In this document: piece after piece, positions 1 to 64,000 of the stretch
Numbering within the stretch: the first letter of the stretch is position 1
How the letters are laid out: each line of letters opens with the position of its first letter
NCBI RefSeq assembly: GCF_002736145.1
Contig: NZ_CP024160.1
Location: 1,488,001 to 1,552,000 of the forward strand
DNA length: 64,000 bases
Source: Collinsella aerofaciens
Lineage (GTDB): Bacteria > Actinomycetota > Coriobacteriia > Coriobacteriales > Coriobacteriaceae
Reading direction: 5' to 3'
Position numbers and translations under genes: made by a program
The notes under the pieces: model-generated
Database searches by the model: none
Told to the model about the DNA's origin: nothing
The model's input: only the letters and a program-made list of their open reading frames with translations

Positions 1-2
1 GA

Positions 3-566
3 AGTCTTTCGGCCGAGGAGGTGGCCCGTCGCAGCGCCCTGCGCGCCCCGGCCACACGTCTGTGCGTGCCCACCGTCGACGACCTCGCAGACGACGTGAT
101 CGAATTTGTGGACCGCACGTACGGGGCCCAATGCGAGGCGCTCGCCACCGAGTGCGGCGACTTTTTGGTACGCCGCAGCGACGGCGTGTTTGCCTATCAG
201 CTAGCCGTGGTGGTCGACGACGCTGCCATGGGCGTCACCGAGGTCGTGCGCGGATGCGACCTGCTGGGGTCCACGCCGCGCCAGATCTATCTGCAGCACC
301 TGTTGGGACTGCCCACGCCGCACTACGCACATATTCCGCTGCTCATGGCACCGGACGGCCGCCGCCTTTCCAAACGAGACCGCGATCTGGACCTGGGCGA
401 ACTCCGCGCCCGCTTTGGCACGCCTGAAGCGCTGCTGGGCTGGCTCGCCGGGCAAACGGGCATCGCGCCGGACACCACGCCGCGCTCTGCCGAGCGGCTG
501 GTCGAGCACTTTAGCTGGGACGTCATCCGCGCGCACCGAGAGAACATCACTGTAACGGCCGAGTAG
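3..566 (+). CDS. gluQ: Glutamyl-Q tRNA(Asp) synthetase, 5'-truncated by window edge
   Basis: This is the C-terminal part of a class I synthetase-like protein that would glutamylate the queuosine base of tRNA-Asp. The frame is open to the left edge: codons for LSAEE precede a GTG at 21, so that GTG is probably internal. The core stretch 'VVRGCDLLGSTPRQIYL' and the ATP loop 'RRLSKRDRD' (KMSKS equivalent, about residue 120 counted from the GTG) are seen. The protein ends about 60 residues after that loop, with no anticodon-binding domain. This favours GluQRS over full GltX. The HIGH half lies outside the window. Confidence 0.85.
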   Translation, partial: SLSAEEVARRSALRAPATRLCVPTVDDLADDVIEFVDRTYGAQCEALATECGDFLVRRSDGVFAYQLAVVVDDAAMGVTEVVRGCDLLGSTPRQIYLQHLLGLPTPHYAHIPLLMAPDGRRLSKRDRDLDLGELRARFGTPEALLGWLAGQTGIAPDTTPRSAERLVEHFSWDVIRAHRENITVTAE

Positions 567-581
567 CCAGCCATCCCGCCT

Positions 582-1307
582 CTACGCAACATCCCAGGAC
601 TGGAGTTCGTCGCCCAGGCGAACGATGCAGTCGTAGAGCACGGTATGGCGCTCGGCCGGGTTGGCATCACGATGAAAATGCCCGTAGTACCAGCGCTTGT
701 AGTCCAAGCGATCTTCCAGCTCATCGAAAAACGCCGTAAGCCGATCAACGGCGGGGCAATTCCAGCCGGGCGCCGGATAAAGCGTGGGCGAAAGCATGCG
801 CGTAGAGCAGGTGTGGGTGATCACGTAGTCGACCTTCCAGCCCACGCTGTCGAGCTTTGTCCGCGCCTCCTCAAAGTTGCGCTCGTCCGGCAGCTCCTGC
901 GGCCACCAGCTGGAATACGGAATGCGGTATTCCTTGTCCACGCTCGTGGCGCCGCCCATGGTAAAGACCGTTGAGCCGTCGAGCTCAAAAACCTCGCCGC
1001 GCGTCAGGCGCCGTATGGGCGAGGTGTCCGACAAACGCTGTGTCAGTCCGCCGTGCCACAACTCCATGGGTCGCTCCGCCCAGTGGTCGAAACGTTCGTG
1101 GTTGCCGTCGACGAACAGCACGGTATAGGGGCGCGACTCCAGCCAAGCGATGTCGGCGCACTCCTCGGCAGAGAAATCCCACGGAAAGCCAAAGTCGCCG
1201 GCAATGATGAGATAGTCGTCGCTCGTCAGGCTTTCCCCAAGATCCCAATCGCGCAGCTTTTGCATGTCGAGGCCGCCGTGAATATCGCCCGTCACATAGA
1301 CCGTCAT
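582..1307 (-). CDS. Calcineurin-like metallophosphoesterase
   Basis: Predicted metal-dependent phosphoesterase of about 241 residues; the substrate is unknown. The family motifs appear in order: 'TGDIHGG' at the N-terminus, 'GDFG', 'DGNHERFD' (GNHE), a 'THT' and 'GHFH' near the C-terminus, which together make a two-metal site. I chose the ATG at 1307 because the first metal motif follows it directly; an upstream in-frame start would add 12 unconserved residues. The gene converges on the gluQ-like gene with only 15 bases between. There is no signal peptide, so it is probably cytosolic. Confidence 0.85.
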   Translation of the reverse strand: MTVYVTGDIHGGLDMQKLRDWDLGESLTSDDYLIIAGDFGFPWDFSAEECADIAWLESRPYTVLFVDGNHERFDHWAERPMELWHGGLTQRLSDTSPIRRLTRGEVFELDGSTVFTMGGATSVDKEYRIPYSSWWPQELPDERNFEEARTKLDSVGWKVDYVITHTCSTRMLSPTLYPAPGWNCPAVDRLTAFFDELEDRLDYKRWYYGHFHRDANPAERHTVLYDCIVRLGDELQSWDVA

Positions 1308-1392
1308 CGGATCACCACTTCCCCGTAAGTCGCTAGCCCACATTCTGCACGATCACTAAGCCAACCGTTCCAGCCCTTCCATCCTTTAGGAC

Positions 1393-1632
1393 CTACCCCT
1401 CGTTCTTCCATCCAAACGGGTCGAGCACCCAAAAAATCAGATCGAGCACGCCGCCGGTCATCATGGCGCCGGCAAAGGCCATGCAAACGTGCAGAGAACT
1501 GGCACTTCGGAGCACATCAAACGGTCCCAGAACAGCCAGCAGCGCGACCGCTGCGCCGGCAAGGCACAACGCGAGGCACGGCCCCGCGTCCTTGACGCAC
1601 TTCTTTGCGAGATGCTTGGTGTTATCACTCAT
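1393..1632 (-). CDS. Small hypothetical membrane protein
   Basis: A protein of 79 residues that I do not recognise. Two hydrophobic stretches, roughly residues 18-37 and 48-68, suggest two membrane segments, with a short charged N-terminus (MSDNTKHLAKK) and C-terminus. The ATG at 1632 is preferred over an upstream in-frame start because AAGGAG lies about 10 bases before it. It is read in the same direction as the phosphoesterase, 85 bases upstream of it. Function cannot be inferred. Confidence 0.6.
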   Translation of the reverse strand: MSDNTKHLAKKCVKDAGPCLALCLAGAAVALLAVLGPFDVLRSASSLHVCMAFAGAMMTGGVLDLIFWVLDPFGWKNEG

Positions 1633-2188
1633 CGATATCGAACTCCTTAGAGGGTCGTTGCTTTGATTCACACCGCCACGACAGAGCAAGGCGGCAGGTT
1701 AAGTGTCACATATCGTGCGGACATCAATGGAGAAACCGCCTGCTCGACCAACCCTTGACGCCGTTTTGCACCGGTACCCCATCTCCCGCTATCGAGGTCT
1801 AATACTTTTCCACGAAGTGAACGTCTGTTTTTGGACCCCTGAAGCATCCGCATTTTTCGTCGGCAAAATCGCAGGATTCCAGTATCGAAACCGCAGGAAA
1901 CGATGCCCTTAAAGTGTCGATGCTTCGGGGGTCCAATTTAGCTCGTTCACTTCTCGGAAAAGTATTAGACCTCGCTGCTAGCTACCCAGAAGGACACCTC
2001 TCCCTTCCCCACTGCCACCCAAAAACTCATCCAACATTAATCTTGGCTCAAGAATCGCTTAATCTATAACCTGCACTATAGAGTTCGACCAAGGGCGGGG
2101 CGGCGCCGCGCAACGCAGGCCGCCGAACGCAACGCTCGCGCCCGGGCAAATCGCCCGGCGTCGCGCCCATCGAACGAAAGGACAGGTC
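1633..2188. other. Long intergenic region with a large inverted repeat and a candidate promoter
   Basis: No convincing gene is seen here. It holds the inverted repeat at 1793-1974. A possible promoter for the next gene has TTGGCT at 2043-2048 and TATAAC at 2065-2070, 16 bases apart. The leader before the next start would then be over 100 bases and is GC-rich near its end. Confidence 0.5.
1793..1974. repeat. Imperfect inverted repeat, about 60-bp arms
   Basis: The left arm (1793-1852) and right arm (1914-1974) are near reverse complements. Both contain GTCTAATACTTTTCC, then AAGTGAACG, then GGACCCC and GAAGCATC in matching order. The spacer is about 60 bases. Read as RNA it would form a long hairpin. 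It resembles a small non-autonomous mobile element or a large palindromic repeat, but no transposase is next to it. Confidence 0.75.
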
Positions 2189-2731
2189 ATGGACGACCTC
2201 GAAAAAGTTGAAACCATCCGCACCAAGTGCAGCGTGAGCTACACCGATGCCAAGGCCGCGCTCGACGCCGCCGACGGCAACGTTCTGGATGCCATCATTT
2301 GGCTCGAGTCGCAGGGCAAGACCCAGACCACGTCGGCGCATGCCGCCACCGAGTCCGCGCCAGTCGATGAGCCCTCTGCCGAGATGGTCGCCGCGCAGGC
2401 AGCCTACGAAAAGTCGAGCGAAAAGACCGACTTCTCCAAGAAGATGGACAGCGTGTGGGAGTACCTCAAAAAGCTCTTCCGCCTGAGTCTGGACACCAAG
2501 TTTATCGCCACGCGCCGCGATGCGATCATCCTCAACATCCCCATCCTGATCCCCATCGTCGCGCTGTTTGCCTGGGGCGCCACGATATGGCTGATGCTGA
2601 TTGGCCTGTTCTTTGGCATGCGCTACCGCATCGACAGCGACGGCGACGTGCCCGGCAGCATCAACAACCTGATGGATAGCGCTGCCAACGCCGCAGACGA
2701 CATCAAGCAAAATCTCAACGACGACAAGTAA
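2189..2731 (+). CDS. DUF4342-like (UBA-type) membrane protein
   Basis: A 180-residue protein. Residues about 1-45 (starting MDDLEKVETIRTKCSVSYTD) resemble the UBA-like DUF4342 domain with its 'VSYTDAKAALDAADGNVLDA' pattern. An Ala/Ser/Glu-rich linker follows, then two adjacent hydrophobic segments around residues 110-145, so the C-terminal half probably sits in the membrane. It is 18 bases upstream of a response regulator and is likely co-transcribed with it, which suggests a role in the signalling unit or control by it. The ATG at 2189 follows GAAAGGACAGGTC, a good ribosome site. Confidence 0.75.
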   Translation: MDDLEKVETIRTKCSVSYTDAKAALDAADGNVLDAIIWLESQGKTQTTSAHAATESAPVDEPSAEMVAAQAAYEKSSEKTDFSKKMDSVWEYLKKLFRLSLDTKFIATRRDAIILNIPILIPIVALFAWGATIWLMLIGLFFGMRYRIDSDGDVPGSINNLMDSAANAADDIKQNLNDDK

Positions 2732-2749
2732 TCGCAGACGGGGGCACGC

Positions 2750-3529
2750 ATGGCACGGATCTTGATCGTAGAGGACGAGGAGAAAATCGCTCGCTTTGTG
2801 ACGCTCGAGCTGGAGCACGAGGGCTACCAGGTGGAACACGCCGCCGATGGCCGCACCGCCGTGGACCTGGCGCTGGAGCGCGACTACGATCTGATTCTGC
2901 TCGACGTGCTGTTGCCGCAGCTCAGCGGCATGGAGGTCTTGCGGCGTGTCCGCAAGCACAAGGATGTGCCGGTGATTATGGTCACCGCGCGCGATGCCGT
3001 GATGGACAAAGTGGCCGGGCTCGATGCCGGTGCCGACGATTACCTGACCAAGCCATTTGCGATTGAGGAGCTGTTCGCACGGATCCGCGTGGCGCTGAAG
3101 CGCTCGGAGGCCGTGCGGGCGGCTTCGGGCGTTGGCGGCATCGGGACGGGCGCGGCGAGCGACGCGGGCGGGAGCGCCACTGCGATGCCGCCGGTCAGCG
3201 ACTCGACCCAGGCTTCCGCCACGCCCTCCCACGCCGCGCTTACCGTTAACTCGGTTGCGCTCGACCCCGACCGCCGCGAAGTCACGGTCGGCGGCTCGCC
3301 CATCGCGCTCACGGCCCGCGAGTTCGATGTCCTCGCCCTGCTTATGACGCATGCCGAAACCGTGCTCACGCGCGAGCGCATCGCGCACGAGGCGCTGGGC
3401 TACGACTACGTAGGCGACACCAACAACGTCGACGTGCACATCGCGCACCTGCGCGCCAAGATCGAGGACGCCGGCGGCGCCCGCATCATCCAAACCGTGC
3501 GCGGGGTGGGCTATGTCTGCCGCGCGTAA
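2750..3529 (+). CDS. OmpR-family response regulator
   Basis: A DNA-binding response regulator of 259 residues. The receiver domain (about 1-120) has the acidic pair 'EDEE', the phospho-acceptor aspartate at about D52 in 'LILLDVLLP', and the 'YLTKPF' lysine. The C-terminal winged helix (about 165-259) has 'LTAREFDVLALL' and ends 'IQTVRGVGYVCRA', as in OmpR/PhoB proteins. Between them lies an unusually long Ala/Gly/Ser-rich linker of about 40 residues. It overlaps the histidine kinase gene by 17 bases, indicating translational coupling and a cognate pair. The signal and the target genes are unknown. Confidence 0.95.
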   Translation: MARILIVEDEEKIARFVTLELEHEGYQVEHAADGRTAVDLALERDYDLILLDVLLPQLSGMEVLRRVRKHKDVPVIMVTARDAVMDKVAGLDAGADDYLTKPFAIEELFARIRVALKRSEAVRAASGVGGIGTGAASDAGGSATAMPPVSDSTQASATPSHAALTVNSVALDPDRREVTVGGSPIALTAREFDVLALLMTHAETVLTRERIAHEALGYDYVGDTNNVDVHIAHLRAKIEDAGGARIIQTVRGVGYVCRA

Positions 3530-4808
3530 CGCCGAGACCAAGCGCGTCACCTCCATCGCCCGCGCCATCAACTGGAGCTACATGTGGCGCCGCTTGATGA
3601 GCTACGTCTGGCTCGATCTGCTGCTGATGGTGACTGCAGCGGCGATCCTCGTCTATGGATACAACCAGACGCTGCCCGACGGCGCGTTTACCGCTGGATG
3701 GATCCCCGGCGCCGCCGTTCGCAGCATGTCGCTGACGCCCGCGCGCGGCTGGGACCTGACAACGCTCACCTATACCGTCGAGCTTGCGCGTACCACCAAG
3801 ACTTTCCCCCTCGCGCAGGACCTCGTCACGCTATGGCCTCTCTACCTTGTCGTTGTGAGTTGGCAGGTCATCAGCGTGCTCAACATGCTCGGCGGCGCCC
3901 GCCGCGTGCGCCGCACCATGGCGCCGCTCAACGATCTGGCCCTGCGCGTGGACGAACTCGGCCGCATGCAGCTCTCCGGCGGCAAGATGGAAACACTGGA
4001 GCAGGCCATCGAGCGCGCAAGCGTCGACTCGCCAAGCGTCACTACCGGCGACGCCGACCTGGCAAGCATCGAGGTTGCACTCAACCGCCTACTGCGCCAG
4101 ATGCAAGAGGCCAAGCTGCAGCAGATGCGCTTTGTCAACGATGCGAGCCACGAGCTGCGCACGCCCATCGCGGTGATTCAGGGCTACGTGAATATGCTCG
4201 ACCGCTGGGGCAAAGACGACCCGGACGTGCTGGCAGAGTCCATTGCCTCGCTCAAGGCCGAAAGCGAGCATATGCAGGAGCTCGTGGAGCAGCTGCTGTT
4301 TTTGGCGCGCGGCGATGCCGGACGCACAGTCCTGCGGCGTGCGAATACTAACCTGGCCGCGCTGGTCGGCGAGGTATGCGAGGAATCGCAGATGATCGAT
4401 GCCGCGCACACGTATCGGCCGGCCTTTGACGCTGCACTTGCCAGCGACCCGCGCTGTGACGCACCCGTTGACGTGGCGCTCGTGAAGCAGGCTCTGCGCG
4501 TGATCGTGCAAAACGCCGCCAAGTACTCGGATGCGGGAACGACCGTCACATTTGGCATAACGCCCGATGCGGGCATGGGCACGATCGACATAAGTGTTGA
4601 GGACGAGGGCATCGGCATGAACCAGGAATCCGCAGCTCACGCGTTTGAACGGTTCTACCGCGCCGACAACGCACGCGATGCCGGCGCGCAGGGCTCGGGT
4701 CTGGGGCTTGCCATTGCCAAGTGGATCGTCGACAGCCACGGCGGCGTCATCGGTGTGACCTCAGTCGAGGGCGTCGGCAGTCGCTTTACGATTCGCCTGC
4801 CACGATAG
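3513..4808 (+). CDS. Membrane sensor histidine kinase
   Basis: A 431-residue kinase paired with the preceding response regulator. Two membrane segments (about 30-50 and 105-128) enclose a short extracytoplasmic sensor. The dimerisation/phosphotransfer box 'DASHELRTPIAVIQGY' places the phospho-histidine at about H213. The catalytic domain has an N box ('VIVQNAAKYS'), a G1 box ('VEDEGIGM'), an F box ('FERFYRAD') and a G2 box ('GSGLGLAIAKWI'). The start at 3513 lies inside the regulator gene; a start slightly further in is possible. A strong hairpin follows the stop codon. Confidence 0.95.
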   Translation: MSAARNAETKRVTSIARAINWSYMWRRLMSYVWLDLLLMVTAAAILVYGYNQTLPDGAFTAGWIPGAAVRSMSLTPARGWDLTTLTYTVELARTTKTFPLAQDLVTLWPLYLVVVSWQVISVLNMLGGARRVRRTMAPLNDLALRVDELGRMQLSGGKMETLEQAIERASVDSPSVTTGDADLASIEVALNRLLRQMQEAKLQQMRFVNDASHELRTPIAVIQGYVNMLDRWGKDDPDVLAESIASLKAESEHMQELVEQLLFLARGDAGRTVLRRANTNLAALVGEVCEESQMIDAAHTYRPAFDAALASDPRCDAPVDVALVKQALRVIVQNAAKYSDAGTTVTFGITPDAGMGTIDISVEDEGIGMNQESAAHAFERFYRADNARDAGAQGSGLGLAIAKWIVDSHGGVIGVTSVEGVGSRFTIRLPR

Positions 4809-4827
4809 AAAGCCCCTCGGCATAAAT

Positions 4828-4861
4828 AAAGGGATAAGGCCATGCGGCCCTATCCCTTTTT
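4828..4861. terminator. Bidirectional rho-independent terminator
   Basis: The hairpin AAAGGGATAAGGC/GCCCTATCCCTTT is followed by T on the plus strand and has an A run on the other side. It would end both the histidine kinase transcript and the convergent VOC/PTS IIB transcript. Confidence 0.85.
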
Positions 4862-4883
4862 GCTAGCTATAGCAGCCTGTGCG

Positions 4884-5258
4884 CTACTCGCGGCACAGGT
4901 GCACGGCGAAGCCGGCGAACTCGCGCTTAAAGTACACGAGCTTGGTGCCGCCGTCGGGCAGCAGCACGCGCGACTCCTCGTTGACCTCGAGCCCGCGCTC
5001 GGCAAACCACTTCTCGGCCGCATCGATGTCGTTGACGGCAAAGCCGATGTGGCCCTTGGTGCCACGACCGTTCTGCTTCATGACCTCGATCAGCGAATCG
5101 TTAAAGTACGAAACCGGGGTCTCAATAACGGGCAGGCCCATCATCGTCGAGAACAGCTCCGCGATCTCCAGGGCATCGGCCGGGTCGGTGGCGTTGATGC
5201 CCACGTGGGCGACGCGCATGCCAAAGAGCTCCACCGGGTTGGTGTTCTGCTCACTCAT
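4884..5258 (-). CDS. VOC (glyoxalase/bleomycin-resistance fold) family protein
   Basis: A 124-residue single-domain protein with the pattern of the vicinal oxygen chelate fold: 'VAHVGINATDPADALEIAELFSTMMG' begins the first half, 'GHIGFAVNDIDAAEKWFAERG' the second, and it ends in a beta strand 'FAGFAVHL'. Histidines and a late glutamate could bind a metal. The chemical reaction cannot be told. The ATG at 5258 is chosen because the protein matches the family from there. It lies 11 bases downstream of a PTS IIB gene on the same strand, so the two are probably one operon linked to sugar uptake. Confidence 0.8.
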   Translation of the reverse strand: MSEQNTNPVELFGMRVAHVGINATDPADALEIAELFSTMMGLPVIETPVSYFNDSLIEVMKQNGRGTKGHIGFAVNDIDAAEKWFAERGLEVNEESRVLLPDGGTKLVYFKREFAGFAVHLCRE

Positions 5259-5269
5259 ACAGGCAGCGC

Positions 5270-5557
5270 CTACTGAGCCATAACGTCGAGAACGGCTTTC
5301 TCGGCAGCGACGCGGTTCATGCCGGTCATGAAGGGCACGCCACTCACGTACGGGCAGGTGAGGCCCTCGGGGGCAACGGTGGTGGCGATCAGCAGGTCGG
5401 CGCCCTCGTCGCAGTAGTCCTTGGCCTCGGAGATGGCGCACTGCACGATCTCGTACTTGTCGGCGTAACCGTTGGCGTCGAGCAGGGTGGCGACCTTCTG
5501 GGCAACAAGCGTGGAAGTAGCAGCGCCAGCACCGCAAGCCAAAACGATCTTCTTCAT
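5270..5557 (-). CDS. PTS sugar transporter subunit IIB (galactitol/SgcB type)
   Basis: A 95-residue phosphocarrier with the N-terminal P-loop 'VLACGAGAATSTLVAQKV', whose cysteine (about C8) would take phosphate from a IIA protein and pass it to sugar in a IIC permease. Size and motif fit the galactitol/lactose IIB fold. No IIA or IIC gene is adjacent; only the VOC protein follows in the operon. It either serves a permease encoded elsewhere or has a regulatory role. ATG at 5557 follows GGGAGACATTACCT with acceptable spacing. Confidence 0.85.
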   Translation of the reverse strand: MKKIVLACGAGAATSTLVAQKVATLLDANGYADKYEIVQCAISEAKDYCDEGADLLIATTVAPEGLTCPYVSGVPFMTGMNRVAAEKAVLDVMAQ

Positions 5558-5720
5558 AGGTAATGTCTCCCTTCATGGTTTACTTTAGGTAAGTGTACCG
5601 CAGCGAGCGATGGCACTTAGCCTCGATGAGCTTTTATGCCAGTTTGCTTGCGCGCTGCGTATAATACATCTAGTACGTGTTGTCATACCGCTCGCGCTAC
5701 GAGCGACTAAGGACCCTAAT

Positions 5721-6344
5721 ATGCCCGATTCCCGCACCCTCTGGACCGCCGTCGTTATCATCTGCATCGCCGTGTCGGTGTTTTTTAGCGTCAAAAAACG
5801 CACCACGTTCAAGCGCCTGCAGCAGTTGATGGCCGCCAAACAGTGGGCCGAGTTCGATCGCTTGCTCGACGGCAAACTCACCAGCATGCTGTACCCGCGC
5901 TATAACCGCGACTACCTGCGCCTGAACTCCTATCTGCTGCGCGAGGACCACAAGCGCGCCGACGAGATGTTCGATTTGCTGCTGGGACTCAATCTGCCCA
6001 AGATGCAGCGCGTCGACCTGGTGATTAAGGCCTTTAACTACTACGTTGGCCAGGAGGACCGCAAAAAATCCAAGGAGCTCCTGCACGAGATCAAGGGCTT
6101 TGAGGGCGGTCAGGCCGAGGCAGTCGCGCACGAATGCCAACTGATGTACGACACGATGATCTTGAAGCGCCACAACGACATTCCCGAGCTGGAGCGCATG
6201 CTCAAGGAGGCCGGTGACGACAAGGTCAAGAGCTGCCGCCTGGAATACCTGCTGGCCCTGCAGTACAAGAACAAGGGCGACGAAGCCAAGTTCCAGGAGT
6301 TCCTGGAGAAGTCGGGCCAACACTCGATGGCCGTCAACGCGTAA
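5721..6344 (+). CDS. Hypothetical membrane-anchored helical-repeat protein
   Basis: A protein of 207 residues. One N-terminal membrane segment (about residues 6-22) is followed by basic residues, indicating the body is cytoplasmic. The rest is charged and alpha-helical with repeated patterns such as 'KQWAEFDRLLDGKL' and 'NDIPELERMLKEAG', suggestive of TPR-like repeats, although I cannot place it in a named family. The ATG at 5721 is preferred over upstream starts because AAGGACC lies 5 bases before it and the preceding codons read through a noncoding-looking stretch. It precedes tRNA-Leu. Confidence 0.7.
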   Translation: MPDSRTLWTAVVIICIAVSVFFSVKKRTTFKRLQQLMAAKQWAEFDRLLDGKLTSMLYPRYNRDYLRLNSYLLREDHKRADEMFDLLLGLNLPKMQRVDLVIKAFNYYVGQEDRKKSKELLHEIKGFEGGQAEAVAHECQLMYDTMILKRHNDIPELERMLKEAGDDKVKSCRLEYLLALQYKNKGDEAKFQEFLEKSGQHSMAVNA

Positions 6345-6375
6345 CGGACGGCTTGTGCTAGACTTCTAGTCTCAC

Positions 6376-6460
6376 GGGGGCGTGGCGGAATTGGCATACG
6401 CAGGAGACTTAAAATCTCTCGCCGCAAGGATTGTGGGTTCGAGTCCCACCGCCCCTACCA
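6376..6460 (+). tRNA. tRNA-Leu (UAA anticodon), CCA encoded
   Basis: The acceptor arms GGGGGCG (6376-6382) and CGCCCCT (6450-6456) pair with one G-U wobble. The anticodon loop CTTAAAA gives UAA. A long variable arm typical of leucine tRNA and the T loop GTTCGAGTC are visible, and CCA is encoded at 6458-6460. A terminator hairpin follows. Confidence 0.95.
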
Positions 6461-6510
6461 TGTATTGCTTACGAGCTCGTGTCCCCCAGGGATGCGGGCT
6501 CGTTTCTTTT
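6443..6510 (+). repeat. 68-bp direct repeat, copy 1 (tRNA 3' end plus terminator)
   Basis: This runs from the T-arm of tRNA-Leu through the CCA end and terminator. It recurs at 6639-6706 with three substitutions. Confidence 0.9.
6472..6510 (+). terminator. Terminator after tRNA-Leu
   Basis: The stem CGAGCTCG / CGGGCTCG around a CCCCCAGGG-containing loop is followed by TTTCTTTT. It is duplicated at 6668-6706. Confidence 0.8.
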
Positions 6511-6706
6511 ACACGCCGGTGGGGCTCGAACCCGCGAGGGGGCGAGCGTCAAGCGGACGCGCAGCGTCCGCAGCGAGCCGGCGAGGGCGCCGGCAGGCGG
6601 CCGAAGCCGGTGCGGATTTGCGCAGCAAATACGCAGACGTCCCACCGCCCCTACCACGTATTGTTTACGAGCCCGTGTCCCCCAGGGATGCGGGCTCGTT
6701 TCTTTT
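6511..6706. repeat. tRNA-Leu-derived element with second 68-bp copy
   Basis: A GC-rich segment of about 128 bases with no gene. It opens with an antisense copy of the tRNA T-arm at 6519-6533 (one mismatch to the reverse complement of the neighbouring tRNA) and closes with the sense copy of the tRNA 3' end plus terminator at 6639-6706. The core is full of short GC palindromes (GCGCAGCGTCCGC, GGCGCCGGC). An element of the same plan follows tRNA-Gln. Confidence 0.7.
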
Positions 6707-6760
6707 GGATGCCGTCAACTGCAGAGCAGCTCATTTGGGACAGAGCTTTTTTGACCACTT

Positions 6761-7762
6761 TTAAAGGGCACTCAGGCTGGGAGTCCAGGCGATGGTGGGG
6801 GTTGCACCGTCAAGAGTCTCGTTGATGGTGGCGGCCATACCGGCGAGTAGGCTATTCTCGCTTACGGTGAGCGTCTTGTAGCCGCCGGCACGCATGAGCT
6901 CGCGAATCACCACGGCGCCAGCCAAGATCACGCCCGCGCGTTTGGGCTGCACACCCGGTAGCGCGGCGATGCCGTCCGCGTCCAACACAGACATGTGCTC
7001 GATAGCAGCCGAAATCTGTTCCATCGAAAGCTCGCGCAGGTGCACAAAGCTCGAATCATACGGCTCCAGCTCGTGAACCAGCGCCACGAGAGTGGTGACG
7101 GTGCCACCCACCGCGACCAGGCGCTCTGCACGCTCAAAATTGCTCGGCAGGCCCTCAAAATAGGCGGCGAACTGCTCGCCCGCCCAGTTGGCAGCGGCAG
7201 CAAGCTCGCCGTCCGCAGGCGGCAGTGCCGAGAAAAACCGCTCCGTCACGCGGCGACAACCGATGTCCAGCGAACGCGTACCCTCCAGCGCGAAGACCCC
7301 ACGCTCCGGTGCGTACACACCCGTCGCGAGTTCCGTGGATCCGCCACCCGAATCGGCAACAATGATGCGCTCGCCGGCAAAGTCGTGCGCCACGCCAAAA
7401 AACGTCAGGCGCGCCTCGACCTCGCCCGGAATCACCTGCGGTTCGAGCCCCAGCTTACGCAGGCCGTCCAGCAGCAGGGCGGCATTGGATGCATCGCGCG
7501 CGGCGCTCGTGCATGTGGTGCAAATGCACGCGGCCCCAAAGGCACGCGCCTCGTCCACAAACATGCGGCATGCAGCGAGCACGCGCTCGACCGCCGCCTC
7601 GCAAAAGCGGCCCGTCGCGTCGACGCCCTCGCCCAGATCGGTAATCTCGGTGTGCTTGGACGATTCCACGATCGCCCCGCCCTCGACCTGGGCCAACACC
7701 AGTCGCGACGACACCGTTCCCAGGTCGATCGCCGCCACCTTATAGCGTTTGCAATTTGTCAT
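6761..7762 (-). CDS. ppx: Ppx/GppA exopolyphosphatase family protein
   Basis: A 333-residue enzyme of the sugar kinase/Hsp70 ATPase fold that removes phosphate from polyphosphate or from pppGpp. The N-terminal phosphate loop 'AAIDLGTVSSRLVLAQ', 'VADSGGGSTELA' (about residues 125-140) and 'VAVGGTVTTLVAL' are visible. ATG at 7762 is chosen because the first motif begins right after it. At this length the C-terminal HD-like domain of long E. coli Ppx is missing, as usual in actinobacteria. It is 19 bases downstream of the FtsB-like gene. Confidence 0.9.
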   Translation of the reverse strand: MTNCKRYKVAAIDLGTVSSRLVLAQVEGGAIVESSKHTEITDLGEGVDATGRFCEAAVERVLAACRMFVDEARAFGAACICTTCTSAARDASNAALLLDGLRKLGLEPQVIPGEVEARLTFFGVAHDFAGERIIVADSGGGSTELATGVYAPERGVFALEGTRSLDIGCRRVTERFFSALPPADGELAAAANWAGEQFAAYFEGLPSNFERAERLVAVGGTVTTLVALVHELEPYDSSFVHLRELSMEQISAAIEHMSVLDADGIAALPGVQPKRAGVILAGAVVIRELMRAGGYKTLTVSENSLLAGMAATINETLDGATPTIAWTPSLSAL

Positions 7763-7781
7763 TGCGGCCCCCCTCCGGGCG

Positions 7782-8552
7782 CTATTTGCCGTTGGACACG
7801 ACCGCCTGGCCCTCGACACCGTTAAACCCAAACAGCATGTCGAGCGCCTGGATGTACCACGGCGCGTCCTTACCGACTTCTTCGATTTCCTTGGCAACTT
7901 CGCTGGCCTTCTTGGCGTTCGACGACTTCTTGCTCGAAGACGAATCTGAATCGTCATCCAGACCCAGCACGTCAATCTTGGTCTCGCCGGGCATCACCAG
8001 GCCCAGGTCCTCGGACGCCGCGTCCTTAATGCCCTCCTCCGAGAGCAGTTTGTCGACGCTTTTTTGCAGCTCATCATTGTATTGCTGACGAATCTCGACC
8101 TGCTTGGCCAAGATATCGCTCGAACGCTTTGCCACGTACAGATCGCGCACAGGGAAATACAGGCTCACGAGCACCAGGGCAACGACAATGCCGATGAATA
8201 GCCCTCGCTGAGGACCGTGGGTAAAGTCGTAAATTGCCTTGACCACTGCGTTGTCGTTGGCGTAGTGCATAAAGTCCGAGCCGGAAAGACGGCTTGAGGG
8301 CCTGGTCGACTTTTCGTGCGTTTGAGCCGAGGGGCGCTGCGTACGCGAAGCATGCGTCGGGCGCGCCGAACGTGACGGGCGGTCCGTCGACATATTCATT
8401 TGAGCATGGGAGTCCGAATTGCCTGCCGTGCGATGCGTGGGACGGGCAGCGCCCGTATAATCGGGCCCGCCAAGCTGCACCGAATGCGCACGACGAGACG
8501 ACGGCTCACGCGAACCGGCGGAATAGTACCTGTTGTCGTAAATCTGATCCAT
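7782..8552 (-). CDS. FtsB/DivIC-like septum formation initiator
   Basis: A protein of 256 residues. About 100 Ser/Arg/Thr/His-rich cytoplasmic residues come first, then one membrane segment ('GLFIGIVVALVLVSLYF', about residues 125-145), then a coiled coil ('SSDILAKQVEIRQQYNDELQKSVDKLL') and an acidic/Ser-Lys tail. This is the plan of FtsB/DivIC division proteins. The position between eno and ppx is the classical place for this gene in actinobacteria. The start is uncertain: 8552 has AAGG six bases upstream, and a later ATG would shorten the disordered N-terminus by about 50 residues. Confidence 0.8.
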   Translation of the reverse strand: MDQIYDNRYYSAGSREPSSRRAHSVQLGGPDYTGAARPTHRTAGNSDSHAQMNMSTDRPSRSARPTHASRTQRPSAQTHEKSTRPSSRLSGSDFMHYANDNAVVKAIYDFTHGPQRGLFIGIVVALVLVSLYFPVRDLYVAKRSSDILAKQVEIRQQYNDELQKSVDKLLSEEGIKDAASEDLGLVMPGETKIDVLGLDDDSDSSSSKKSSNAKKASEVAKEIEEVGKDAPWYIQALDMLFGFNGVEGQAVVSNGK

Positions 8553-8643
8553 GTGCGCCTTGTGCGGTTGAGGTTTGTTTGCGCTAAGTCCTTTAGTTAT
8601 AGCACGAGCGCCCGCACCGCCTTCGCCAGCCTTTGCTCGACAT

Positions 8644-8675
8644 AAAAAAGGCGCTGAGCCACACGGCCCAGCGCC
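8644..8675 (-). terminator. Terminator downstream of eno
   Basis: On the minus strand the stem GGCGCTGGGCC/GGCTCAGCGCC is followed by TTTTTT. It sits between eno and the ftsB-like gene, so the latter may need its own promoter or read-through. Confidence 0.85.
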
Positions 8676-8747
8676 AATAGTGCTTTGCGGCATCCGGGCA
8701 AGGCGGGGCGGAACCGAGTCCACCCCCTCCCCGCCAGGCTCATCTGT

Positions 8748-10049
<1,302 letters not shown>

Positions 10050-10136
10050 TCACTTGGAAACGTAGTTGATGCAAGCGACTGGCCGACCGTGCACCATCGG
10101 TGCGCCTCCGTAAGTTAGCCATGTCGCACTTTTTGC

Positions 10137-10166
10137 ATTATGCCCTAAGTTAGCCGAGGGATACAA
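10137..10166 (-). promoter_or_regulatory. Candidate eno promoter
   Basis: On the minus strand TTGTAT (10161-10166) and CATAAT (10137-10142) are 18 bases apart. TAAGTTAGCC occurs on the plus strand at 10111-10120 and 10146-10155, the second copy inside the spacer, so it could be an operator half-site pair. Confidence 0.4.
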
Positions 10167-10171
10167 TTGTT

Positions 10172-10222
10172 TTTCGAAAAATTTAGCGGGAACGATGAGG
10201 CATGTCAGCCCGTCGTTCCCGC
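10172..10222 (-). terminator. Terminator downstream of mazG
   Basis: On the minus strand the stem GCGGGAACGA/TCGTTCCCGC is followed by a T-rich stretch (TAAATTTTTCG). It ends the larC-yfcE-mazG unit before eno. Confidence 0.8.
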
Positions 10223-10226
10223 AGTC

Positions 10227-11087
10227 TTACTCCTCCGCCTTTGCGGCATCCCAAAGGTCGTTGAGGCCGTGGGTCGAAAGCTCAGCCAGATCTACATGAG
10301 CGTTGGCCGCCATCTGCTCCATCGCGGCCCAACGGCGGCGGAACTTTGCCGTGCTGGCACGAAGGGCACTCTCGGCGTCGATTCCCTCCTTGCGCGCAAC
10401 GTTGACCAGGGCAAAGAGCAGGTCGCCAAACTCCATCTCGCGCTCGGGCGAGCCGGGAGCCTCGGCCTCAAACTCGGCACGCTCCTCGGCGACCTCGTCC
10501 CACACGTCCTGGACCGTCTCCCACTCAAAGCCCACGGCCGCTGCCTTGCGCGACACCTTCTGGGCCTGCATCAGCGCCGGCAGATGCGTGGGCACGCCGT
10601 CGAGCAGGCCCTCGGGCGCAGCCTCGCCTGCCGCCACGGCCTTGTCCTTGGCAGCTTTCTCGGCAAGCTTAACCTCGTCCCAGATCTTGAGTACCTCGTC
10701 AAAGTTATCGGCATCCGCATCGCCAAACACGTGCGGGTGACGGCGGATGAGCTTGGCGTCGATATCGCGTGCCACATCGGCCAGCGTAAACTCACCGGCG
10801 TCCGCCGCAATCTGCGCATGCAGTACCACCTGCATGAGCACGTCGCCGAGCTCCTCGCGCAGATGTGCCACGTCGTCCGCCTCGATGCAATCGAGCGCCT
10901 CATAGGCTTCCTCGATCATGTTCTTGCCGATGCTCTGATGCGTCTGCTCGCGGTCCCACGGGCAGCCATCGGGCTGACGCAGACGCCAGATGGTCTGCAC
11001 CAGATGCTGCAGCTCGGCCGACGCGTCGACCAGCGTGGACAGATCGCGCGAACCCTCGGCATTTTGCTGAGCCATATGCTGCGCCAT
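10227..11087 (-). CDS. mazG: MazG nucleoside triphosphate pyrophosphohydrolase
   Basis: A 286-residue all-alpha NTP pyrophosphatase, thought to clean up non-canonical or excess nucleotides. The N-terminal domain has 'GCPWDREQTHQSI', 'MIEEAYEALDCI' and 'LREELGDVLMQVVLHA', which give the EExxE and ExxD magnesium motif. A second, weaker repeat ('ERAEFEAE', 'EFGDLLFALVNVAR') follows, as in two-domain MazG. The ATG at 11087 is preceded by AGGAAGAATAACC and comes two bases after the stop codon of the phosphodiesterase gene, so the two are translationally linked. Confidence 0.93.
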   Translation of the reverse strand: MAQHMAQQNAEGSRDLSTLVDASAELQHLVQTIWRLRQPDGCPWDREQTHQSIGKNMIEEAYEALDCIEADDVAHLREELGDVLMQVVLHAQIAADAGEFTLADVARDIDAKLIRRHPHVFGDADADNFDEVLKIWDEVKLAEKAAKDKAVAAGEAAPEGLLDGVPTHLPALMQAQKVSRKAAAVGFEWETVQDVWDEVAEERAEFEAEAPGSPEREMEFGDLLFALVNVARKEGIDAESALRASTAKFRRRWAAMEQMAANAHVDLAELSTHGLNDLWDAAKAEE

Positions 11088-11089
11088 GG

Positions 11090-11638
11090 TTATTCTTCCT
11101 CCAGGGTCACGTGGCGGAACGCGCCGCCCTCGTAGATGCCGTAGCTGTGCGTGCCGTCCTTGGGAATGCTCACGCTGCCGGGGTTGAAGAGCCACAGGCC
11201 CGGGTGCGCCTCGCTTGCCTCGTTAACCTTGATATGCGTGTGGCCGTAGACGAGCGCGGAGCCCTCGGGCAGCGCGGGCGCGTGGTCGACGCTGTTGTGC
11301 ATGCCGGCGCCAAAGACGTGGCCATGCGTCAGGAACAGCTCGCGGCCGGTCTCGTCGAACAGCGTGGCATAGTCGGCCATGACGGGAAAGTCGAGTACCA
11401 TCTGGTCGACCTCGGCGTCACAGTTGCCGCGCACCGCGATGATGCGGTCGGCCAGGGCGTTGAGCAGCGGAATCGCACGCTTGGGGGCGTAGTCGCGCGG
11501 CAGGTCGTTGCGCGGGCCGTGGTAGAGCAGGTCGCCCAGCAGCACGATGCGGTCGGGCTGCTCGGACTCGATGGCGGCGACCAGGCGCTCGGTCCAATAT
11601 GCCGAGCCGTGAATGTCGGAAGCGATGAGGTATTTCAT
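11090..11638 (-). CDS. YfcE/MJ0936-type phosphodiesterase
   Basis: A 182-residue calcineurin-fold phosphodiesterase. Metal motifs: 'ASDIHGS' (residues about 6-12), 'LLGDLLYHGP', 'VRGNCDAEVD' (GNCD), 'LTHGHVFG' and 'YGHTHIK'. The GNCD variant and the spacing match the YfcE group, which hydrolyses simple phosphodiesters in vitro; the natural substrate is not known. ATG at 11638 follows AAAGGACCACC. It lies between the LarC-like gene and mazG on the same strand, probably one operon. Confidence 0.9.
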   Translation of the reverse strand: MKYLIASDIHGSAYWTERLVAAIESEQPDRIVLLGDLLYHGPRNDLPRDYAPKRAIPLLNALADRIIAVRGNCDAEVDQMVLDFPVMADYATLFDETGRELFLTHGHVFGAGMHNSVDHAPALPEGSALVYGHTHIKVNEASEAHPGLWLFNPGSVSIPKDGTHSYGIYEGGAFRHVTLEEE

Positions 11639-11693
11639 GGTGGTCCTTTCGGGTGGGGTTGATGGGGCTGGGCGTGGCGTGCCACCGGCCGCG

Positions 11694-12179
11694 TTACTCA
11701 AATCGCAGTGTCGAGGCTTGTGCCGCCTGCATCACGCGCTGGAGCGGCACGCTATGCTCGCGAGCAAGACGGGCGCAGTCTTCGTACTCGGGAGCCGCGC
11801 GCTCGCTGCCGTCGGGCAGGGTCGCCACCTTAACGGATACCTCGCCCCAAGGCGTCGCCACCTGCTCAAAACGACGCGGCAGACAGACGCGCTCCATAAC
11901 CTGGCGGCGGATGCCGTTGGTCGTGGTTTCCAAAAAGATGGTCATCTGCAGACGGTCAATGTCCTCGCGGGCGCAGATTACCTGCAGCTGCCAGCCGGGA
12001 CGACCTTTTTTGCAGTAGAGAGGCAGCCAGTGCACTTCGCGGGCGCCCGCCTCGCGCAAGCGGTCGGCGGCATAGGCGAGTACCTCGGGCGACGCATCGT
12101 CGATGTCGCACTCTAGCTTGACGATGGTCTCGGGCGCATCGGTCTCGCGGGACAGCGGAGATGTACTTCCACGTTGCAT
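11694..12179 (-). CDS. Stand-alone LarC C-terminal domain (nickel-pincer cofactor family, DUF111)
   Basis: A 161-residue protein matching the C-terminal half of LarC, the CTP-dependent enzyme that inserts nickel into the pincer cofactor of lactate racemase. Recognisable stretches are 'IVKLECDIDDASPEVLAY', 'HWLPLYCKKGRPGWQLQVIC', 'IFLETTTNGIRRQ' and 'YEDCARLAREHSVPLQRVM'. The N-terminal LarC1 part is absent: upstream DNA is intergenic and then a plus-strand gene. In known systems LarC2 is made by fusion or frameshift with LarC1, so this is either a split gene with its partner elsewhere or a domain with another role. The start (ATG 12179) is tentative. Confidence 0.8.
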   Translation of the reverse strand: MQRGSTSPLSRETDAPETIVKLECDIDDASPEVLAYAADRLREAGAREVHWLPLYCKKGRPGWQLQVICAREDIDRLQMTIFLETTTNGIRRQVMERVCLPRRFEQVATPWGEVSVKVATLPDGSERAAPEYEDCARLAREHSVPLQRVMQAAQASTLRFE

Positions 12180-12288
12180 ACGGTCCGGATCCTTTCCGCA
12201 CGGGCTCGTTTTATTCACCCAAACGCTAGCACATCGGACGTGGCACAGGCGTGACTTTCGTCCATCGCCGCCCTCGCCCCTATCCAAA

Positions 12289-12347
12289 CGTGTACGTCAG
12301 CCTCCAAACATGTCATTTTTTGTCGGTTTTGGAGGCTGACGTACACG
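12289..12347. repeat. Perfect 20-bp inverted repeat
   Basis: The arms at 12289-12308 and 12328-12347 are exact reverse complements (CGTGTACGTCAGCCTCCAAA) around a T-rich 19-base loop. It sits in the 291-base gap between the divergent larC-like and PHP phosphatase genes. It is too long and lacks the flank of a normal terminator; it may be a palindromic repeat or a strong cruciform. Confidence 0.85.
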
Positions 12348-12470
12348 ATTTGAGAGCAAGCGAGGCCGCACCGCGCACCCTTTCCAGTCGATTTCGGCAC
12401 CTCGCGTGCACGACGCGCCGAGACTGCGCTATTACAATGGAGCGGATTCGCTTGACGCAAAGGAGTCGCC

Positions 12471-13382
12471 ATGCCCGCATGCCCGCTGGTTGATTGCCAT
12501 ACCCACACCTCGTTTTCGGACGGCCATGCCTCGTTTGAGGACAACGTTCGCGCCGCCGCTGCGGCCGGCTGCCGCGTCATGGTCTCGACTGACCATCTCA
12601 CCCTGCCCGCCAGCATGGACGCCAACTGCGAAGTGCAGGTTGTCGAGGGCGACCTGACGGCACATCGTCTGGCCTTTGAGGGCGCCCGCAAACTCGCCGC
12701 GCAGATTGCGCCGGAGCTCGAGCTTATCTATGGTTTTGAATGCGATTGGTACGAGGGCTGTGAGCCTTTGGTTGAGCGCTGGTCCCAGGGCGCCGTCGTA
12801 CGCTTGGGCAGCGTGCATTGGATTGGCGATCCGGGCGATATCATGGCCGGCGCCGCGGGCACGGCGGGAACGGAAAACGTCGCTCGCCCCGATATGCCCG
12901 ATTCCCTTTGCGGTTGGATCGACGACGACACCAACCTGCACGTTTGGGATAACTTAGGCGTGCGCGGCGTGTGGGAGCGCTACGTCGATGACTGGTGCCG
13001 CGCCTGCGAGAGCCCGCTCAACTTTGATGTAATGGCCCACCCCGACCTGGTCATGCGCTTTTCGAAGGAAGGCTTTGCGCCCGATTTTGACCCCGCGCCG
13101 TTTTGGGAGCAGATGGCCGAATGCGCCCACGATATGGGTCGCCGCGTTGAGGTCTCGACCGCCGCGCCGCGCAAGGGCCTCGACGACTATTACCCCTCGA
13201 CGGGGCTGTTGCGTTGCTTCGCCCACGCCGAGGCACCCATCACCTTTGGCTCGGACGCGCACCGCGCCTGCGATATTTGCTGGAACATCCGCGAGGCTCA
13301 GGCCCACGCCTACGACTGCGGTTATCGAACCTTCGACATCCCCCACCTCAACGGAGAATGGGAGTCCACGCCCCTCGCCTAA
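12471..13382 (+). CDS. PHP-family histidinol-phosphatase (HisJ/HisK type)
   Basis: A 303-residue PHP-domain phosphoesterase. Metal-binding motifs: 'DCHTHTSFSDG' at the N-terminus, 'VSTDHLTLP', 'GFECDWYEG', 'GSVHWIGD', 'DVMAHPDLVMRF' and 'FGSDAHRACD'. This is the pattern of HisJ/HisK, which removes phosphate from L-histidinol phosphate. The adjacent convergent his operon has no other phosphatase for this step, so the role is well supported by context. ATG at 12471 follows AAAGGAG by seven bases. Confidence 0.88.
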   Translation: MPACPLVDCHTHTSFSDGHASFEDNVRAAAAAGCRVMVSTDHLTLPASMDANCEVQVVEGDLTAHRLAFEGARKLAAQIAPELELIYGFECDWYEGCEPLVERWSQGAVVRLGSVHWIGDPGDIMAGAAGTAGTENVARPDMPDSLCGWIDDDTNLHVWDNLGVRGVWERYVDDWCRACESPLNFDVMAHPDLVMRFSKEGFAPDFDPAPFWEQMAECAHDMGRRVEVSTAAPRKGLDDYYPSTGLLRCFAHAEAPITFGSDAHRACDICWNIREAQAHAYDCGYRTFDIPHLNGEWESTPLA

Positions 13383-13409
13383 CGAGTCATTGGGGACGTT
13401 CTTAAGCGA

Positions 13410-13727
13410 CTAGTGGCGGCGGGCGTTGAGTTCGCCGGCCAGCTCGTCGAGGGTGATGCCGTAACGCTCGAGCGTCACGAGCAGGTGGTAGATCAGGTCG
13501 CCGGCTTCGTAGCGGATGTGGTCGTGGTCGTTGTCCTTGCAGGCCATGATGACCTCGCTCGCCTCCTCGGCAAGCTTCTTGAGCAGTTCGTCCTCGGCGT
13601 CGGTCAGCAGACGAGCGGTGTAGCTCTCCTGTGGCGACGCATCGCGACGACCGTGAATCACCTCGGCCAGTCCCGTCAGCGTCTCGCCGATATTTCCCGG
13701 CTGCACGTTAGCTGTTCTGACTCCCAT
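13410..13727 (-). CDS. hisE: Phosphoribosyl-ATP pyrophosphatase
   Basis: A 105-residue MazG-fold enzyme for step 2 of histidine synthesis, converting PR-ATP to PR-AMP. It has 'SYTARLLTDAEDELLKKLAEEASEVI' (KxxEEAxE) and 'RYEAGDLIYHLLVTLERYGI' (E..D), the magnesium helices. It is the last gene of the minus-strand his operon, 15 bases after the unknown 75-residue gene, and is separate from hisI, unlike the hisIE fusions of enterobacteria. Confidence 0.95.
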   Translation of the reverse strand: MGVRTANVQPGNIGETLTGLAEVIHGRRDASPQESYTARLLTDAEDELLKKLAEEASEVIMACKDNDHDHIRYEAGDLIYHLLVTLERYGITLDELAGELNARRH

Positions 13728-13742
13728 GGTTATTTCCTCTCG

Positions 13743-13970
13743 TTACTGCAGCGTAAAGTAGGTACCGGTCTCATCGAACCGAGGCTTTGCGCCCTTTTTC
13801 TCAAAGAACTCAACGATGACGGCATGGGCCTCATCGAGCCTTTCCTTCTCGGCCTCGAGCCAAAGCGACTGCGCCCCGCAGGCATCAGTCAGGTGCACGC
13901 GGCATGGCACGCCCGCGCGGAGGAGCTCGGTGTTGCAGTCGGCGACCTCGAACGGCGTCACGACTTTCAT
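13743..13970 (-). CDS. Small conserved-looking protein inside the his operon
   Basis: A 75-residue protein that I cannot assign with confidence. It has a '[15 protein letters not shown]' core and a C-terminal segment rich in aromatic residues. It resembles small 'RDAC'-type proteins of unknown function recalled from gut bacteria, but I am not sure. It overlaps hisI by four bases (ATGA) and lies 15 bases before hisE, so it is translated as part of the histidine operon. Good codon use and coupling argue that it is a real gene. Confidence 0.7.
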
Positions 13971-14308
13971 CGCACTCCCCCTTCCACGCGCTTAAAGAAA
14001 CAGGTACGGTTGCCGGTATGGCAGGCCGGACCTGGCGAGTCGACCTTGACCAGCAGCGTATCGCTATCGCAGTCGGCCCAGAGCTCCTTGACCTCCTGCA
14101 TGTTGCCGCTCGTCGCGCCTTTGTTCCACAGCTCCTGACGGCTGCGGCTCCAAAACCACGTGGTCCCGGTCTTGAGCGTCAGCCCCACCGACTCCTCGTT
14201 CATCCAGGCAACCATAAGCACCTCGCCGGTGTCATATTGCTGAACCACACAAGGAATCAGCCCACGGGCGTCGTATTTAAGCTCGGACGCAGTTGTCACT
14301 TGCTCCAT
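13967..14308 (-). CDS. hisI: Phosphoribosyl-AMP cyclohydrolase
   Basis: A 113-residue enzyme opening the purine ring of PR-AMP, step 3 of histidine synthesis. Signature stretches: '[25 protein letters not shown]', '[16 protein letters not shown]', '[13 protein letters not shown]' (metal-binding DCDxD) and '[11 protein letters not shown]'. It begins at the base next to the hisF stop codon, so it is tightly coupled. It is monofunctional, with HisE separate. Confidence 0.96.
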
Positions 14309-15091
14309 TTAAAAATCCAATCTGACAGGGATGCCCTGGCTGGCCATATACTCTTTGACTTCGCGAATGCTGAAGGTTCCAAAGTGAAAGACGCTCGCCG
14401 CCAGCACGGCATCGGCCTCGCCCTCAATCACGCCCTCGGCAAAATGCTCGAGCGTGCCCACACCGCCGCTCGCGATGACGGGGATTGGCACCGCGCGGGC
14501 CACAGCGCGGGTGAGCGCCAGGTCAAAGCCGGCCTTGGTGCCGTCGCGATCCATACTGGTCAGCAGGATCTCGCCGGCGCCGCGGCGAGCTGCCTCCTCG
14601 GCCCACGCCACCGCGTCGATACCCGTGGCGTTGCGGCCTCCTGCGGTAAAGACCTCCCACTTGTCGGCACCGGATGCTCCGGGCAAGCCGACGCGCTTGG
14701 CATCGATCGCCACGACCACGGCCTGGCTGCCAAACGCCGCGGCAGCCTGGCTGATCAACGACGGATCGCGCACGGCGGCAGAGTTAAGCGACACCTTGTC
14801 GGCACCGGCGGCAACCATGGTCCGCATGCCCGCCAGGTCGCGAAAGCCGCCGCCCACGGTATAGGGGATGGCGAGCTCCTCGGCCGCATGCGCCGCCATC
14901 TCAATAGTTGTCGCACGGTTGTCGCTTGTGGCGGTAATATCCAGGAAAACAACCTCGTCTGCACCCTCGCGGTCGTAGGCACGCGCCAGCTCCACCGGAT
15001 CGCCCGCATCGCGCAGACTCACGAAGTTGACGCCCTTGACCACACGACCGTCCTTAACATCCAGACAGGGAATCACGCGCTTGGTAAGCAT
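14309..15091 (-). CDS. hisF: Imidazole glycerol phosphate synthase cyclase subunit
   Basis: A 260-residue TIM barrel that with HisH makes IGP and AICAR from PRFAR. It begins '[23 protein letters not shown]' with the catalytic aspartate in 'CLDVKDG'; later 'VVAIDAKR', '[17 protein letters not shown]' (second catalytic Asp) and '[10 protein letters not shown]' form the phosphate-binding loops. Length is normal. It starts three bases after hisA. Confidence 0.97.
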
Positions 15092-15094
15092 TGG

Positions 15095-15838
15095 CTATTC
15101 CTCCCCTCGTGCAGCGGCGAGCGCCTGGGTCAGCGTAAAGTTGCCCTCGTAGAGTGCGCGACCGGTAATGGCACCTTCAATCGCGCCCTCACCCACCGCG
15201 GCCAGTGCGCGGATATCGTCGAGCGTCGAGATGCCGCCCGAAGCCACGACGGGAAAGCCCGCGACCTCGGCCACATGGCGATACGCCGCCACGTCGATGC
15301 CCGTCTGCATGCCATCACGCGCGATGTCGGTATACACCAGATGCTTAAAACCCAGCTCGGAAAGCTGCGCCACGGCATCGTCGAGTGCCACGCCCGCACC
15401 ATCGCGCCAGCCGTTCACCTTGACCTGGCCGTCGCGTGCGGCAATGTCAGCCACCAGCAGCTCGCCAAAGCCTTGGGCCGCCACCTCGGCAAAACCCGGC
15501 TCGGTCACCAGCACGGTTCCCAGTGCAATGCGGCGAGCGCCGTAGCCGGCCAGCTCGTCGATGCGCGCGAGCGAGCGAACACCGCCGCCCACGTCCACGG
15601 ACAGGCCGTCGACGCCGCAGATGGCCTCGATCGCTGCCGAGTTGGCAGCGCACGCGTCCTCGTCCTCGCCAAAGGCAGCGGACAGGTCGACGACGTGCAC
15701 CCAGCTCGCACCCTGCTCGGCAAAGGAGCGGGCGACGGCGACGGGATCGTCGGAATATACCTTGCAGCGGCTCCGGTCGCCGCGCTCCAGGCGCACGACC
15801 TTGCCGCCGATCAAATCGATTGCGGGAAACAGGATCAT
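15095..15838 (-). CDS. hisA: ProFAR isomerase
   Basis: A 247-residue TIM-barrel isomerase opening the sugar ring of ProFAR. 'MILFPAIDLIGGKVVRLERGD' carries the first catalytic Asp; 'VDVGGGVRSL' and 'LVYTDIARDGMQTGID' carry the phosphate loop and the second Asp; 'VVASGGISTL' is the last loop. It overlaps hisH by four bases. A stand-alone HisA without a trpF gene nearby could in principle be bifunctional (PriA) as in some actinobacteria; the sequence alone does not settle this. Confidence 0.95.
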   Translation of the reverse strand: MILFPAIDLIGGKVVRLERGDRSRCKVYSDDPVAVARSFAEQGASWVHVVDLSAAFGEDEDACAANSAAIEAICGVDGLSVDVGGGVRSLARIDELAGYGARRIALGTVLVTEPGFAEVAAQGFGELLVADIAARDGQVKVNGWRDGAGVALDDAVAQLSELGFKHLVYTDIARDGMQTGIDVAAYRHVAEVAGFPVVASGGISTLDDIRALAAVGEGAIEGAITGRALYEGNFTLTQALAAARGEE

Positions 15839-16536
15839 CTGCCAACCTCCTCGACGATGCTCACGAAGTTCTTAAGGATGCGCTGACCCAGCGCAGAGGA
15901 TTTCTCGGGATGGAACTGGCAGCCCCACACGTTGCCGTGGCGCACGATGCACGGGAAGCTCCGCGTGTAGTGCGTGCGCGCCAGGACGTCGGCGGTATCG
16001 GCATCGTCTGCCACCGCGTAGCTGTGGGTGAAGTACATGTTGGCGCCCTCGGCAAAACCGGCGAGCAGCGGGTCGGCCGCGCCGGCAGGCGTCATGTGCA
16101 CCTGATCCCAGCCCACATGCGGGACCTTCAGACGGCTCGACTCCAGGCGCGTGCACGAGCCACGCATGATGCCCAGGCCATCGACCCAGGGGCCACCGAC
16201 CTGCTCGGGGGTGTTGCCGTCGGCAACCGCGCCCTCGTCCGCAGGCACGCCCTCGTTGCCGCGCTCAAAAAAGAGCTGAAGGCCCAGGCAGATGCCGAGC
16301 AGCGGAGTTCCGGCGGCAACGGCATCGAGCACCGCGTCCGCCTCGCCGCTCTCGCGCATAAAGGCGATCGCGTCGTAGAACGCGCCCACGCCCGGGATGA
16401 CCAGGCCGTCGGCGTTGCGGATCTGCTCTGGATCGTCCGACGTGCAAGCGGCGGCACCGGCGCGCGCAAGCCCGCGCACAACGCTCGACAAGTTGCCCTT
16501 GTGGTAGTCGACCACCACGATCTTCGGTTCGCCCAC
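15835..16536 (-). CDS. hisH: Imidazole glycerol phosphate synthase glutaminase subunit
   Basis: A 233-residue class I glutamine amidotransferase giving ammonia to HisF. The catalytic cysteine is in 'PLLGICLGLQLFFE', with the His/Glu pair in 'GCQFHPEKSS'; the start region reads 'IVVVDYHKGNLSSVVRGL'. I chose the GTG at 16536, which has AAGGGAGG four to eight bases upstream; the ATG at 16560 would place that ribosome site inside the gene. Translation is coupled to hisA by overlap. Confidence 0.95.
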   Translation of the reverse strand: MGEPKIVVVDYHKGNLSSVVRGLARAGAAACTSDDPEQIRNADGLVIPGVGAFYDAIAFMRESGEADAVLDAVAAGTPLLGICLGLQLFFERGNEGVPADEGAVADGNTPEQVGGPWVDGLGIMRGSCTRLESSRLKVPHVGWDQVHMTPAGAADPLLAGFAEGANMYFTHSYAVADDADTADVLARTHYTRSFPCIVRHGNVWGCQFHPEKSSALGQRILKNFVSIVEEVGR

Positions 16537-16560
16537 GCGACCCTCCCTTTTCCCATTCAA

Positions 16561-16672
16561 AACCTGCCAAAAAGGGACAGGTTAATTTTGGTCGGTTAAA
16601 CGTTCACCCACCACATGAGACAGCATTCCCGCAGATAAAACCTGCCAAAATAAACCTGTCCCTTTTTGGTAG
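16561..16672. repeat. Inverted repeat between hisB and hisH
   Basis: Arms at about 16564-16599 and 16637-16672 are near reverse complements, sharing CCAAAAAGGGACAGGTT and ATTTTGG. The 37-base spacer contains no gene. In the his mRNA this would be a long hairpin splitting the operon. It looks like an inserted palindromic repeat (REP/MITE-like). Confidence 0.8.
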
Positions 16673-16673
16673 A

Positions 16674-17261
16674 TTACAGTGAGCCCTTGGTGCTGGGGAT
16701 GCCCTGCACGCGGGGATCGAGCTCGCAGGCATGGCGCATCGTGCGGCCCACGGCCTTAAAGGCGGCCTCGATAATGTGATGCGAGTTGCCGCCCGCCAGC
16801 TCGCGCACGTGCAGCGTGAGCTTGGCATCGCGCGCAAAGCCATAGAAGAACTCGACGGCCAGCTCGGTATCAAAGCTGCCCACGCGCTCGGTCGGCACGG
16901 GCAGCTCACAATAGGCCTGCCCGCGGCCCGAGATATCCACAGCGGCCATCACGAGCGTCTCGTCCATGGCAATCGCCGCGTCGGCAAAGCGCGTAATGCC
17001 CGCCTTGTCACCCAGCGCTTGGCAAAACGCCTCGCCCAGCACGATGCCCGTGTCCTCGACGGTGTGATGCGCGTCGACATCAACGTCGCCCACCGCATGT
17101 ACCGTCAAATCGAACAGGCCATGGCGACCAAAGGCGTTGAGCATGTGGTCGAAAAACGGCACGCCGGTCGAGATATCGCACACGCCGCTTCCGTCCAGGT
17201 CAAGCTTTACGACGATGTCGGTCTCGCCCGTCTTGCGGGTCACCTCGGCATAGCGGCCCAT
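16674..17261 (-). CDS. hisB: Imidazoleglycerol-phosphate dehydratase
   Basis: A 195-residue monofunctional dehydratase making imidazole acetol phosphate. It has the two manganese-binding repeats: 'FFDHMLNAFGRHG', 'VDAHHTVEDTGIVLGEAF', 'FFYGFARDAKLTLHV' and 'NSHHIIEAAFKAVGRTMRHA'. It lacks the HAD phosphatase domain of E. coli HisB, which fits the separate PHP phosphatase. Its ATG directly abuts the hisC stop codon. Confidence 0.97.
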   Translation of the reverse strand: MGRYAEVTRKTGETDIVVKLDLDGSGVCDISTGVPFFDHMLNAFGRHGLFDLTVHAVGDVDVDAHHTVEDTGIVLGEAFCQALGDKAGITRFADAAIAMDETLVMAAVDISGRGQAYCELPVPTERVGSFDTELAVEFFYGFARDAKLTLHVRELAGGNSHHIIEAAFKAVGRTMRHACELDPRVQGIPSTKGSL

Positions 17262-18377
17262 CTACATCTCCTCCTTCACCAGCGCGGCAAACGCAGCCAG
17301 CACCTCATCGTTTTCCTGCGGCGTGCCCACGGTAATGCGCAGACAGTCCGCGAGCCCCGGCGCGTAGCTAAAGTCGCGCACCAAAATCGAATACTCGTCG
17401 CGCAGACGCTCGCGCACGCGCGTGGCATGCGGCGTACGCACGAGCACAAAATTCGCCGCACTCGGCCATGCCTCCACGGGCAGGCCCTCGGCAGCCATCG
17501 CGCGCAGGGCGCGCAGCTCGCGTTCGCGCTCGGATGCAACCTGTGCCACCACGGGCGCGTACGCATCGCGGGCACGCACGCAGGCAAGCGCGGCGGCTTG
17601 GCTCAGCACGTTAACCGAGTAGATCTGGCGAATCGCGGCGAACACATCGATGACCTCGGGCGCCGCGATCACGTAGCCCAGACGCGTGCCGGCGGCGCCA
17701 AACGCCTTGGACAGCGTATGCAGAATCACCAGGTTTGGATGCTCGGCGATAAGCCCTTGCGCCGTGGTGGCCGCGCCAAACGAATCGTCGGCAAACTCAA
17801 CGTAGGCCTCGTCGACCATGACCATGCCGGGGCACGCATCGCACAGGGCCGCGACAAAGTCGAGCGGCGCCACGTCACCCGTGGGATTGTTGGGCGAGGT
17901 CACAATGGCGAGGCTGCACTCCGGCGCCGCCGCGAGCACAGCAGCTTGGTCGAGCCTAAAGGTCGCCGGGTCGCGCCACACGTCGCGCACCTCGGTCTGG
18001 CACAGAGACGCAAAGAAGGCATACTCGCTAAAGCACGGCGGGCAGTTGAGCAGGGTCCGCCTCGCGCCGCCAAACGCCAGCAGGTAGTTATAGAGTAGCT
18101 CGTCGCCGCCGTTGCCCACGCAAATATTCTCGCGCGTCACACCATGCCAGGTAGCCAGCTCGTCGCGCAAGTCGTTCGACATGGGATCGGGGTAGCGGTT
18201 GAGCGGCGTGACAGCCAGGGCGGCGTCGACCGCCTCGCGCACGCCGGCCGGCACGGGATAGGTGTTCTCGTTGGCCGAAAGGTTGATGCGCGTGGGCGTA
18301 AAGTTGGGATCGTAGGGCTCAATACCGGCCAGGTAGGGCTGGACGAGCTCCTTCATGCGGGGCGTGAGTTCGGCCAT
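17262..18377 (-). CDS. hisC: Histidinol-phosphate aminotransferase
   Basis: A 371-residue fold-type I PLP aminotransferase. It has 'INLSANENTYPVP' near the N-terminus, 'VGNGGDELL' for cofactor phosphate, 'VTSPNNPTGD', 'VMVDEAYVEF', and the PLP lysine in 'HTLSKAFGAAGTRLGYV' followed by its arginine. The ATG at 18377 overlaps the end of hisD within one base; a longer frame upstream would add 28 residues that run inside hisD. It lies between hisD and hisB in the operon. Confidence 0.96.
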   Translation of the reverse strand: MAELTPRMKELVQPYLAGIEPYDPNFTPTRINLSANENTYPVPAGVREAVDAALAVTPLNRYPDPMSNDLRDELATWHGVTRENICVGNGGDELLYNYLLAFGGARRTLLNCPPCFSEYAFFASLCQTEVRDVWRDPATFRLDQAAVLAAAPECSLAIVTSPNNPTGDVAPLDFVAALCDACPGMVMVDEAYVEFADDSFGAATTAQGLIAEHPNLVILHTLSKAFGAAGTRLGYVIAAPEVIDVFAAIRQIYSVNVLSQAAALACVRARDAYAPVVAQVASERERELRALRAMAAEGLPVEAWPSAANFVLVRTPHATRVRERLRDEYSILVRDFSYAPGLADCLRITVGTPQENDEVLAAFAALVKEEM

Positions 18378-18378
18378 A

Positions 18379-19815
18379 TTAGGCCTCCCCGCCGGTCGCG
18401 CCAGCGCCATCCGCGCCCGCAGCCGCCAGGTCCACGCCCTCGGCAACCGTCGCCACGGCATCGCCCGGCCAGGCGACCTTGGTCAGGTCGGCCGCGGCCA
18501 GCGACTCGGCACTCACGGCATCCTCGCCCTGTTCCAGCACGCGGCGACGCAGGGCGGCGGAAAGCGCGTGCGCCCACAGGCCCTCGGCCTCGGCCAGGCG
18601 CTGCGTCGCGGGAGCGTCCGAGAGCAGGCCCTCGGGCGTATAGCAAATGACGCTCGAGCGCTTGACGAACTCTTCCACCGAAAGCGGGTTGGAGAACATG
18701 GCCGTGCCGCCGGTCGGCAGCGTGTGGTTGGGACCGGCAACGTAATCGCCAAGCGGCTCGGAGCTCCAAGCGCCCACAAAGATGGCGCCGGCGTTGCGAA
18801 TGCCGCCAAGCAGGCCCATCGCATCCTTGCAGTGCAGCTCCAGGTGCTCGGGCGCCACGGTGTTCACCGCCTCGACGGCGGCAGCCATGTCGGCGGCCAC
18901 CACGATGGTGCCCTCGTTATCGAGCGAGGCGCGCGTGATCTCGGCACGCGGGGACTGCGCCACCAGGATATCGATGCCGGCCTCGACCTCGCGCGCAAAC
19001 TGCTCGTCGCAGGTCACCAGATAGCAGGCCGCCAACGGATCGTGCTCGGCCTGGGCCATCAGGTCGGCCGCGACCACCATGGGCTTGGCCGTGGCATCGG
19101 CCAGTACGCAGACCTCGGACGGGCCGGCGACCATATCGATGCCCACGTCGCCCGAGACAATCTGCTTGGCAGCGGCAACAAAGGCGTTGCCCGGACCGGT
19201 GATCTTGTCGACGCGCGGAATGGTCTCGGTGCCGTACGCCAGCGCGGCCACGGCCTGGGCGCCGCCCACCATATAGATCTCGTCCACGCCGCCGAGCTTG
19301 GCGGCCGCGAGCGTATACGGGCTAATCAGTCCATCCTTTTGCGGTGGGGTTACCATGACCACGCGTTTGACGCCGGCCACCTTGGCGGGAATGGCGTTCA
19401 TAAGCACGGTGGAAGGGTACTGTGCACGACCGCCCGGCACGTAGATACCGGCCGCAGCAAGTGGGGTCACCTTAACGCCGAGCATCGTGCCGTCCGGGCG
19501 CGTGGTAAACCAGCTCTGCTCGACCTCGCGCTGGTGGAACTCGCGAATCTGGCGTGCAGCCTTTTCGAGCGCCGCGACAAAAGCCGGATCGAGGCCTTCG
19601 AGCGCGGCATCGATCTGCTCTTGCGGAAGACGGAAGCTCTGCAGCTCAACACCGTCAAAACGCTGGCAGTAATCGCGCACCGCGGCATCGCCGTTGGCAC
19701 GCACGTTGGCCACGATATCGCGGGCGGCGTCGACGATGTTTTGCGGCAGCACGCCCTTGCGGTTGAGCTGGTTGGTAACGAGGCGCTCACCGGGAGCAAG
19801 CTTGATAGTCTTCAT
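18379..19815 (-). CDS. hisD: Histidinol dehydrogenase
   Basis: A 478-residue zinc enzyme that makes the last two oxidations to histidine with NAD. Signatures: '[22 protein letters not shown]', '[18 protein letters not shown]', '[11 protein letters not shown]', '[15 protein letters not shown]' (catalytic Glu/His region) and '[11 protein letters not shown]'. It is slightly longer than the usual 430 residues because of an Ala/Gly-rich C-terminal extension. The ATG at 19815 is the start that matches the family; upstream in-frame residues are low complexity. Confidence 0.96.
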
Positions 19816-19834
19816 ATCGGTATCCCCTATCAGT

Positions 19835-19894
19835 CGAGGTTTTTGTTCGAAAAACGAGAGACCGGGCGGCGGCGTCAGTCGGCCCGCCGCCCGG
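19835..19894 (-). promoter_or_regulatory. Intercistronic stem-loops between hisZG and hisD
   Basis: On the minus strand the 11-bp GC stem CCGGGCGGCGG/CCGCCGCCCGG is followed within 10 bases by a small GTTTTT/AAAAAC hairpin. The GC stem plus T-rich follow-on looks like a partial terminator or processing site that would reduce expression of hisD and later genes relative to hisZG. Confidence 0.45.
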
Positions 19895-19921
19895 ACGTTG
19901 GGGCGCCCGTGCGTGCTCGCG

Positions 19922-21637
19922 CTATTGTGCCGAGCCCGCAACGGGCTCAAAATGCTTGTCCTTCACGGCTGCCGCCAAGCGATCTGCCAGATTGCGTACG
20001 CGCGGATCCAGACGTGCGGCACCCGGATTGACAAAGAAGCGGGCCGTGCAGTCCATAATGCGACCAGTAATAACGAGGTCGTTATCGCGCAGCGTGGCGC
20101 CCGTGGCGGTAATATCCACGATGCGATCGGTCATGCCGACGATGGGACCCAGCTCAATGTTGCCGTGCAGCGAGACGATATCGGCGTTCACGCCGCGCTC
20201 GGCATACCAGGCGCTCGCGATGCGCGGATACTTGGTGGCCACGCGAAGCGACCCGCGACGGGCATAGTTGCGCTCGGCCTGGCCGGCGCGCCACGCGGGC
20301 TCCGCCTCAATGAAAGTGCACAGGCCGTAACCCAGATCGACCAACTGCAGCAGGTTGAGGTCTGCCTCGATAAGCGAGTCCCAACCGCAGATGCCGCAAT
20401 CGGCACCGCCGCAGCCCACAAAGGCGGGCGCATCGCTGGGACGCACGATGACAAACTCGATATCGCCGACCGCGCCCTTACCGGCACGCGTGTCGCGGCC
20501 GCGCACGATCAGGTGACGGCCGGGGTCGCGCAACTCAGAGACGTCTAAGCCCGCGGCCTCGAGCACGTCGAGCGTATCGGCCTTGAGCGAGCCCTTGGGC
20601 ACGGCGATGCGTAGCGGGCCCTCGGCGCCACGGCCCACGGCGTGGTCGCCATCGGGGGCGGCGTCCTCGGCCGAGGTGCGCGCGGCCTCCAGACGCTCGA
20701 GCGAAAAGGCGAAACCCGCCGCCGGCACCTCGATGCCGTCGCCAAATGCGCCGGTAAAGATGGAGTCGTAGCGGCCGCCCGAACCGACCGGATCGGGCAG
20801 GCCGCCGGCATAGGCCTTAAAGACCAGGCCCGTGTAGTAATCAAACGAGTTCATGATGGAGAAGTCGAAGGACAGCACCTGGGCGTCCCCGGGAGCCAGG
20901 CCCTCGACCAGAGCACGCAGCTCACTCGTGAGCGGCGCGACGATGCCCGCCGCCGCCAGAAGCACATCGACGCGGTCGAGTACCTCGGCGCCGCCGTGCA
21001 AGCGCGGCAGCTCGCTAATGGCAACCTTGACGGCATCGGACTCGGCGCTTGCCGCCACGCGGGCATCGAGGCCCACAAAGTCGTTGGCGTGCACGCAGCG
21101 CAGGGCCTCGGCAGCCAGCTCGCGATCCTCACACGCCGCGAGCAGCTCCTTAAAAGGACGAACGCTACCTGCGATAATGCGCGCACCGGGCAGCGCTAGC
21201 TCGCGCACGGCCTCGGCTACCAGCGAGACAATCTCGACATCGCCCGCGGTATCGCCCGCGCCGATGAGCTCAAAGCCCAGCTGCGTAAACTGACGCGAGC
21301 CGCCTGCGTTGCGCTGGCACTCGCGAACCACCGGCGCCTCGTAGCGCAGGCGCAGGGGCAGGTCGGCCGCGCGCATGCGGGTCGAAACCAAGCGCACGAT
21401 CGGCAACGTATTGTCGGGACGGACCACCAGCAGGCGCCCATCGTCGTCGAAGAGTTTAAACGGCGTGTCCGCAATGCGGCCGCCTTCCTCGAGCGAACCC
21501 TTGTCCTCGAGCAGCGGCGTCTCGACCGGCAGGTAATGATGCTCCCTAAAGCAGCCCTTCACCGTCAGCGCAATCTCCTCGCGCGCCTGAGCCTCATCGG
21601 GCAATATGTCCCGAAATCCCCACGGTGTGGCCGTCAT
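19922..21637 (-). CDS. hisG: HisZ-HisG fusion: ATP phosphoribosyltransferase with regulatory domain
   Basis: A 571-residue first enzyme of the pathway. Residues about 1-325 are HisZ, the class II synthetase-like regulatory subunit ('RYEAPVVRECQ', 'FELIGAGD', 'NSFDYYTGLVFKAYAGG', 'VGSGGRYDSI'). A linker follows, and residues about 341-571 are short-form HisG ('LRIAVPKGSLKADTLDVLEAAG', 'GADCGICGWDSL', 'RVATKYPRIA', 'DITATGATLRDNDL'). HisG-short normally needs a separate HisZ for activity and histidine feedback; here both are one chain. It is the first gene of the operon. A stem-loop but no his leader peptide is visible upstream. Confidence 0.93.
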   Translation of the reverse strand: MTATPWGFRDILPDEAQAREEIALTVKGCFREHHYLPVETPLLEDKGSLEEGGRIADTPFKLFDDDGRLLVVRPDNTLPIVRLVSTRMRAADLPLRLRYEAPVVRECQRNAGGSRQFTQLGFELIGAGDTAGDVEIVSLVAEAVRELALPGARIIAGSVRPFKELLAACEDRELAAEALRCVHANDFVGLDARVAASAESDAVKVAISELPRLHGGAEVLDRVDVLLAAAGIVAPLTSELRALVEGLAPGDAQVLSFDFSIMNSFDYYTGLVFKAYAGGLPDPVGSGGRYDSIFTGAFGDGIEVPAAGFAFSLERLEAARTSAEDAAPDGDHAVGRGAEGPLRIAVPKGSLKADTLDVLEAAGLDVSELRDPGRHLIVRGRDTRAGKGAVGDIEFVIVRPSDAPAFVGCGGADCGICGWDSLIEADLNLLQLVDLGYGLCTFIEAEPAWRAGQAERNYARRGSLRVATKYPRIASAWYAERGVNADIVSLHGNIELGPIVGMTDRIVDITATGATLRDNDLVITGRIMDCTARFFVNPGAARLDPRVRNLADRLAAAVKDKHFEPVAGSAQ

Positions 21638-21672
21638 CTGGTGAGCCTCCTCATGCTGTGCTTCGTATAGAA

Positions 21673-21704
21673 CAGAAGACCGGCGTAGCTCCGCCGGTCT
21701 TCTG
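21673..21704. terminator. 13-bp perfect stem-loop before the his operon
   Basis: CAGAAGACCGGCG/CGCCGGTCTTCTG around TAGCTC. The T runs on either side are weak. It may terminate the upstream isomerase transcript on the minus strand or shape the hisZG leader. Confidence 0.45.
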
Positions 21705-21806
21705 GGTACTTTAGCATACTAGAGTGCTTGCGGGGAAAATCCGTCGCAGCCGCTCACACCGTATTCATCTGGAAACATAGGGCAGGTTGCCGCAGCCCGA
21801 CCCCAC

Positions 21807-22643
21807 CTAGGCGCCAATCGCACGACGATACTCTGCCATTACCTGCGCATCGGCAGCTGCGGGGTCGGCAAAATAGCGCCCGTCATAGGTCTCGGCCGAA
21901 ACAACTCCGCGATAGCCGCGCACCACCAGCCTATCCAGGTCGGCGCGCATATCGCGGTCGCCGTCACCCCAGGCAAGATGCGTCGTGCCATCTGCCGCAA
22001 CATCGACAAAATGCACGTGGGCGACATCATCGCCAAGCAGATCGAAATAATCGTCGATGGTATCCCCCGCCACCGCCATGGCGCCCATATCCAGACACGC
22101 CTTAAGTGCCGGATGGTCAACTGCCTCGATCATGCGCTTCGTGTCGGCCGCCAAGTTCACGATCATCGACTCAACCGGCTGTAGGGCCTCGAGCACCAGT
22201 CGCACGCCGCGTTCTCCCGCATGCTCGGCAATCGCACGCAGCATCGAGGCACTGCGACCCCACGCGTCTTCGATCGGCTCGTTCAAAAATGCCCAGCCGC
22301 TCGAGACCATGACCTGCTCGGCTCCAAGTTCCGCCGCGATATCCACAACGTTCTTAAAGTACGCGAGCGTGCGGGTACGCGCTTCATTCCCGCGCGCCGC
22401 GATATTCCACGGCTTGGGGTTGTTCTGTTCGGGACAAAGCCCCACAATCCGAACCCCATACCGCTGTGACAGCTCCCGCACCTGCTCGATCGAATCGTAT
22501 CCATGGCAATCGACATACAGATGCATCGCCCCGGTCCAAAGCTCGCAACACGTGTAGCCCGAGGCCGCAGCCGAGGAAAAGAATTCCTCAAGGTCAAAAT
22601 AACGATGGCTGATATTCATGACGGCAAGCTGCGGATACTCCAT
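21807..22643 (-). CDS. Sugar phosphate isomerase/epimerase (xylose isomerase-like TIM barrel)
   Basis: A 278-residue barrel protein of the AP endonuclease 2/xylose isomerase family. Metal ligands are suggested by 'RLVLEALQPVES' (Glu), 'KACLDMGAMAV' (Asp), 'VAHVHFVDVAADGTTHL' (His, Asp) and 'VVSAETYDGRYF' (late Glu). It is the last gene of the first mannose-family PTS/deglycase operon, 83 bases after IID. By analogy with FrlC, a fructoselysine 3-epimerase, it may interconvert sugar-amine epimers before or after phosphorylation; that is inference. ATG at 22643 has AAAGG eight bases upstream. Confidence 0.75.
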   Translation of the reverse strand: MEYPQLAVMNISHRYFDLEEFFSSAAASGYTCCELWTGAMHLYVDCHGYDSIEQVRELSQRYGVRIVGLCPEQNNPKPWNIAARGNEARTRTLAYFKNVVDIAAELGAEQVMVSSGWAFLNEPIEDAWGRSASMLRAIAEHAGERGVRLVLEALQPVESMIVNLAADTKRMIEAVDHPALKACLDMGAMAVAGDTIDDYFDLLGDDVAHVHFVDVAADGTTHLAWGDGDRDMRADLDRLVVRGYRGVVSAETYDGRYFADPAAADAQVMAEYRRAIGA

Positions 22644-22726
22644 CTTGTCCACCTTTCGGCAAAAGGGCGCCGCAGCACAATGTGCGCGACGCCCCCTCTT
22701 ACATTGTTTTAATTATGACGGATGCC

Positions 22727-23563
22727 CTACTGAACACCAAGCACTCCAAAGAACGCGCCGGCGATACTCACGAGTAGGATTACGAGCATGATGAGCAGCG
22801 GATTCATCTTCTTCTTGAGCATGAGATAGACAATTCCAAACAGTCCCATCGTGACAAAGCCCGGGAAGATTCCGTTGAGCAGCTCGGCGAGCGTCTGAGC
22901 GCCATCGCCCGCGCCGACCATGAGCGGAATGTCCACGGTGACCATCTCCATGGTCATAGCGCCGATCACCATGGCGCCCATGATAGAGGCCATCTTGACG
23001 ATCGTGTCCATAATGCCCGATTCCTGGACCTTGCTGATCATGTCCGAGCCAAAGCGATATCCCACAAACGTCAGCAGGTAACGGATGATGTAGTGGGGGA
23101 CGTTGAACACGAGCAAGAACAAAATCGGGCCAAGAATAGAGCCCTGCAGCGCCAGCGACGTGCCGACACCCGTTGCCAAAATTCGCAGCGTACCCCAGTA
23201 GAAGGCATCGCCCACGCCGGACAGCGGTCCCATCAAAGCAAGCTTGACATTAGAGATCGCGCTCGTGTCAAAGTTATCTTCGGTGGCGTTGACTTCTTCC
23301 ATTGCGGCAGCAATGGACATGGGGAGCGTCGAGATATACGGCGTGACGTTATAGAGCTCCATATGGCGCTTGAGTGCGGCCTTAAAGTCCGCATCCTGCG
23401 GATACAGCTTGCGAAGGATCGGCATAAGGGCCCACATAAAGCCGATATGGCCCATACGCTCGTAGTTCCAGGAATGCTCATAGGGAATCGAGCGCCAGAA
23501 CAGCTTCTTAAGGTCTGCGCGGGAAATCAGCCCGTCGTAGGAAGACTCAAACTTAAAACTCAT
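22727..23563 (-). CDS. PTS mannose-family IID component (cluster A)
   Basis: A 278-residue membrane subunit that forms the sugar channel together with IIC. 'SRADLKKLFWRSIPYEHSWNYERM' at the N-terminus, 'ALMGPLSGVGDAFYWGTLRIL' in the middle, and C-terminal hydrophobic segments are typical of EIID-Man. It begins 11 bases inside the end of the IIC gene, an overlap kept in all three IIC-IID pairs here. It differs clearly from the two identical IID proteins of clusters B and C. Confidence 0.93.
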   Translation of the reverse strand: MSFKFESSYDGLISRADLKKLFWRSIPYEHSWNYERMGHIGFMWALMPILRKLYPQDADFKAALKRHMELYNVTPYISTLPMSIAAAMEEVNATEDNFDTSAISNVKLALMGPLSGVGDAFYWGTLRILATGVGTSLALQGSILGPILFLLVFNVPHYIIRYLLTFVGYRFGSDMISKVQESGIMDTIVKMASIMGAMVIGAMTMEMVTVDIPLMVGAGDGAQTLAELLNGIFPGFVTMGLFGIVYLMLKKKMNPLLIMLVILLVSIAGAFFGVLGVQ

Positions 23564-24344
23564 CGAACCCACTCCCAATCGCAGGATCCTCGGTTGCCAC
23601 TGCGGGCTGCTCCGCCTTTTTCTTGTCACCCAAAACCGTCATCGCGACGACGATAATCGCGGCAAAGATCGCCACGCCCGTCGTGCTAATGCCAAAGTAG
23701 GCGACGAGGAAGAAGCCAGCGAAGAAGAACGGAGCCACTGTTTTGTTCATAATCATCTGCGCCAGCATCGCAAAGCCGAGTGCGGGCAAGAAGGCGGCGG
23801 CGACATCCATGCCGGTCTGAACGAAATCGGGGATGATGTTGAGCAGGCTGACAACAGCATCGGCGCCAAAGAAGAATGCCAGGGGAATGATCAGCAGGCC
23901 GCACCAGCTCTGCGCGTAACCGGCGATGAGCATGTTGCGCGTGATGGCCTTGGTGTCTCCGTCCTCGACGTTTTTGTCGATACGGTGCACCAGCAGCAGC
24001 ATGACCGGCTGGCCCAGGGCCGTATCGAGCGCCAGGACGATCGTTGCGATGGGAATGCCCAGGGTCAGGGCCGCCGAAGCGTCCGCGCCGGCCTGCATGG
24101 CAAGCGACACGCCCAGAATGGTTCCGGAAATCGTATCGGGCGGGTTATACGCACCGACCGAGATGGCACCGACCATGGCAAGCTCCATCGTGGCGCCCAT
24201 AATGGTGCCGGTCACCACATCGCCCATGACAAGGCCGACCAACGGTCCGAGCACAATGGGGCGCTGAAGGTAACTCGTACCGGTCAGCCACTCGGAATAG
24301 CCCAAAAGGGCAATCAGGAAAATCAGGATCGTCTTGATAACCAT
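23553..24344 (-). CDS. PTS mannose/sorbose-family IIC component (cluster A)
   Basis: A 263-residue permease of the EII-Sor type with about seven membrane segments. Typical stretches: 'RPIVLGPLVGLVMGDVVTGTIMGATMELAMVGAISVGAYNPPD' and repeated hydrophobic helices; the C-terminus is polar. With IID it makes the translocation unit. It lies eight bases after IIB in the order frlB-IIA-IIB-IIC-IID-isomerase. Substrate is not readable from the sequence; the deglycase gene upstream suggests a sugar-amine. Confidence 0.93.
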   Translation of the reverse strand: MVIKTILIFLIALLGYSEWLTGTSYLQRPIVLGPLVGLVMGDVVTGTIMGATMELAMVGAISVGAYNPPDTISGTILGVSLAMQAGADASAALTLGIPIATIVLALDTALGQPVMLLLVHRIDKNVEDGDTKAITRNMLIAGYAQSWCGLLIIPLAFFFGADAVVSLLNIIPDFVQTGMDVAAAFLPALGFAMLAQMIMNKTVAPFFFAGFFLVAYFGISTTGVAIFAAIIVVAMTVLGDKKKAEQPAVATEDPAIGSGFDEF

Positions 24345-24352
24345 GACAGCCC

Positions 24353-24823
24353 CTAACCGATGACCTTTGCGGCGTCAGTCTTCGCATCCGCCGGAATCAT
24401 CTGAATGAACAGCTCATAGCCCTCGCCGAGCAGCTCCTTCACGTAGGCCTCGTTCTCGGGCGTAAGGAATACGCTCGTCGAGACCTGGCGGGCATCCTCG
24501 CTAAAGGCCACATTGCCGAGGTTGATCTTCTTGACGCCCATCGCCTTGGCGACGGCACCGGCCTGCTGGATCGTCTCGCAAACCACGAAGAGCTTGTACT
24601 TGTCGGTCACACCGCTCTGAAGCGCCTTGACGGCGTCCTCGGTGTTTTTGACAACGACCTTGCAGCCCTCCGGCTTTGCAAGGGACAGGGCCTGCAGACG
24701 AAGCTTGTCGTTGAGGACCGTGTCGCTCACTAACAGGATGCAGTCGGCACCCAGAGCCGAGGTCCAGCTAACGGCAACCTGGCCGTGAAGCAGTCGATAG
24801 TCCACGCGTATCATCTGAATCAT
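24353..24823 (-). CDS. PTS mannose-family IIB component (cluster A)
   Basis: A 156-residue cytoplasmic phosphocarrier. 'MIQMIRVDYRLLHGQVAVSW' carries the phospho-histidine (about H13). The rest ('LLVSDTVLNDKLRLQALSLAKPEGCKV', 'INLGNVAFSEDARQVSTSVFLT') is characteristic of sorbose/mannose IIB. It receives phosphate from the adjacent IIA and phosphorylates sugar bound to IIC/IID. It is 16 bases downstream of IIA. Confidence 0.95.
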   Translation of the reverse strand: MIQMIRVDYRLLHGQVAVSWTSALGADCILLVSDTVLNDKLRLQALSLAKPEGCKVVVKNTEDAVKALQSGVTDKYKLFVVCETIQQAGAVAKAMGVKKINLGNVAFSEDARQVSTSVFLTPENEAYVKELLGEGYELFIQMIPADAKTDAAKVIG

Positions 24824-24839
24824 GATGTGCTCCTAACGA

Positions 24840-25256
24840 TTAAAACTCATCGAGTTCGGCCTGCCCCAGCAGGTCGTTGACGTACTTGACCTTGGTGTCG
24901 TCCGCCTCGACGATCTGGCGAATGGCCTCATCGATCGGGGTGGAGTCGGGCACGAACAGCAGCTGAATAAGGAGCGGCAGGTTCATATTGGTCACCAGGT
25001 GCGTGTTGGGGCGCGTCTGGACGATCTTGGTGAACTCGTTGTTGACGCTGCCGCCAAAGAGGTCGGTGCAAACGACGACCTCATCGTCCGCGGCAAAGCC
25101 GTCCAGAATCGATGCGGCCTCCTTGACCAGGTCCTCGTTTCCGTCGACATACATAGACAGCGCATGGACGTTCTCGCGCTCGCCCGAGAGTAGCCCGATG
25201 CTCTCGACGATTCCGGACGCAAAATGAGCATGGGATGCAACGATAAACTGCCTCAT
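24840..25256 (-). CDS. PTS mannose-family IIA component (cluster A)
   Basis: A 138-residue phosphocarrier that takes phosphate from HPr. 'MRQFIVASHAHFASGI' holds the active histidine (about H9). 'VVCTDLFGGSVNNEF' is the conserved IIA-Man loop and 'LVTNMNLPLLIQLL' the next helix. The start at 25256 matches the paralogue in cluster C exactly; an upstream frame would add 16 unconserved residues. A hairpin resembling a terminator lies between it and the deglycase gene. Confidence 0.95.
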   Translation of the reverse strand: MRQFIVASHAHFASGIVESIGLLSGERENVHALSMYVDGNEDLVKEAASILDGFAADDEVVVCTDLFGGSVNNEFTKIVQTRPNTHLVTNMNLPLLIQLLFVPDSTPIDEAIRQIVEADDTKVKYVNDLLGQAELDEF

Positions 25257-25286
25257 TCGATTCCCCTTTCTTGCAAACTTCGGCAT

Positions 25287-25315
25287 AAAAATGCCCGGAC
25301 GCATGCGCCCGGGCA
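25287..25315 (-). terminator. Hairpin with T run between deglycase gene and IIA (cluster A)
   Basis: On the minus strand TGCCCGGGCGCA/TGCGTCCGGGCA is followed by TTTTTAT. Within an operon this may act as a leaky terminator setting the ratio of deglycase to PTS proteins. The equivalent gap of cluster C lacks it. Confidence 0.6.
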
Positions 25316-25350
25316 GGGTGCTTCTTGATCAGTAGCTAATTTGTCGCCGA

Positions 25351-26412
25351 TTAGTAATCGAACTGGTGATAGTAGCGACGGTAGTTGAGGTTGTGCTTGG
25401 TGACCGTCTCGTAGTAAGCGGCAAGGCGATCGGTGATCAGCGAGGAGAGGATCCACGGAGACACGATGACGCGGAACTCGTCGTCAAGGCCGGGGATGCC
25501 GAACTCGGCGGTGTCGATGATGTTGATGTCGGTGTCGCCGGTCACGCCGCGGTTGAGGAACGCGCGGACGCGCTCGTCGAGCTTGCGGTTCTCGTCCTCG
25601 CCCATGAACAGGAAGACCGGGACGCCCGGCTCCACGAGCTCGAGGGTGCCGTGGAAGAAGTCGGCCGAGGTGATGTAGCGGGTGCGCTTCCACTGCATCT
25701 CCTCGAGGATGCACATCGAGAACAGGATCGTCTCGCCCCAAAGGGCGCCGGAGCCGATGAACATGGTGTAGGGGGCCAGGGCGTACTTCTTGGCGAGCTC
25801 CTCGGCGCGCGGCTCGAAGCTCTTGCGGATGTCGACCAGGTGGGTCCAAACGTCCTTGGTCTGCTCGATGAACTTATCGAACTGCGGGAAACAGCCGCGG
25901 CGGTTGAGCAGGCGCAGGCCGAAGCAGTCGGCGAGGTAGTAGCCCATCTCGCAGCCACCGTTACCATGATCGGAGGCCATCTTGACGCAATTCTCGGCGC
26001 CGACAGCCTGGCCGATGAGACCCTCGGGCTTGGTCATGGCGTAGACACGAATGCCCTTTTCCTTCATCTTCTTGACGGCCTCGAGGACCTCGGGGGTGGT
26101 GCCGGACTCGGAGGCGGTGAGCACGACGGACTTCTCGGTCATGCGCTTGTGGCCGGAGACGTTCCACTCGGCGGCGTGGATCAGGTAGACCTCGAGGTCG
26201 CGGTCGCCGAACTTGTTCATGAGGTACTCGAGCTGCATGAGCTCGTCCCAGGTGCCGCCGACGCCCATCAGGAACACGGCGTCGTAGCCCTCGTCGGCGA
26301 CCTTGTCGGCGAGCGCGGTCATCTTCTTGCCGGCCTCGTAGACGTTCTTGCCGTCCTCGACGTAGCCCTCCTGGCTAAAGTGCATGATCTCGATCTTCTC
26401 GGTTTCCTTCAT
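25351..26412 (-). CDS. FrlB-like SIS-domain sugar-amine 6-phosphate deglycase (cluster A)
   Basis: A 353-residue protein with two SIS domains. 'DAVFLMGVGGTWDELMQLEYL', 'VVLTASESGTTPEVLEAVKKM' and 'FFHGTLELVEPGVPVFLFMG' are sugar-isomerase motifs. The last, with the C-terminal 'HNLNYRRYYHQF', resembles E. coli FrlB (fructoselysine 6-phosphate deglycase) and Salmonella Gfr/Fra deglycases. It would split a phosphorylated Amadori compound into glucose 6-phosphate and an amine. It is first in its operon, after a promoter with TGGTATYAAA motifs. ATG at 26412 follows AAAGGAAAAGCA. Long stretches are identical in DNA to the cluster C copy. Confidence 0.82.
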   Translation of the reverse strand: MKETEKIEIMHFSQEGYVEDGKNVYEAGKKMTALADKVADEGYDAVFLMGVGGTWDELMQLEYLMNKFGDRDLEVYLIHAAEWNVSGHKRMTEKSVVLTASESGTTPEVLEAVKKMKEKGIRVYAMTKPEGLIGQAVGAENCVKMASDHGNGGCEMGYYLADCFGLRLLNRRGCFPQFDKFIEQTKDVWTHLVDIRKSFEPRAEELAKKYALAPYTMFIGSGALWGETILFSMCILEEMQWKRTRYITSADFFHGTLELVEPGVPVFLFMGEDENRKLDERVRAFLNRGVTGDTDINIIDTAEFGIPGLDDEFRVIVSPWILSSLITDRLAAYYETVTKHNLNYRRYYHQFDY

Positions 26413-26462
26413 TGCTTTTCCTTTCTGTCTTGCACGCGAATCTATACATCGCGTTTCTTTTC

Positions 26463-26566
26463 GATACCAATTATAGACATACACCTAACGTGGTTTTAAT
26501 ACCACTTTTCAATCTGCCCCAATCCTCGGTAAACGGTCGAAATTCCCTGGTGAGTGGTATTAAATT
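26463..26566 (-). promoter_or_regulatory. Promoter/operator region of cluster A operon
   Basis: Minus-strand TATAAT (26470-26475) directly abuts TGGTATC (26463-26469). Further copies of the TGGTATTAAA motif lie at 26496-26505 (minus) and 26554-26564 (plus). The GATACCAATTATA block is repeated at 29614-29626. A GntR/UTRA repressor from 35765-37230 is the likely ligand. Confidence 0.65.
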
Positions 26567-26582
26567 AGAATTTGATGTATAG

Positions 26583-27797
26583 CTAACGCCCCTGGCGTCT
26601 CCCTTGTGTGACAAAGAATAGCGTTCCTACCAGCGCAATAATGGTCGATGCCCCAAACAATACCGTCTGGACGCCCAAAGCCTCCGCCAAAAACGGAGCC
26701 GCCAGCAGCGGCACCACGCCGGCGCTCATCAGGCCAAAACGCACAAAGCCGGTAATGCGCCCCAGGTATTTGATGTCGGCGCGCTCCTGAATCAAGATCA
26801 TCTGCAGCGGTTCCAGGAACCCCCAGGCCAGACCGTTAATCGCCTGACCGATAATCGCGACCCCCAGCATATCGGTGCCCACGTACACCATGGACCCAAT
26901 ACCCACGGCCATGAGCGCGCCGAGCAGCAATCGCAGGTTGACATGGCGAGCAGAAAGCTTGGTCAGGATGAACGCACCCACCGAGGAAGTGAGGCCCACG
27001 ACCGAGGACAGCCAGCCCAGCCAGACGATATCCACGTTGAGCACATCGCGATAGAACAACGACTCCAGCGAATCGAACGCGCCAAACGCAAAGAAACCCA
27101 AAAAGCCCGAGATAAAGATGAGACGCAGGTCGTGGTCGCGAAACGTAAGTCGCGCACCCTCGGCCATGCCGCCCAGAATACCTCCCTTCGGCTTCTCCCC
27201 TTTTGGGGGAGCAACACGCTCGTGACAGCCCAAGGAGAGCACGGCCGCCACACCCATCATGCCCGCCATGAGCAGATAGACCGATTGCGTGGCAAAACAG
27301 CTCACGATGGCACCACCGAGCAGCGGGCCAGCGGTATAGGCGATATTGCTGTAAAACACCATGAGACCGTTCACACGAGTACGGCCCTCGGTGGTCGACT
27401 CTAGATATCCCGGAAACGCATGCGTGCAGGTGTTGATAAAGCCGCCCGCAAGTCCCAAGACGCACGCGGCAAACACAAGCCCGGGGACAGACAACGGCGC
27501 CAACCCCACGCCAAGCGATAGCACCGCCGTAATCACGCACGTCACAAACGACGTCCGGCGCGGTCCAAAGCGGTCGATGACCGAGCCCGACACCATATTG
27601 CCCACCGACGTCATAAGATTGCGAGCGAGCGTAATGGCAGCAACCAAAAAGGCCGTGCCAGCCAGATCATACGTGGCCGCACCGATAAGCCCCAAAAAGT
27701 AGACCGCGTTGTTGGCGCACCACTGCAGGGACTCAATAAGAATCAGCCTGACCTCTGCCGGCGTCAGGCGCATTGCTTCGCGATCCTTCGCGAACAT
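26583..27797 (-). CDS. MFS transporter
   Basis: A 404-residue major facilitator protein with about 12 hydrophobic segments. The cytoplasmic loop motif 'GSVIDRFGPRRTSF' between helices 2 and 3 and the central charged loop ('CHERVAPPKGEKPKG') divide two six-helix halves. Substrate unknown. It sits alone between a terminator after cluster B and the cluster A promoter, so it may be a separate unit within the sugar-amine locus, for example exporting the amine or taking up a related compound; this is speculation. ATG at 27797 has AAGGAG five bases upstream. Confidence 0.85.
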   Translation of the reverse strand: MFAKDREAMRLTPAEVRLILIESLQWCANNAVYFLGLIGAATYDLAGTAFLVAAITLARNLMTSVGNMVSGSVIDRFGPRRTSFVTCVITAVLSLGVGLAPLSVPGLVFAACVLGLAGGFINTCTHAFPGYLESTTEGRTRVNGLMVFYSNIAYTAGPLLGGAIVSCFATQSVYLLMAGMMGVAAVLSLGCHERVAPPKGEKPKGGILGGMAEGARLTFRDHDLRLIFISGFLGFFAFGAFDSLESLFYRDVLNVDIVWLGWLSSVVGLTSSVGAFILTKLSARHVNLRLLLGALMAVGIGSMVYVGTDMLGVAIIGQAINGLAWGFLEPLQMILIQERADIKYLGRITGFVRFGLMSAGVVPLLAAPFLAEALGVQTVLFGASTIIALVGTLFFVTQGRRQGR

Positions 27798-27814
27798 ACG
27801 AACTCCTTCTATAC

Positions 27815-27854
27815 AAAAAGGGGATGGAGGGCATAGGCCTGCCCCATCCCCTTT
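27815..27854 (-). terminator. Terminator after cluster B IID
   Basis: Minus-strand stem AAAGGGGATGG/CCATCCCCTTT followed by TTGTAT separates the IIC-IID pair from the MFS gene. Confidence 0.8.
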
Positions 27855-27888
27855 CCAGGTTGAAACGAAAATCTATGCAGTCAGGCCC

Positions 27889-28713
27889 TTACGCCAGCAC
27901 GCCGAAGAACGCGCCGACGATGCCCACGACCATGGTGGCCACGATCAGCACCATGGGGTTGATCTTCTTGGACAGCAGCCAGTAGTACAGCCAGAAGGCG
28001 AGCATGCCGAGCATGCCGGGCATGATGCCGTCCAGGATGTCCTGGAGGGTCTGGGCGTCCTCGCCCGAGCCGATGGCCACCGGGATGCTGGCCCAGAACA
28101 TGTCCTTGCACATGGCGCCCACGACCATGACGCCCACGATGCCGACGCAGGTCATGATCTTCTGCATGAGGCCGGTCCTCTGGGCCTCGTCCAGGAAGCC
28201 CACGCCCAGCTCGTAGCCCTTGACGGCGCCCCAGACGCGCAGCGCGAAGCCGGGGACGTTGTAGATGAGCAGGAAGGCGATGGGGCCGAAGGGGTTGCCG
28301 GCCTGGCACAGGCTGATGCCCACCGCGGCGGCGACCACGCGCAGCGTCGACAGGAAGATGGAGTCGCCGATGCCGGACAGCGGGCCCATGAGGGCGGCCT
28401 TGACGTCGTTGACGCTCTCGGGCTCGATCTCGCCGCGGGCGACCTTCTCCTCCATGGCCATCGCGATGCCGCCGACGAACGGGGCGAACTGGACGGTGAT
28501 GTTGAAGAACGCGCAGTGGCGGTGCAGGGCCTCGGCGTAGTCGTCGGGGCGGCCGGCGTAGATCTTCTTGAGCATGTTGGCGACCATCAGGCAGAAGGCG
28601 ATGTTCATCTGCTTGTAGTAGGTCCAGGAGAACTCCATGCCCAGGGCGCCGACGTTGACGGCGCTCTTGACGAGGTCGGAGCGCGTGATCTTGTTCTCGG
28701 GACTAGAAGTCAT
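27889..28713 (-). CDS. PTS mannose-family IID component (cluster B), duplicate
   Basis: A 274-residue EIID-Man protein: 'ITRSDLVKSAVNVGALGMEFSWTYYKQMN' at the N-terminus, 'ALMGPLSGIGDSIFLSTLRVV' in the middle, and C-terminal membrane helices. Its protein sequence is identical to IID of cluster C (30681-31505); the two genes differ only in the stop codon (TAA here, TAG there). Codon use is markedly G/C-ended compared with cluster A. I chose the ATG at 28713, giving the same 11-base overlap with IIC as in cluster A; an ATG three codons upstream is possible. Confidence 0.93.
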   Translation of the reverse strand: MTSSPENKITRSDLVKSAVNVGALGMEFSWTYYKQMNIAFCLMVANMLKKIYAGRPDDYAEALHRHCAFFNITVQFAPFVGGIAMAMEEKVARGEIEPESVNDVKAALMGPLSGIGDSIFLSTLRVVAAAVGISLCQAGNPFGPIAFLLIYNVPGFALRVWGAVKGYELGVGFLDEAQRTGLMQKIMTCVGIVGVMVVGAMCKDMFWASIPVAIGSGEDAQTLQDILDGIMPGMLGMLAFWLYYWLLSKKINPMVLIVATMVVGIVGAFFGVLA

Positions 28714-29476
28714 CGTCCTCATCCCCTTCCGCGGAGAGCTGGGGCTGGGCTCCGCCCAGGCCGAGCAGGTCGAACTTGTCGATGCCGATGATGATGGCGA
28801 TCAGGGCGACGCCCAGGACGGGCACGTTGGCGTAGGAGCACAGCAGGAAGCCCAGGAAGTAGAAGGGCACGAGCTGCTTGGTGAGCACCAGGCGGCCGAG
28901 CATGGCGAAGCCCATGGCCGGCAGGATGTTGGCGGCAACGCCGCAACCGTCGATGATGAAGGGCGGGATGAAGTCGAGCAGACCCTGAATGGCGTCGGAA
29001 CCCAGATAGAAGGCGCCGCCGCACAGCAGGAAGTACTCAACGCAACCCCAAATTCCAATTCCCCAGTGAACGGCGTAGATGCCTTTGAGGTTTCCCTTGA
29101 GGGCAAACTTGTCTGCCATGTCGACAAACACGGGGAACAAGGCGTTGGTAATGTTGCCGATCGTCAACGAAAGGACGGCGATGGGCATGGCGAGCGCGAT
29201 GGCCGTCTCGGTACCCTGGCCGAGCTGGATGGCAAACGCACAGGCGAGCACGCCGCCGACGGTTTCGTTAGGCGGCACGTAGGCGCCGATGGAGATCGAG
29301 CCCATGAACAGCAGCTCCAGGCTGGCGCCAACGGCAAGGCCAGTCTGCAGGTCCCCCAGCGCCAGGCCCACGAGCGGGCACAGGACGATGGGGCGGAACG
29401 CGTAGAGGGTGCCGAGCTGGTAGTCGAGGCATCCAAACGCTCCGACTAAGCCGACGAGGATTGCTTGGACAAGCAT
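28703..29476 (-). CDS. PTS mannose/sorbose-family IIC component (cluster B), no IIA/IIB partner
   Basis: A 257-residue EII-Sor permease ('RPIVLCPLVGLALGDLQTGLAVGASLELLFMGSISIGAYVPPNE'). The last 80 residues are identical to the cluster C IIC, while the middle, around residues 125-170, is quite different. It heads a two-gene unit with IID and no IIA, IIB or hydrolase, so it must borrow phosphocarriers from A or C. ATG at 29476 follows GGGAGGAATT. The promoter carries the same TATAATTGGTATC block as cluster A. Confidence 0.93.
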   Translation of the reverse strand: MLVQAILVGLVGAFGCLDYQLGTLYAFRPIVLCPLVGLALGDLQTGLAVGASLELLFMGSISIGAYVPPNETVGGVLACAFAIQLGQGTETAIALAMPIAVLSLTIGNITNALFPVFVDMADKFALKGNLKGIYAVHWGIGIWGCVEYFLLCGGAFYLGSDAIQGLLDFIPPFIIDGCGVAANILPAMGFAMLGRLVLTKQLVPFYFLGFLLCSYANVPVLGVALIAIIIGIDKFDLLGLGGAQPQLSAEGDEDDDF

Positions 29477-29610
29477 AATTCCTCCCAATAAGGAATATCG
29501 AACCGTCGTCACTCCCGTCGCGCGCGTTGCTGATATCAATTCCGGGAGTTCGATCACACGGCTCGAAGCGTACCTGGTGTGCTGCTAACACCCATGCCAG
29601 GTACAAATGA

Positions 29611-29657
29611 TTTGATACCAATTATAGGTATGCAGGTTCTTACTATTTAATACCACT
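29611..29657 (-). promoter_or_regulatory. Promoter/operator region of cluster B
   Basis: Minus-strand TATAAT at 29621-29626 followed by TGGTATCAAA (29611-29620), with a second TGGTATTAAA at 29646-29655. Same arrangement as at 26463-26505. Confidence 0.65.
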
Positions 29658-29701
29658 CGCCCAGCGGGGTGTTTTTTACCGTAAACGGCAGACGTATCCC
29701 A

Positions 29702-30592
29702 TCAGGCACGTTCCTTGTTTCGGTGGCGGACAAGCGCCACCAGAAAGCCATCGCCAAAGGCATCGGATGCCAAGTTGGCTACAATCACCAAAACGATAAT
29801 CGCCGCGCCCAAAAACTCGTTCCAGTGAAATACCTCGCCAAAGAGGAGCGCCGACCAGCAGGGAGCGAGCACGACCTCGCTCATGCAGACCAAGTTGGCC
29901 GCAAACGCGTTGGTGCGCGCAATCCCTTTGGCATACAGCACGCTCGCAAGACCGCTGCAAAAAAGGCCATGCACCAGCATGAGCCCCCACTCAAAGGGTT
30001 TCACGGAGTCTAGGGTGCCGGCAAAATAGACAATCGGCAGCATCGAGATACCGCAGGAGATGAGCGAGGACACCATGGGCGACGCATCGGGGCGAGAGTT
30101 CAAAAAGAAACACAGCCCAAAGGTGGCGCCCGAAATGACGGCAAGCAGGTTGCCGAGCATGCCCTCGGCACTCAAATCGCCTAAAAAGAAAAGTCCCATA
30201 CCCGTAAAAGCAACCACCACGGAGGCAATCTTCGCAGGCGAGGGCAACGTGCGAGTTGCGAGCGATTGATACACGATAACGAAAATCATCGAGGTGTACT
30301 GCAGGACGATTGCGTTGCCGACCGTCGTGAGCTGGTTGGCAAAGTTAAACGTGGTGCCCGTTACGAAGTTACAGACGGCCACAAGGACAATAAGACGACT
30401 GACGCGGAGGACAGGCCTGCCGACGAGCAGGATAAAGAGCGCCATAAATATTGCCGTGACGGCACCGATCAAAAGAGCTGACTGCGAATTGGCGCGAACG
30501 AGGATGCCGATAAAACTCCACAAGAGCGCCGTGCCAAATAGATACATCGCCCCGCTCACGCCATTATCGGGTGGATTGTCAGATAGAATCAC
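29702..30592 (-). CDS. EamA/DMT-family transporter
   Basis: A 296-residue drug/metabolite transporter with about ten hydrophobic helices and two EamA repeats; the second repeat has the typical 'LCFFLNSRPDASPMVSSLISCG' and 'LSEVVLAPCWSALLFGEVF'-like pattern. Substrate unknown. It stands alone between the cluster C terminator and the cluster B promoter, on the same strand as the PTS genes. Confidence 0.85.
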   Translation of the reverse strand: MILSDNPPDNGVSGAMYLFGTALLWSFIGILVRANSQSALLIGAVTAIFMALFILLVGRPVLRVSRLIVLVAVCNFVTGTTFNFANQLTTVGNAIVLQYTSMIFVIVYQSLATRTLPSPAKIASVVVAFTGMGLFFLGDLSAEGMLGNLLAVISGATFGLCFFLNSRPDASPMVSSLISCGISMLPIVYFAGTLDSVKPFEWGLMLVHGLFCSGLASVLYAKGIARTNAFAANLVCMSEVVLAPCWSALLFGEVFHWNEFLGAAIIVLVIVANLASDAFGDGFLVALVRHRNKERA

Positions 30593-30620
30593 GAAGCACC
30601 TCCAGCTAGCTTTCGGTAAT

Positions 30621-30651
30621 AAAAAACGGCGACCGCAATGGGTCGCCGTTT
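30621..30651 (-). terminator. Terminator after cluster C IID
   Basis: Minus-strand AAACGGCGACC/GGTCGCCGTTT followed by TTTATTACC. It closes the cluster C operon before the DMT transporter gene. Confidence 0.9.
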
Positions 30652-30680
30652 CCCTTGGGGGCAGAATAGAACGCAGGAGC

Positions 30681-31505
30681 CTACGCCAGCACGCCGAAGA
30701 ACGCGCCGACGATGCCCACGACCATGGTGGCCACGATCAGCACCATGGGGTTGATCTTCTTGGACAGCAGCCAGTAGTACAGCCAGAAGGCGAGCATGCC
30801 GAGCATGCCGGGCATGATGCCGTCCAGGATGTCCTGGAGGGTCTGGGCGTCCTCGCCCGAGCCGATGGCCACCGGGATGCTGGCCCAGAACATGTCCTTG
30901 CACATGGCGCCCACGACCATGACGCCCACGATGCCGACGCAGGTCATGATCTTCTGCATGAGGCCGGTCCTCTGGGCCTCGTCCAGGAAGCCCACGCCCA
31001 GCTCGTAGCCCTTGACGGCGCCCCAGACGCGCAGCGCGAAGCCGGGGACGTTGTAGATGAGCAGGAAGGCGATGGGGCCGAAGGGGTTGCCGGCCTGGCA
31101 CAGGCTGATGCCCACCGCGGCGGCGACCACGCGCAGCGTCGACAGGAAGATGGAGTCGCCGATGCCGGACAGCGGGCCCATGAGGGCGGCCTTGACGTCG
31201 TTGACGCTCTCGGGCTCGATCTCGCCGCGGGCGACCTTCTCCTCCATGGCCATCGCGATGCCGCCGACGAACGGGGCGAACTGGACGGTGATGTTGAAGA
31301 ACGCGCAGTGGCGGTGCAGGGCCTCGGCGTAGTCGTCGGGGCGGCCGGCGTAGATCTTCTTGAGCATGTTGGCGACCATCAGGCAGAAGGCGATGTTCAT
31401 CTGCTTGTAGTAGGTCCAGGAGAACTCCATGCCCAGGGCGCCGACGTTGACGGCGCTCTTGACGAGGTCGGAGCGCGTGATCTTGTTCTCGGGACTAGAA
31501 GTCAT
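30681..31505 (-). CDS. PTS mannose-family IID component (cluster C), duplicate
   Basis: Identical in protein to the IID of cluster B (274 residues), with the same EIID-Man features. It is the last gene of the operon SIS-frlB-IIA-IIB-IIC-IID and ends in TAG just before a terminator. The identity extends 5' of the gene into IIC (to 31734), showing recent duplication or gene conversion with cluster B. The start at 31505 overlaps IIC by 11 bases. Confidence 0.93.
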   Translation of the reverse strand: MTSSPENKITRSDLVKSAVNVGALGMEFSWTYYKQMNIAFCLMVANMLKKIYAGRPDDYAEALHRHCAFFNITVQFAPFVGGIAMAMEEKVARGEIEPESVNDVKAALMGPLSGIGDSIFLSTLRVVAAAVGISLCQAGNPFGPIAFLLIYNVPGFALRVWGAVKGYELGVGFLDEAQRTGLMQKIMTCVGIVGVMVVGAMCKDMFWASIPVAIGSGEDAQTLQDILDGIMPGMLGMLAFWLYYWLLSKKINPMVLIVATMVVGIVGAFFGVLA

Positions 31506-31734
31506 CGTCCTCATCCCCTTCCGCGGAGAGCTGGGGCTGGGCTCCGCCCAGGCCGAGCAGGTCGAACTTGTCGATGCCGATGATGATGGCGATCAGGGCG
31601 ACGCCCAGGACGGGCACGTTGGCGTAGGAGCACAGCAGGAAGCCCAGGAAGTAGAAGGGCACGAGCTGCTTGGTGAGCACCAGGCGGCCGAGCATGGCGA
31701 AGCCCATGGCCGGCAGGATGTTGGCGGCAACGCC
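30682..31734. repeat. 1053-bp identical block, cluster C copy
   Basis: Corresponds to 27890-28942 (offset 2792). It covers all of IID and the 3' third of IIC. No difference was seen within the block, while both flanks diverge sharply. Confidence 0.9.
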
Positions 31735-32268
31735 AAAGCCAGCAAGGACAAAGGGCGGGATGAAGTCGAGCATGCCCTGGATAGCGTCAGCACCCAGATA
31801 GAACGACAGCGAGCACAGCAGGAACGCCATGATGACACCGGTGGAACCGATCAGGAAGTGCATCGCATAGACACCCTTAAGGTTGCCCTGGCCGGAGAAG
31901 ACATCAGCGCGGTCAACCAAGATCGGCAGGGCGGCGTTGAGGATGTTCTTGATGGCAAGGCACAGCGTGGCGATGGGCATAGCGAGCGCGATGGCTGCCT
32001 CGGTGCTCTGGCCCAGCTGGATAGCGAAGGCACAGGCGAGCACGCCGCCGATCGTCTCATCAGGCGGCACGTAGGCGCCGATGGAGATCGAGCCCATGAA
32101 CAGCAGCTCCAGGCTCGCACCGATCGCGAGACCAGACTGCAGGTCCCCCAGCACCAGGCCCACGAGCGGGCACAGGACGATGGGGCGGAACGCGTAGAGC
32201 GTACCGAGCTGGTAGTCGAACTTACCAAATGCGGCGATAAGTCCGATGAGGATTGCTTGGGTAAGCAT
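31495..32268 (-). CDS. PTS mannose/sorbose-family IIC component (cluster C)
   Basis: A 257-residue EII-Sor permease, colinear with cluster B IIC; the C-terminal third is identical and the N-terminal part is very similar ('RPIVLCPLVGLVLGDLQSGLAIGASLELLFMGSISIGAYVPPDE'). The central region (about 125-165) differs and may set substrate preference. It lies 58 bases after IIB; ATG at 32268 follows GGAAAGGGGGATAT. Confidence 0.93.
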   Translation of the reverse strand: MLTQAILIGLIAAFGKFDYQLGTLYAFRPIVLCPLVGLVLGDLQSGLAIGASLELLFMGSISIGAYVPPDETIGGVLACAFAIQLGQSTEAAIALAMPIATLCLAIKNILNAALPILVDRADVFSGQGNLKGVYAMHFLIGSTGVIMAFLLCSLSFYLGADAIQGMLDFIPPFVLAGFGVAANILPAMGFAMLGRLVLTKQLVPFYFLGFLLCSYANVPVLGVALIAIIIGIDKFDLLGLGGAQPQLSAEGDEDDDF

Positions 32269-32326
32269 ATATCCCCCTTTCCTAATAGGACACTACGAAG
32301 AGCTCAGGCTCTTCGAATTCAAACGC

Positions 32327-32809
32327 CTAGAGCACGCTTGCGCAGTCAACCTTGGGGTCATCGGCAAGGGGTCGAATCTCGACCTCAACGCCACGATCCA
32401 GCATCTCGCGCACATCGGCTTCCTCGGCCGCGGTCAGGAAGATCTGACGAGAGACCTGACGAGCGTCGGGACGCTTCTCGTCCTTGGGCTTGGTGTTACC
32501 CAAGTTGACCGACTTGATCTGCGGGCAGCCCTCAACAAGCTGCTTTGCCTCAGCGATGGTGGCGACGCAAATGATCATCTTGTACTTGTCGGTCACGCCC
32601 GAATTGATAGCTTCGATGGCATGCTCCATATCTTTGATGACGAGCTTACAGCCGGCAGGCTTGCCCATCTTGAGCGTCGTCTTCCACACCGGGTCGTTGG
32701 CGACCTTATCGCCCACGCAGAAGATGCAGTTGGAGCCAAGGCCCTGAACCCAGGAAACTGCGACCTGGCCATGAAGCAGGCGATGGTCAACGCGAAGTAG
32801 CTGAATCAT
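32327..32809 (-). CDS. PTS mannose-family IIB component (cluster C)
   Basis: A 160-residue phosphocarrier beginning 'MIQLLRVDHRLLHGQVAVSW' with the active histidine at about H13, then 'GCKLVIKDMEHAIEAINSGVTDKYK' and 'SVNLGNTKPKDEKRPDARQVSRQIFLT'. It is similar to but clearly diverged from the cluster A IIB, with a few extra residues before the conserved 'ARQVS'. ATG at 32809 is chosen by analogy to cluster A; GGGGGGTCACATT precedes it. Confidence 0.95.
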   Translation of the reverse strand: MIQLLRVDHRLLHGQVAVSWVQGLGSNCIFCVGDKVANDPVWKTTLKMGKPAGCKLVIKDMEHAIEAINSGVTDKYKMIICVATIAEAKQLVEGCPQIKSVNLGNTKPKDEKRPDARQVSRQIFLTAAEEADVREMLDRGVEVEIRPLADDPKVDCASVL

Positions 32810-32866
32810 AATGTGACCCCCCAAAGGTCTTGCGCCGTCTTACGGCATGTCAATAGGTGCTGCGGA

Positions 32867-33286
32867 TTAGAACTCTTCTTCCTCGTCGTCATCGACCAAC
32901 AGGTCGTTGACAAACTTCACGCGCGTGTCGTCCGCAGCGACGATAGCGCGAATCGTCTCCTCAACCGGCGCCGACTCGTCAGAGAACAGCAGTTGGATGA
33001 GCAGAGGAAGGTTCATGTTGGTAACGAGGTACGTGCGGGGACGCGTCTGGACGATCTTGGTGAACTCGTTGTTGACGCTGCCGCCAAAGAGGTCGGTGCA
33101 GACAACGACATCATCGTCGGCAGACATGCCTGCCAGCAGTTTTTGGGCCTCCTCGGCCACGTCCATGCGGCCATCGACGAACATCGAAAGATCGTGGACG
33201 TTGTCGCGAGCGCCCGAGAGCAGCTCGACGCTCTCCTTGATACCGGTAGCGAAGTGCGCATGGCTGGCGATGATGTACTGTCTCAT
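32867..33286 (-). CDS. PTS mannose-family IIA component (cluster C)
   Basis: A 139-residue IIA-Man phosphocarrier: 'MRQYIIASHAHFATGI' (active His about H9), 'VVVCTDLFGGSVNNEFTKIV', 'LVTNMNLPLLIQLLF'. It ends in a run of acidic residues (DDDEEEEF), more acidic than the cluster A copy. It follows the deglycase gene by 46 bases with no terminator-like hairpin between. Confidence 0.95.
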   Translation of the reverse strand: MRQYIIASHAHFATGIKESVELLSGARDNVHDLSMFVDGRMDVAEEAQKLLAGMSADDDVVVCTDLFGGSVNNEFTKIVQTRPRTYLVTNMNLPLLIQLLFSDESAPVEETIRAIVAADDTRVKFVNDLLVDDDEEEEF

Positions 33287-33332
33287 TCTGTGTTCCTCTC
33301 AATAGCCCGGCACGTTCCCGCACCCGTTTTCT

Positions 33333-34394
33333 TTAGTAGTCGAACTGGTGATAGTAGCGACGATACTTGAGGTTATGCTTGGTGACCGTCTCGTAGTAGC
33401 GAGCCAGGCGGTCGGTCACGAGCACCGTCAGAATCCACGGGGAGACGATGACGCGGAACTCGTCGTCAAGGCCGGGGATCGCGAACTCGGCGGTGTCGAT
33501 GATGTTGATGTCGGTGTCGCCGGTCACGCCGCGGGTCAGGAAGGCGCGGACGCGCTCGTCGAGCTTGCGGTTCTCGTCCTCGCCCATGAACAGGAACACG
33601 GGGACGCCGGGCTCCACGAGCTCGAGGGTGCCGTGGAAGAAGTCTGCCGAGGTGATGTAGCGGGTGCGCTTCCACTGCATCTCCTCCAGGATGCACATCG
33701 AGAACAGGATCGTCTCGCCCCACAGGGCGCCCGAGCCGATGAACATGGTGTAGGGGGCCAGGGCGTACTTCTTGGCGAGCTCCTCGGCGCGCGGCTCGAA
33801 GCTCTTGCGGATGTCGAGCATGTCCTTCCAGATGTCCTTGGTCTGCTCGATAAACAGGTCAAACTTGGGGAAGCAGCCACGGCGGTTGAGCAGGCGCAGG
33901 CCGAAGCAGTCGGCGAGGTAGTAGCCCTTCTCGCAGCCGCCCGAACCATGATCAGAAGCCATGGCAACGCAGTTCTCGGCACCGACAGCCTGGCCGATGG
34001 GGCCCTCGGGCTTGGTCATGGCGTAGACGCGCACGCCCATGTCCTTCATCTTCTTGACGGCCTCGAGGACCTCGGGGGTGGTGCCGGACTCGGAGGCGGT
34101 GAGCACGACGGACTTCTCGGTCATGCGCTTGTGGCCCATGGCGTTCCACTCGGCGGCGTGAATCAGGTAGACCTCGAGGTCGCGGTCGCCGAACTTGTTC
34201 ATGAGGTACTCGAGCTGCATGAGCTCGTCCCAGGTGCCGCCGACGCCCATCAGGAACACGGCGTCGTAGCCCTCGTCGGCGACCTTGTCGGCGAGCGCGG
34301 TCATCTTCTTGCCGGTCTCGTAGAGCGCCTTGCCGTCCTCGAGATAGCCCTCCTGGTCGAAATGCATGATCTCGATCTTCTCGGTTTCCTTCAT
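33333..34394 (-). CDS. FrlB-like SIS-domain sugar-amine 6-phosphate deglycase (cluster C)
   Basis: A 353-residue paralogue of the cluster A deglycase, same length and nearly the same sequence. Differences gather in the region about 205-230 ('FPKFDLFIEQTKDIWKDMLDIRK') and in the N-terminal helix. The FrlB-like motif 'HGTLELVEPGVP' and C-terminal 'HNLKYRRYYHQF' are kept. It would cleave the sugar-amine phosphate made by the PTS genes that follow it. ATG at 34394 follows GAAAGGAGAGACAA. Confidence 0.82.
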   Translation of the reverse strand: MKETEKIEIMHFDQEGYLEDGKALYETGKKMTALADKVADEGYDAVFLMGVGGTWDELMQLEYLMNKFGDRDLEVYLIHAAEWNAMGHKRMTEKSVVLTASESGTTPEVLEAVKKMKDMGVRVYAMTKPEGPIGQAVGAENCVAMASDHGSGGCEKGYYLADCFGLRLLNRRGCFPKFDLFIEQTKDIWKDMLDIRKSFEPRAEELAKKYALAPYTMFIGSGALWGETILFSMCILEEMQWKRTRYITSADFFHGTLELVEPGVPVFLFMGEDENRKLDERVRAFLTRGVTGDTDINIIDTAEFAIPGLDDEFRVIVSPWILTVLVTDRLARYYETVTKHNLKYRRYYHQFDY

Positions 34395-34454
34395 TTGTCT
34401 CTCCTTTCTGGGGTTGTTTCCACATCCCCCATGCCAACGGGCATCAAAACCCGC

Positions 34455-35570
34455 TTACATTCCGTAACACTCAGCCGCTTTGGCCTTAAGCGCATTGACT
34501 GACTCTTCGTAGCCCTCTGCCTTGACCTCCATTTGCTTGGAGACGGCATCGAGATACGGGTGCACGTCCCATGACTTCAGACGCTCGGCGATCATTGCCG
34601 CAATCGTCTGGAAGAACACAAGATTGGGAATCGCGCTGAGCAGCGGAGCCACCTGAGGCACCGCAACCTCGTGAGCCCTACCCCTGGGATGGGCCGTGAG
34701 CAGCACCGTTTTTGTCGTAACGTTCGATAGCGCATCGGCGATATTCGCAAGACGCTCCGACCCCTGCGGATCGTCGACAATAAACACCAGATAGCCCGGA
34801 ACGATCTGCATCTCGGGACCGTGGACGAACTCCTCGCCTTCGTGATGCATGGCAGGAATCTTGATGGTCTCGCTCAGCTTGAGCGCTGCCTCCTCGGCAA
34901 CACCGTAGTTGGGGCCGTTGCCGACGACCATGGCGGGCATGTGCTCAGAAAGCTCGAGCATGTGGCCTTGGACATATGCCTCGGCGGTCTTGCACATCAC
35001 GGCATTGGCCTGGATAGCCTCGCGCAGGTCGTCAAGACGCTGGGCAACGCCCTTGGCGTCAATCGTTCCGCGCGCCTGACCGCCGTAAATACCAAAGAGC
35101 ACCAGGTACTCAACGAGAACCTCGACGCCCAGCGTCACAAAGTCCACCGACTCGACGCCCACACCGTAGTCAAGAACGATGTCAGTGTGCTCCTTGATGG
35201 GTGCCTCGACGTTTGCCGTGAGCGCAACTGCAGCCATATCGTGTGCGCGCATGTAATCGAGCGCCGCAATCGTATTGGTCGAATAACCACTCTGCGAGAC
35301 GGCGATGTTGAGCGCATGCTGCGGATAGGTGTGTTCAAAATCGACGAAGGCCTCGGGCGTCACAACGGACACCTGCATCTGCAGCGCATCTTGCAGGTAA
35401 TCGCGGGCGCAATCGGCGGCATGGCGCGACGAACCCGAAGCAACGATGCGCAGCGCGTCAAAAGAACCGGACTGGAAAATATCAACGAGCTGCGCTACCA
35501 GCTCAGACGAACGCTCGAGGTTCTCTCCCATACGCACATGAGCGAGTTGAACGTAATCGAGCATCTTCAT
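34455..35570 (-). CDS. GlmS-like SIS-domain protein (second deglycase or isomerase type)
   Basis: A 371-residue protein of two SIS domains without a glutaminase domain. 'RIVASGSSRHAADCARDYL', 'NIAVSQSGYSTNTIAAL', 'AMVVGNGPNYGVAEEAALKLSE' and 'AMHHEGEEFVHGPEMQI' match the isomerase half of GlmS and GlmS-like deglycases such as GfrF/AgaS relatives. It is first in the cluster C operon, so it likely acts on the imported sugar phosphate, perhaps a different Amadori isomer than the FrlB-like enzyme. ATG at 35570 is chosen for GAGGTGAGACG upstream; a second ATG follows two codons later. Confidence 0.78.
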   Translation of the reverse strand: MKMLDYVQLAHVRMGENLERSSELVAQLVDIFQSGSFDALRIVASGSSRHAADCARDYLQDALQMQVSVVTPEAFVDFEHTYPQHALNIAVSQSGYSTNTIAALDYMRAHDMAAVALTANVEAPIKEHTDIVLDYGVGVESVDFVTLGVEVLVEYLVLFGIYGGQARGTIDAKGVAQRLDDLREAIQANAVMCKTAEAYVQGHMLELSEHMPAMVVGNGPNYGVAEEAALKLSETIKIPAMHHEGEEFVHGPEMQIVPGYLVFIVDDPQGSERLANIADALSNVTTKTVLLTAHPRGRAHEVAVPQVAPLLSAIPNLVFFQTIAAMIAERLKSWDVHPYLDAVSKQMEVKAEGYEESVNALKAKAAECYGM

Positions 35571-35598
35571 CGTCTCACCTCGTAACAAATCATTAGTA

Positions 35599-35646
35599 TT
35601 TGATATCAATCACGGTTACAGGTTACGGCTTTTTGATACCTCTTTG
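35599..35646 (-). promoter_or_regulatory. Operator-like motifs before cluster C operon
   Basis: TTTGATATCAA (35599-35609) and TTTTGATACCTC (35631-35642) are variants of the TGGTATCAAA motif found before clusters A and B. Confidence 0.5.
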
Positions 35647-35764
35647 TCGATTAATCTATCCCCTTCGGCGAACGGTCGATTTTGAGCCCTGTAAGGTTGT
35701 ATATACGGCTGACCCAACGATCAAAAACCGGTTAGTTTCCCAGCCGTTATTCACAAAACACCAG

Positions 35765-36478
35765 CTAGTACGTATAGGTATATCCACCCGCATCACCGCG
35801 GTTAAACGACTTGACGTACTCGATCGCCTGGCCGCTCGCATCGAAGCTCACGCACTCCAGCGTCAAGGCAAGATCGCCCTGCTCCAGCCCAAGCAGGCCG
35901 GCATCTCGCGCGCCCAGCGCTTCGATATCGAGCTTTTCCTGTGCCATGACCGGCTTTCGGCCCAACATCTCATAGGTCTCGTACAAACTGAAGACCGACA
36001 CGTCAATATCTTCGATTGTGGGAAACAGCAGGCACGGGATGAACGCCGTCTCAATCGATACGGGATCGCCGTTGACGCAGTTCAAACGCCGAATCGAATA
36101 CAGCAAATCGTCCTCGGCAATGCCAAACAGGTTGGCATAATATGGGCCCGCATAACGCTTGGAACGCGCGAGGATACGGACGGACGGCTCGCCACCCGAA
36201 GCACGAACCGATTCGCGAAAGCCTCCTGTTCGCTCGTACGCAACGGGCACTTTCTGTGCCACAAACGCGCCCTTTCCGCGGACGCGTCGAATCTGCCCAC
36301 GCCGAACCAGCTCATCGACAGCACTTCGGATGGTCAAGCGTGTCGTACCAAATTCCTCGGCGAGGTCTTTTTCGGACGGAATCATGGAACCCGTGGGATA
36401 TATACCGCGCTCGATGCGCTCTTCAATGCGACGTCGTATGCGCATATAAACCGGGGTGGCATCTACTGTTTCAGCCAT
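35765..36478 (-). CDS. GntR/HutC-family regulator with UTRA domain
   Basis: A 237-residue repressor-type protein. The winged helix (about 10-75) reads 'RIEERIERGIYPTGSMIPSEKDLAEEFGTTRLTIRSAVDELVRRGQIRRVRGKGAFVA' in short pieces typical of GntR. The UTRA ligand domain follows ('IRRLNCVNGDPVSIETAFIP', 'EYVKSFNRGD'). It overlaps the second GntR gene by 16 bases and lies upstream of the cluster C operon on the same strand. A phosphorylated sugar-amine is the likely effector, by analogy with FrlR/GfrR-type regulators. Confidence 0.9.
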   Translation of the reverse strand: MAETVDATPVYMRIRRRIEERIERGIYPTGSMIPSEKDLAEEFGTTRLTIRSAVDELVRRGQIRRVRGKGAFVAQKVPVAYERTGGFRESVRASGGEPSVRILARSKRYAGPYYANLFGIAEDDLLYSIRRLNCVNGDPVSIETAFIPCLLFPTIEDIDVSVFSLYETYEMLGRKPVMAQEKLDIEALGARDAGLLGLEQGDLALTLECVSFDASGQAIEYVKSFNRGDAGGYTYTY

Positions 36479-37230
36479 TGTTCACCTGCCACACTCCTCA
36501 TGCCGTTCTTTTCGCCGTTGTCGGCAAAGCGGAACTTTGTGGGCAAAATCACCGATTTGCAATGCTCCACAAAACGCATGTCCTTATCAAATTCAATCGT
36601 GCTCTCATAGAACACCGGCGTTCCCTCTTCTTGCTGGAGCAGCTTGGCCTCTTCGGCGTTCAACCGCGAAATGGAGATATGCTCACGTCCATGCTCAACA
36701 CGCACGCCACCTTCTTTGAGCAAGACATCGTAAAGGCTCTCACACTCAAAATCGTGCTCGGGAAGCGATGGGCACAGGGACAGGCTAACGTGAGCGGTCT
36801 CGATTGACGCCGGCTCGCCCTCAATAAGTCGAACGCGCTGCATGCGGAGTAAGGGAGCGCCTACAGCCACCCCAAGCTTGTCAGCAAGCGCCTCATCTGC
36901 CTCGATGGTCCCGGTGGAAACCAGACGAGAAGAGGGGTGCAGGCCGGCAGTCCGTACAGCATCGGAAAAGTTATACGTTTCTTGGAAGATGTTCAGCGGC
37001 TTGGGAGGACACACATACGTACCCGATCCGCGACGGCTCTCGAGCGTTCCGCACGAGATGAGCCGCGTGATACCAGCGCGCAACGCCGTACGCGAAACGC
37101 CAATCTCTTCGCACAGCACGCGCTCGGCCGGCAGGCGATCGCCGCCGGCAAGCTGGTGGTGCTGGATATACCAAAGAATTCCCTCAACAGCACGATCTTT
37201 GGGGGGAATTGCATAAGATTCGCCTGCCAT
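36463..37230 (-). CDS. GntR/HutC-family regulator with UTRA domain, second copy
   Basis: A 255-residue protein with a GntR winged helix ('GGDRLPAERVLCEEIGVSRTALRAGITRLISCGTLESRRGSGTYV', residues about 27-72) and a UTRA domain ('RMQRVRLIEGEPASIETAHVSL', 'FVEHCKSVILPTKFRF'). It is only distantly like its neighbour. It is the first of the two regulator genes, whose coding regions overlap, so both are made together and may act at different operators or as partners on clusters A, B and C. Confidence 0.9.
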   Translation of the reverse strand: MAGESYAIPPKDRAVEGILWYIQHHQLAGGDRLPAERVLCEEIGVSRTALRAGITRLISCGTLESRRGSGTYVCPPKPLNIFQETYNFSDAVRTAGLHPSSRLVSTGTIEADEALADKLGVAVGAPLLRMQRVRLIEGEPASIETAHVSLSLCPSLPEHDFECESLYDVLLKEGGVRVEHGREHISISRLNAEEAKLLQQEEGTPVFYESTIEFDKDMRFVEHCKSVILPTKFRFADNGEKNGMRSVAGEQWLKQ

Positions 37231-37268
37231 TGCACAGACTCCTCATTCAGAAACGTATGTCACCAAAA

Positions 37269-37757
37269 TTAGGCCAGCCCTCCCATGGCATCAAATTCGG
37301 CCTTGATCTTCTCGGCGACATTCCGATACGACTTATATAGGCTTGAATCGCGTTTGACTTCGTCGGTCATAACGGGAATTTCTAATTTGGAAACTTCGTC
37401 TTTTCCCGTCTGAACCGCCACAACAACGCCCATACCAAGACACATATTACGCTTGGCAGCGTTCATTTTTGCCGCCTTAGCGGGATTTGCCAGAATACGC
37501 TGCGCAAATTCCTGTTTAGAGACCGCTTCTTCGGCCTCCGGATCGCCCGCCTCGGCTACTTCGCACTGAAGCACGTCCGCATAGTCAAAAATCTTTGGCT
37601 GCGCGCCGCGCTGATGCACAGCCCACTTGCGGCGCGTGGCATCCTGATAGATAGCCGGCAAAAATGTAAACCGCGGCGGGTCCAAAATCGTATCCGTGAT
37701 GGTAAACACATCGGGATCAAAGGCATCCTGCGGGTTTTTCTTCTTGAACAGCCCCAT
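37269..37757 (-). CDS. Hypothetical cytoplasmic protein
   Basis: A 162-residue soluble protein that I cannot assign. It begins 'MGLFKKKNPQDAFDPDVFTI', has 'FDYADVLQCEVAEAGD' near residue 70, and a hydrophobic patch 'MCLGMGVVVAVQTG' in the C-terminal half, then a charged C-terminus. The ATG at 37757 is preferred because GLFKKK-type starts are common and an AGGCTGATATGG context precedes it. It stands alone between the regulators and a hairpin repeat. Confidence 0.6.
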   Translation of the reverse strand: MGLFKKKNPQDAFDPDVFTITDTILDPPRFTFLPAIYQDATRRKWAVHQRGAQPKIFDYADVLQCEVAEAGDPEAEEAVSKQEFAQRILANPAKAAKMNAAKRNMCLGMGVVVAVQTGKDEVSKLEIPVMTDEVKRDSSLYKSYRNVAEKIKAEFDAMGGLA

Positions 37758-38074
37758 ATCAGCCTCCCGTACTAGCATTAAACAACTCAAGCCAAATATA
37801 GCACCAATTTCAAGCCGCCGCTTTACCGCATCGGTGCATGGCGTCTATAGCTCGCTCAGCGGAAAAGTTTACAGACGAGGGCGGGGGCGGGGTGCTTGGT
37901 TTTGGAAGTGGGCTTCGCGAACTTCCAAAACCAAGCACCCCGCCCCGGCCCCGGCAATGTAGTCTTGGCTGACCATAGTTAGATGCACAGTTTCCAAGGC
38001 AACGTAAGCAAAATCCCCATTGCATAAAAAAGAATCAGCCCCCGCATATCGAAACGGTCGAGAGGGCCGCATGC
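37758..38074. other. Intergenic region holding hairpin element E1
   Basis: No gene is seen. Most of it is the repeat element at 37875-38067; the remainder is AT-richer DNA upstream of the hypothetical gene. Confidence 0.6.
37875..38067 (+). repeat. Hairpin element E1 (24-bp stem plus conserved 125-bp tail)
   Basis: Perfect arms at 37886-37909 and 37921-37944 carry the constant tip GAAGTGGGCTTCGCGAACTTC-like sequence (split at the loop 37910-37920). A tail follows that is about 85% identical to the tail of E2 (39121-39236): GGCCCCGGCAATGTAGTCTT at its start, CCCCCGCATATCGAAACGGT near its end. It lies directly downstream of the AEC gene. Confidence 0.85.
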
Positions 38075-39013
38075 CTACCCGCACAGCGTGGTTACGAGTG
38101 GGATAGTCAGAATGGAGCAGATGATCGACAAAAACGTGCACTGCATCATGGGGCGCGCATCCTTACCGTATTGTAGGCAGTACAGCGTACCGTTGCTGCC
38201 CACCGGCATTGCCATCTCGAGCACAAGCGTCGCGATAAACATGGGCGTCATGCCGGGCCACAAGCGCGCGACGGCAAGACATGCCGTCGGCACGACAACC
38301 AGGCGAAATGCCACGGCGACATAGGCACGCCAGTTGGTGAGCATCTCGAGCGGACGGTACTTGGCGATAGACGACCCCATGAGCAACAATGCCGCCGGAG
38401 TGGTCATGGTGCCAACGATGGAAATCGAGTCGCCCAACACGCCCCAATCGGTCCATCCGGTTAGCACGATCCCAAGCACAACAGCACTTGCAATGAGACC
38501 AGGACTCTTGCAGCAGGCGGCAATATTGCGCATCTGCTTTTTAAGGCCACCATCCATTCCGCTGAATAACATGGCGCCGACGGTAAACATAAGAATGTTT
38601 AGGGGGATAAGCGCAATCGATGCATACAACAGCGCTTGTTTTCCCAACACCGCCGAAATAACCGGAAAACCGATAAACCCGGCATTACCGAAAAGCACGG
38701 CGAAGCGATACGAGCATTCCGTCCCTTTGGGAACGCGAAGAGCAGCGGTGACGGCAAACGCAATAACGATCGCCACCACATACATCACAAAGGACAGACC
38801 CATGAGCGAAAACGTATCGGCAATGCTCGGAAGCTTCACACCATCGCCCAGCGCTGACGAAAGTACCAAGCACGGTAGCGCCACCTGCAACAGCAGATGC
38901 GACAGCTCGCGCTCGAACTCCGCTTTCATAAACCCCAGCTTGGCGATACACCACCCCAACAAAATAGGCAACGAAACCGTCAACATCTGAAGCGCCACAC
39001 TTGTAAAGCTCAT
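38075..39013 (-). CDS. AEC-family (auxin efflux carrier-like) transporter
   Basis: A 312-residue membrane protein with about ten hydrophobic helices in two halves. Family features: 'LPILLGWCIAKLGFMK' near the start, 'LFGNAGFIGFPVISAVLGKQALLYAS' (the NxGFxGxP motif), and 'EMAMPVGSNGTLYCLQYG' in the C-terminal half. Members export or exchange organic acids such as malate. It is flanked on both sides by copies of the same hairpin element in direct orientation, which is unusual. ATG at 39013. Confidence 0.9.
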   Translation of the reverse strand: MSFTSVALQMLTVSLPILLGWCIAKLGFMKAEFERELSHLLLQVALPCLVLSSALGDGVKLPSIADTFSLMGLSFVMYVVAIVIAFAVTAALRVPKGTECSYRFAVLFGNAGFIGFPVISAVLGKQALLYASIALIPLNILMFTVGAMLFSGMDGGLKKQMRNIAACCKSPGLIASAVVLGIVLTGWTDWGVLGDSISIVGTMTTPAALLLMGSSIAKYRPLEMLTNWRAYVAVAFRLVVVPTACLAVARLWPGMTPMFIATLVLEMAMPVGSNGTLYCLQYGKDARPMMQCTFLSIICSILTIPLVTTLCG

Positions 39014-39043
39014 GCTACCCCCTTATCTATTCCACGATATTCC

Positions 39044-39236
39044 ACGAGGGCCGGGGCGCCTGCTTTGTTTTGAGAAGTGGGCTCCGCGAACTTCTCAAAA
39101 CAAAGCAGGCGCCCCGGCCCCAGCAATGTAATCTTGGCTGACCAAAGTTATATGCACAGTATCCAAGGCAGCGTCAGCAAAGTCTCCATTACTTTAAAAA
39201 TTATCAGCCCCCGCATATCGAAACGGTCGAGAGAGC
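39044..39236 (+). repeat. Hairpin element E2 (31-bp stem plus conserved tail)
   Basis: Perfect arms at 39048-39078 and 39090-39120 with the tip GAAGTGGGCTCCGCGAACTTC split by the loop. The arms differ in sequence from those of E1 but the tip and the tail are conserved. It is about 1.17 kb from E1 in the same orientation. Confidence 0.85.
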
Positions 39237-39313
39237 CTTGCCCGGCGGGGTGGCCTTGCTCCGGGAAGTTCGCGAAGCCCACTTCCCGGAGCAAGGCCAC
39301 CCCGCCGGGCAAG
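39237..39313 (-). repeat. Hairpin H3, inverted member of the same family
   Basis: Perfect 33-bp arms (39237-39269 and 39281-39313) whose tip is the reverse complement of the E1/E2 tip. It directly follows the E2 tail and lies just downstream of the phosphoketolase gene. The conserved 125-bp tail is absent except for a GGCCCCAGC start. Confidence 0.85.
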
Positions 39314-39344
39314 GCCCCAGCGCGAGACCGTCCCGGATGCCTAC

Positions 39345-41873
39345 CTACTCGTTGTCGCCCGCGGTCATTTGCGTTGCGGAGAGCGCGCCGTCGGCAGCGG
39401 TTGCGGCTGCGGCGTCGGGCCAGACCCAGTCGGTAAAGGCCGGATGATCGAAGCCCTCGTCGCACGCGAACTCAAAGGCCTCGGTGCGGAAGGCCTCCCA
39501 CTCATCAATCTGCTCGGCGAACTTATCGGCGTCGACCATGCGCAGCACGTCGGCGGCCAGGGCCCAGCGGTCCATGTTGTTCAGGCGCAGCATGTCGAAC
39601 GGCGTGGTCGTGGAGCCCTTCTCCTCGTAACCGTGGACGCGGAAGGCGTCGTGGCCGGGACGGTTCCAAATCAGACGGCGGATCGTGCCGGCATAGGCGT
39701 GGAATGCGAAGAGCACGGGCTTCTCGCCGCAGCCGAACAGCTCAGCCCAGCGTTCATCGCTGATGGCCTGGTCGTTCTCGCAGACGTTCTGGATCTTGAG
39801 CAGATCAACCACGTTGACGAACCACACCTTAATGCCTAGCTCGCGCAGCATATCGGTTGCGGCCAGAGCCTCGAGCGTCGGCACGTCACCGCAGGTCGCA
39901 ACCACGACGTCGGCCTCGGCGAGTGAGCCAGCGGTCGATGCCCACTTCCAGGTCGCGACGCCCTCGGCGAGCTCGGCCTTTGCCTCGTCGACCGTCTGGA
40001 AGGTCGGGGCGGGCTGCTTGCCGCAGAAGATGGCGTTGACGCAGTCGGTGGACTGGTAGACGCGCTCGGCCACGGCAAGGGCCATGTTAGCGTCGGCCGG
40101 ATAGTAGGCATTCACGATGTGCGTGTCGTTGGCCTTGTTGAGCAGCAGGTCGATAAAGCCGGGGTCCTGGTGCGAGAATCCGTTGTGGTCCTGGCGCCAG
40201 ACATGGCTCGACAGCAAAATGTTAAGGCCGCTAATGGGAGCACGCCACGGAATCTCGCGCTTGGTAGCCTCGAGCCACTTGCAGTGCTGGTTGACCATGG
40301 AGTCGACCACATGGACAAAGCTCTCGTAGGAGCTCCACACGCCGGAGCGGCCGGTGAGCACGTAGGCCTCGAGGAAGCCCTCGCACTGGTGCTCGGAAAG
40401 CTGCTCGACAACCTTACCGGAGCCTGCCAGCAGCTCGTCGTTGGCCTCGTCCTCGTAGAAGCCGGCATCCCACTGCTTCTTGGTCACCTTGTAGGCAGCC
40501 TGCAGGCGGTTAGACGCGGTCTCGTCGGGACCGAAGATGCGGAAGTCGTCCATGTTCTTGGCCAGGACGTCGGCAGTGTACTCGCCAAAGACGCGGGCGG
40601 CCTCGGTGGAGCCCCAGCCGTGACCCTTCTCGGCGACGGGGATCTCGTGGGCGTGGATATCGGGCAGTTCGAGCTCGCGGCGCACCTTGCCGCCGTTTGC
40701 ATTGGGGTTGGCGCCGATGCGCAGCTCGCCGGTCGGCATAAAGGCCGTCACCTCGGGGCGCACCTGGCCCTCGGGCGTAAAGAGTTCCTCGGGCCTGTAG
40801 GAGCGCAGCCACTCGCGTAGCACGCGGAAGTGCTCGTGGGTGTCCTTGGCGCTCGCCAGCGGCACCTGATGCGCGCGCCAGGAGTCCTCGGTCTTCTTGC
40901 CGTCGATGTGCTTGGGGCAAGTCCAGCCCTTGGGCGTACGGAACACGATCATGGGATAGGCCGGGCGGACCACGGTCTCGCCCGCGGCTGCCTGGGCCTG
41001 AGCGGTGGCCTTGATGTCGCAAATCTCGTCAAAGACCTGCTCAAACAGGGCGGCGAAACGCTCATGGATGCTCGCGTGACTCTCGTCGTCAAAGCCAGCG
41101 ACAAAGAAGTGCGGCTTGTAGCCCATGCCCTCAAAGAACTTGGTGAGCTCCTCGTCGGACACGCGGGCGAGGATGGTGGGGTTGGCGATCTTGTAGCCGT
41201 TGAGGTGCAGGATCGGCAGGACGATACCGTCGGTTGCCGGGTTCACGAGCTTGTTGGACTGCCAAGAGGTCGCAAGCGGACCGGTCTCGGACTCGCCGTC
41301 GCCCACCACGGCCACGGCCAGCAGGCTCGGGTTGTCCATGACGGCGCCGTAGGCGTGGCTGAGCGTGTAGCCGAGCTCGCCGCCCTCGTGGATGGAGCCG
41401 GGCGTCTCGGGCGCAAAGTGGCTCGGGATGCCGCCGGGATAGGAGAACTGGCGGAAGAACTTCTGCAGGCCGGCCTCATCATTGGTGATGTCGGGGCGGA
41501 TCTCACGGTAGGTGCCATCGAGCAGCGACTGGGCGGTGCCGGCGGGACCACCGTGGCCCGGGCCCATCAGGAAGATGGCGTTCTGGTTGTGATCGGCAAT
41601 AAGGCGGTTGACGTGGCCGAACAGGAAGTTAATGCCGGGCGTGGTGCCCCAGTGACCGACCAGGCGGTGCTTAACGTCCGGACGACCAAAGTCGCGCACC
41701 TCACCGGTTTTCTCGTCAACAAAGTCGGGGCGCATCAGCGGGTTGGAGCGAAGGTAAATCTGGCCGACGGACAGGTAGTTCGATGCGCGCCAATACAGGT
41801 CGACGCCCTCGAGCTCGGAAGCGGGAACCTCATGTCCCAGTTTTTGCCACGGCGTTCCCAGTGTTTTAGCCAT
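39345..41873 (-). CDS. xfp: Xylulose 5-phosphate/fructose 6-phosphate phosphoketolase
   Basis: An 842-residue thiamine diphosphate enzyme that splits xylulose 5-phosphate or fructose 6-phosphate to acetyl phosphate and a smaller sugar phosphate. It begins '[20 protein letters not shown]'; '[19 protein letters not shown]' and '[22 protein letters not shown]' are substrate loops; '[20 protein letters not shown]' is the ThDP-binding GDGE motif; '[18 protein letters not shown]' is the Pyr-domain signature. Length is normal. It lies downstream of a LacI-family gene with twin operators at its promoter, so it is probably sugar-regulated. Confidence 0.97.
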
Positions 41874-41942
41874 TGTTTATGTCCCTTCACTGCGCGGTCG
41901 CCTTCCGATACGGCAACCTTTCGTTGGGACTAGTATATTTGC

Positions 41943-41979
41943 TAAAACGTTTTATCATGGTGAAAAAACGTTTTATCAT
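41943..41979. promoter_or_regulatory. Twin LacI-family operators before xfp
   Basis: AAAACGTTTTATCAT occurs at 41944-41958 and 41965-41979, 21 bases apart, that is two helical turns. A minus-strand TATACT lies at about 41932-41937, so the nearer operator would cover the core promoter of xfp. The central AACGTT palindrome is typical of LacI-family sites. Confidence 0.7.
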
Positions 41980-42077
41980 CTTTATCGATCCCATCGATCG
42001 GCAAAACGCGACATTCACCTGCGGCATTATCTGTCACAGGTACTCCACATTCAATCTGCATGAATTGGTAAACGTGT

Positions 42078-43106
42078 TTAGTTGTGTTTAGTAAGCTCGA
42101 GCACACTGTCCTTAACGATAAGCGCCGGCTCCAGAACGACCTCTTCGGCACGCCTACCGCCCCTACCGGCAAGACGCTTGGACATGCAGCCAAAAGCATG
42201 CTCCGCAAGGACACCAGGATCCTGCTCAATCGCGGTCAGCGCCGGCTCAAAGAGGACGTCGGCTGCCGAGTTGTCATAGCTTACAACCGAGATATCGCCC
42301 GGGATGCTCTTCCCCATCTCATGCAGGCGCTTGAGCAGACCCAGCGCAATGTTGTCCGAGCTTGCGAACACGGCGGTGGCGTCAGTTGCGAGCACCGCCT
42401 CCGAGGCCTCGTAGGCACTCGAAATGTAGTACTCGCTCTCAAACTCCAAACGCGCGTCGATCGGCAGGCCAACCTCGCGCAGCGCGCGCTCATAGCCGGC
42501 AAGTCGCTTGCGGCCCGTATTGGAACGGCGGGCATTAACCAGGCAGGCAATACGGCGGTGGCCTTGCTCGATCAGATAGCGGGTGGCCATATAGCCGCCC
42601 ATCTCGTGGTCGAACATCACCTTGTCGCACTCGAGCCCCTCAATGGCACGGTCGACCATTACGGCCGGGATGGGCAGGTGGCTGACTTCTTCGCGCAGGG
42701 CGCGGTCGTCGGAGAACTCGTCACCCACCACCAGGAAGACGCCATCAACGCCGCGCGTCACCAGCTGGCGCAGCAGCTCCAGATCGTCATCGGCGCTTCC
42801 GCCCGAGCTGGTAATGAAGAGCGCATAGCCGTCCTCGCGGCAGCGCTTTTCCAGGCTACCGGCGAGCGAGGCAAAAAAGCGGCTCTCGATGTTAGGGACG
42901 ATAAGGCCCAGCGTGCGCGACTCGCGCATGACCAGGCTGCGCGCAATCTGGTTGGGAACATAGTGGTTGCGCGCCGCGACCTCTTTGATGAGCTTGCGGT
43001 TTTCTTCCGAGATGCGACAGGGCCGATTATTGAGAACAAGCGAGACCGACGAGGGGGAAAGCCCCACCTCCTGGGCGATCTGCTTGAGGGTGACTTTGTT
43101 GGCCAT
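42078..43106 (-). CDS. LacI-family transcriptional regulator
   Basis: A 342-residue regulator. The helix-turn-helix and hinge (1-60) read 'VTLKQIAQEVGLSPSSVSLVLNNR' and 'ARNHYVPNQIARSLV'; the periplasmic-binding-protein-like domain follows ('TLGLIVPNIESRFFASLAGSLEKRC', 'VSYDNSAADVLFEPALTAIEQD'). It is on the same strand and upstream of the phosphoketolase gene. The twin operators between them suggest it controls xfp, perhaps with autoregulation. Effector unknown. ATG at 43106 follows GGAAGGAGCGAG. Confidence 0.93.
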   Translation of the reverse strand: MANKVTLKQIAQEVGLSPSSVSLVLNNRPCRISEENRKLIKEVAARNHYVPNQIARSLVMRESRTLGLIVPNIESRFFASLAGSLEKRCREDGYALFITSSGGSADDDLELLRQLVTRGVDGVFLVVGDEFSDDRALREEVSHLPIPAVMVDRAIEGLECDKVMFDHEMGGYMATRYLIEQGHRRIACLVNARRSNTGRKRLAGYERALREVGLPIDARLEFESEYYISSAYEASEAVLATDATAVFASSDNIALGLLKRLHEMGKSIPGDISVVSYDNSAADVLFEPALTAIEQDPGVLAEHAFGCMSKRLAGRGGRRAEEVVLEPALIVKDSVLELTKHN

Positions 43107-43289
43107 CTCGCTCCTTCCGGGTTTACGCGCAATCTCTTGAAAGTATAGCGACTACCCCTCTACCTCGGTGATAAACACTTTACCAATCCGGTGGACGGCT
43201 GTTTTATCGCCGCCAGCGCACCAAATCCGTCCGGGTGGGGTATATTGCAATCGATTGATGACAACGACCACCAAAAGGCGGATATTCGT

Positions 43290-44252
43290 ATGCACGAGAA
43301 CGACTTTTTTAACGAGGACCTGCTGTGCGCGCTCGCTGGCGTTGCCGGCGAGGACAACGTGCTGATGAGCGAGCCCATGCGCGAGCACACCACGTTTAAG
43401 ATCGGCGGCCCGGCCGACGTCTTTGTCACGCCCGATACCGAGCAGGGCCTCGTCGCCACGCTCGATACCTGCTATCGCTGCGACCTGCCACTCACCATCG
43501 TGGGCAACGGCTCCGACTTGCTCGTCGGCGACAAGGGCATCCGCGGCGTCGTCGTAGCGCTGGGCGAGGGCCTCTCCAACATTACGGTCAACGGCACGCA
43601 CGTCACGGCGGCAGCCGGCGCCTTGCTTTCCGATGTCGCCGCGGCGGCAGCCGAGGCCGGTCTCACCGGCATGGAGCCCATCTCGGGCATTCCCGGATCG
43701 GTCGGCGGCGCCTGCTACATGAACGCCGGAGCTTACGGTGCCTGCATGGCCGATGTACTGGAGTCCGTGCGCGTCTACAAACCTGCTCGCCAGCTCGACG
43801 ACGGCACCCGCGGCAGCGGCAATATCATTGAGTTCGATGTCGACGAGCTCAACCTGGGTTATCGCAAGAGCCGCATCGCCGACGACGGCTTCATCGTGCT
43901 TTCGGCCACTTTCAATCTCGCCCCGGGCAACGCCGCGATGATCAAGGCCGACATGGATGACTACCGCCAGCGCCGCGAGGACAAGCAGCCGCTCGACATG
44001 CCGAGCGCCGGCTCCACCTTCAAGCGCCCCGAGGGCTACTTTGCCGGCAAGCTCATCATGGACGCCGGCCTGCGAGGACACGCCATCGGCGGCGCGCAGG
44101 TGAGCGAAAAGCACTGCGGCTTCATCGTCAACGCCGACCACGCCACCGCCGCCGATGTCGACGAACTCATCCGCCACATCCAAACAACCGTCAAAGACCA
44201 ATTCGACGTAGACCTAGAACCCGAAGTCCACCGAGTAGGCGAATTCCTCTAA
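43290..44252 (+). CDS. murB: UDP-N-acetylenolpyruvoylglucosamine reductase
   Basis: A 320-residue FAD enzyme making UDP-MurNAc for peptidoglycan. Signatures: 'MREHTTFKIGGPADVFVTP' (FAD site), 'VGNGSDLLVGDKGIRGVVV', 'GMEPISGIPGSVGGACYMNAGAYG', 'NLGYRKSRI' and the catalytic Ser region 'PSAGSTFKRPEGYFAGKLI'. The length and the short C-terminal domain fit the type II group. ATG at 43290 is chosen since the family match begins soon after; in-frame codons upstream are unrelated. Confidence 0.96.
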   Translation: MHENDFFNEDLLCALAGVAGEDNVLMSEPMREHTTFKIGGPADVFVTPDTEQGLVATLDTCYRCDLPLTIVGNGSDLLVGDKGIRGVVVALGEGLSNITVNGTHVTAAAGALLSDVAAAAAEAGLTGMEPISGIPGSVGGACYMNAGAYGACMADVLESVRVYKPARQLDDGTRGSGNIIEFDVDELNLGYRKSRIADDGFIVLSATFNLAPGNAAMIKADMDDYRQRREDKQPLDMPSAGSTFKRPEGYFAGKLIMDAGLRGHAIGGAQVSEKHCGFIVNADHATAADVDELIRHIQTTVKDQFDVDLEPEVHRVGEFL

Positions 44253-44281
44253 TAAAAAAGAAGGCCCCGAAAAGGGCCTTC
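44253..44281. terminator. Terminator between murB and the hydrolase gene
   Basis: GAAGGCCCC/GGGCCTTC with a GAAAA loop. The T run (TTCTTTTTTATT) is on the minus strand, so it best ends the leftward hydrolase transcript; murB may use it too. Confidence 0.75.
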
Positions 44282-44332
44282 GCCATATTTATTCAGACAA
44301 CCAGTCCGATGTGTGACGCATTGGATCCGAGA

Positions 44333-44463
44333 GGTCCGTGGCTGCCCGGAAGGCATTAGGTTGATCGCGAGTTCCGCACGAGCCGGAGAGCACTTAATGT
44401 GCTCTCCGTGCGAGCAGGACTGTCCGAGCAGGCAACCTAATGCCTTCCGGGCAGCCACGGACC
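44333..44463. repeat. Cruciform-like repeat with 31-bp perfect outer arms
   Basis: Outer arms 44333-44363 and 44433-44463 are exact reverse complements (GGTCCGTGGCTGCCCGGAAG at the left end). Inside, GGAGAGCAC/GTGCTCTCC forms a second hairpin around TTAAT. A 28-bp part of the left half (44353-44380) recurs at 62242-62269 with three mismatches. Confidence 0.85.
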
Positions 44464-44482
44464 AACTTACTTCAAACCGCCG

Positions 44483-45688
44483 TTACGACAGCGCGATACC
44501 GCCGAGCCAGCCCCAACGCACGCCAGAGCCAGTACCATAAAAGCTAATGAACGAATCAAGCGACTTAGACGTAATGGCACCCTCGTTGCTCATAACGATG
44601 CCGCCGCCAACGTAGATACCCACATGACCGTAGATAAGGCCCGGAGCACCCGTGCCGCTGTGCGAGGAATCGGCCACGATCATGCCCACCTGCAGCGCCG
44701 AGCGGTCGGAGCTATAGCACCAGGCGTTGAACATGTCACACGCGTTGCCGCCAAAATAGCCCACGCCGGCATTGCGGAAGACGTTGGTAACCCAGGCAGC
44801 ACACCAGCCCTGGCCGGGAGAAGGCGTCGAGTAGCACGCATTGACGACGGCCTGCTGCTTGCCCGAACCGCCCGTCTGTTGCGGGATGCCGCCGGCATAC
44901 GAGCCGCCACCCGAGCTCGAGCCACCCGAAGAAGAGCCCGTGTTCGCAGAGGCCGCGGCTGCCGCAGCCGCCTTCCTAGCGGCCTCCTCAGCCTGGGCGG
45001 CAGCGAGGATCTCGGAATCGCGCTGAGCCATGAGCTCCTTGACGTCGTCGGAAAGACCGTTCAGTACGGTCTGGACTTCTTGCTGCTTGGCCTGCATATC
45101 CTGCATCTGAGCCGTCTGCTGGTCCTTGAGTTTCTCCAGGTCGGCCTTTTGTGATTCGAGCTCGGTCTTCTGTGCGTCGAGCTCGGCCTGAATCGTCTGG
45201 ATGTCCTCGATGGCATCGCGGTCGCTCTTGTTGATCTTCTCAACGTAATGCGCGTTGGCGACGAGTTCCTCAAACGAGCCAGAGGCCAGCAGCAGCGACA
45301 GGATGTTCGTGCCGCCGGACTTGTAGCTGGCGGCCACGCGATCGGAAAGGTCGTTGCGCTTCTTCTTGAGCTCGGCCTTCTTTTCATCGATCTGGGCCTG
45401 CGTGTCGTCAATCTTGCCCTGGACATTCTCGATGTCGTTGAGGGTCTGGGCATTCTTGTTGGCCAGCGCCGCATACTCATTTGCGATGCTGTCGAGCTGG
45501 GCCTGAACCTCGTCGAGCTGGGCTTGGGCGGCATTCAGTTTATCGGTGGTTTCTTTGGATGCCTCCGCCGCATGGGCGCGAGTGGGCAGGCCAAAAAGAA
45601 ATGCCGCAGAAGCGGCGCCGAACAGGGCCTTGAGGGCAGTGCGGCGCGAGAGCTCCTGGGAAAGGATGGAATCGCTGTTTGGTGACAT
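44483..45688 (-). CDS. Secreted coiled-coil peptidoglycan hydrolase (NlpC/CHAP type)
   Basis: A 401-residue exported protein. A Tat-like signal 'SRRTALKALFGAASAAFLFG' ends near 'THAHA'-type AxA ('RAHAAEA', about residue 40). Residues about 45-235 form a long coiled coil, like the CwlO/PcsB regulatory domain. An Ala- then Ser/Gly-rich linker follows. The C-terminal 120 residues hold the papain-like domain with Cys in 'GQGWCAAWVTNVFRNAG' and His in 'IYGHVGIYVGGG'. It probably cleaves peptidoglycan during growth or division. ATG at 45688 follows ACGGAGTACAT. Confidence 0.88.
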   Translation of the reverse strand: MSPNSDSILSQELSRRTALKALFGAASAAFLFGLPTRAHAAEASKETTDKLNAAQAQLDEVQAQLDSIANEYAALANKNAQTLNDIENVQGKIDDTQAQIDEKKAELKKKRNDLSDRVAASYKSGGTNILSLLLASGSFEELVANAHYVEKINKSDRDAIEDIQTIQAELDAQKTELESQKADLEKLKDQQTAQMQDMQAKQQEVQTVLNGLSDDVKELMAQRDSEILAAAQAEEAARKAAAAAAASANTGSSSGGSSSGGGSYAGGIPQQTGGSGKQQAVVNACYSTPSPGQGWCAAWVTNVFRNAGVGYFGGNACDMFNAWCYSSDRSALQVGMIVADSSHSGTGAPGLIYGHVGIYVGGGIVMSNEGAITSKSLDSFISFYGTGSGVRWGWLGGIALS

Positions 45689-45954
45689 ATGTACTCCGTT
45701 ACATGCTTATTTATATGTCGCTCAACTCATACATATTAGCGTACATATGGCGCGTCCCAACGATTTCCACGAACGGCAGGAAACTGCAAGGTCGGCGGCT
45801 CGTAAGCAATTGTCAAATTTGAGGTAACAATTGAGCAAGCTCTTCTATGAGTACGTTAACATACTCCTCTGCTTTTCCTACAGCGCACGATTTGGGCGTC
45901 CCCGCCTGCGCTATACTCCCCTCTAGAAGTGTTCCTGATTCGATAGGAGACTAC

Positions 45955-47016
45955 ATGTCCAAAGCACTCGACCCCAAAGACACCTGCGTCCTCGTTACCG
46001 GTGGCGCCGGCTTTATCGGCTCGCACACCGTCGTTCAGCTGCTCGAGGGTGGCTATCAGGTCGTCATCGTCGATGATCTCTCCAACTCCAGCGCCGTCGC
46101 CGTCGACCGCGTCAAGACCATCGTGGGCGACGAGGCCGCCAAGAACCTCACCTTCTACGAGGCCAACGTGCTCGACCGCGATGCGATGAACAAGATCTTC
46201 GATACCCATCAGATCGACCGCGTCATCCACTTTGCCGGCTTTAAGGCCGTCGGCGAGTCGGTGAGCAAGCCCGTCGAGTACTACCACAACAACATCGAGA
46301 ACACCCTGGTGCTCATCGACGTCATGCGCAACCATGGCTGCAAGTCCATCATCTTCTCGAGCTCCTCGACCGTCTACGGCGACCCGGACAACCCGCCCGT
46401 CACCGAGGAGGATCCCAAGAAGCCCGCGACCAACCCCTATGGTTGGACCAAGTGGATGATCGAGCAGATCCTTATGGACGTCCACACCGCCGACCCCGAG
46501 TGGGACGTCGTGTTGCTCCGTTACTTCAACCCCATCGGCGCTCATCCGTCGGGCCTGATCGGCGAGGATCCCAAGGGCATCCCCAACAACCTGGTGCCCT
46601 ATGTCGCCCAGGTCGCCGTGGGCAAGCTCGAGGCCGTTCAGGTCTTTGGCAACGACTACCCCACCCCCGACGGCACCGGCGTGCGCGACTACATCCACGT
46701 GTGCGATCTGGCCTCTGGTCACGTTGCCGCCCTTAACTGGATGAACGGCAAGACCGGCGTCGAGATCTTTAACCTGGGCACCGGCACCGGCACCTCGGTA
46801 CTCGAGGTCGTCGCCGCCTTCTCCAAGGCTTGCGGCAAGGAGCTGCCCTACGTGATCCGCGAGCGCCGCGCCGGCGACATCGCTGCCAACTGGTGCGATG
46901 CCTCCAAGGCCGAGCGCATGATGGGCTGGAAAGCCCAGTACGACATCGCGGACATGTGCCGCGATAGCTGGAACTGGCAGAGCCACAACCCCAACGGCTT
47001 CGCCGACGCCGAGTAG
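45955..47016 (+). CDS. galE: UDP-glucose 4-epimerase
   Basis: A 353-residue short-chain dehydrogenase/reductase enzyme interconverting UDP-glucose and UDP-galactose. NAD site 'VLVTGGAGFIGSHTV'; catalytic Ser in 'IIFSSSSTVYGDP'; Tyr and Lys in 'NPYGWTKWMIEQIL'; substrate loop 'LRYFNPIGAHPSGLIGEDP'. Length is normal. ATG at 45955 follows ATAGGAGACTAC. It stands alone with its own terminator and is divergent from the hydrolase gene. Confidence 0.97.
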   Translation: MSKALDPKDTCVLVTGGAGFIGSHTVVQLLEGGYQVVIVDDLSNSSAVAVDRVKTIVGDEAAKNLTFYEANVLDRDAMNKIFDTHQIDRVIHFAGFKAVGESVSKPVEYYHNNIENTLVLIDVMRNHGCKSIIFSSSSTVYGDPDNPPVTEEDPKKPATNPYGWTKWMIEQILMDVHTADPEWDVVLLRYFNPIGAHPSGLIGEDPKGIPNNLVPYVAQVAVGKLEAVQVFGNDYPTPDGTGVRDYIHVCDLASGHVAALNWMNGKTGVEIFNLGTGTGTSVLEVVAAFSKACGKELPYVIRERRAGDIAANWCDASKAERMMGWKAQYDIADMCRDSWNWQSHNPNGFADAE

Positions 47017-47038
47017 CAAAAACCTACATACCGTTCTT

Positions 47039-47072
47039 GCCCCGATCTCACGTTGTGAGGTCGGGGCTTTTT
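47039..47072 (+). terminator. Terminator after galE
   Basis: GCCCCGATCTCAC/GTGAGGTCGGGGC followed by TTTTT. Confidence 0.92.
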
Positions 47073-47125
47073 CATGGCATGTAGCCATTCGCCGAAAATC
47101 GACCAACTTTTTTATCTTGCCTGTA

Positions 47126-47146
47126 CATGTTTAAACAACATGTTTT
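47126..47146. promoter_or_regulatory. TGTTTAAACA operator before malQ
   Basis: TGTTTAAACA at 47128-47137 lies within a wider palindrome ACATGTTTAAACAACATGT. Similar sites occur at 56071, 57041 and 57163. Confidence 0.6.
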
Positions 47147-47236
47147 ACAATAGGCGTATCGAATCAGAACATCGGAGGCGGACTGCATACCCATCGGCAG
47201 GCCGACCCCACAACAAGAAGGTTGGTGAGCGCATTC

Positions 47237-48742
47237 ATGGAGCGTGCAAGCGGCGTCCTCATGCCCGTCTCATCTCTGCCCGGACCATACGGAATCGGCG
47301 GCTTTGGCTGGAATGCCTACGACTTCGTCGATTTTCTCGCCTCGTGCAAACAACATTACTGGCAGATTCTGCCCCTTACGACGACCAGCTATGGCGATTC
47401 GCCCTATCAGTCGTTCTCGGCCCGCGCAGGCAACCCCAACTTTATCGACTTTGCCGAGCTTATCGAGGCAGGGTATCTGGAGCAGCGCGATATCGATGGC
47501 GTGTATCTGGGATCCGACCCCAGCAATGTCGACTACGGTGCTATCTTTGGCGGCCGCCGTCAGATTCTCGACCGCGCCGCTGAGCGCTTTGCTGCCGACA
47601 AGCCGGCCGATTTCGATGACTTTATCCAGGCCAACGAGGACTGGCTCATCCCCTACTGTGAGTTCATGACCGTCAAAGAGGAGTGCGGTCTCAAGGCGTT
47701 TTGGGAGTGGCCCGCGGAGCTCCGCACCCGCGGCGAGGCTACCGCCAAGGTCTGCGCCGACCATCCGGCGCGTATGCTCTACCACCAGATGACGCAGTAC
47801 TTCTTCGATCGCCAGTGGAGCCGCCTCAAGGCCTATGCCAACGAGCGCGACATTCTTATCATCGGCGACCTACCCATCTATGTCTCGCGTGACTCCGTCG
47901 AGATGTGGGCGACACCCGAGCTCTTTAAGATCGACGCCGCCGGCAATCCCGTGAGCGTCGCCGGCACGCCGCCCGACCAGTTCTCGGCCACCGGCCAGTA
48001 CTGGGGCAACCCCATCTACGACTGGGACGCCATGGAGGCCGACGGCTTCTCCTGGTGGGAGGGCCGCATTCGCGCCGCCCTCGACATGTACGACGTCATC
48101 CGCCTGGATCACTTCCGCGGCTTCGAGGCCTATTGGGAGGTGCCGTTCTCCTCGCCCGATTCGTCCTACGGTTCGTGGACGCAGGGTCCCGGCCTCAAGC
48201 TCTTCAAGACGCTCGAGGAAAAGCTCGGCACGCTGCCCATCATCGCCGAGGACCTGGGCTTCCTCACCCCCGGCGTCATCGACATGCGCGACAACTCAGG
48301 CTTCCCCGGCATGAAGATCCTGCAGTTTGCCTTTGAGGGCACCAACTCGTACTACCTGCCGCACAACTACATTGCCAACACCGTCGCCTACGTGGGCACC
48401 CACGACAACGAGACGGCGCGCGGCTGGTTTGAGGGAACGGCCACCCCGCGTCAGCGCGAGCAGGCAGCCCTGTACACCCATCAGCAGGCCGGCGAACCCA
48501 TGGCAGATGCACTCAATCGCACCATCGCCGCCAGCGTGAGCGACACGTGCATCTACACCATGCAGGACCTGCTTAACCTGGGCAATGAGGCGCGCATCAA
48601 CACCCCTGCCACCCTGGGCGGCAACTGGACCTGGCGCATGCTCGACGGCGCCATCACCCGCGAGCTCGAGCACAAACTCACCGACTGGACCGAGACCTAC
48701 TTCCGCATCCCGTCGGAAGCCGAAATCGAGCTTCCTCAATAG
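47237..48742 (+). CDS. malQ: 4-alpha-glucanotransferase (amylomaltase, GH77)
   Basis: A 501-residue enzyme that transfers maltodextrin segments and releases glucose. GH77 motifs: 'SPYQSFSARAGNPNFIDF', 'IIGDLPIYVSRDSVEMWA', nucleophile region 'DVIRLDHFRGFEAYWEVP', acid/base 'PIIAEDLGFLTPGV' and 'VGTHDNETARGWF'. Length is typical of the short form. I chose the ATG at 47237 with GGTGAG seven bases upstream; TTG or GTG starts a few codons earlier are possible. With GlgP it would degrade maltodextrins imported by the ABC system. Confidence 0.96.
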   Translation: MERASGVLMPVSSLPGPYGIGGFGWNAYDFVDFLASCKQHYWQILPLTTTSYGDSPYQSFSARAGNPNFIDFAELIEAGYLEQRDIDGVYLGSDPSNVDYGAIFGGRRQILDRAAERFAADKPADFDDFIQANEDWLIPYCEFMTVKEECGLKAFWEWPAELRTRGEATAKVCADHPARMLYHQMTQYFFDRQWSRLKAYANERDILIIGDLPIYVSRDSVEMWATPELFKIDAAGNPVSVAGTPPDQFSATGQYWGNPIYDWDAMEADGFSWWEGRIRAALDMYDVIRLDHFRGFEAYWEVPFSSPDSSYGSWTQGPGLKLFKTLEEKLGTLPIIAEDLGFLTPGVIDMRDNSGFPGMKILQFAFEGTNSYYLPHNYIANTVAYVGTHDNETARGWFEGTATPRQREQAALYTHQQAGEPMADALNRTIAASVSDTCIYTMQDLLNLGNEARINTPATLGGNWTWRMLDGAITRELEHKLTDWTETYFRIPSEAEIELPQ

Positions 48743-48871
48743 GAGCTACCGCGCCCGACCCCTCCCCACCGTGCGGACGCGCTTGCTTTTCCCGCGCGAG
48801 GCCACCCCAATCCCCTCGCGCGGGATTCTTTTGAATTTCTGACATGTAGTCAACTCACCACAGGAGGAAAC

Positions 48872-51139
48872 ATGCCCCGCATCAATCTCGCGGATCTTGC
48901 CGAGCAGTCCTTTGGAACTTCGCTCGAGCAACTCGATGACCGCCGCATTTACAAACTGCTGGTCAAGCTCGTGCAGGAGCGCTCTGCCGCCTGCCCGCTC
49001 AACAACGGCAAGAAAAAGCTCTATTACATTTCCGCCGAATTTTTGATCGGCAAGCTGCTCATCAACAACATGATCGACCTCGGCATCTACGACGAGGTTA
49101 AGGACCAGCTCACCGCCGCAGGCCACGACCTCAACAAGATCGAGGAGTTCGAGGTCGAGCCGTCGCTCGGCAACGGCGGCCTGGGCCGCCTGGCCGCGTG
49201 CTTCCTGGATTCCATCGCCACGCTGGGCTTGACCGGCGATGGCGTGGGCCTCAACTATCACTACGGTCTGTTCCGTCAGCGCTTTGTCGACAACCAGCAG
49301 AAGGCCGTCCCCGACGAGTGGCTCGGTGAGCAGGACATCCTAGTCGACGATGACCGCTCCTACACCGTCGAGTTCGGCGATTTTGCCGTTACCTCCAAGC
49401 TCGTCAACATCGACGTGCCCGGTTACGGCCAGCCCACCAAGAACCGCCTGCGCCTGTTCGACCTGGCGAGCGTCGACGACGGCCTGGTCCCCGGCAGCTC
49501 CATCGACTTCGACAAGACCGAGATCGCCAAGAACCTCACCTTGTTCCTCTACCCCGACGATTCCGACGAGCAGGGCCGTCTGCTTCGCATCTACCAGGAA
49601 TACTTCATGGTGAGCAACGCCGCCCAGCTCCTGATCGACGAGGCCATCGAGCGCGGCAGCAACCTGCACGATCTGGCCGACTACGCCGTGGTCCAAATTA
49701 ACGACACGCACCCCACCATGGTCATCCCCGAGCTCGTTCGCTTGCTCACCACCGAGCATGGCATCGAGTTTGATGAGGCCGTGACCATCGTACGCTCCAT
49801 GGTCGCCTACACTAACCACACGATTCTTGCCGAGGCGCTCGAGAAGTGGCCGCTCGCCAGCCTGCAGAAGGTCTCCCCTGCCATCGCCGACATTATCGTC
49901 AAGCTCGATGAGATCGCGAAGGCCGAGCACGATGACCCGCGCGTCGCCATCATCGACGAATACGACACCGTCCACATGGCCCACATGGACATCCACTTTG
50001 GCTTCTCCATCAACGGCGTAGCCGCCCTCCACACCAAGATCCTGGAGGACACCGAGCTTCATCCGTTCTACGAGATCTATCCCGAGAAGTTCTCCAACAA
50101 GACCAACGGCATCACCTTCCGCCGCTGGATCCATGGGGCCAACCCCGCGCTCGCCAGCCTGCTCGACGATGTGATCGGCACCGACTGGCGCAGCACCGGC
50201 GATCTGAGCAAACTCGCCAAGTTCGCCGACGACAAGGATGTTCTTGAGCGCCTGGCCGCCACCAAGACCGAGGCCAAGGCCATCATGCGCCAGTTCATGG
50301 CGCTCGAGCAAGGCGTGACTATCCCGTCCAACGCCATCATCGATGTTCAGGTCAAGCGTATCCACGAGTACAAGCGCCAGCAGATGCTCGCACTCTACAT
50401 CATCTGGAAGTACCTCGATATCAAGAACGGCAACAGACCTAAGCACCCCGTCACCATCATCTTTGGCGGCAAGGCGGCGCCTGCCTACACTATCGCGCAG
50501 GACATCATCCATCTGATCCTGACGCTGTCGCAGTGGATTGCAAACGACCCCGACGTGGCTCCCTACCTGCAGGTTGTCATGATCGAGAACTACAACGTCA
50601 CTGCCGCCGAGCGCGTGATCCCCGCCGCTGACATCTCCGAGCAGATCAGCCTGGCCTCCAAGGAGGCGAGCGGCACCTCCAACATGAAGTTCATGCTCAA
50701 CGGCGCCCTAACCCTGTGCACGCTCGACGGTGCCAACGTGGAGATTGCCGAGCTCGTGGGCGACGAGAACATCTATACCTTTGGTGCCTCGTCCAAACAG
50801 GTCGAGCAGCTCTACGCCGACGGCACCTATGACGCCGGTGTGCTCTACCGCAAGCCCGGCATTAAACTGCTGGTGGACTTCATCACCAACCCGGCCTTTA
50901 TGGCGACCGGCAACGCCGAGCGCCTGCAGCGCCTGCACGACGACATTAAGGGCAAGGACTGGTTTATGGCCCTGCTCGACATTGAGGAGTACATCCAGAC
51001 CAAGGAGCGCGTGCTGGCCGACTACGAGGACCAGGACGCCTGGATGCGCAAGGCGCTCATCAATATCGCCAACGCCGGCACCTTCTCGTCCGACCGTACG
51101 ATCTCCCAGTACAACGACGAGATCTGGCACCTGAGCTAG
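48872..51139 (+). CDS. glgP: Glycogen/maltodextrin phosphorylase
   Basis: A 755-residue GT35 enzyme that releases glucose 1-phosphate from alpha-1,4-glucans. 'EPSLGNGGLGRLAACFLDSIATLGL' is the N-terminal substrate region, 'INDTHPTMVIPELVRLL' the loop, and 'EASGTSNMKFMLNGALTLCTLDGANVEI' contains the PLP-binding lysine. It is shorter than rabbit or E. coli enzymes because the allosteric N-terminal part is reduced. It follows malQ by 129 bases on the same strand. GGAGGAAAC precedes the ATG. Confidence 0.97.
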   Translation: MPRINLADLAEQSFGTSLEQLDDRRIYKLLVKLVQERSAACPLNNGKKKLYYISAEFLIGKLLINNMIDLGIYDEVKDQLTAAGHDLNKIEEFEVEPSLGNGGLGRLAACFLDSIATLGLTGDGVGLNYHYGLFRQRFVDNQQKAVPDEWLGEQDILVDDDRSYTVEFGDFAVTSKLVNIDVPGYGQPTKNRLRLFDLASVDDGLVPGSSIDFDKTEIAKNLTLFLYPDDSDEQGRLLRIYQEYFMVSNAAQLLIDEAIERGSNLHDLADYAVVQINDTHPTMVIPELVRLLTTEHGIEFDEAVTIVRSMVAYTNHTILAEALEKWPLASLQKVSPAIADIIVKLDEIAKAEHDDPRVAIIDEYDTVHMAHMDIHFGFSINGVAALHTKILEDTELHPFYEIYPEKFSNKTNGITFRRWIHGANPALASLLDDVIGTDWRSTGDLSKLAKFADDKDVLERLAATKTEAKAIMRQFMALEQGVTIPSNAIIDVQVKRIHEYKRQQMLALYIIWKYLDIKNGNRPKHPVTIIFGGKAAPAYTIAQDIIHLILTLSQWIANDPDVAPYLQVVMIENYNVTAAERVIPAADISEQISLASKEASGTSNMKFMLNGALTLCTLDGANVEIAELVGDENIYTFGASSKQVEQLYADGTYDAGVLYRKPGIKLLVDFITNPAFMATGNAERLQRLHDDIKGKDWFMALLDIEEYIQTKERVLADYEDQDAWMRKALINIANAGTFSSDRTISQYNDEIWHLS

Positions 51140-51166
51140 CTCATTCCCCTTACCCATCCTCTTGAG

Positions 51167-51199
51167 AAACGGAGTCGTGGCAACACGGCTCCGTTTTTT
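51167..51199 (+). terminator. Terminator after glgP
   Basis: AAACGGAGTCGTG/CACGGCTCCGTTT followed by TTT. Confidence 0.92.
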
Positions 51200-51485
51200 G
51201 TGCCCGCACGTTACCCTGTGATCCGACTCGGCCAAACAATCTCGATCCGTAACAATTACTCAACCAAAACGGTCCCAGCCGTTACAGATTGAGACATACC
51301 GGCCCCTCCCCTTGGGTTTATCTCAATCTGTAACATCTAGCAGGTGTAATTCGCCTTTGGTGTTACAGATTTAGATGAAATGGTTGGCACAGCGGAACCG
51401 TCTCGATCTGTAACATCTAACGTCCGAAATCGGCCCTACCTGTTACAGATCAAGACAAACTGACAGACGGAAAGCCCCAACACAA
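51200..51485. other. Convergent intergenic region with a regular alternating repeat array
   Basis: No gene. It lies between two terminators (after glgP and after the ABC ATPase gene) and contains the array at 51240-51457. Confidence 0.7.
51240..51457. repeat. Array of six alternating 16-bp motifs at about 40-bp steps
   Basis: Forward copies (TCTCRATCYGTAACAW) begin at 51240, 51321 and 51401. Reverse copies (GTTACAGATYNAGAYR) begin at 51281, 51362 and 51442. Steps are 41, 40, 41, 39 and 41 bases. Spacers are not alike. Each forward-reverse pair could fold into a hairpin. The plan resembles REP/BIME elements. Confidence 0.9.
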
Positions 51486-51527
51486 AGAAAGGCTCCCCTC
51501 TCGCCCAGTGGACAGGAGGGGAGCCTT
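51486..51527 (-). terminator. Terminator after the ABC ATPase gene
   Basis: Minus-strand AAGGCTCCCCTC/GAGGGGAGCCTT followed by TCTTTG. Confidence 0.88.
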
Positions 51528-51595
51528 ATATGTGACCACGGCAAAAGGATGGCAAAGCCGCAGTCGCCCAAAGGGAGGGCCTGGATGCACCGGGC

Positions 51596-52795
51596 CTAGA
51601 TAAGGTTCTTGCCAGACACCTTATCGAAGAGATGAGTCGCGTTCTTCTCGAACTTGAACCAGATGGTGTCGCCCGCCTTGAGCGCGCCCTTGGCCTCAAG
51701 GTCGACAACGGGAATGATCAGGACGAACTGGCCATCGGGAGCAGTCACGTGGACATGCTCGGTCGAACCCATGAGCTCGGTCACCTCGACGGTGCCCTGG
51801 AGCGCACCCTCCTCGCCCTTGTCGGCAAGCAGGATCTGCTCGGGGCGCACGCCGGCCGTGATCTCCTTCACGTCGCCGCCGTCCCAGTTGAGAGCAAGCT
51901 GAGCGCAGGTCTCGGGGGCCAGCGCGACATTCATGTCGTCGGTCTTGACGGTAAAGCCGTTGCCCGAGCGCACCAGCTGGGCATCGAAGAAGTTCATCTG
52001 CGGCACGCCGATAAAGCCGGCGACGAAGATGTTCGCGGGATGGTTGAAGACCTCCTGCGGGGTGGCGATCTGCTGGACGACGCCGTCCTTCATGACCACG
52101 ATGCGGTCGCCGAGGGTCATAGCCTCGGTCTGGTCGTGGGTAACGTAGATGAAGGTGCCCTTGATCTCGTGACGCAGCTTAATGAGCTCGGCGCGCATCT
52201 GGTTGCGAAGCTTGGCATCCAGGTTGGACAGGGGCTCGTCCATCAGGAAGACCTTGGGGTCACGCACGATGGCGCGGCCGATGGCGACGCGCTGGCGCTG
52301 GCCGCCAGAGAGCGCCTTGGGCTTACGGTCGAGGTACTCGGTAATACCCAGGATCTCAGCAGCGGAGCGAACCTTACGGTCGATCTCGTCCTTGGGGACC
52401 TTCTTGAGCTCGAGCGTAAACGCCATGTTCTCGTACACCGTCATATTGGGATACAGAGCATAGCTCTGGAACACCATGGCGATGTCGCGGTCCTTGGGAG
52501 CGACGTCGTTGACGCGCTTGCCATCGATGAGCACATCGCCCGAGGTGATGTCCTCCAGGCCGGCGATCATGCGCATCGTCGTGGACTTACCGCAGCCAGA
52601 GGGGCCAACGAGGACGATGAACTCCTGGTCGTGAACGGTGAGGTTGAAGTCCTCTACAGCAAGCACACCGTCCTCGGTAACCTTGAGGTTGTGCTTCTTC
52701 TCCTCGGTCTTCTTCTTTTTGCCAAAGAAGCCCTTCTTTTTTGACTCGTTGTTGGGATACACCTTCTGAACATGTTTGAGAACGATCTCGGCCAT
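51596..52795 (-). CDS. MalK/MsmK-type sugar ABC transporter ATPase
   Basis: A 399-residue ATPase driving sugar import. Walker A 'VGPSGCGKSTTMRMIAG', Q loop 'QSYALYPNMTV', signature 'LSGGQRQRVAIGRAIV', Walker B 'VFLMDEPLSNLDA' and H loop 'YVTHDQTEAMTL' are present, then the C-terminal regulatory OB domain. Between residues about 12 and 45 there is a lysine/glutamate-rich insert ('KKKGFFGKKKKTEEKKHNL') not usual in this family. It follows the two permease genes on the same strand and probably serves them; such ATPases often serve several importers. Confidence 0.95.
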   Translation of the reverse strand: MAEIVLKHVQKVYPNNESKKKGFFGKKKKTEEKKHNLKVTEDGVLAVEDFNLTVHDQEFIVLVGPSGCGKSTTMRMIAGLEDITSGDVLIDGKRVNDVAPKDRDIAMVFQSYALYPNMTVYENMAFTLELKKVPKDEIDRKVRSAAEILGITEYLDRKPKALSGGQRQRVAIGRAIVRDPKVFLMDEPLSNLDAKLRNQMRAELIKLRHEIKGTFIYVTHDQTEAMTLGDRIVVMKDGVVQQIATPQEVFNHPANIFVAGFIGVPQMNFFDAQLVRSGNGFTVKTDDMNVALAPETCAQLALNWDGGDVKEITAGVRPEQILLADKGEEGALQGTVEVTELMGSTEHVHVTAPDGQFVLIIPVVDLEAKGALKAGDTIWFKFEKNATHLFDKVSGKNLI

Positions 52796-52863
52796 GTCTT
52801 TACCTTTCGATACGCGGCGCCGCGCTGAGGGGCGCCGCCAAAACTTGCAAAACAGTTACGGCA

Positions 52864-53703
52864 TCAGCCCTTGACGGCACCTGCCACAACGCCGTCAATG
52901 ATGTACTTCTGGCAGAAGATGTACATGATGACGATGGGGATGACGACCATCATGATGCATGCCATCATGGGGCCGAGCTCGACGTGGCCATAGCCGCCAC
53001 GGAAGTACTGGATCAAGATAGGAATGGTCTTGTACTTGGTGGAGTCGAGCGTAAGGTAGGGCAGCAGATAGTCGTTCCAGACCCACATGGTCTCAAGGAT
53101 GCCGACCGAAAGATAGGTGGGCTTCATAATGGGAAGGACGATCTTAAAGAACACCTGGACCGGGTTGCAGCCGTCGATCATGGCCGCTTCCTCAATCTCG
53201 AGCGGGATGTTCTTGACGAAGCCGGCGAACATAAAGACCGCGAGGCCCGCGCCAAAACCAAGGTAGATGAAGCAGATGTTGAACGGCGTGTTGAAGCCGA
53301 TGCGGTCCGCGAGGTTGGACAGCGTGAACATGAGCATCTGGAACGGTACGACCATCGAGAAGACGAACAGGTAATAGAAGAAGTTCGAGATCTTGCTGTT
53401 GACGCGCACCACGTACCAAGCGCACATGGAGCAGCACACCAGAATCAGCACGACCGACGTGACCGTGATGATAAGCGAGTACATAAACGCCGAGGCAAAG
53501 CCCTGCTCGTTAAGGGCGTGCATGTAGTTTGCGAGGCCGTTGAACGTCTCGGGCGTGAGCAGATCGAATGCCGTGGTGGTGCTGATTGCAGTTGCCTTTT
53601 TAAAGGAATTGAGCGCAATCATGAACACGGGATAGATCCACGCGAGCGACAGAATCGTAAAGAAAATCGAGAGCGCGCGGTTGATAACCTTATCGCGTTT
53701 CAT
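52864..53703 (-). CDS. Carbohydrate ABC transporter permease (MalG type)
   Basis: A 279-residue membrane subunit with six hydrophobic helices. The EAA loop that contacts the ATPase reads 'LEIEEAAMIDGCNPVQVFFKIVLP' (about 185-208). It overlaps the MalF-type gene by one base and lies 68 bases before the ATPase gene. With that partner it forms the channel of an alpha-glucoside/maltodextrin-type importer; the substrate is inferred from the neighbouring malQ and glgP. Confidence 0.94.
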   Translation of the reverse strand: MKRDKVINRALSIFFTILSLAWIYPVFMIALNSFKKATAISTTTAFDLLTPETFNGLANYMHALNEQGFASAFMYSLIITVTSVVLILVCCSMCAWYVVRVNSKISNFFYYLFVFSMVVPFQMLMFTLSNLADRIGFNTPFNICFIYLGFGAGLAVFMFAGFVKNIPLEIEEAAMIDGCNPVQVFFKIVLPIMKPTYLSVGILETMWVWNDYLLPYLTLDSTKYKTIPILIQYFRGGYGHVELGPMMACIMMVVIPIVIMYIFCQKYIIDGVVAGAVKG

Positions 53704-54557
53704 TACTGCTGCACCTCCTTGGACCTCGTGGCCTTAAGCTGAATCATGGAGATGGCTACGACCAGGATGCAGAAGATAACCGCCTTGGCCTGACCGATGC
53801 CCTGCCATGCGATACCGGCACGCGAATAGAACGTGTTGTAGATGTTCAGGGCGAGCATCTCGGTGGAGTGCGCCGGGGCGCCACCGGTAAGGGCGAGGTT
53901 CTGGTCGAACAGCTTAAAGCCGTTGGTGATGGACAGGAACAGGCAGATGGTGATGGTCGGCATCAGGTTGGGGATCTTAACCTTCCAAAACGTCTGCCAT
54001 GCCGTAGCGCCATCGACCTTGGCGGCCTCGATGTAGTCAGACGGAATGGACTGCAGACCGGCGATGTAGATGATCATCATGTAGCCGACCTGTTGCCACA
54101 GGGTCAGGATGATAAGGCCCCAGAAGCCAGCGGCGGAGTTGAGGGCGATAAGCTGGGCACCCACGTTGGAGAGCAGGCAGTTGATCAGAATCTGCCAAAT
54201 GTAACCCAGTACAATGCCGCCAATCAGGTTAGGCATAAAGAAAATCGTACGGAAGATGTTGGTGCCCTTGAGCGCCTTGCGAGTGAGCGCCTGCGCAATG
54301 GCCAGCGCGATCACGTTGATGAGCACCGTCGACAGGAAGGCAAACGCCACGGTAAAGAAGAACGACGTGGAGAACTGCGGGTCGGTCAGTGCGCGCACGT
54401 AGTTCTCGATACCGACAAAGTGCGCGTTATTGATGGTAATAAACTGGCAGAACGAGAGATAGAAACCCTGGATAAAGGGAATCACGAACCCGATCATAAA
54501 CGCCAGGCACGTGGGCAGCATAAAGAGCGGCCACCAGCGCTTGAGTGCTTTGCCCAT
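53703..54557 (-). CDS. Carbohydrate ABC transporter permease (MalF type)
   Basis: A 284-residue permease with six helices; 'GIENYVRALTDPQF' precedes the core domain and the EAA loop is 'SDYIEAAKVDGATAWQTFWKVKIPNL'. It lacks the large periplasmic domain of enteric MalF, as is normal for Gram-positive members. It is 87 bases after the binding-protein gene; a strong hairpin lies in that gap. Confidence 0.94.
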   Translation of the reverse strand: MGKALKRWWPLFMLPTCLAFMIGFVIPFIQGFYLSFCQFITINNAHFVGIENYVRALTDPQFSTSFFFTVAFAFLSTVLINVIALAIAQALTRKALKGTNIFRTIFFMPNLIGGIVLGYIWQILINCLLSNVGAQLIALNSAAGFWGLIILTLWQQVGYMMIIYIAGLQSIPSDYIEAAKVDGATAWQTFWKVKIPNLMPTITICLFLSITNGFKLFDQNLALTGGAPAHSTEMLALNIYNTFYSRAGIAWQGIGQAKAVIFCILVVAISMIQLKATRSKEVQQ

Positions 54558-54577
54558 AGAAGGGTCCTTTCAATATG

Positions 54578-54613
54578 CAGGGGGCGGGCAAACCTACGTC
54601 TGCCCGCCCCCTG
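54578..54613 (-). promoter_or_regulatory. Intercistronic hairpin between binding protein and permease genes
   Basis: The 13-bp perfect stem CAGGGGGCGGGCA/TGCCCGCCCCCTG without a T run. Placed like the malE-malF REP of E. coli, it may protect the upstream mRNA so that more binding protein than permease is made. Confidence 0.7.
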
Positions 54614-54644
54614 TCGCTAATCAGATAGCTTGGGCAGCAACTGC

Positions 54645-55961
54645 TTACTCGGAAGCAGCCTTCTCGGTCTTCCAGCCATCGACGAAGGCGTTCTTGACGC
54701 CGTCCCACTTGGTGTTGTCGGCAGCATAAGCGATGAGAGCCTGCTTGAGGTTCTTCTTCCACTCCTCGGAGGGGATGTAAACGAAGTCCCAAGCGACGGT
54801 CTTCTTGCCGTCCTTGGCCATGGCAACGGCCTGCTGTGAGAAGACGTTGGTGGTCTCCTTAGCGCTCTTGAACGGGGCGGTCAGACCCATCTTGTCAGCG
54901 ATGATGCTGGTGGCGGTGTCAGAAGTGACGCACCAATACATGAAGTCCTCGGTGGCCTTCTGAGCATCCTCGGAAGCCTGGGAGCTCACGCACCAGTAGT
55001 TCTCGCCGCCGGAGCACAGGCCCTGGTTCTCCTCGCCGTCAACGCCGATGTAGATCGGCAGCATGCCGAGCTGATCGTCGGTCATACCGGCCTTGGTGAG
55101 GTCGGCGTAGGCCCAAGAGCCGTTCTGGTAGAAGACGGCCTTGCCGGTTGCGAACTCGTTGGTGGCGTCGTCACCGGTCTTGGAGGCGAGCTGCGAAGGA
55201 TCGCAGGTGGAGTCGGTGATGTACAGGTCGAAGATCTGCTTAAAGTTGTCGAGATACTCGCCCTTGATCTCGTCGTCCTCCTGGTTGTGCTCCTTCTCGA
55301 ATTCGTAGTAGAGCGGGAGGTTGGCGAGGTGGGTGGTGTAGCGCCAGCTGGAGGAGTCATCCATGCCGGCGGAAGTGAAGGCACCGTCAACGCCGAGCTC
55401 GTCCTTGCGGGCCTGGATGTCATCGGCGCAAGCCTTCAGCTTGTCGAAGGAGTTGATGTCCTCGGCCTTGTAGCCAGCCTTCTCGAGGAGCTCCTTGTTG
55501 TAGATGATGCCGTAGCTCTCCTGAACCCAGTCGATACCCAGATCCTTGCCGTCGGACTGCAGAGCCAGGGAGTCGTCGATGAGCTCGCCGCGGAGCTTGG
55601 TGTCGGACAGATCGGCGCAGTAATCCTTCCAGTTCTTAAGACCGGTGGGGCCGTTGACCTGGAACAGCGTCGGAGCGGAGCTCTTGGACATCTCGGACTT
55701 GAGCTTCTCCTCGTAGGTGTTGGAGGCGGCGGTCACGATCTTGACCTCGACGCCCTTCTCCTTCTTGTACGCCTTGGCGATCTCCTTCCACTCCTTGTCG
55801 ACCTCGGGCTTGAACTGGAGGAAGTAGACCTCGGCAGCGTCACCAGAAGCAGAGGAGCCAGAGCCGGCAGAACCACCGCAGCCCACGAGGCCTAGACCAA
55901 GAACCGCAGCCGCGGAACCAGCAAAGCCCAGGAACTGCCTTCTGCTCATTTCGTTCTTCAT
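54645..55961 (-). CDS. Sugar ABC transporter substrate-binding lipoprotein
   Basis: A 438-residue extracellular solute-binding protein (family 1). The N-terminus 'MSRRQFLGFAGSAAAVLGLGLVGCGG' combines a twin-arginine-like start with a lipobox ending at a cysteine (about C33 from ATG 55961), so it is anchored to the outer face of the membrane. The mature part starts with a Ser/Gly linker, then 'VYFLQFKPEVDKEWKEIAKAYKKEKG' typical of MalE-like proteins. It is first of the binding protein-MalF-MalG-ATPase operon. ATG at 55961 follows GGGTGGATTGTA. Confidence 0.93.
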   Translation of the reverse strand: MKNEMSRRQFLGFAGSAAAVLGLGLVGCGGSAGSGSSASGDAAEVYFLQFKPEVDKEWKEIAKAYKKEKGVEVKIVTAASNTYEEKLKSEMSKSSAPTLFQVNGPTGLKNWKDYCADLSDTKLRGELIDDSLALQSDGKDLGIDWVQESYGIIYNKELLEKAGYKAEDINSFDKLKACADDIQARKDELGVDGAFTSAGMDDSSSWRYTTHLANLPLYYEFEKEHNQEDDEIKGEYLDNFKQIFDLYITDSTCDPSQLASKTGDDATNEFATGKAVFYQNGSWAYADLTKAGMTDDQLGMLPIYIGVDGEENQGLCSGGENYWCVSSQASEDAQKATEDFMYWCVTSDTATSIIADKMGLTAPFKSAKETTNVFSQQAVAMAKDGKKTVAWDFVYIPSEEWKKNLKQALIAYAADNTKWDGVKNAFVDGWKTEKAASE

Positions 55962-56267
55962 TACAATCCACCCTTTCACACCGTGGCGGCACCCTTTGCC
56001 GCCGCCTTCGGAGATTGGCTCGGGGACTTTGCCCCTTTTGCTGATTTGTACAATACGCTATTTGGCTAGTTGTTTGAACAAGTATTACTAGAGCGGTAGA
56101 AAAACTTCGGTGAACGGTAATTTCGACTTGATACTTGACAAGTTTTGTATAAACAATTATTTGTTATCGAATGCAGAGAAAACGCCCGGTCAAGCCGATG
56201 CATCGTCGGTTTGACCGGGCGTTTTCTCTTTGAGGGCATGAGTCTCGTCAGGCTGCGAGCTAGCCGG
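55962..56267. other. Promoter region of the ABC operon and GntR terminator
   Basis: It contains TGTTTGAACA (56071-56080) and TTGTTTATAC on the minus strand near 56147-56156, likely operators for the ABC operon, and the terminator at 56175-56231. No gene. Confidence 0.6.
56175..56231. terminator. Long terminator hairpin downstream of GntR gene
   Basis: AGAGAAAACGCCCGGTCAA/TTGACCGGGCGTTTTCTCT around a CGATGCATCG-like loop. The stem contains A and T runs, so it can work in both directions. Confidence 0.88.
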
Positions 56268-56987
56268 CTATCGCTTGGAGTTGACGCGGTAGTGGAAGAT
56301 CTCAGGATGCGTGCGGGCATGCGTGACCTCGAACAAGATGCCGTCCGAGGTGTACGACTGGCTCTCCATAACGGCGACGCAGTTGTACTTGCCAAGGTCC
56401 AAGTAGCTGCAGTCCTCATCGTTGGCAAGCTCGACGCTCACCGTACGGCGGCTCGCCATCACTTTGACGCCACGCTTGTGCTCCAGATAGTCGTAGATAG
56501 AGCTTGCCGCAATCTCGGGGGTCAGGCCCTTGGCGATCGACTCCAAAAAGTAGCCATGGTCCACCTGGCGCGCGCTGCCGTTGAGGCTTCGGACACGCAC
56601 GACGCGAATCAGCTCCTCGCCCACCTTAAAGCCAAGGCGGCGCGACAGTTGCTCAGTGCAAATCAAATGTTCAAAAGACTTGACCTCGGTCGATGCGACG
56701 GCATTGTTGCGTTTTGCGAACTCGCCAAACGACTCAACCTCTTCGAGTGCGCCCAACATGTCGGTTTCGCCCTTAAGCCAAATAACGCGCACGCCCTTGC
56801 CGTGTATGGGCTGCACAAACATCCCGTCGGCCAGCATACCCAGGGCGCGACGGACAGTATTGCGAGTACATCCGAACTCCGCGGTCAACTCAGCTTCGGT
56901 TGGCAGCATCTCCTGAAACGCATAGGTCCCATTAATGATGCGTGAGCGTATTTCTCGGTAGATTCCTTCGTATATCGCTTTTGGCAT
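56268..56987 (-). CDS. GntR-family regulator (TreR-like) of the alpha-glucan island
   Basis: A 239-residue protein with a GntR winged helix (about 5-70: 'MLPTEAELTAEFGCTRNTVRRALGML', 'IHGKGVRVI') and a UTRA domain ('ELIRVVRVRSLNGSARQVDHGYF', 'FEVTHARTHPEIFHYRV'). It is divergent from the PTS-HAD gene and next to the ABC operon. TGTTTAAAC palindromes lie before it and before its neighbours. A phosphorylated disaccharide, as for TreR, is a plausible effector. Confidence 0.88.
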   Translation of the reverse strand: MPKAIYEGIYREIRSRIINGTYAFQEMLPTEAELTAEFGCTRNTVRRALGMLADGMFVQPIHGKGVRVIWLKGETDMLGALEEVESFGEFAKRNNAVASTEVKSFEHLICTEQLSRRLGFKVGEELIRVVRVRSLNGSARQVDHGYFLESIAKGLTPEIAASSIYDYLEHKRGVKVMASRRTVSVELANDEDCSYLDLGKYNCVAVMESQSYTSDGILFEVTHARTHPEIFHYRVNSKR

Positions 56988-57040
56988 GACTTCACCTCTA
57001 ATGAATATGTATGGCTAGGCACGATAGCATTTCTTTGGGT

Positions 57041-57172
57041 TGTTTAAACCGATTATCGGTAAAGCACGGATTATTTACCGTCGACGGTTCCCCCGAAACC
57101 CAAATCGGACCGAATCAAAACCGTCAATGCGGCAAGCAGCCAGTCCTCTACAATGAGTTCATTGTTTAAACG
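57041..57172. promoter_or_regulatory. Divergent promoter region with two TGTTTAAAC operators
   Basis: TGTTTAAACC at 57041-57050 precedes the GntR gene and TGTTTAAACG at 57163-57172 precedes the PTS-HAD gene. Both match the sites at 47128 and 56071. Confidence 0.65.
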
Positions 57173-57211
57173 TTCTTGCTCGCACAGCATGTTGCATCCG
57201 GAAGGCATATT

Positions 57212-59662
57212 ATGCTGCAAAAAATCCAACGCTTTGGCGGGGCGATGTTCGCGCCCGCCATGCTGTTTTCTATATCAGGCCTCATGGTCGGCATCTCCGC
57301 CCTCGCCACGACCGTAGACATCGTCGGTGACCTCGCCGTATACGGAACCCCTTGGTACGTTTTCTGGACCATCATCCAGCGCGGCTCGTGGACGGTCTTT
57401 AAACGTCTCCCGCTCCTTTTTGCCGTAGCGCTGCCTATCGGTCTTGCCCAAAAGCAACCGGCACGCTGCTGCCTCGAGGCGCTCGTGGCCTATTTTGCCT
57501 ATTGCTTCTTTTTGAGCGAGATCATTAAGCTGAGCGGAGACAACCTTGGGCTTAAGTACCCATCATCTTTGACCCCCGCCAGCGGTATCACCGTCATCGA
57601 CGGCATCAAGACGCTCGACACCGGCATTATCGGCCCGCTGGCGGTATCGGCAACCGTCGTCGCCATCCATGACCGCTTCTACGATGCCAAGGTTCCCGAT
57701 TGGCTCGGCACCTTCTCGGGTTCCTCGCTGGTCTACCTCATCAGCTTTTTTGCCGTGTTTGCCCTTGCCGCCATCTCGGCCGCCATCGTGCCCTTCGCAT
57801 ACGCTGTGACCGAAACGCTGCGCCACGCACTTGCGGGCGTCGGCCCCTTCGGCGTGGGCATCTTTGTGTTTTTGGAGCGAGCACTCGAGCCCATGGGGCT
57901 GCACCACCTTCTCTATATGCCCATCTATTACGACAATCTGGTCATTCACGACGGTATTTACGCCACGTGGACCAACCTGCTCCCCATTCTCTCCCATAGC
58001 ACGCGCCCTTTAAATGAACTTGCGCCCTGGGCAGGTTTTACCGCCACCGGCTGGGGCAAGCTCTTTGGCCTTCCCGCCATCGCGGCAGCATTCTATTTCA
58101 CCGCCAAACCCGAACGCCGCGCCGGCCTTAAGGTCATCCTTTTGCCCGCCATCGTCGCCTCGGTGGTCTGCGGTGTCACCGAGCCGCTCGAGTTTCTCTT
58201 TATGTTCACCTATCCTGGACTCTTTTTGCTCTACGCCGTCCTATCCTCCTGCCTTGCCATGACCATGAACTTCTTTGGCATCGTCGGCATCTTCTCGGGC
58301 GGTCTCATGGAAATGACGGCCTTCAACTTCATCCCACTCATGCGAATGCATGCCGGCTCCTACCTTTTGGCGCTCGGTATCGGTCTTGCCTTTAGCCTCA
58401 TCTTTTTTGTTAGTTTTCGAGCACTCATCTTGGTCTATGACCTTAAGACGCCGGGCCGCGAGGATCATGTCTCCAATCGCGCGGCAATCGACCGTTTAAC
58501 GGGAAGCGGCTTTGCCAAAGAGCAATCTCCCAATGGCGAGGTCAGTATTCAATCCGATCAAGATCACGTCCTCGCTGAGCGGGTAATTCAGCTTTTAGGT
58601 GGCGTTGGCAATATCGTGGGCGCAACCAACTGCGCCACGCGCCTGCGCGTCGAGGTCGCAGACCCTTCCATCGTTGCAGATAATGCGTCGTTTGTCGCGG
58701 TGGGCGCCAAGGGCCTCATCATTACGGGCAAGACCGCCCAGGTGATTATCGGCATCTCCGTTCCCCGCGTTAAAGAGCATTTTGACCAGATCATGGGCCT
58801 CGAGCCGGGATTTGTGCCCACCACCTCGGCCTCCCCTGCCGCCAGCGCAGCCCATAAGCGCGGCGATATCTGCTTCTTCGACATCGACGGCACGCTCGCC
58901 TGGCAAGACCCTCGAGTGGCACAAGAGCTTCCCGAGGATGAGCGAGACCTCTCCCCCTATCCCAATGAAGCGGTCTCGCAAGCCATCCGTGATTTTGTTG
59001 CCAAGGGCAATATGGCGTTTATCTGCACAGGGCGCACGCTGAGCTGCATCCATCCAAAGCTGCTCGAGCTGCCCTGGACCGGCATCGTCTGCCTCGCGGG
59101 TGGCTATGTCGAACTTGAGGGACGCGTGATTCGCGATTTGGCGATGACGCCCGGCATGCTGCAGCGCCTTGCTCCCATTCTTGAGCAATCGGACGAAGTG
59201 ATTCGTTTTGAGGGACTCAATGGCGTCGTTCGCATGAGTGCCGATGCGCCCGACGCCCCCGGATACGCCCGCACCGTGGGCGATGCAATTACGCAGCTGC
59301 AACATTACAGCGCCTACAAGATCTTAATGTCCACGTCGCTTGCCAACCGCATCGCTCAGGATCAAGCGTTTGAGCCGCTGCTCTGCTTTAACGAGCTCGA
59401 ACTCGAGGTAACCGAAATCTCGCCCCGCGAATGCACGAAGCGCGGGGGCATCCAGTCTGTACTCGACGCCCTCGATCCCCACCACGGAACCGTATACGGC
59501 ATCGGCGACGCCAGCAATGACGTCTCGCTGATGAACGCCGTCGACGTTGGCATCGCTATGGGCAACGCACCGGACTTCCTTAAGGAAAAGGCCGACTATG
59601 TCACCGACAGCATCGACCACGACGGCGTCGTCACCGCGCTCGAACACTTTGGGCTTATCTAG
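57212..59662 (+). CDS. PTS IICB permease fused to a HAD-superfamily phosphatase
   Basis: An 816-residue three-part protein. Residues about 1-415 are a glucose-superfamily EIIC with about ten helices ('GVTEPLEFLFMFTYPGLFL' motif near 330). Residues about 445-520 are EIIB with the phospho-cysteine at C474 in 'ATNCATRLRVEV'. Residues about 550-816 are a Cof-type HAD hydrolase: D557 in 'FFDIDGTLA', 'FICTGRT', and D766/D770 in 'GIGDASNDVSL'. No IIA domain. It would phosphorylate a sugar during import; the HAD domain could remove phosphate from it. Context points to maltose or a similar alpha-glucoside. ATG at 57212 follows GGAAGG. Confidence 0.92.
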   Translation: MLQKIQRFGGAMFAPAMLFSISGLMVGISALATTVDIVGDLAVYGTPWYVFWTIIQRGSWTVFKRLPLLFAVALPIGLAQKQPARCCLEALVAYFAYCFFLSEIIKLSGDNLGLKYPSSLTPASGITVIDGIKTLDTGIIGPLAVSATVVAIHDRFYDAKVPDWLGTFSGSSLVYLISFFAVFALAAISAAIVPFAYAVTETLRHALAGVGPFGVGIFVFLERALEPMGLHHLLYMPIYYDNLVIHDGIYATWTNLLPILSHSTRPLNELAPWAGFTATGWGKLFGLPAIAAAFYFTAKPERRAGLKVILLPAIVASVVCGVTEPLEFLFMFTYPGLFLLYAVLSSCLAMTMNFFGIVGIFSGGLMEMTAFNFIPLMRMHAGSYLLALGIGLAFSLIFFVSFRALILVYDLKTPGREDHVSNRAAIDRLTGSGFAKEQSPNGEVSIQSDQDHVLAERVIQLLGGVGNIVGATNCATRLRVEVADPSIVADNASFVAVGAKGLIITGKTAQVIIGISVPRVKEHFDQIMGLEPGFVPTTSASPAASAAHKRGDICFFDIDGTLAWQDPRVAQELPEDERDLSPYPNEAVSQAIRDFVAKGNMAFICTGRTLSCIHPKLLELPWTGIVCLAGGYVELEGRVIRDLAMTPGMLQRLAPILEQSDEVIRFEGLNGVVRMSADAPDAPGYARTVGDAITQLQHYSAYKILMSTSLANRIAQDQAFEPLLCFNELELEVTEISPRECTKRGGIQSVLDALDPHHGTVYGIGDASNDVSLMNAVDVGIAMGNAPDFLKEKADYVTDSIDHDGVVTALEHFGLI

Positions 59663-59777
59663 CCAAGCCCCTACCGCACTTGCGGCCGCATGGACCAATC
59701 GTCTTCAACCGCCGCGCTCGACGCCCTAATGTGGCAATATGTTGTCTGCATAATGCAACGATGCAACCTATCAAAGA

Positions 59778-60803
59778 ATGCGAGAACCCGTGTCCAGTCC
59801 GTTTACCAGCTTTTTAGCCCAGCACTTTGACCAGATTAACGACTATCTGGCCACGTTCTTTGACGGACAGGCGACTTCCGCCGATATCGAGCGCTACCTG
59901 TATACCCCGCTCTCGGCATTTACGGCCAACGCCGGTAAACGCCACCGCCCGCTCATCTGCATGCTCGCCGCCACCGCGGTGGGCGGCAGCTTTGAGAGCG
60001 CCCGCAGCGCAGCGGCGGCCATCGAGCACTTTCAGTCGGGCGCACTCATCCACGACGACATCGCCGACAACGGGCAGATTCGTCGCGGCAAGCCCTGCAT
60101 GCACCTTACCGAGGGCACCGGTCTTGCCATCAACTGCGGTGACCTGGCGCTCACCATGGTCACCAAGACGGTTCTCGACGACCCCACACTCAACGCAGAC
60201 GTGAAGCTTCGCGTGCTCCACGAGCTTACCGAGATGATAGTCCGTACCATCGAGGGCCAGGCGCTCGACCTGGGCTGGGTCCGCGACGGGCGCTTTGACA
60301 TTTCGGTCGACGATTATCTGGACATGGCGACGCACAAGACCGCGTACTACAGCGGAGCGACGCCGCTTGCCGCCGGAGCCATCATTGGCGGAGGCAGCGA
60401 GGAGCAAATTGAGGCACTGCGCGCCTTTGGCCTGCACACGGGCCTTGCCTTCCAAATTCAAGACGACCTGCTCAACTTGATCGGCACCAAGGAGGCCGCC
60501 AACAAGGACTTCCGCACCGACATCACCGAGGGTAAGCGCACGCTCGTTGCCGTGCACGCCCTGTCTGATGAGCGCTATCACGACGAGATTGAAGCGATCC
60601 TTTCCTCGGGCACCGAGGACCCCGCGCAGCTCGCACGCGCCGTGGAGATCTTCCAGGAGACCGGCTCTATCGATTACGCCCACACTTATGCGCTCGACCT
60701 GACCGCCAAGGCCAAAGCGGCCATCGAGGACGTTTCGCTCGACCCGCATGCACGTGAACTGTTCCTCTCCATGGCAGATTTCTTTGTGGAGCGCCTTAAC
60801 TAG
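59778..60803 (+). CDS. Polyprenyl diphosphate synthase
   Basis: A 341-residue all-alpha trans-prenyltransferase that elongates isoprenoid chains. The first aspartate-rich motif is 'LIHDDIADNGQIRRGKP' (DDxxD, about 95) with the following arginines; the second is 'FQIQDDLLNLIGT', DDxxN rather than DDxxD. 'GKRHRPLICMLAA' carries the diphosphate-binding Lys/Arg. Product length (C15, C20 or longer, for quinones or lipids) cannot be read safely. The start is uncertain between ATG 59778 and GTG 59790. Confidence 0.9.
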   Translation: MREPVSSPFTSFLAQHFDQINDYLATFFDGQATSADIERYLYTPLSAFTANAGKRHRPLICMLAATAVGGSFESARSAAAAIEHFQSGALIHDDIADNGQIRRGKPCMHLTEGTGLAINCGDLALTMVTKTVLDDPTLNADVKLRVLHELTEMIVRTIEGQALDLGWVRDGRFDISVDDYLDMATHKTAYYSGATPLAAGAIIGGGSEEQIEALRAFGLHTGLAFQIQDDLLNLIGTKEAANKDFRTDITEGKRTLVAVHALSDERYHDEIEAILSSGTEDPAQLARAVEIFQETGSIDYAHTYALDLTAKAKAAIEDVSLDPHARELFLSMADFFVERLN

Positions 60804-60941
60804 CGGGGGTTATAAAACCTGTCAGCAGCGTATTTGGGTACAACTTGCTACACTGTTGAGTGCATGTTTATGCATCCCTTTGCGTTGTCTATCCGACACA
60901 CGCTCAAATAGTACGAATGGTACGCCGAAAGGGGTTCGTTC

Positions 60942-61847
60942 ATGGAACCTATTACAACGGGCATGCAGGGAGCAGCCGTCGAGGACGTCCAGTCCCGCCT
61001 TCTGCAGCTCGGCTATACAATCGATGACACCGAGGTTGCCGACAAGCGCTTTGGCACCACCACCGAGCAGGCCGTCAGCACCTTCAGGCTCGACAGCGGC
61101 CTTGCTGCCGGTCATGCCGTCGATATCCCCTGTTGGAGCGCCCTGGTCGACGCCTCGTATAAGCTGGGCGACCGCACTCTGTATCTGCGCATGCCCAATT
61201 TCCATGGCGCCGATGTGCAGGCCCTGCAGCGCGCTCTCAACGTTTTGGGCTTTGCCTGCGGCGAGGACGACGGCTACTTTGGTCCGCATACCGAGGCCGC
61301 CCTGCAGCAGTTCCAGGAAAATGTCGGCCTGTTTGCCGACGGCATGGCCTTCCAGGACACCTACGCCTACATCAACCGCCTGCACCATGTGTGGGAGGGC
61401 AAGCCCTCGGTCACCGAGGCCGAGTCCCGCATCGGTTTTGCTCGCGCCGCCAACGTGCTCGAGCGCTTCCAGATTGCCGTTATCGGCGAGGACCCCATCG
61501 CGCGCAGTGTTGCGTCGCGCATGTGGAATATCGCCACGGCAACGACCGACAACAGCGGCATGATGCTCTGCGACTCCGAGGTCCCAACCAACGTTGACCT
61601 GGTGCTCGAGATCGCAAGCGACGAGCTGCCCGCCGACGCCGCGCCACGCGCCACGATTGCCCTCGCCGAGTGCCACAACCTGGCCCAGCGCATCCGCACC
61701 GCCAATGTCGCCGCGCAGCAGAAGCCGGCTCGCATTCGCATTGAGCTCACGGGCATGACGCGCTACAACGGCACCTTCACGGCCAGCGACGCGCAGACGC
61801 TCGCCGTACGCCTACTCGACGGCGTTTGCGATGCCCTCGCAGATTAG
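60942..61847 (+). CDS. Peptidoglycan-binding domain protein
   Basis: A 301-residue protein with two N-terminal peptidoglycan-binding type 1 repeats: 'QGAAVEDVQSRLLQLGY...' with 'RFGTTTEQAVSTFR' (about 8-55) and 'HGADVQALQRALNVLGF' with 'YFGPHTEAALQQFQE' (about 85-130). The C-terminal half ('DLVLEIASDELP', 'KPARIRIELTGM') looks like a Rossmann-type or N-acetylmuramoyl amidase-like remnant but no zinc ligands are evident. No signal peptide is visible, which is odd for a wall-binding protein. Actinobacterial CwlM is a comparable cytosolic case, but similarity is not proven. AAAGGGG precedes the ATG. Confidence 0.75.
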   Translation: MEPITTGMQGAAVEDVQSRLLQLGYTIDDTEVADKRFGTTTEQAVSTFRLDSGLAAGHAVDIPCWSALVDASYKLGDRTLYLRMPNFHGADVQALQRALNVLGFACGEDDGYFGPHTEAALQQFQENVGLFADGMAFQDTYAYINRLHHVWEGKPSVTEAESRIGFARAANVLERFQIAVIGEDPIARSVASRMWNIATATTDNSGMMLCDSEVPTNVDLVLEIASDELPADAAPRATIALAECHNLAQRIRTANVAAQQKPARIRIELTGMTRYNGTFTASDAQTLAVRLLDGVCDALAD

Positions 61848-61885
61848 GTAAACTAGACGAGTTGCTTTTGAGCAACACCACACAT

Positions 61886-61960
61886 TGGGACGTAGTTCAA
61901 CGGTAGAACTCCGGTTTTTGGTGCCGGCTGTTGGGGGTTCGAATCCCTCCGTCCCAGCCA
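61886..61960 (+). tRNA. tRNA-Gln (UUG anticodon), CCA encoded
   Basis: Acceptor TGGGACG (61886-61892) pairs with CGTCCCA (61950-61956). The anticodon stem CCGGT/GCCGG encloses TTTTGGT, giving UUG. The T loop is GTTCGAATC; CCA is encoded at 61958-61960. Confidence 0.95.
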
Positions 61961-61969
61961 TTAAAACTG

Positions 61970-62005
61970 AGCGCCCTAAGCCCATAACGGCCCAGGGCGC
62001 TTTCT
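61970..62005 (+). terminator. Terminator after tRNA-Gln
   Basis: AGCGCCCT/AGGGCGCT followed by TTCT. Confidence 0.8.
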
Positions 62006-62150
62006 TGTGGGCAAGCGGAGGAATTCGAACCCGCAAGGGTGCGGAGCTGAGGAAATGCGAAGCGTTTTCCAGCGCAGCACGCAAGGAGCGAAGCGACGCA
62101 GCGGGGCGCGGCCGCCGACCAGGCGGACGCGGAATCCCTCCGCCCCGTAT
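62006..62150. repeat. tRNA-Gln-derived element
   Basis: It opens with an antisense copy of the tRNA-Gln T-arm and acceptor (CGGAGGAATTCGAACCC, 62016-62032, one mismatch) and closes with a sense copy (GGAATCCCTCCGCCCC, 62131-62146). The core is GC-rich with short palindromes. It has the same plan as the element after tRNA-Leu. Confidence 0.7.
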
Positions 62151-62452
62151 CAGCCGAGAGTGCCTCGCATCAAGAAATATCAGCCCCGATCCAAAAAGCG
62201 AGCCGTAATCTATAAAATGGCGTGTGGCCCCGACGGGCCGAGCATTAAGTTTGTCGCGAGTTCCGCACGCAAAGAAGGCCACGTGACATCGATGTTTTGG
62301 ACGTGGCAGCGAGAGGGGTCCCGGTATGGCAAGGTGACGTGAAACAAGGCGGCGCTGACCTTCTGGTCGCGCCGCCGAAGTTGAACGTCAGATTGCCGTG
62401 CCAGGGCCCCTCGCAGCGTCAAGGAGTCCGCCGTTCGGTAGAACGGCGGAAT
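62151..62452. other. Intergenic region with palindromes
   Basis: No gene. It holds a 28-bp match (62242-62269) to the cruciform repeat at 44353-44380, an imperfect inverted repeat (62309-62340 with 62384-62414) enclosing a GGCGGCGC/GCGCCGCC hairpin, and a small CCGCCGTTC/GAACGGCGG stem-loop (62430-62451) just past the end of the minus-strand gene. Confidence 0.6.
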
Positions 62453-64000
62453 TTAGTTGTTCAGCATGCGGTCGAAGCTTCCCGAGTCGCCATCCCGATA
62501 GTCGGCGGTCATCAGAATCTCCTGCGGAATGCGCCCGCCCTCGCGCAGCACATTGCGGAACTGCACGCGCGTGACCATGGGCAGATCCTTGATCGTCGCC
62601 GCCAAGTTCTGCGGCACGCCCTGGTTGGCAGCCGCGGGCTCGCACTCTCCGCCGGCCTTCACGCGACGCTTGTGCTCGGCGAGCATGGCGCGGTACATGC
62701 CGGCATGCAGGCGGATCTCAACCACATTGGCATTGCGAGCCTGCTCGACGATGCGCGCGCCCTCGCGGTCGATATCGCCCACGTAGTAGACGTAGTTAAA
62801 GCGATAGCCGATCTCGGCCAGATAATCGTCCAGGGCATGCGAGACGCTCGCCTTGCATCCGCCGCCAAAAATCACGCCGCCCACCTTGATGCCAAAGAGC
62901 TTGGCGTGCTTGCGGCCACGCAGCAGCTTGACGATCTCGTCGTAGGTATCCAGGTTCTCAACCATAATGAACGGCTTGTCGGCGCCCAGCGTAAAGAAAC
63001 CCGTAAAGTGCACGGGGCGGTTGGGGGCGACCTTAATCGCCTGCATGCTGATGCCCTTTTCGGTCATACGCCGAATTAGGCGCTCGCCGTGCTTGCCGTC
63101 AAAGGCCTTCTCATCGTTAAAAATCTGGTAGGCGCGCTGGCGACGCGAAGCAACCGGCGTATCGGCACCTCGGTTCTGCTCGATCCAAGCCTGGATGATT
63201 GCAATCTCCTCGGCAATCTTGCGGTTGGACATCTCGTTGTGCTGGGTGCGCTGCGGCGCCTTTTTGCCGTCCTTGCCCTCGACCTTAACAATTTGAGTCT
63301 GCTGCTCCTTGATCTTAGAGAGCGCCGTAGGCGTAGGGACAACTTTGAGCAGCTGCCTGCCCAAAACGCGGGCAAGGGCAAACGCCGATACCTCGCCGTG
63401 GACGGCCGACTCGGGCTGCTGGGTAGCAGTATCTGCTACGGCAGACTCCGGCTTCTTCTGAGACTTGCGCTTAGAATCGCCTTGGGAATTGCGCTCGCGC
63501 TTCGGCATAGACGCCTGCTTCTGCGGGCGATCGGACTTGCTCTCCTTCGTCGGCTGACGCTTAGGCTGCCCCGAAGAAACCTCGGCCTTCGCATCCTCGT
63601 CCTGCGGCGTGGTCTTCTCGGCTGCAGTCTCGGCATGGGAACTGCGGCCCCCGCGATGGCGACGGCGGCGAGGCTTGCTCGACGCGCCCTGCTCCGTCTG
63701 CTCATCAGTAGGCTGCTCGCCCTTGGCCTCGGCATCAACCTCAAGCTGCGGCTCAACAGGCTTCTGTTCGCGAGCCGCCGGCTCAACGGTTTTCTCGGTT
63801 TGTTCGGCCTTCTTGTCCTGAGTGGTCGAAGCCGGCTCGCCCTTCTCCTGACGCCTTACGGGATACGCGCGTCCCACAAAACCGCGGCCGGGACGACACG
63901 AACCCGGAGCCCTCTTGGCAGACTCCTCAACATCGTCTGCAACCTCGGAAGGCTCTTCAGCCTCATGCGCGACATCCTGCTGCGCAGCCTTAAAGTGAGC
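62453..64000 (-). CDS. JetD-like (DUF3322/DUF2220, TOPRIM-type) protein with long charged N-terminus, 5'-truncated
   Basis: The frame stays open to the right edge, so the start is outside the window; a GTG at 63877 is probably internal. The visible N-terminal 200 or more residues are Lys/Glu/Gln/Pro-rich and disordered ('PRRRRHRGGR'). The C-terminal 260 residues are folded. 'SRRQRAYQIFNDEKAFDG' resembles the DUF3322 'ERSxxIFGDEK' motif, and 'IMVENLDTYDEI', 'GGGCKASVSHALDDYL' and 'YYVGDIDREGARI' resemble the DUF2220 TOPRIM domain of JetD. JetD is the nuclease of Wadjet anti-plasmid systems. Its partner genes are not in the window. Confidence 0.65.
   Translation of the reverse strand, partial: AHFKAAQQDVAHEAEEPSEVADDVEESAKRAPGSCRPGRGFVGRAYPVRRQEKGEPASTTQDKKAEQTEKTVEPAAREQKPVEPQLEVDAEAKGEQPTDEQTEQGASSKPRRRRHRGGRSSHAETAAEKTTPQDEDAKAEVSSGQPKRQPTKESKSDRPQKQASMPKRERNSQGDSKRKSQKKPESAVADTATQQPESAVHGEVSAFALARVLGRQLLKVVPTPTALSKIKEQQTQIVKVEGKDGKKAPQRTQHNEMSNRKIAEEIAIIQAWIEQNRGADTPVASRRQRAYQIFNDEKAFDGKHGERLIRRMTEKGISMQAIKVAPNRPVHFTGFFTLGADKPFIMVENLDTYDEIVKLLRGRKHAKLFGIKVGGVIFGGGCKASVSHALDDYLAEIGYRFNYVYYVGDIDREGARIVEQARNANVVEIRLHAGMYRAMLAEHKRRVKAGGECEPAAANQGVPQNLAATIKDLPMVTRVQFRNVLREGGRIPQEILMTADYRDGDSGSFDRMLNN

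Follow-up and report, generated by a model that had tools for sequence, protein, structure and literature searches.

The window, a stretch of 64,000 nucleotides of Collinsella aerofaciens (contig NZ_CP024160.1), carries a gene coding for an 816-residue protein that joins a permease of the phosphotransferase system (PTS) to a phosphatase of the HAD superfamily (Table 1). It had been described in the initial annotation as part of an island with malQ, glgP and maltodextrin ABC importer genes, and domain and family searches agree with this description. The sugar-binding protein of the ABC importer has a twin-arginine-like signal (SRRQF) followed by a lipobox-like Cys (LVGCG). Elsewhere in the window (30681-32809) lie three mannose-family PTS genes (IID-, IIC- and IIB-like), similar copies of which recur in the window.

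A palindrome, TTGTTTAAACAA, is found with one or two differences 5' of malQ and of the ABC operon, as well as in the gap that separates gntR from the fusion gene. When both strands are counted and at most one mismatch is allowed, its 10-base core occurs eight times in the window, against 0.84 occurrences expected. Another 21 Collinsella loci also have the sites 5' of the ABC operon and of the fusion gene. At the loci with unfused permeases described below, all 31 matches to the palindrome are intergenic, where 3-5 would be expected from mononucleotide shuffles. The position of the palindrome makes it a probable operator for the GntR/UTRA regulator.

Table 1. Genes, protein domains and putative operator sites of the fusion locus (window positions)
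Feature	Position	Strand	Remarks
malQ, 4-alpha-glucanotransferase	47222..48742	+	
glgP, alpha-glucan phosphorylase	48872..51139	+	
ABC ATPase (UgpC/MalK/MsmK type)	51596..52795	-	
ABC sugar permease 2 (MalG-like)	52864..53703	-	
ABC sugar permease 1 (MalF/UgpA-like)	53703..54557	-	
ABC sugar-binding lipoprotein (SBP_bac_8/1)	54645..55979	-	
GntR/HutC-family regulator, UTRA domain	56268..56987	-	Nearest model TreR TIGR02404, below cut-off
EIICB-HAD fusion gene	57212..59662	+	816 aa; ATG 57212 is the start shared with homologues
EIIC membrane domain	57212..58465	+	Residues 1-418; Pfam PTS_EIIC 11-345
EIIC-EIIB linker	58466..58555	+	Residues 419-448; low model confidence; varies among species
EIIB domain	58556..58795	+	Residues 449-528; phosphocysteine Cys474 at 58631-58633
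EIIB-HAD linker	58796..58858	+	Residues 529-549; Ala/Ser/Pro-rich; disordered in model
HAD-IIB phosphatase domain (Cof-type, C2-cap)	58859..59659	+	D557, D559, T561, T606, K743, D766, D770 conserved
Putative GntR operator ATGTTTAAACAA	47127..47138	.	Upstream of malQ
Putative GntR operator TTGTTTGAACAA	56070..56081	.	Upstream of ABC operon
Putative GntR operator TTGTATAAACAA	56145..56156	.	Upstream of ABC operon
Putative GntR operator TTGTTTAAACCG	57040..57051	.	Between gntR and fusion gene
Putative GntR operator TTGTTTAAACGT	57162..57173	.	About 50 bp upstream of fusion gene

A PTS permease and a HAD phosphatase in a single protein

The reading frame of the fusion runs without internal stops from the ATG, which is preceded by a ribosome-binding-like GGAAGG, to a TAG at 59660-59662; a TTG at 57176 is an alternative upstream start. 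A Pfam search of the whole protein returned three domains above their gathering scores, PTS_EIIC (residues 11-345, 1.3e-38), PTS_EIIB (residues 457-488, 1.7e-11) and Hydrolase_3 (residues 555-810, 9.5e-28, 98 bits against a cut-off of 20.9). This confirms that a genuine glucose-superfamily EIIC-EIIB is joined to a complete Cof-type HAD-IIB phosphatase in one frame, as the initial annotation had proposed. A structure model of the full chain contains three folded units and two disordered linkers (419-448 and 529-549). Its pTM of 0.51 makes the relative placement of the domains unreliable, and the HAD rows were misaligned in their N-terminal half; only the domain boundaries and the linkers were taken from it.

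The best NCBIfam match of the fusion is TIGR02005 (alpha-glucoside EIIBC), which aligns full-length (residues 2-528 over model positions 1-524) with the domains in C-then-B order. The score of the fused EIICB, 501.9, is below the curated cut-off of 607.3, whereas unfused orthologous EIICBs of the HAD-linked and GH4-linked types exceed it, with 680 and 688 bits. These scores place the fused EIICB near the alpha-glucoside family, as a diverged relative and not as a strict TIGR02005 member. It also sits on a long branch relative to the HAD-linked unfused permeases (1.43 substitutions per site), a sign, perhaps, that its substrate or mechanism changed once the two genes were joined. Because of both the low score and the long branch, the sugar that it transports could have shifted. 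The phosphocysteine of the EIIB domain lies within the motif NCATRLR, which 17 of the 19 fused homologues have unchanged. The fusion contains no EIIA domain; the genome encodes four EIIA-Glc domains at other loci.

In the phosphatase part, the residues singled out earlier as catalytic (D557, D766 and D770) are in place, alongside D559, T561, T606 and K743, and HAD motifs I-IV (DxDGT, T/S, K and GDxxND) are complete. An alignment with 13 homologues, which addressed a possible loss of catalytic residues, showed that six of these seven are invariant and that T606 is T or S. Further invariant residues, including W564, E577, R578, H614 and P615, are particular to this HAD group. The domain was modelled with a pLDDT of 92.2 as a Rossmann core with a C2 cap. 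The structures nearest to the model are 3fzq, 3r4c (BT1666), 2pq0 (GK1056) and BT4131, with Z scores of 26-27.5 over 242-245 residues; according to the model, the domain is closest to BT4131-type sugar phosphatases. It scores 94.7 against TIGR00099, whose curated cut-off is 137. As HAD-IIB phosphatases are often promiscuous, the fold leaves the substrate unfixed.

Distribution and conservation of the fusion

Intact fusions of 816-817 residues, with 85-100% identity, were found in 23 of 45 Collinsella genomes. Fusion homologues in the contig collection come from 19 independently titled loci, all of them Collinsella and only close relatives. Among the 298 Coriobacteriia genomes sampled, the search for further such fusions yielded full-length ones in Collinsella alone, and none outside this genus came from the contig or plasmid collections. 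The search went less deep in other phyla, where rarer fusions are possible. An apparent 865-residue fusion at another locus (L067) was rejected, as its EIICB and HAD occupy different frames.

The occurrence of the same unbroken frame in 23 separate assemblies bears on the concern that two genes had been united by an assembly error or a frameshift. Apart from the existence of separate neighbouring EIICB and HAD genes in relatives, nothing favours such an artefact. The uninterrupted architecture of the Collinsella homologues, in genomes and in independently titled contigs, refutes it, and we regard its probability as virtually nil. Moreover, with dN/dS values of 0.06-0.15 between species, the HAD domain is under purifying selection; both linkers diverge more freely than this domain. 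In RefSeq, the protein is labelled simply 'PTS transporter subunit EIIC' (WP_195568734.1, C. aerofaciens). The initial annotation knew of no described IICB-HAD fusion with such a function; a limited search of open-access literature likewise brought up no account of an EIICB-HAD fusion.

Partner proteins of the unfused permeases

For comparison, we analysed 40 Coriobacteriales loci, with genes called by codon score, that encode 41 unfused EIICB homologues. The direct neighbour of the permease gene codes for a GH4 enzyme in 24 cases, for a HAD protein in 15 and for neither in two; none of the 41 permeases is adjoined by both. The HAD proteins, of ~270 residues, share 38-43% identity with the fused domain. 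In an IQ-TREE phylogeny, the HAD-linked and fused EIICBs form one clade (100/98), with the GH4-linked EIICBs outside, and within it the fused permeases form a single clade (100/100). Because the tree unites HAD-linked and fused permeases in this way, the simplest history would be a single replacement of GH4 by HAD, followed by a single fusion in Collinsella. On the sequence evidence, the fusion arose by the joining of neighbouring EIICB and HAD genes that are still separate in another family of Coriobacteriales.

Of the GH4 enzymes adjoining EIICB, 21 of 24 have a CDMP motif, a mark of 6-phospho-alpha-glucosidases. The three that were examined share 58-67% identity with annotated 6-phospho-alpha-glucosidases of Cetobacterium, Companilactobacillus, Lacticaseibacillus and Aerococcus, whose genes adjoin the same type of permease. 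Since the GH4 enzymes of the sister operons match these annotated proteins, sequence comparison indicates that the HAD protein occupies the operon slot of a 6-phospho-alpha-glucosidase, the enzyme that normally consumes the product of the permease.

We searched 299 genomes of the order with a profile built from this HAD group. Members score at least 360 bits and other HAD proteins at most 204 bits; the high scores of the sequences used to build the profile are expected by construction, which does not apply to the held-out cases or to the gap. Fused members were detected in Collinsella only. The 18 unfused members each lie beside an EIICB, including three (from G244, G721 and G733) that had been left out of the profile building.

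The gene neighbourhoods also differ between the two types of loci. In the stretches fetched, malQ, glgP, maltodextrin ABC genes or an amylase accompany 12-13 of the 15 HAD loci (the range reflects one locus with a weak glgP match only) and none of the 24 GH4 loci (Fisher p ~1e-8, uncorrected for relatedness). Assemblies of three species (G003, G011 and G022) encode the fusion and no GH4 enzyme, which fits the HAD domain as the sole outlet for the imported sugar.

Several other loci are of note. At one of them (L064, 6100-7695), an EIICB on a basal branch of the HAD clade is adjoined by neither HAD nor GH4; it may represent an intermediate or a loss. On a plasmid of Aerococcus tenax (CP127381.1, 324-7172), an alpha-glucoside IIBC cluster encodes a 6-phospho-alpha-glucosidase and also, three genes 3' of the permease, a HAD hydrolase. 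With just 21% identity to its Collinsella counterpart, this hydrolase may have been recruited independently. The window genome itself has a separate cluster of gntR, GH4 (CDMP) and EIIBC genes (L127, 6800-10619; G000:C1 about 2242800-2246618). Its GH4 shares 56-66% identity with annotated 6-phospho-alpha-glucosidases, and the paired permease has the B-C order.

Proposed function and alternatives

The idea of a self-dephosphorylating maltose transporter, put forward in the initial annotation, gains support from the unfused EIICB-HAD pairs and from the position of HAD in the slot of a 6-phospho-alpha-glucosidase. The alpha-glucoside family of the unfused relatives, the alpha-glucan neighbours and the common putative operator point in the same direction. 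We thus consider it probable that the fusion acts as a PTS permease for alpha-glucosides and strips off, with its own C-terminal phosphatase, the phosphate that it adds. EIIA-Glc, which has four copies at other places in the genome, would phosphorylate EIIB. The sugar brought in by EIIC-EIIB in its 6-phosphate form would be maltose, or else a similar alpha-glucoside or short maltodextrin. Hydrolysis at the membrane by the attached HAD domain would then release free maltose, which would enter the MalQ-GlgP route to yield glucose and glucose 1-phosphate. The GntR regulator would jointly control malQ-glgP, the maltodextrin ABC importer and the PTS-HAD gene through the common palindrome.

Some points speak against this proposal. 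Spending PEP on a phosphate that is then thrown away is energetically costly, and the regulator appears more similar to TreR than to any maltose regulator. In addition, the window genome encodes two CDMP-motif GH4 enzymes elsewhere, so that HAD is not the sole conceivable route there; they could also cleave the phosphorylated alpha-glucoside.

The resemblance of the regulator to TreR, with a score of 160 bits where the cut-off is 212, raises the alternative that the permease takes up another alpha-glucoside, such as trehalose, and that HAD frees trehalose, isomaltose, kojibiose, turanose or the like from its 6-phosphate. The putative operator TTGTTTAAACAA resembles TreR-type half sites, and the HAD model is distantly similar to trehalose-6-phosphate phosphatase (Z 18-20). 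However, the neighbours and co-regulated genes of the HAD lineage (malQ, glgP, ABC importer and amylase) belong to alpha-glucan metabolism, and the permease lineage is GlvC/MalB-like, with the C-B order, not TreB-like, with the B-C order. Trehalose is further disfavoured because no GH65 was found in the window genome and no TreC above the cut-off in any Collinsella genome examined. On balance, we find this alternative unlikely.

Two other roles for the phosphatase were considered. It might serve as a safety valve acting, in the vicinity of the permease, on glucose 6-phosphate or other sugar phosphates that build up, for relief of phosphosugar stress or for sugar efflux, and its HAD-IIB relatives BT4131, YbiV/SupH and YidA are indeed general sugar phosphatases. 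This is quite unlikely, given that in one permease clade HAD substitutes for the catabolic GH4 and is not added to it; from a safety valve one would expect neither exclusion of the glucosidase nor an exclusive link to this permease. The tethering of HAD beside EIIB by a flexible linker could instead suggest a regulatory off switch that targets the PTS itself, namely phospho-EIIB or phospho-EIIA. Yet the ancestral HAD was a separate soluble protein, phosphatases with its C2-cap HAD-IIB fold typically act on small molecules and the GH4/HAD swap indicates a metabolic replacement, which makes such a switch highly improbable.

Returning to the self-dephosphorylating permease, a tentative extension, which we hold to be possible rather than probable, is that the PTS here would operate as a PEP-driven concentrative importer of free disaccharide. 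The phosphosugar made on EIIB would be channelled to the tethered HAD domain, or hydrolysed by it, before reaching the cytosol, and this self-contained replacement for a 6-phospho-alpha-glucosidase would have evolved once in Coriobacteriales, by a partner swap and then a fusion. The PTS is defined by the delivery of phosphorylated sugar; a permease with its own phosphatase would in effect import free sugar. The exchange of GH4 for HAD also offers a natural experiment, in which related gut bacteria pair matched permeases with one or the other partner. Adopting the proposed function would also put right how a conserved Collinsella protein is annotated.

Comparison with known systems

The closest functional parallel is the MalT-MapP system of Enterococcus faecalis and probably Streptococcus mutans, which consists of a PTS EIICBA and a maltose 6'-phosphate phosphatase whose gene, mapP, adjoins that of the permease. 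There, the maltose phosphorylated by the PTS is dephosphorylated so that MalQ/GlgP-type enzymes can use it in free form, as we infer for Collinsella. In S. mutans, a site for one regulator lies 5' of malQ-glgP, of the maltose PTS gene, which is followed by that of a probable MapP, and of the maltodextrin ABC operon (PMC3737437); the layout of the Collinsella regulon parallels this arrangement. In contrast, MapP is a separate protein of the endonuclease/exonuclease/phosphatase family (PMC3737437), a fold that the Pfam search did not find in the phosphatase domain of the fusion, which is a HAD-IIB domain covalently joined to EIICB. The Collinsella system also differs in its GntR regulator and in belonging to Actinomycetota. 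Its HAD domain may work like MapP, but it is no MapP. If this is true, it would represent a second, non-homologous solution, besides MapP in Firmicutes, for passing maltose imported by a PTS on to a MalQ/phosphorylase pathway.

The alpha-glucoside PTS systems with GH4 enzymes (MalP/MalA of Bacillus subtilis, MalB/MalH of Fusobacterium and AglA/AglB of Klebsiella) share with the Collinsella system the EIICB family TIGR02005 and the operon slot of the partner. MalP of B. subtilis likewise lacks EIIA, which is supplied in trans (PMC6148471), as we propose for the fusion. Unlike these GH4 enzymes, the Collinsella phosphatase would release an intact disaccharide rather than glucose and glucose 6-phosphate. 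Finally, the Collinsella phosphatase matches the Cof-type HAD-IIB sugar phosphatases BT4131, BT1666, YidA and YbiV/SupH in its fold, its C2 cap and its catalytic motifs; these enzymes are free-standing, whereas members of the Collinsella-type group were found only next to an EIICB or joined to it.
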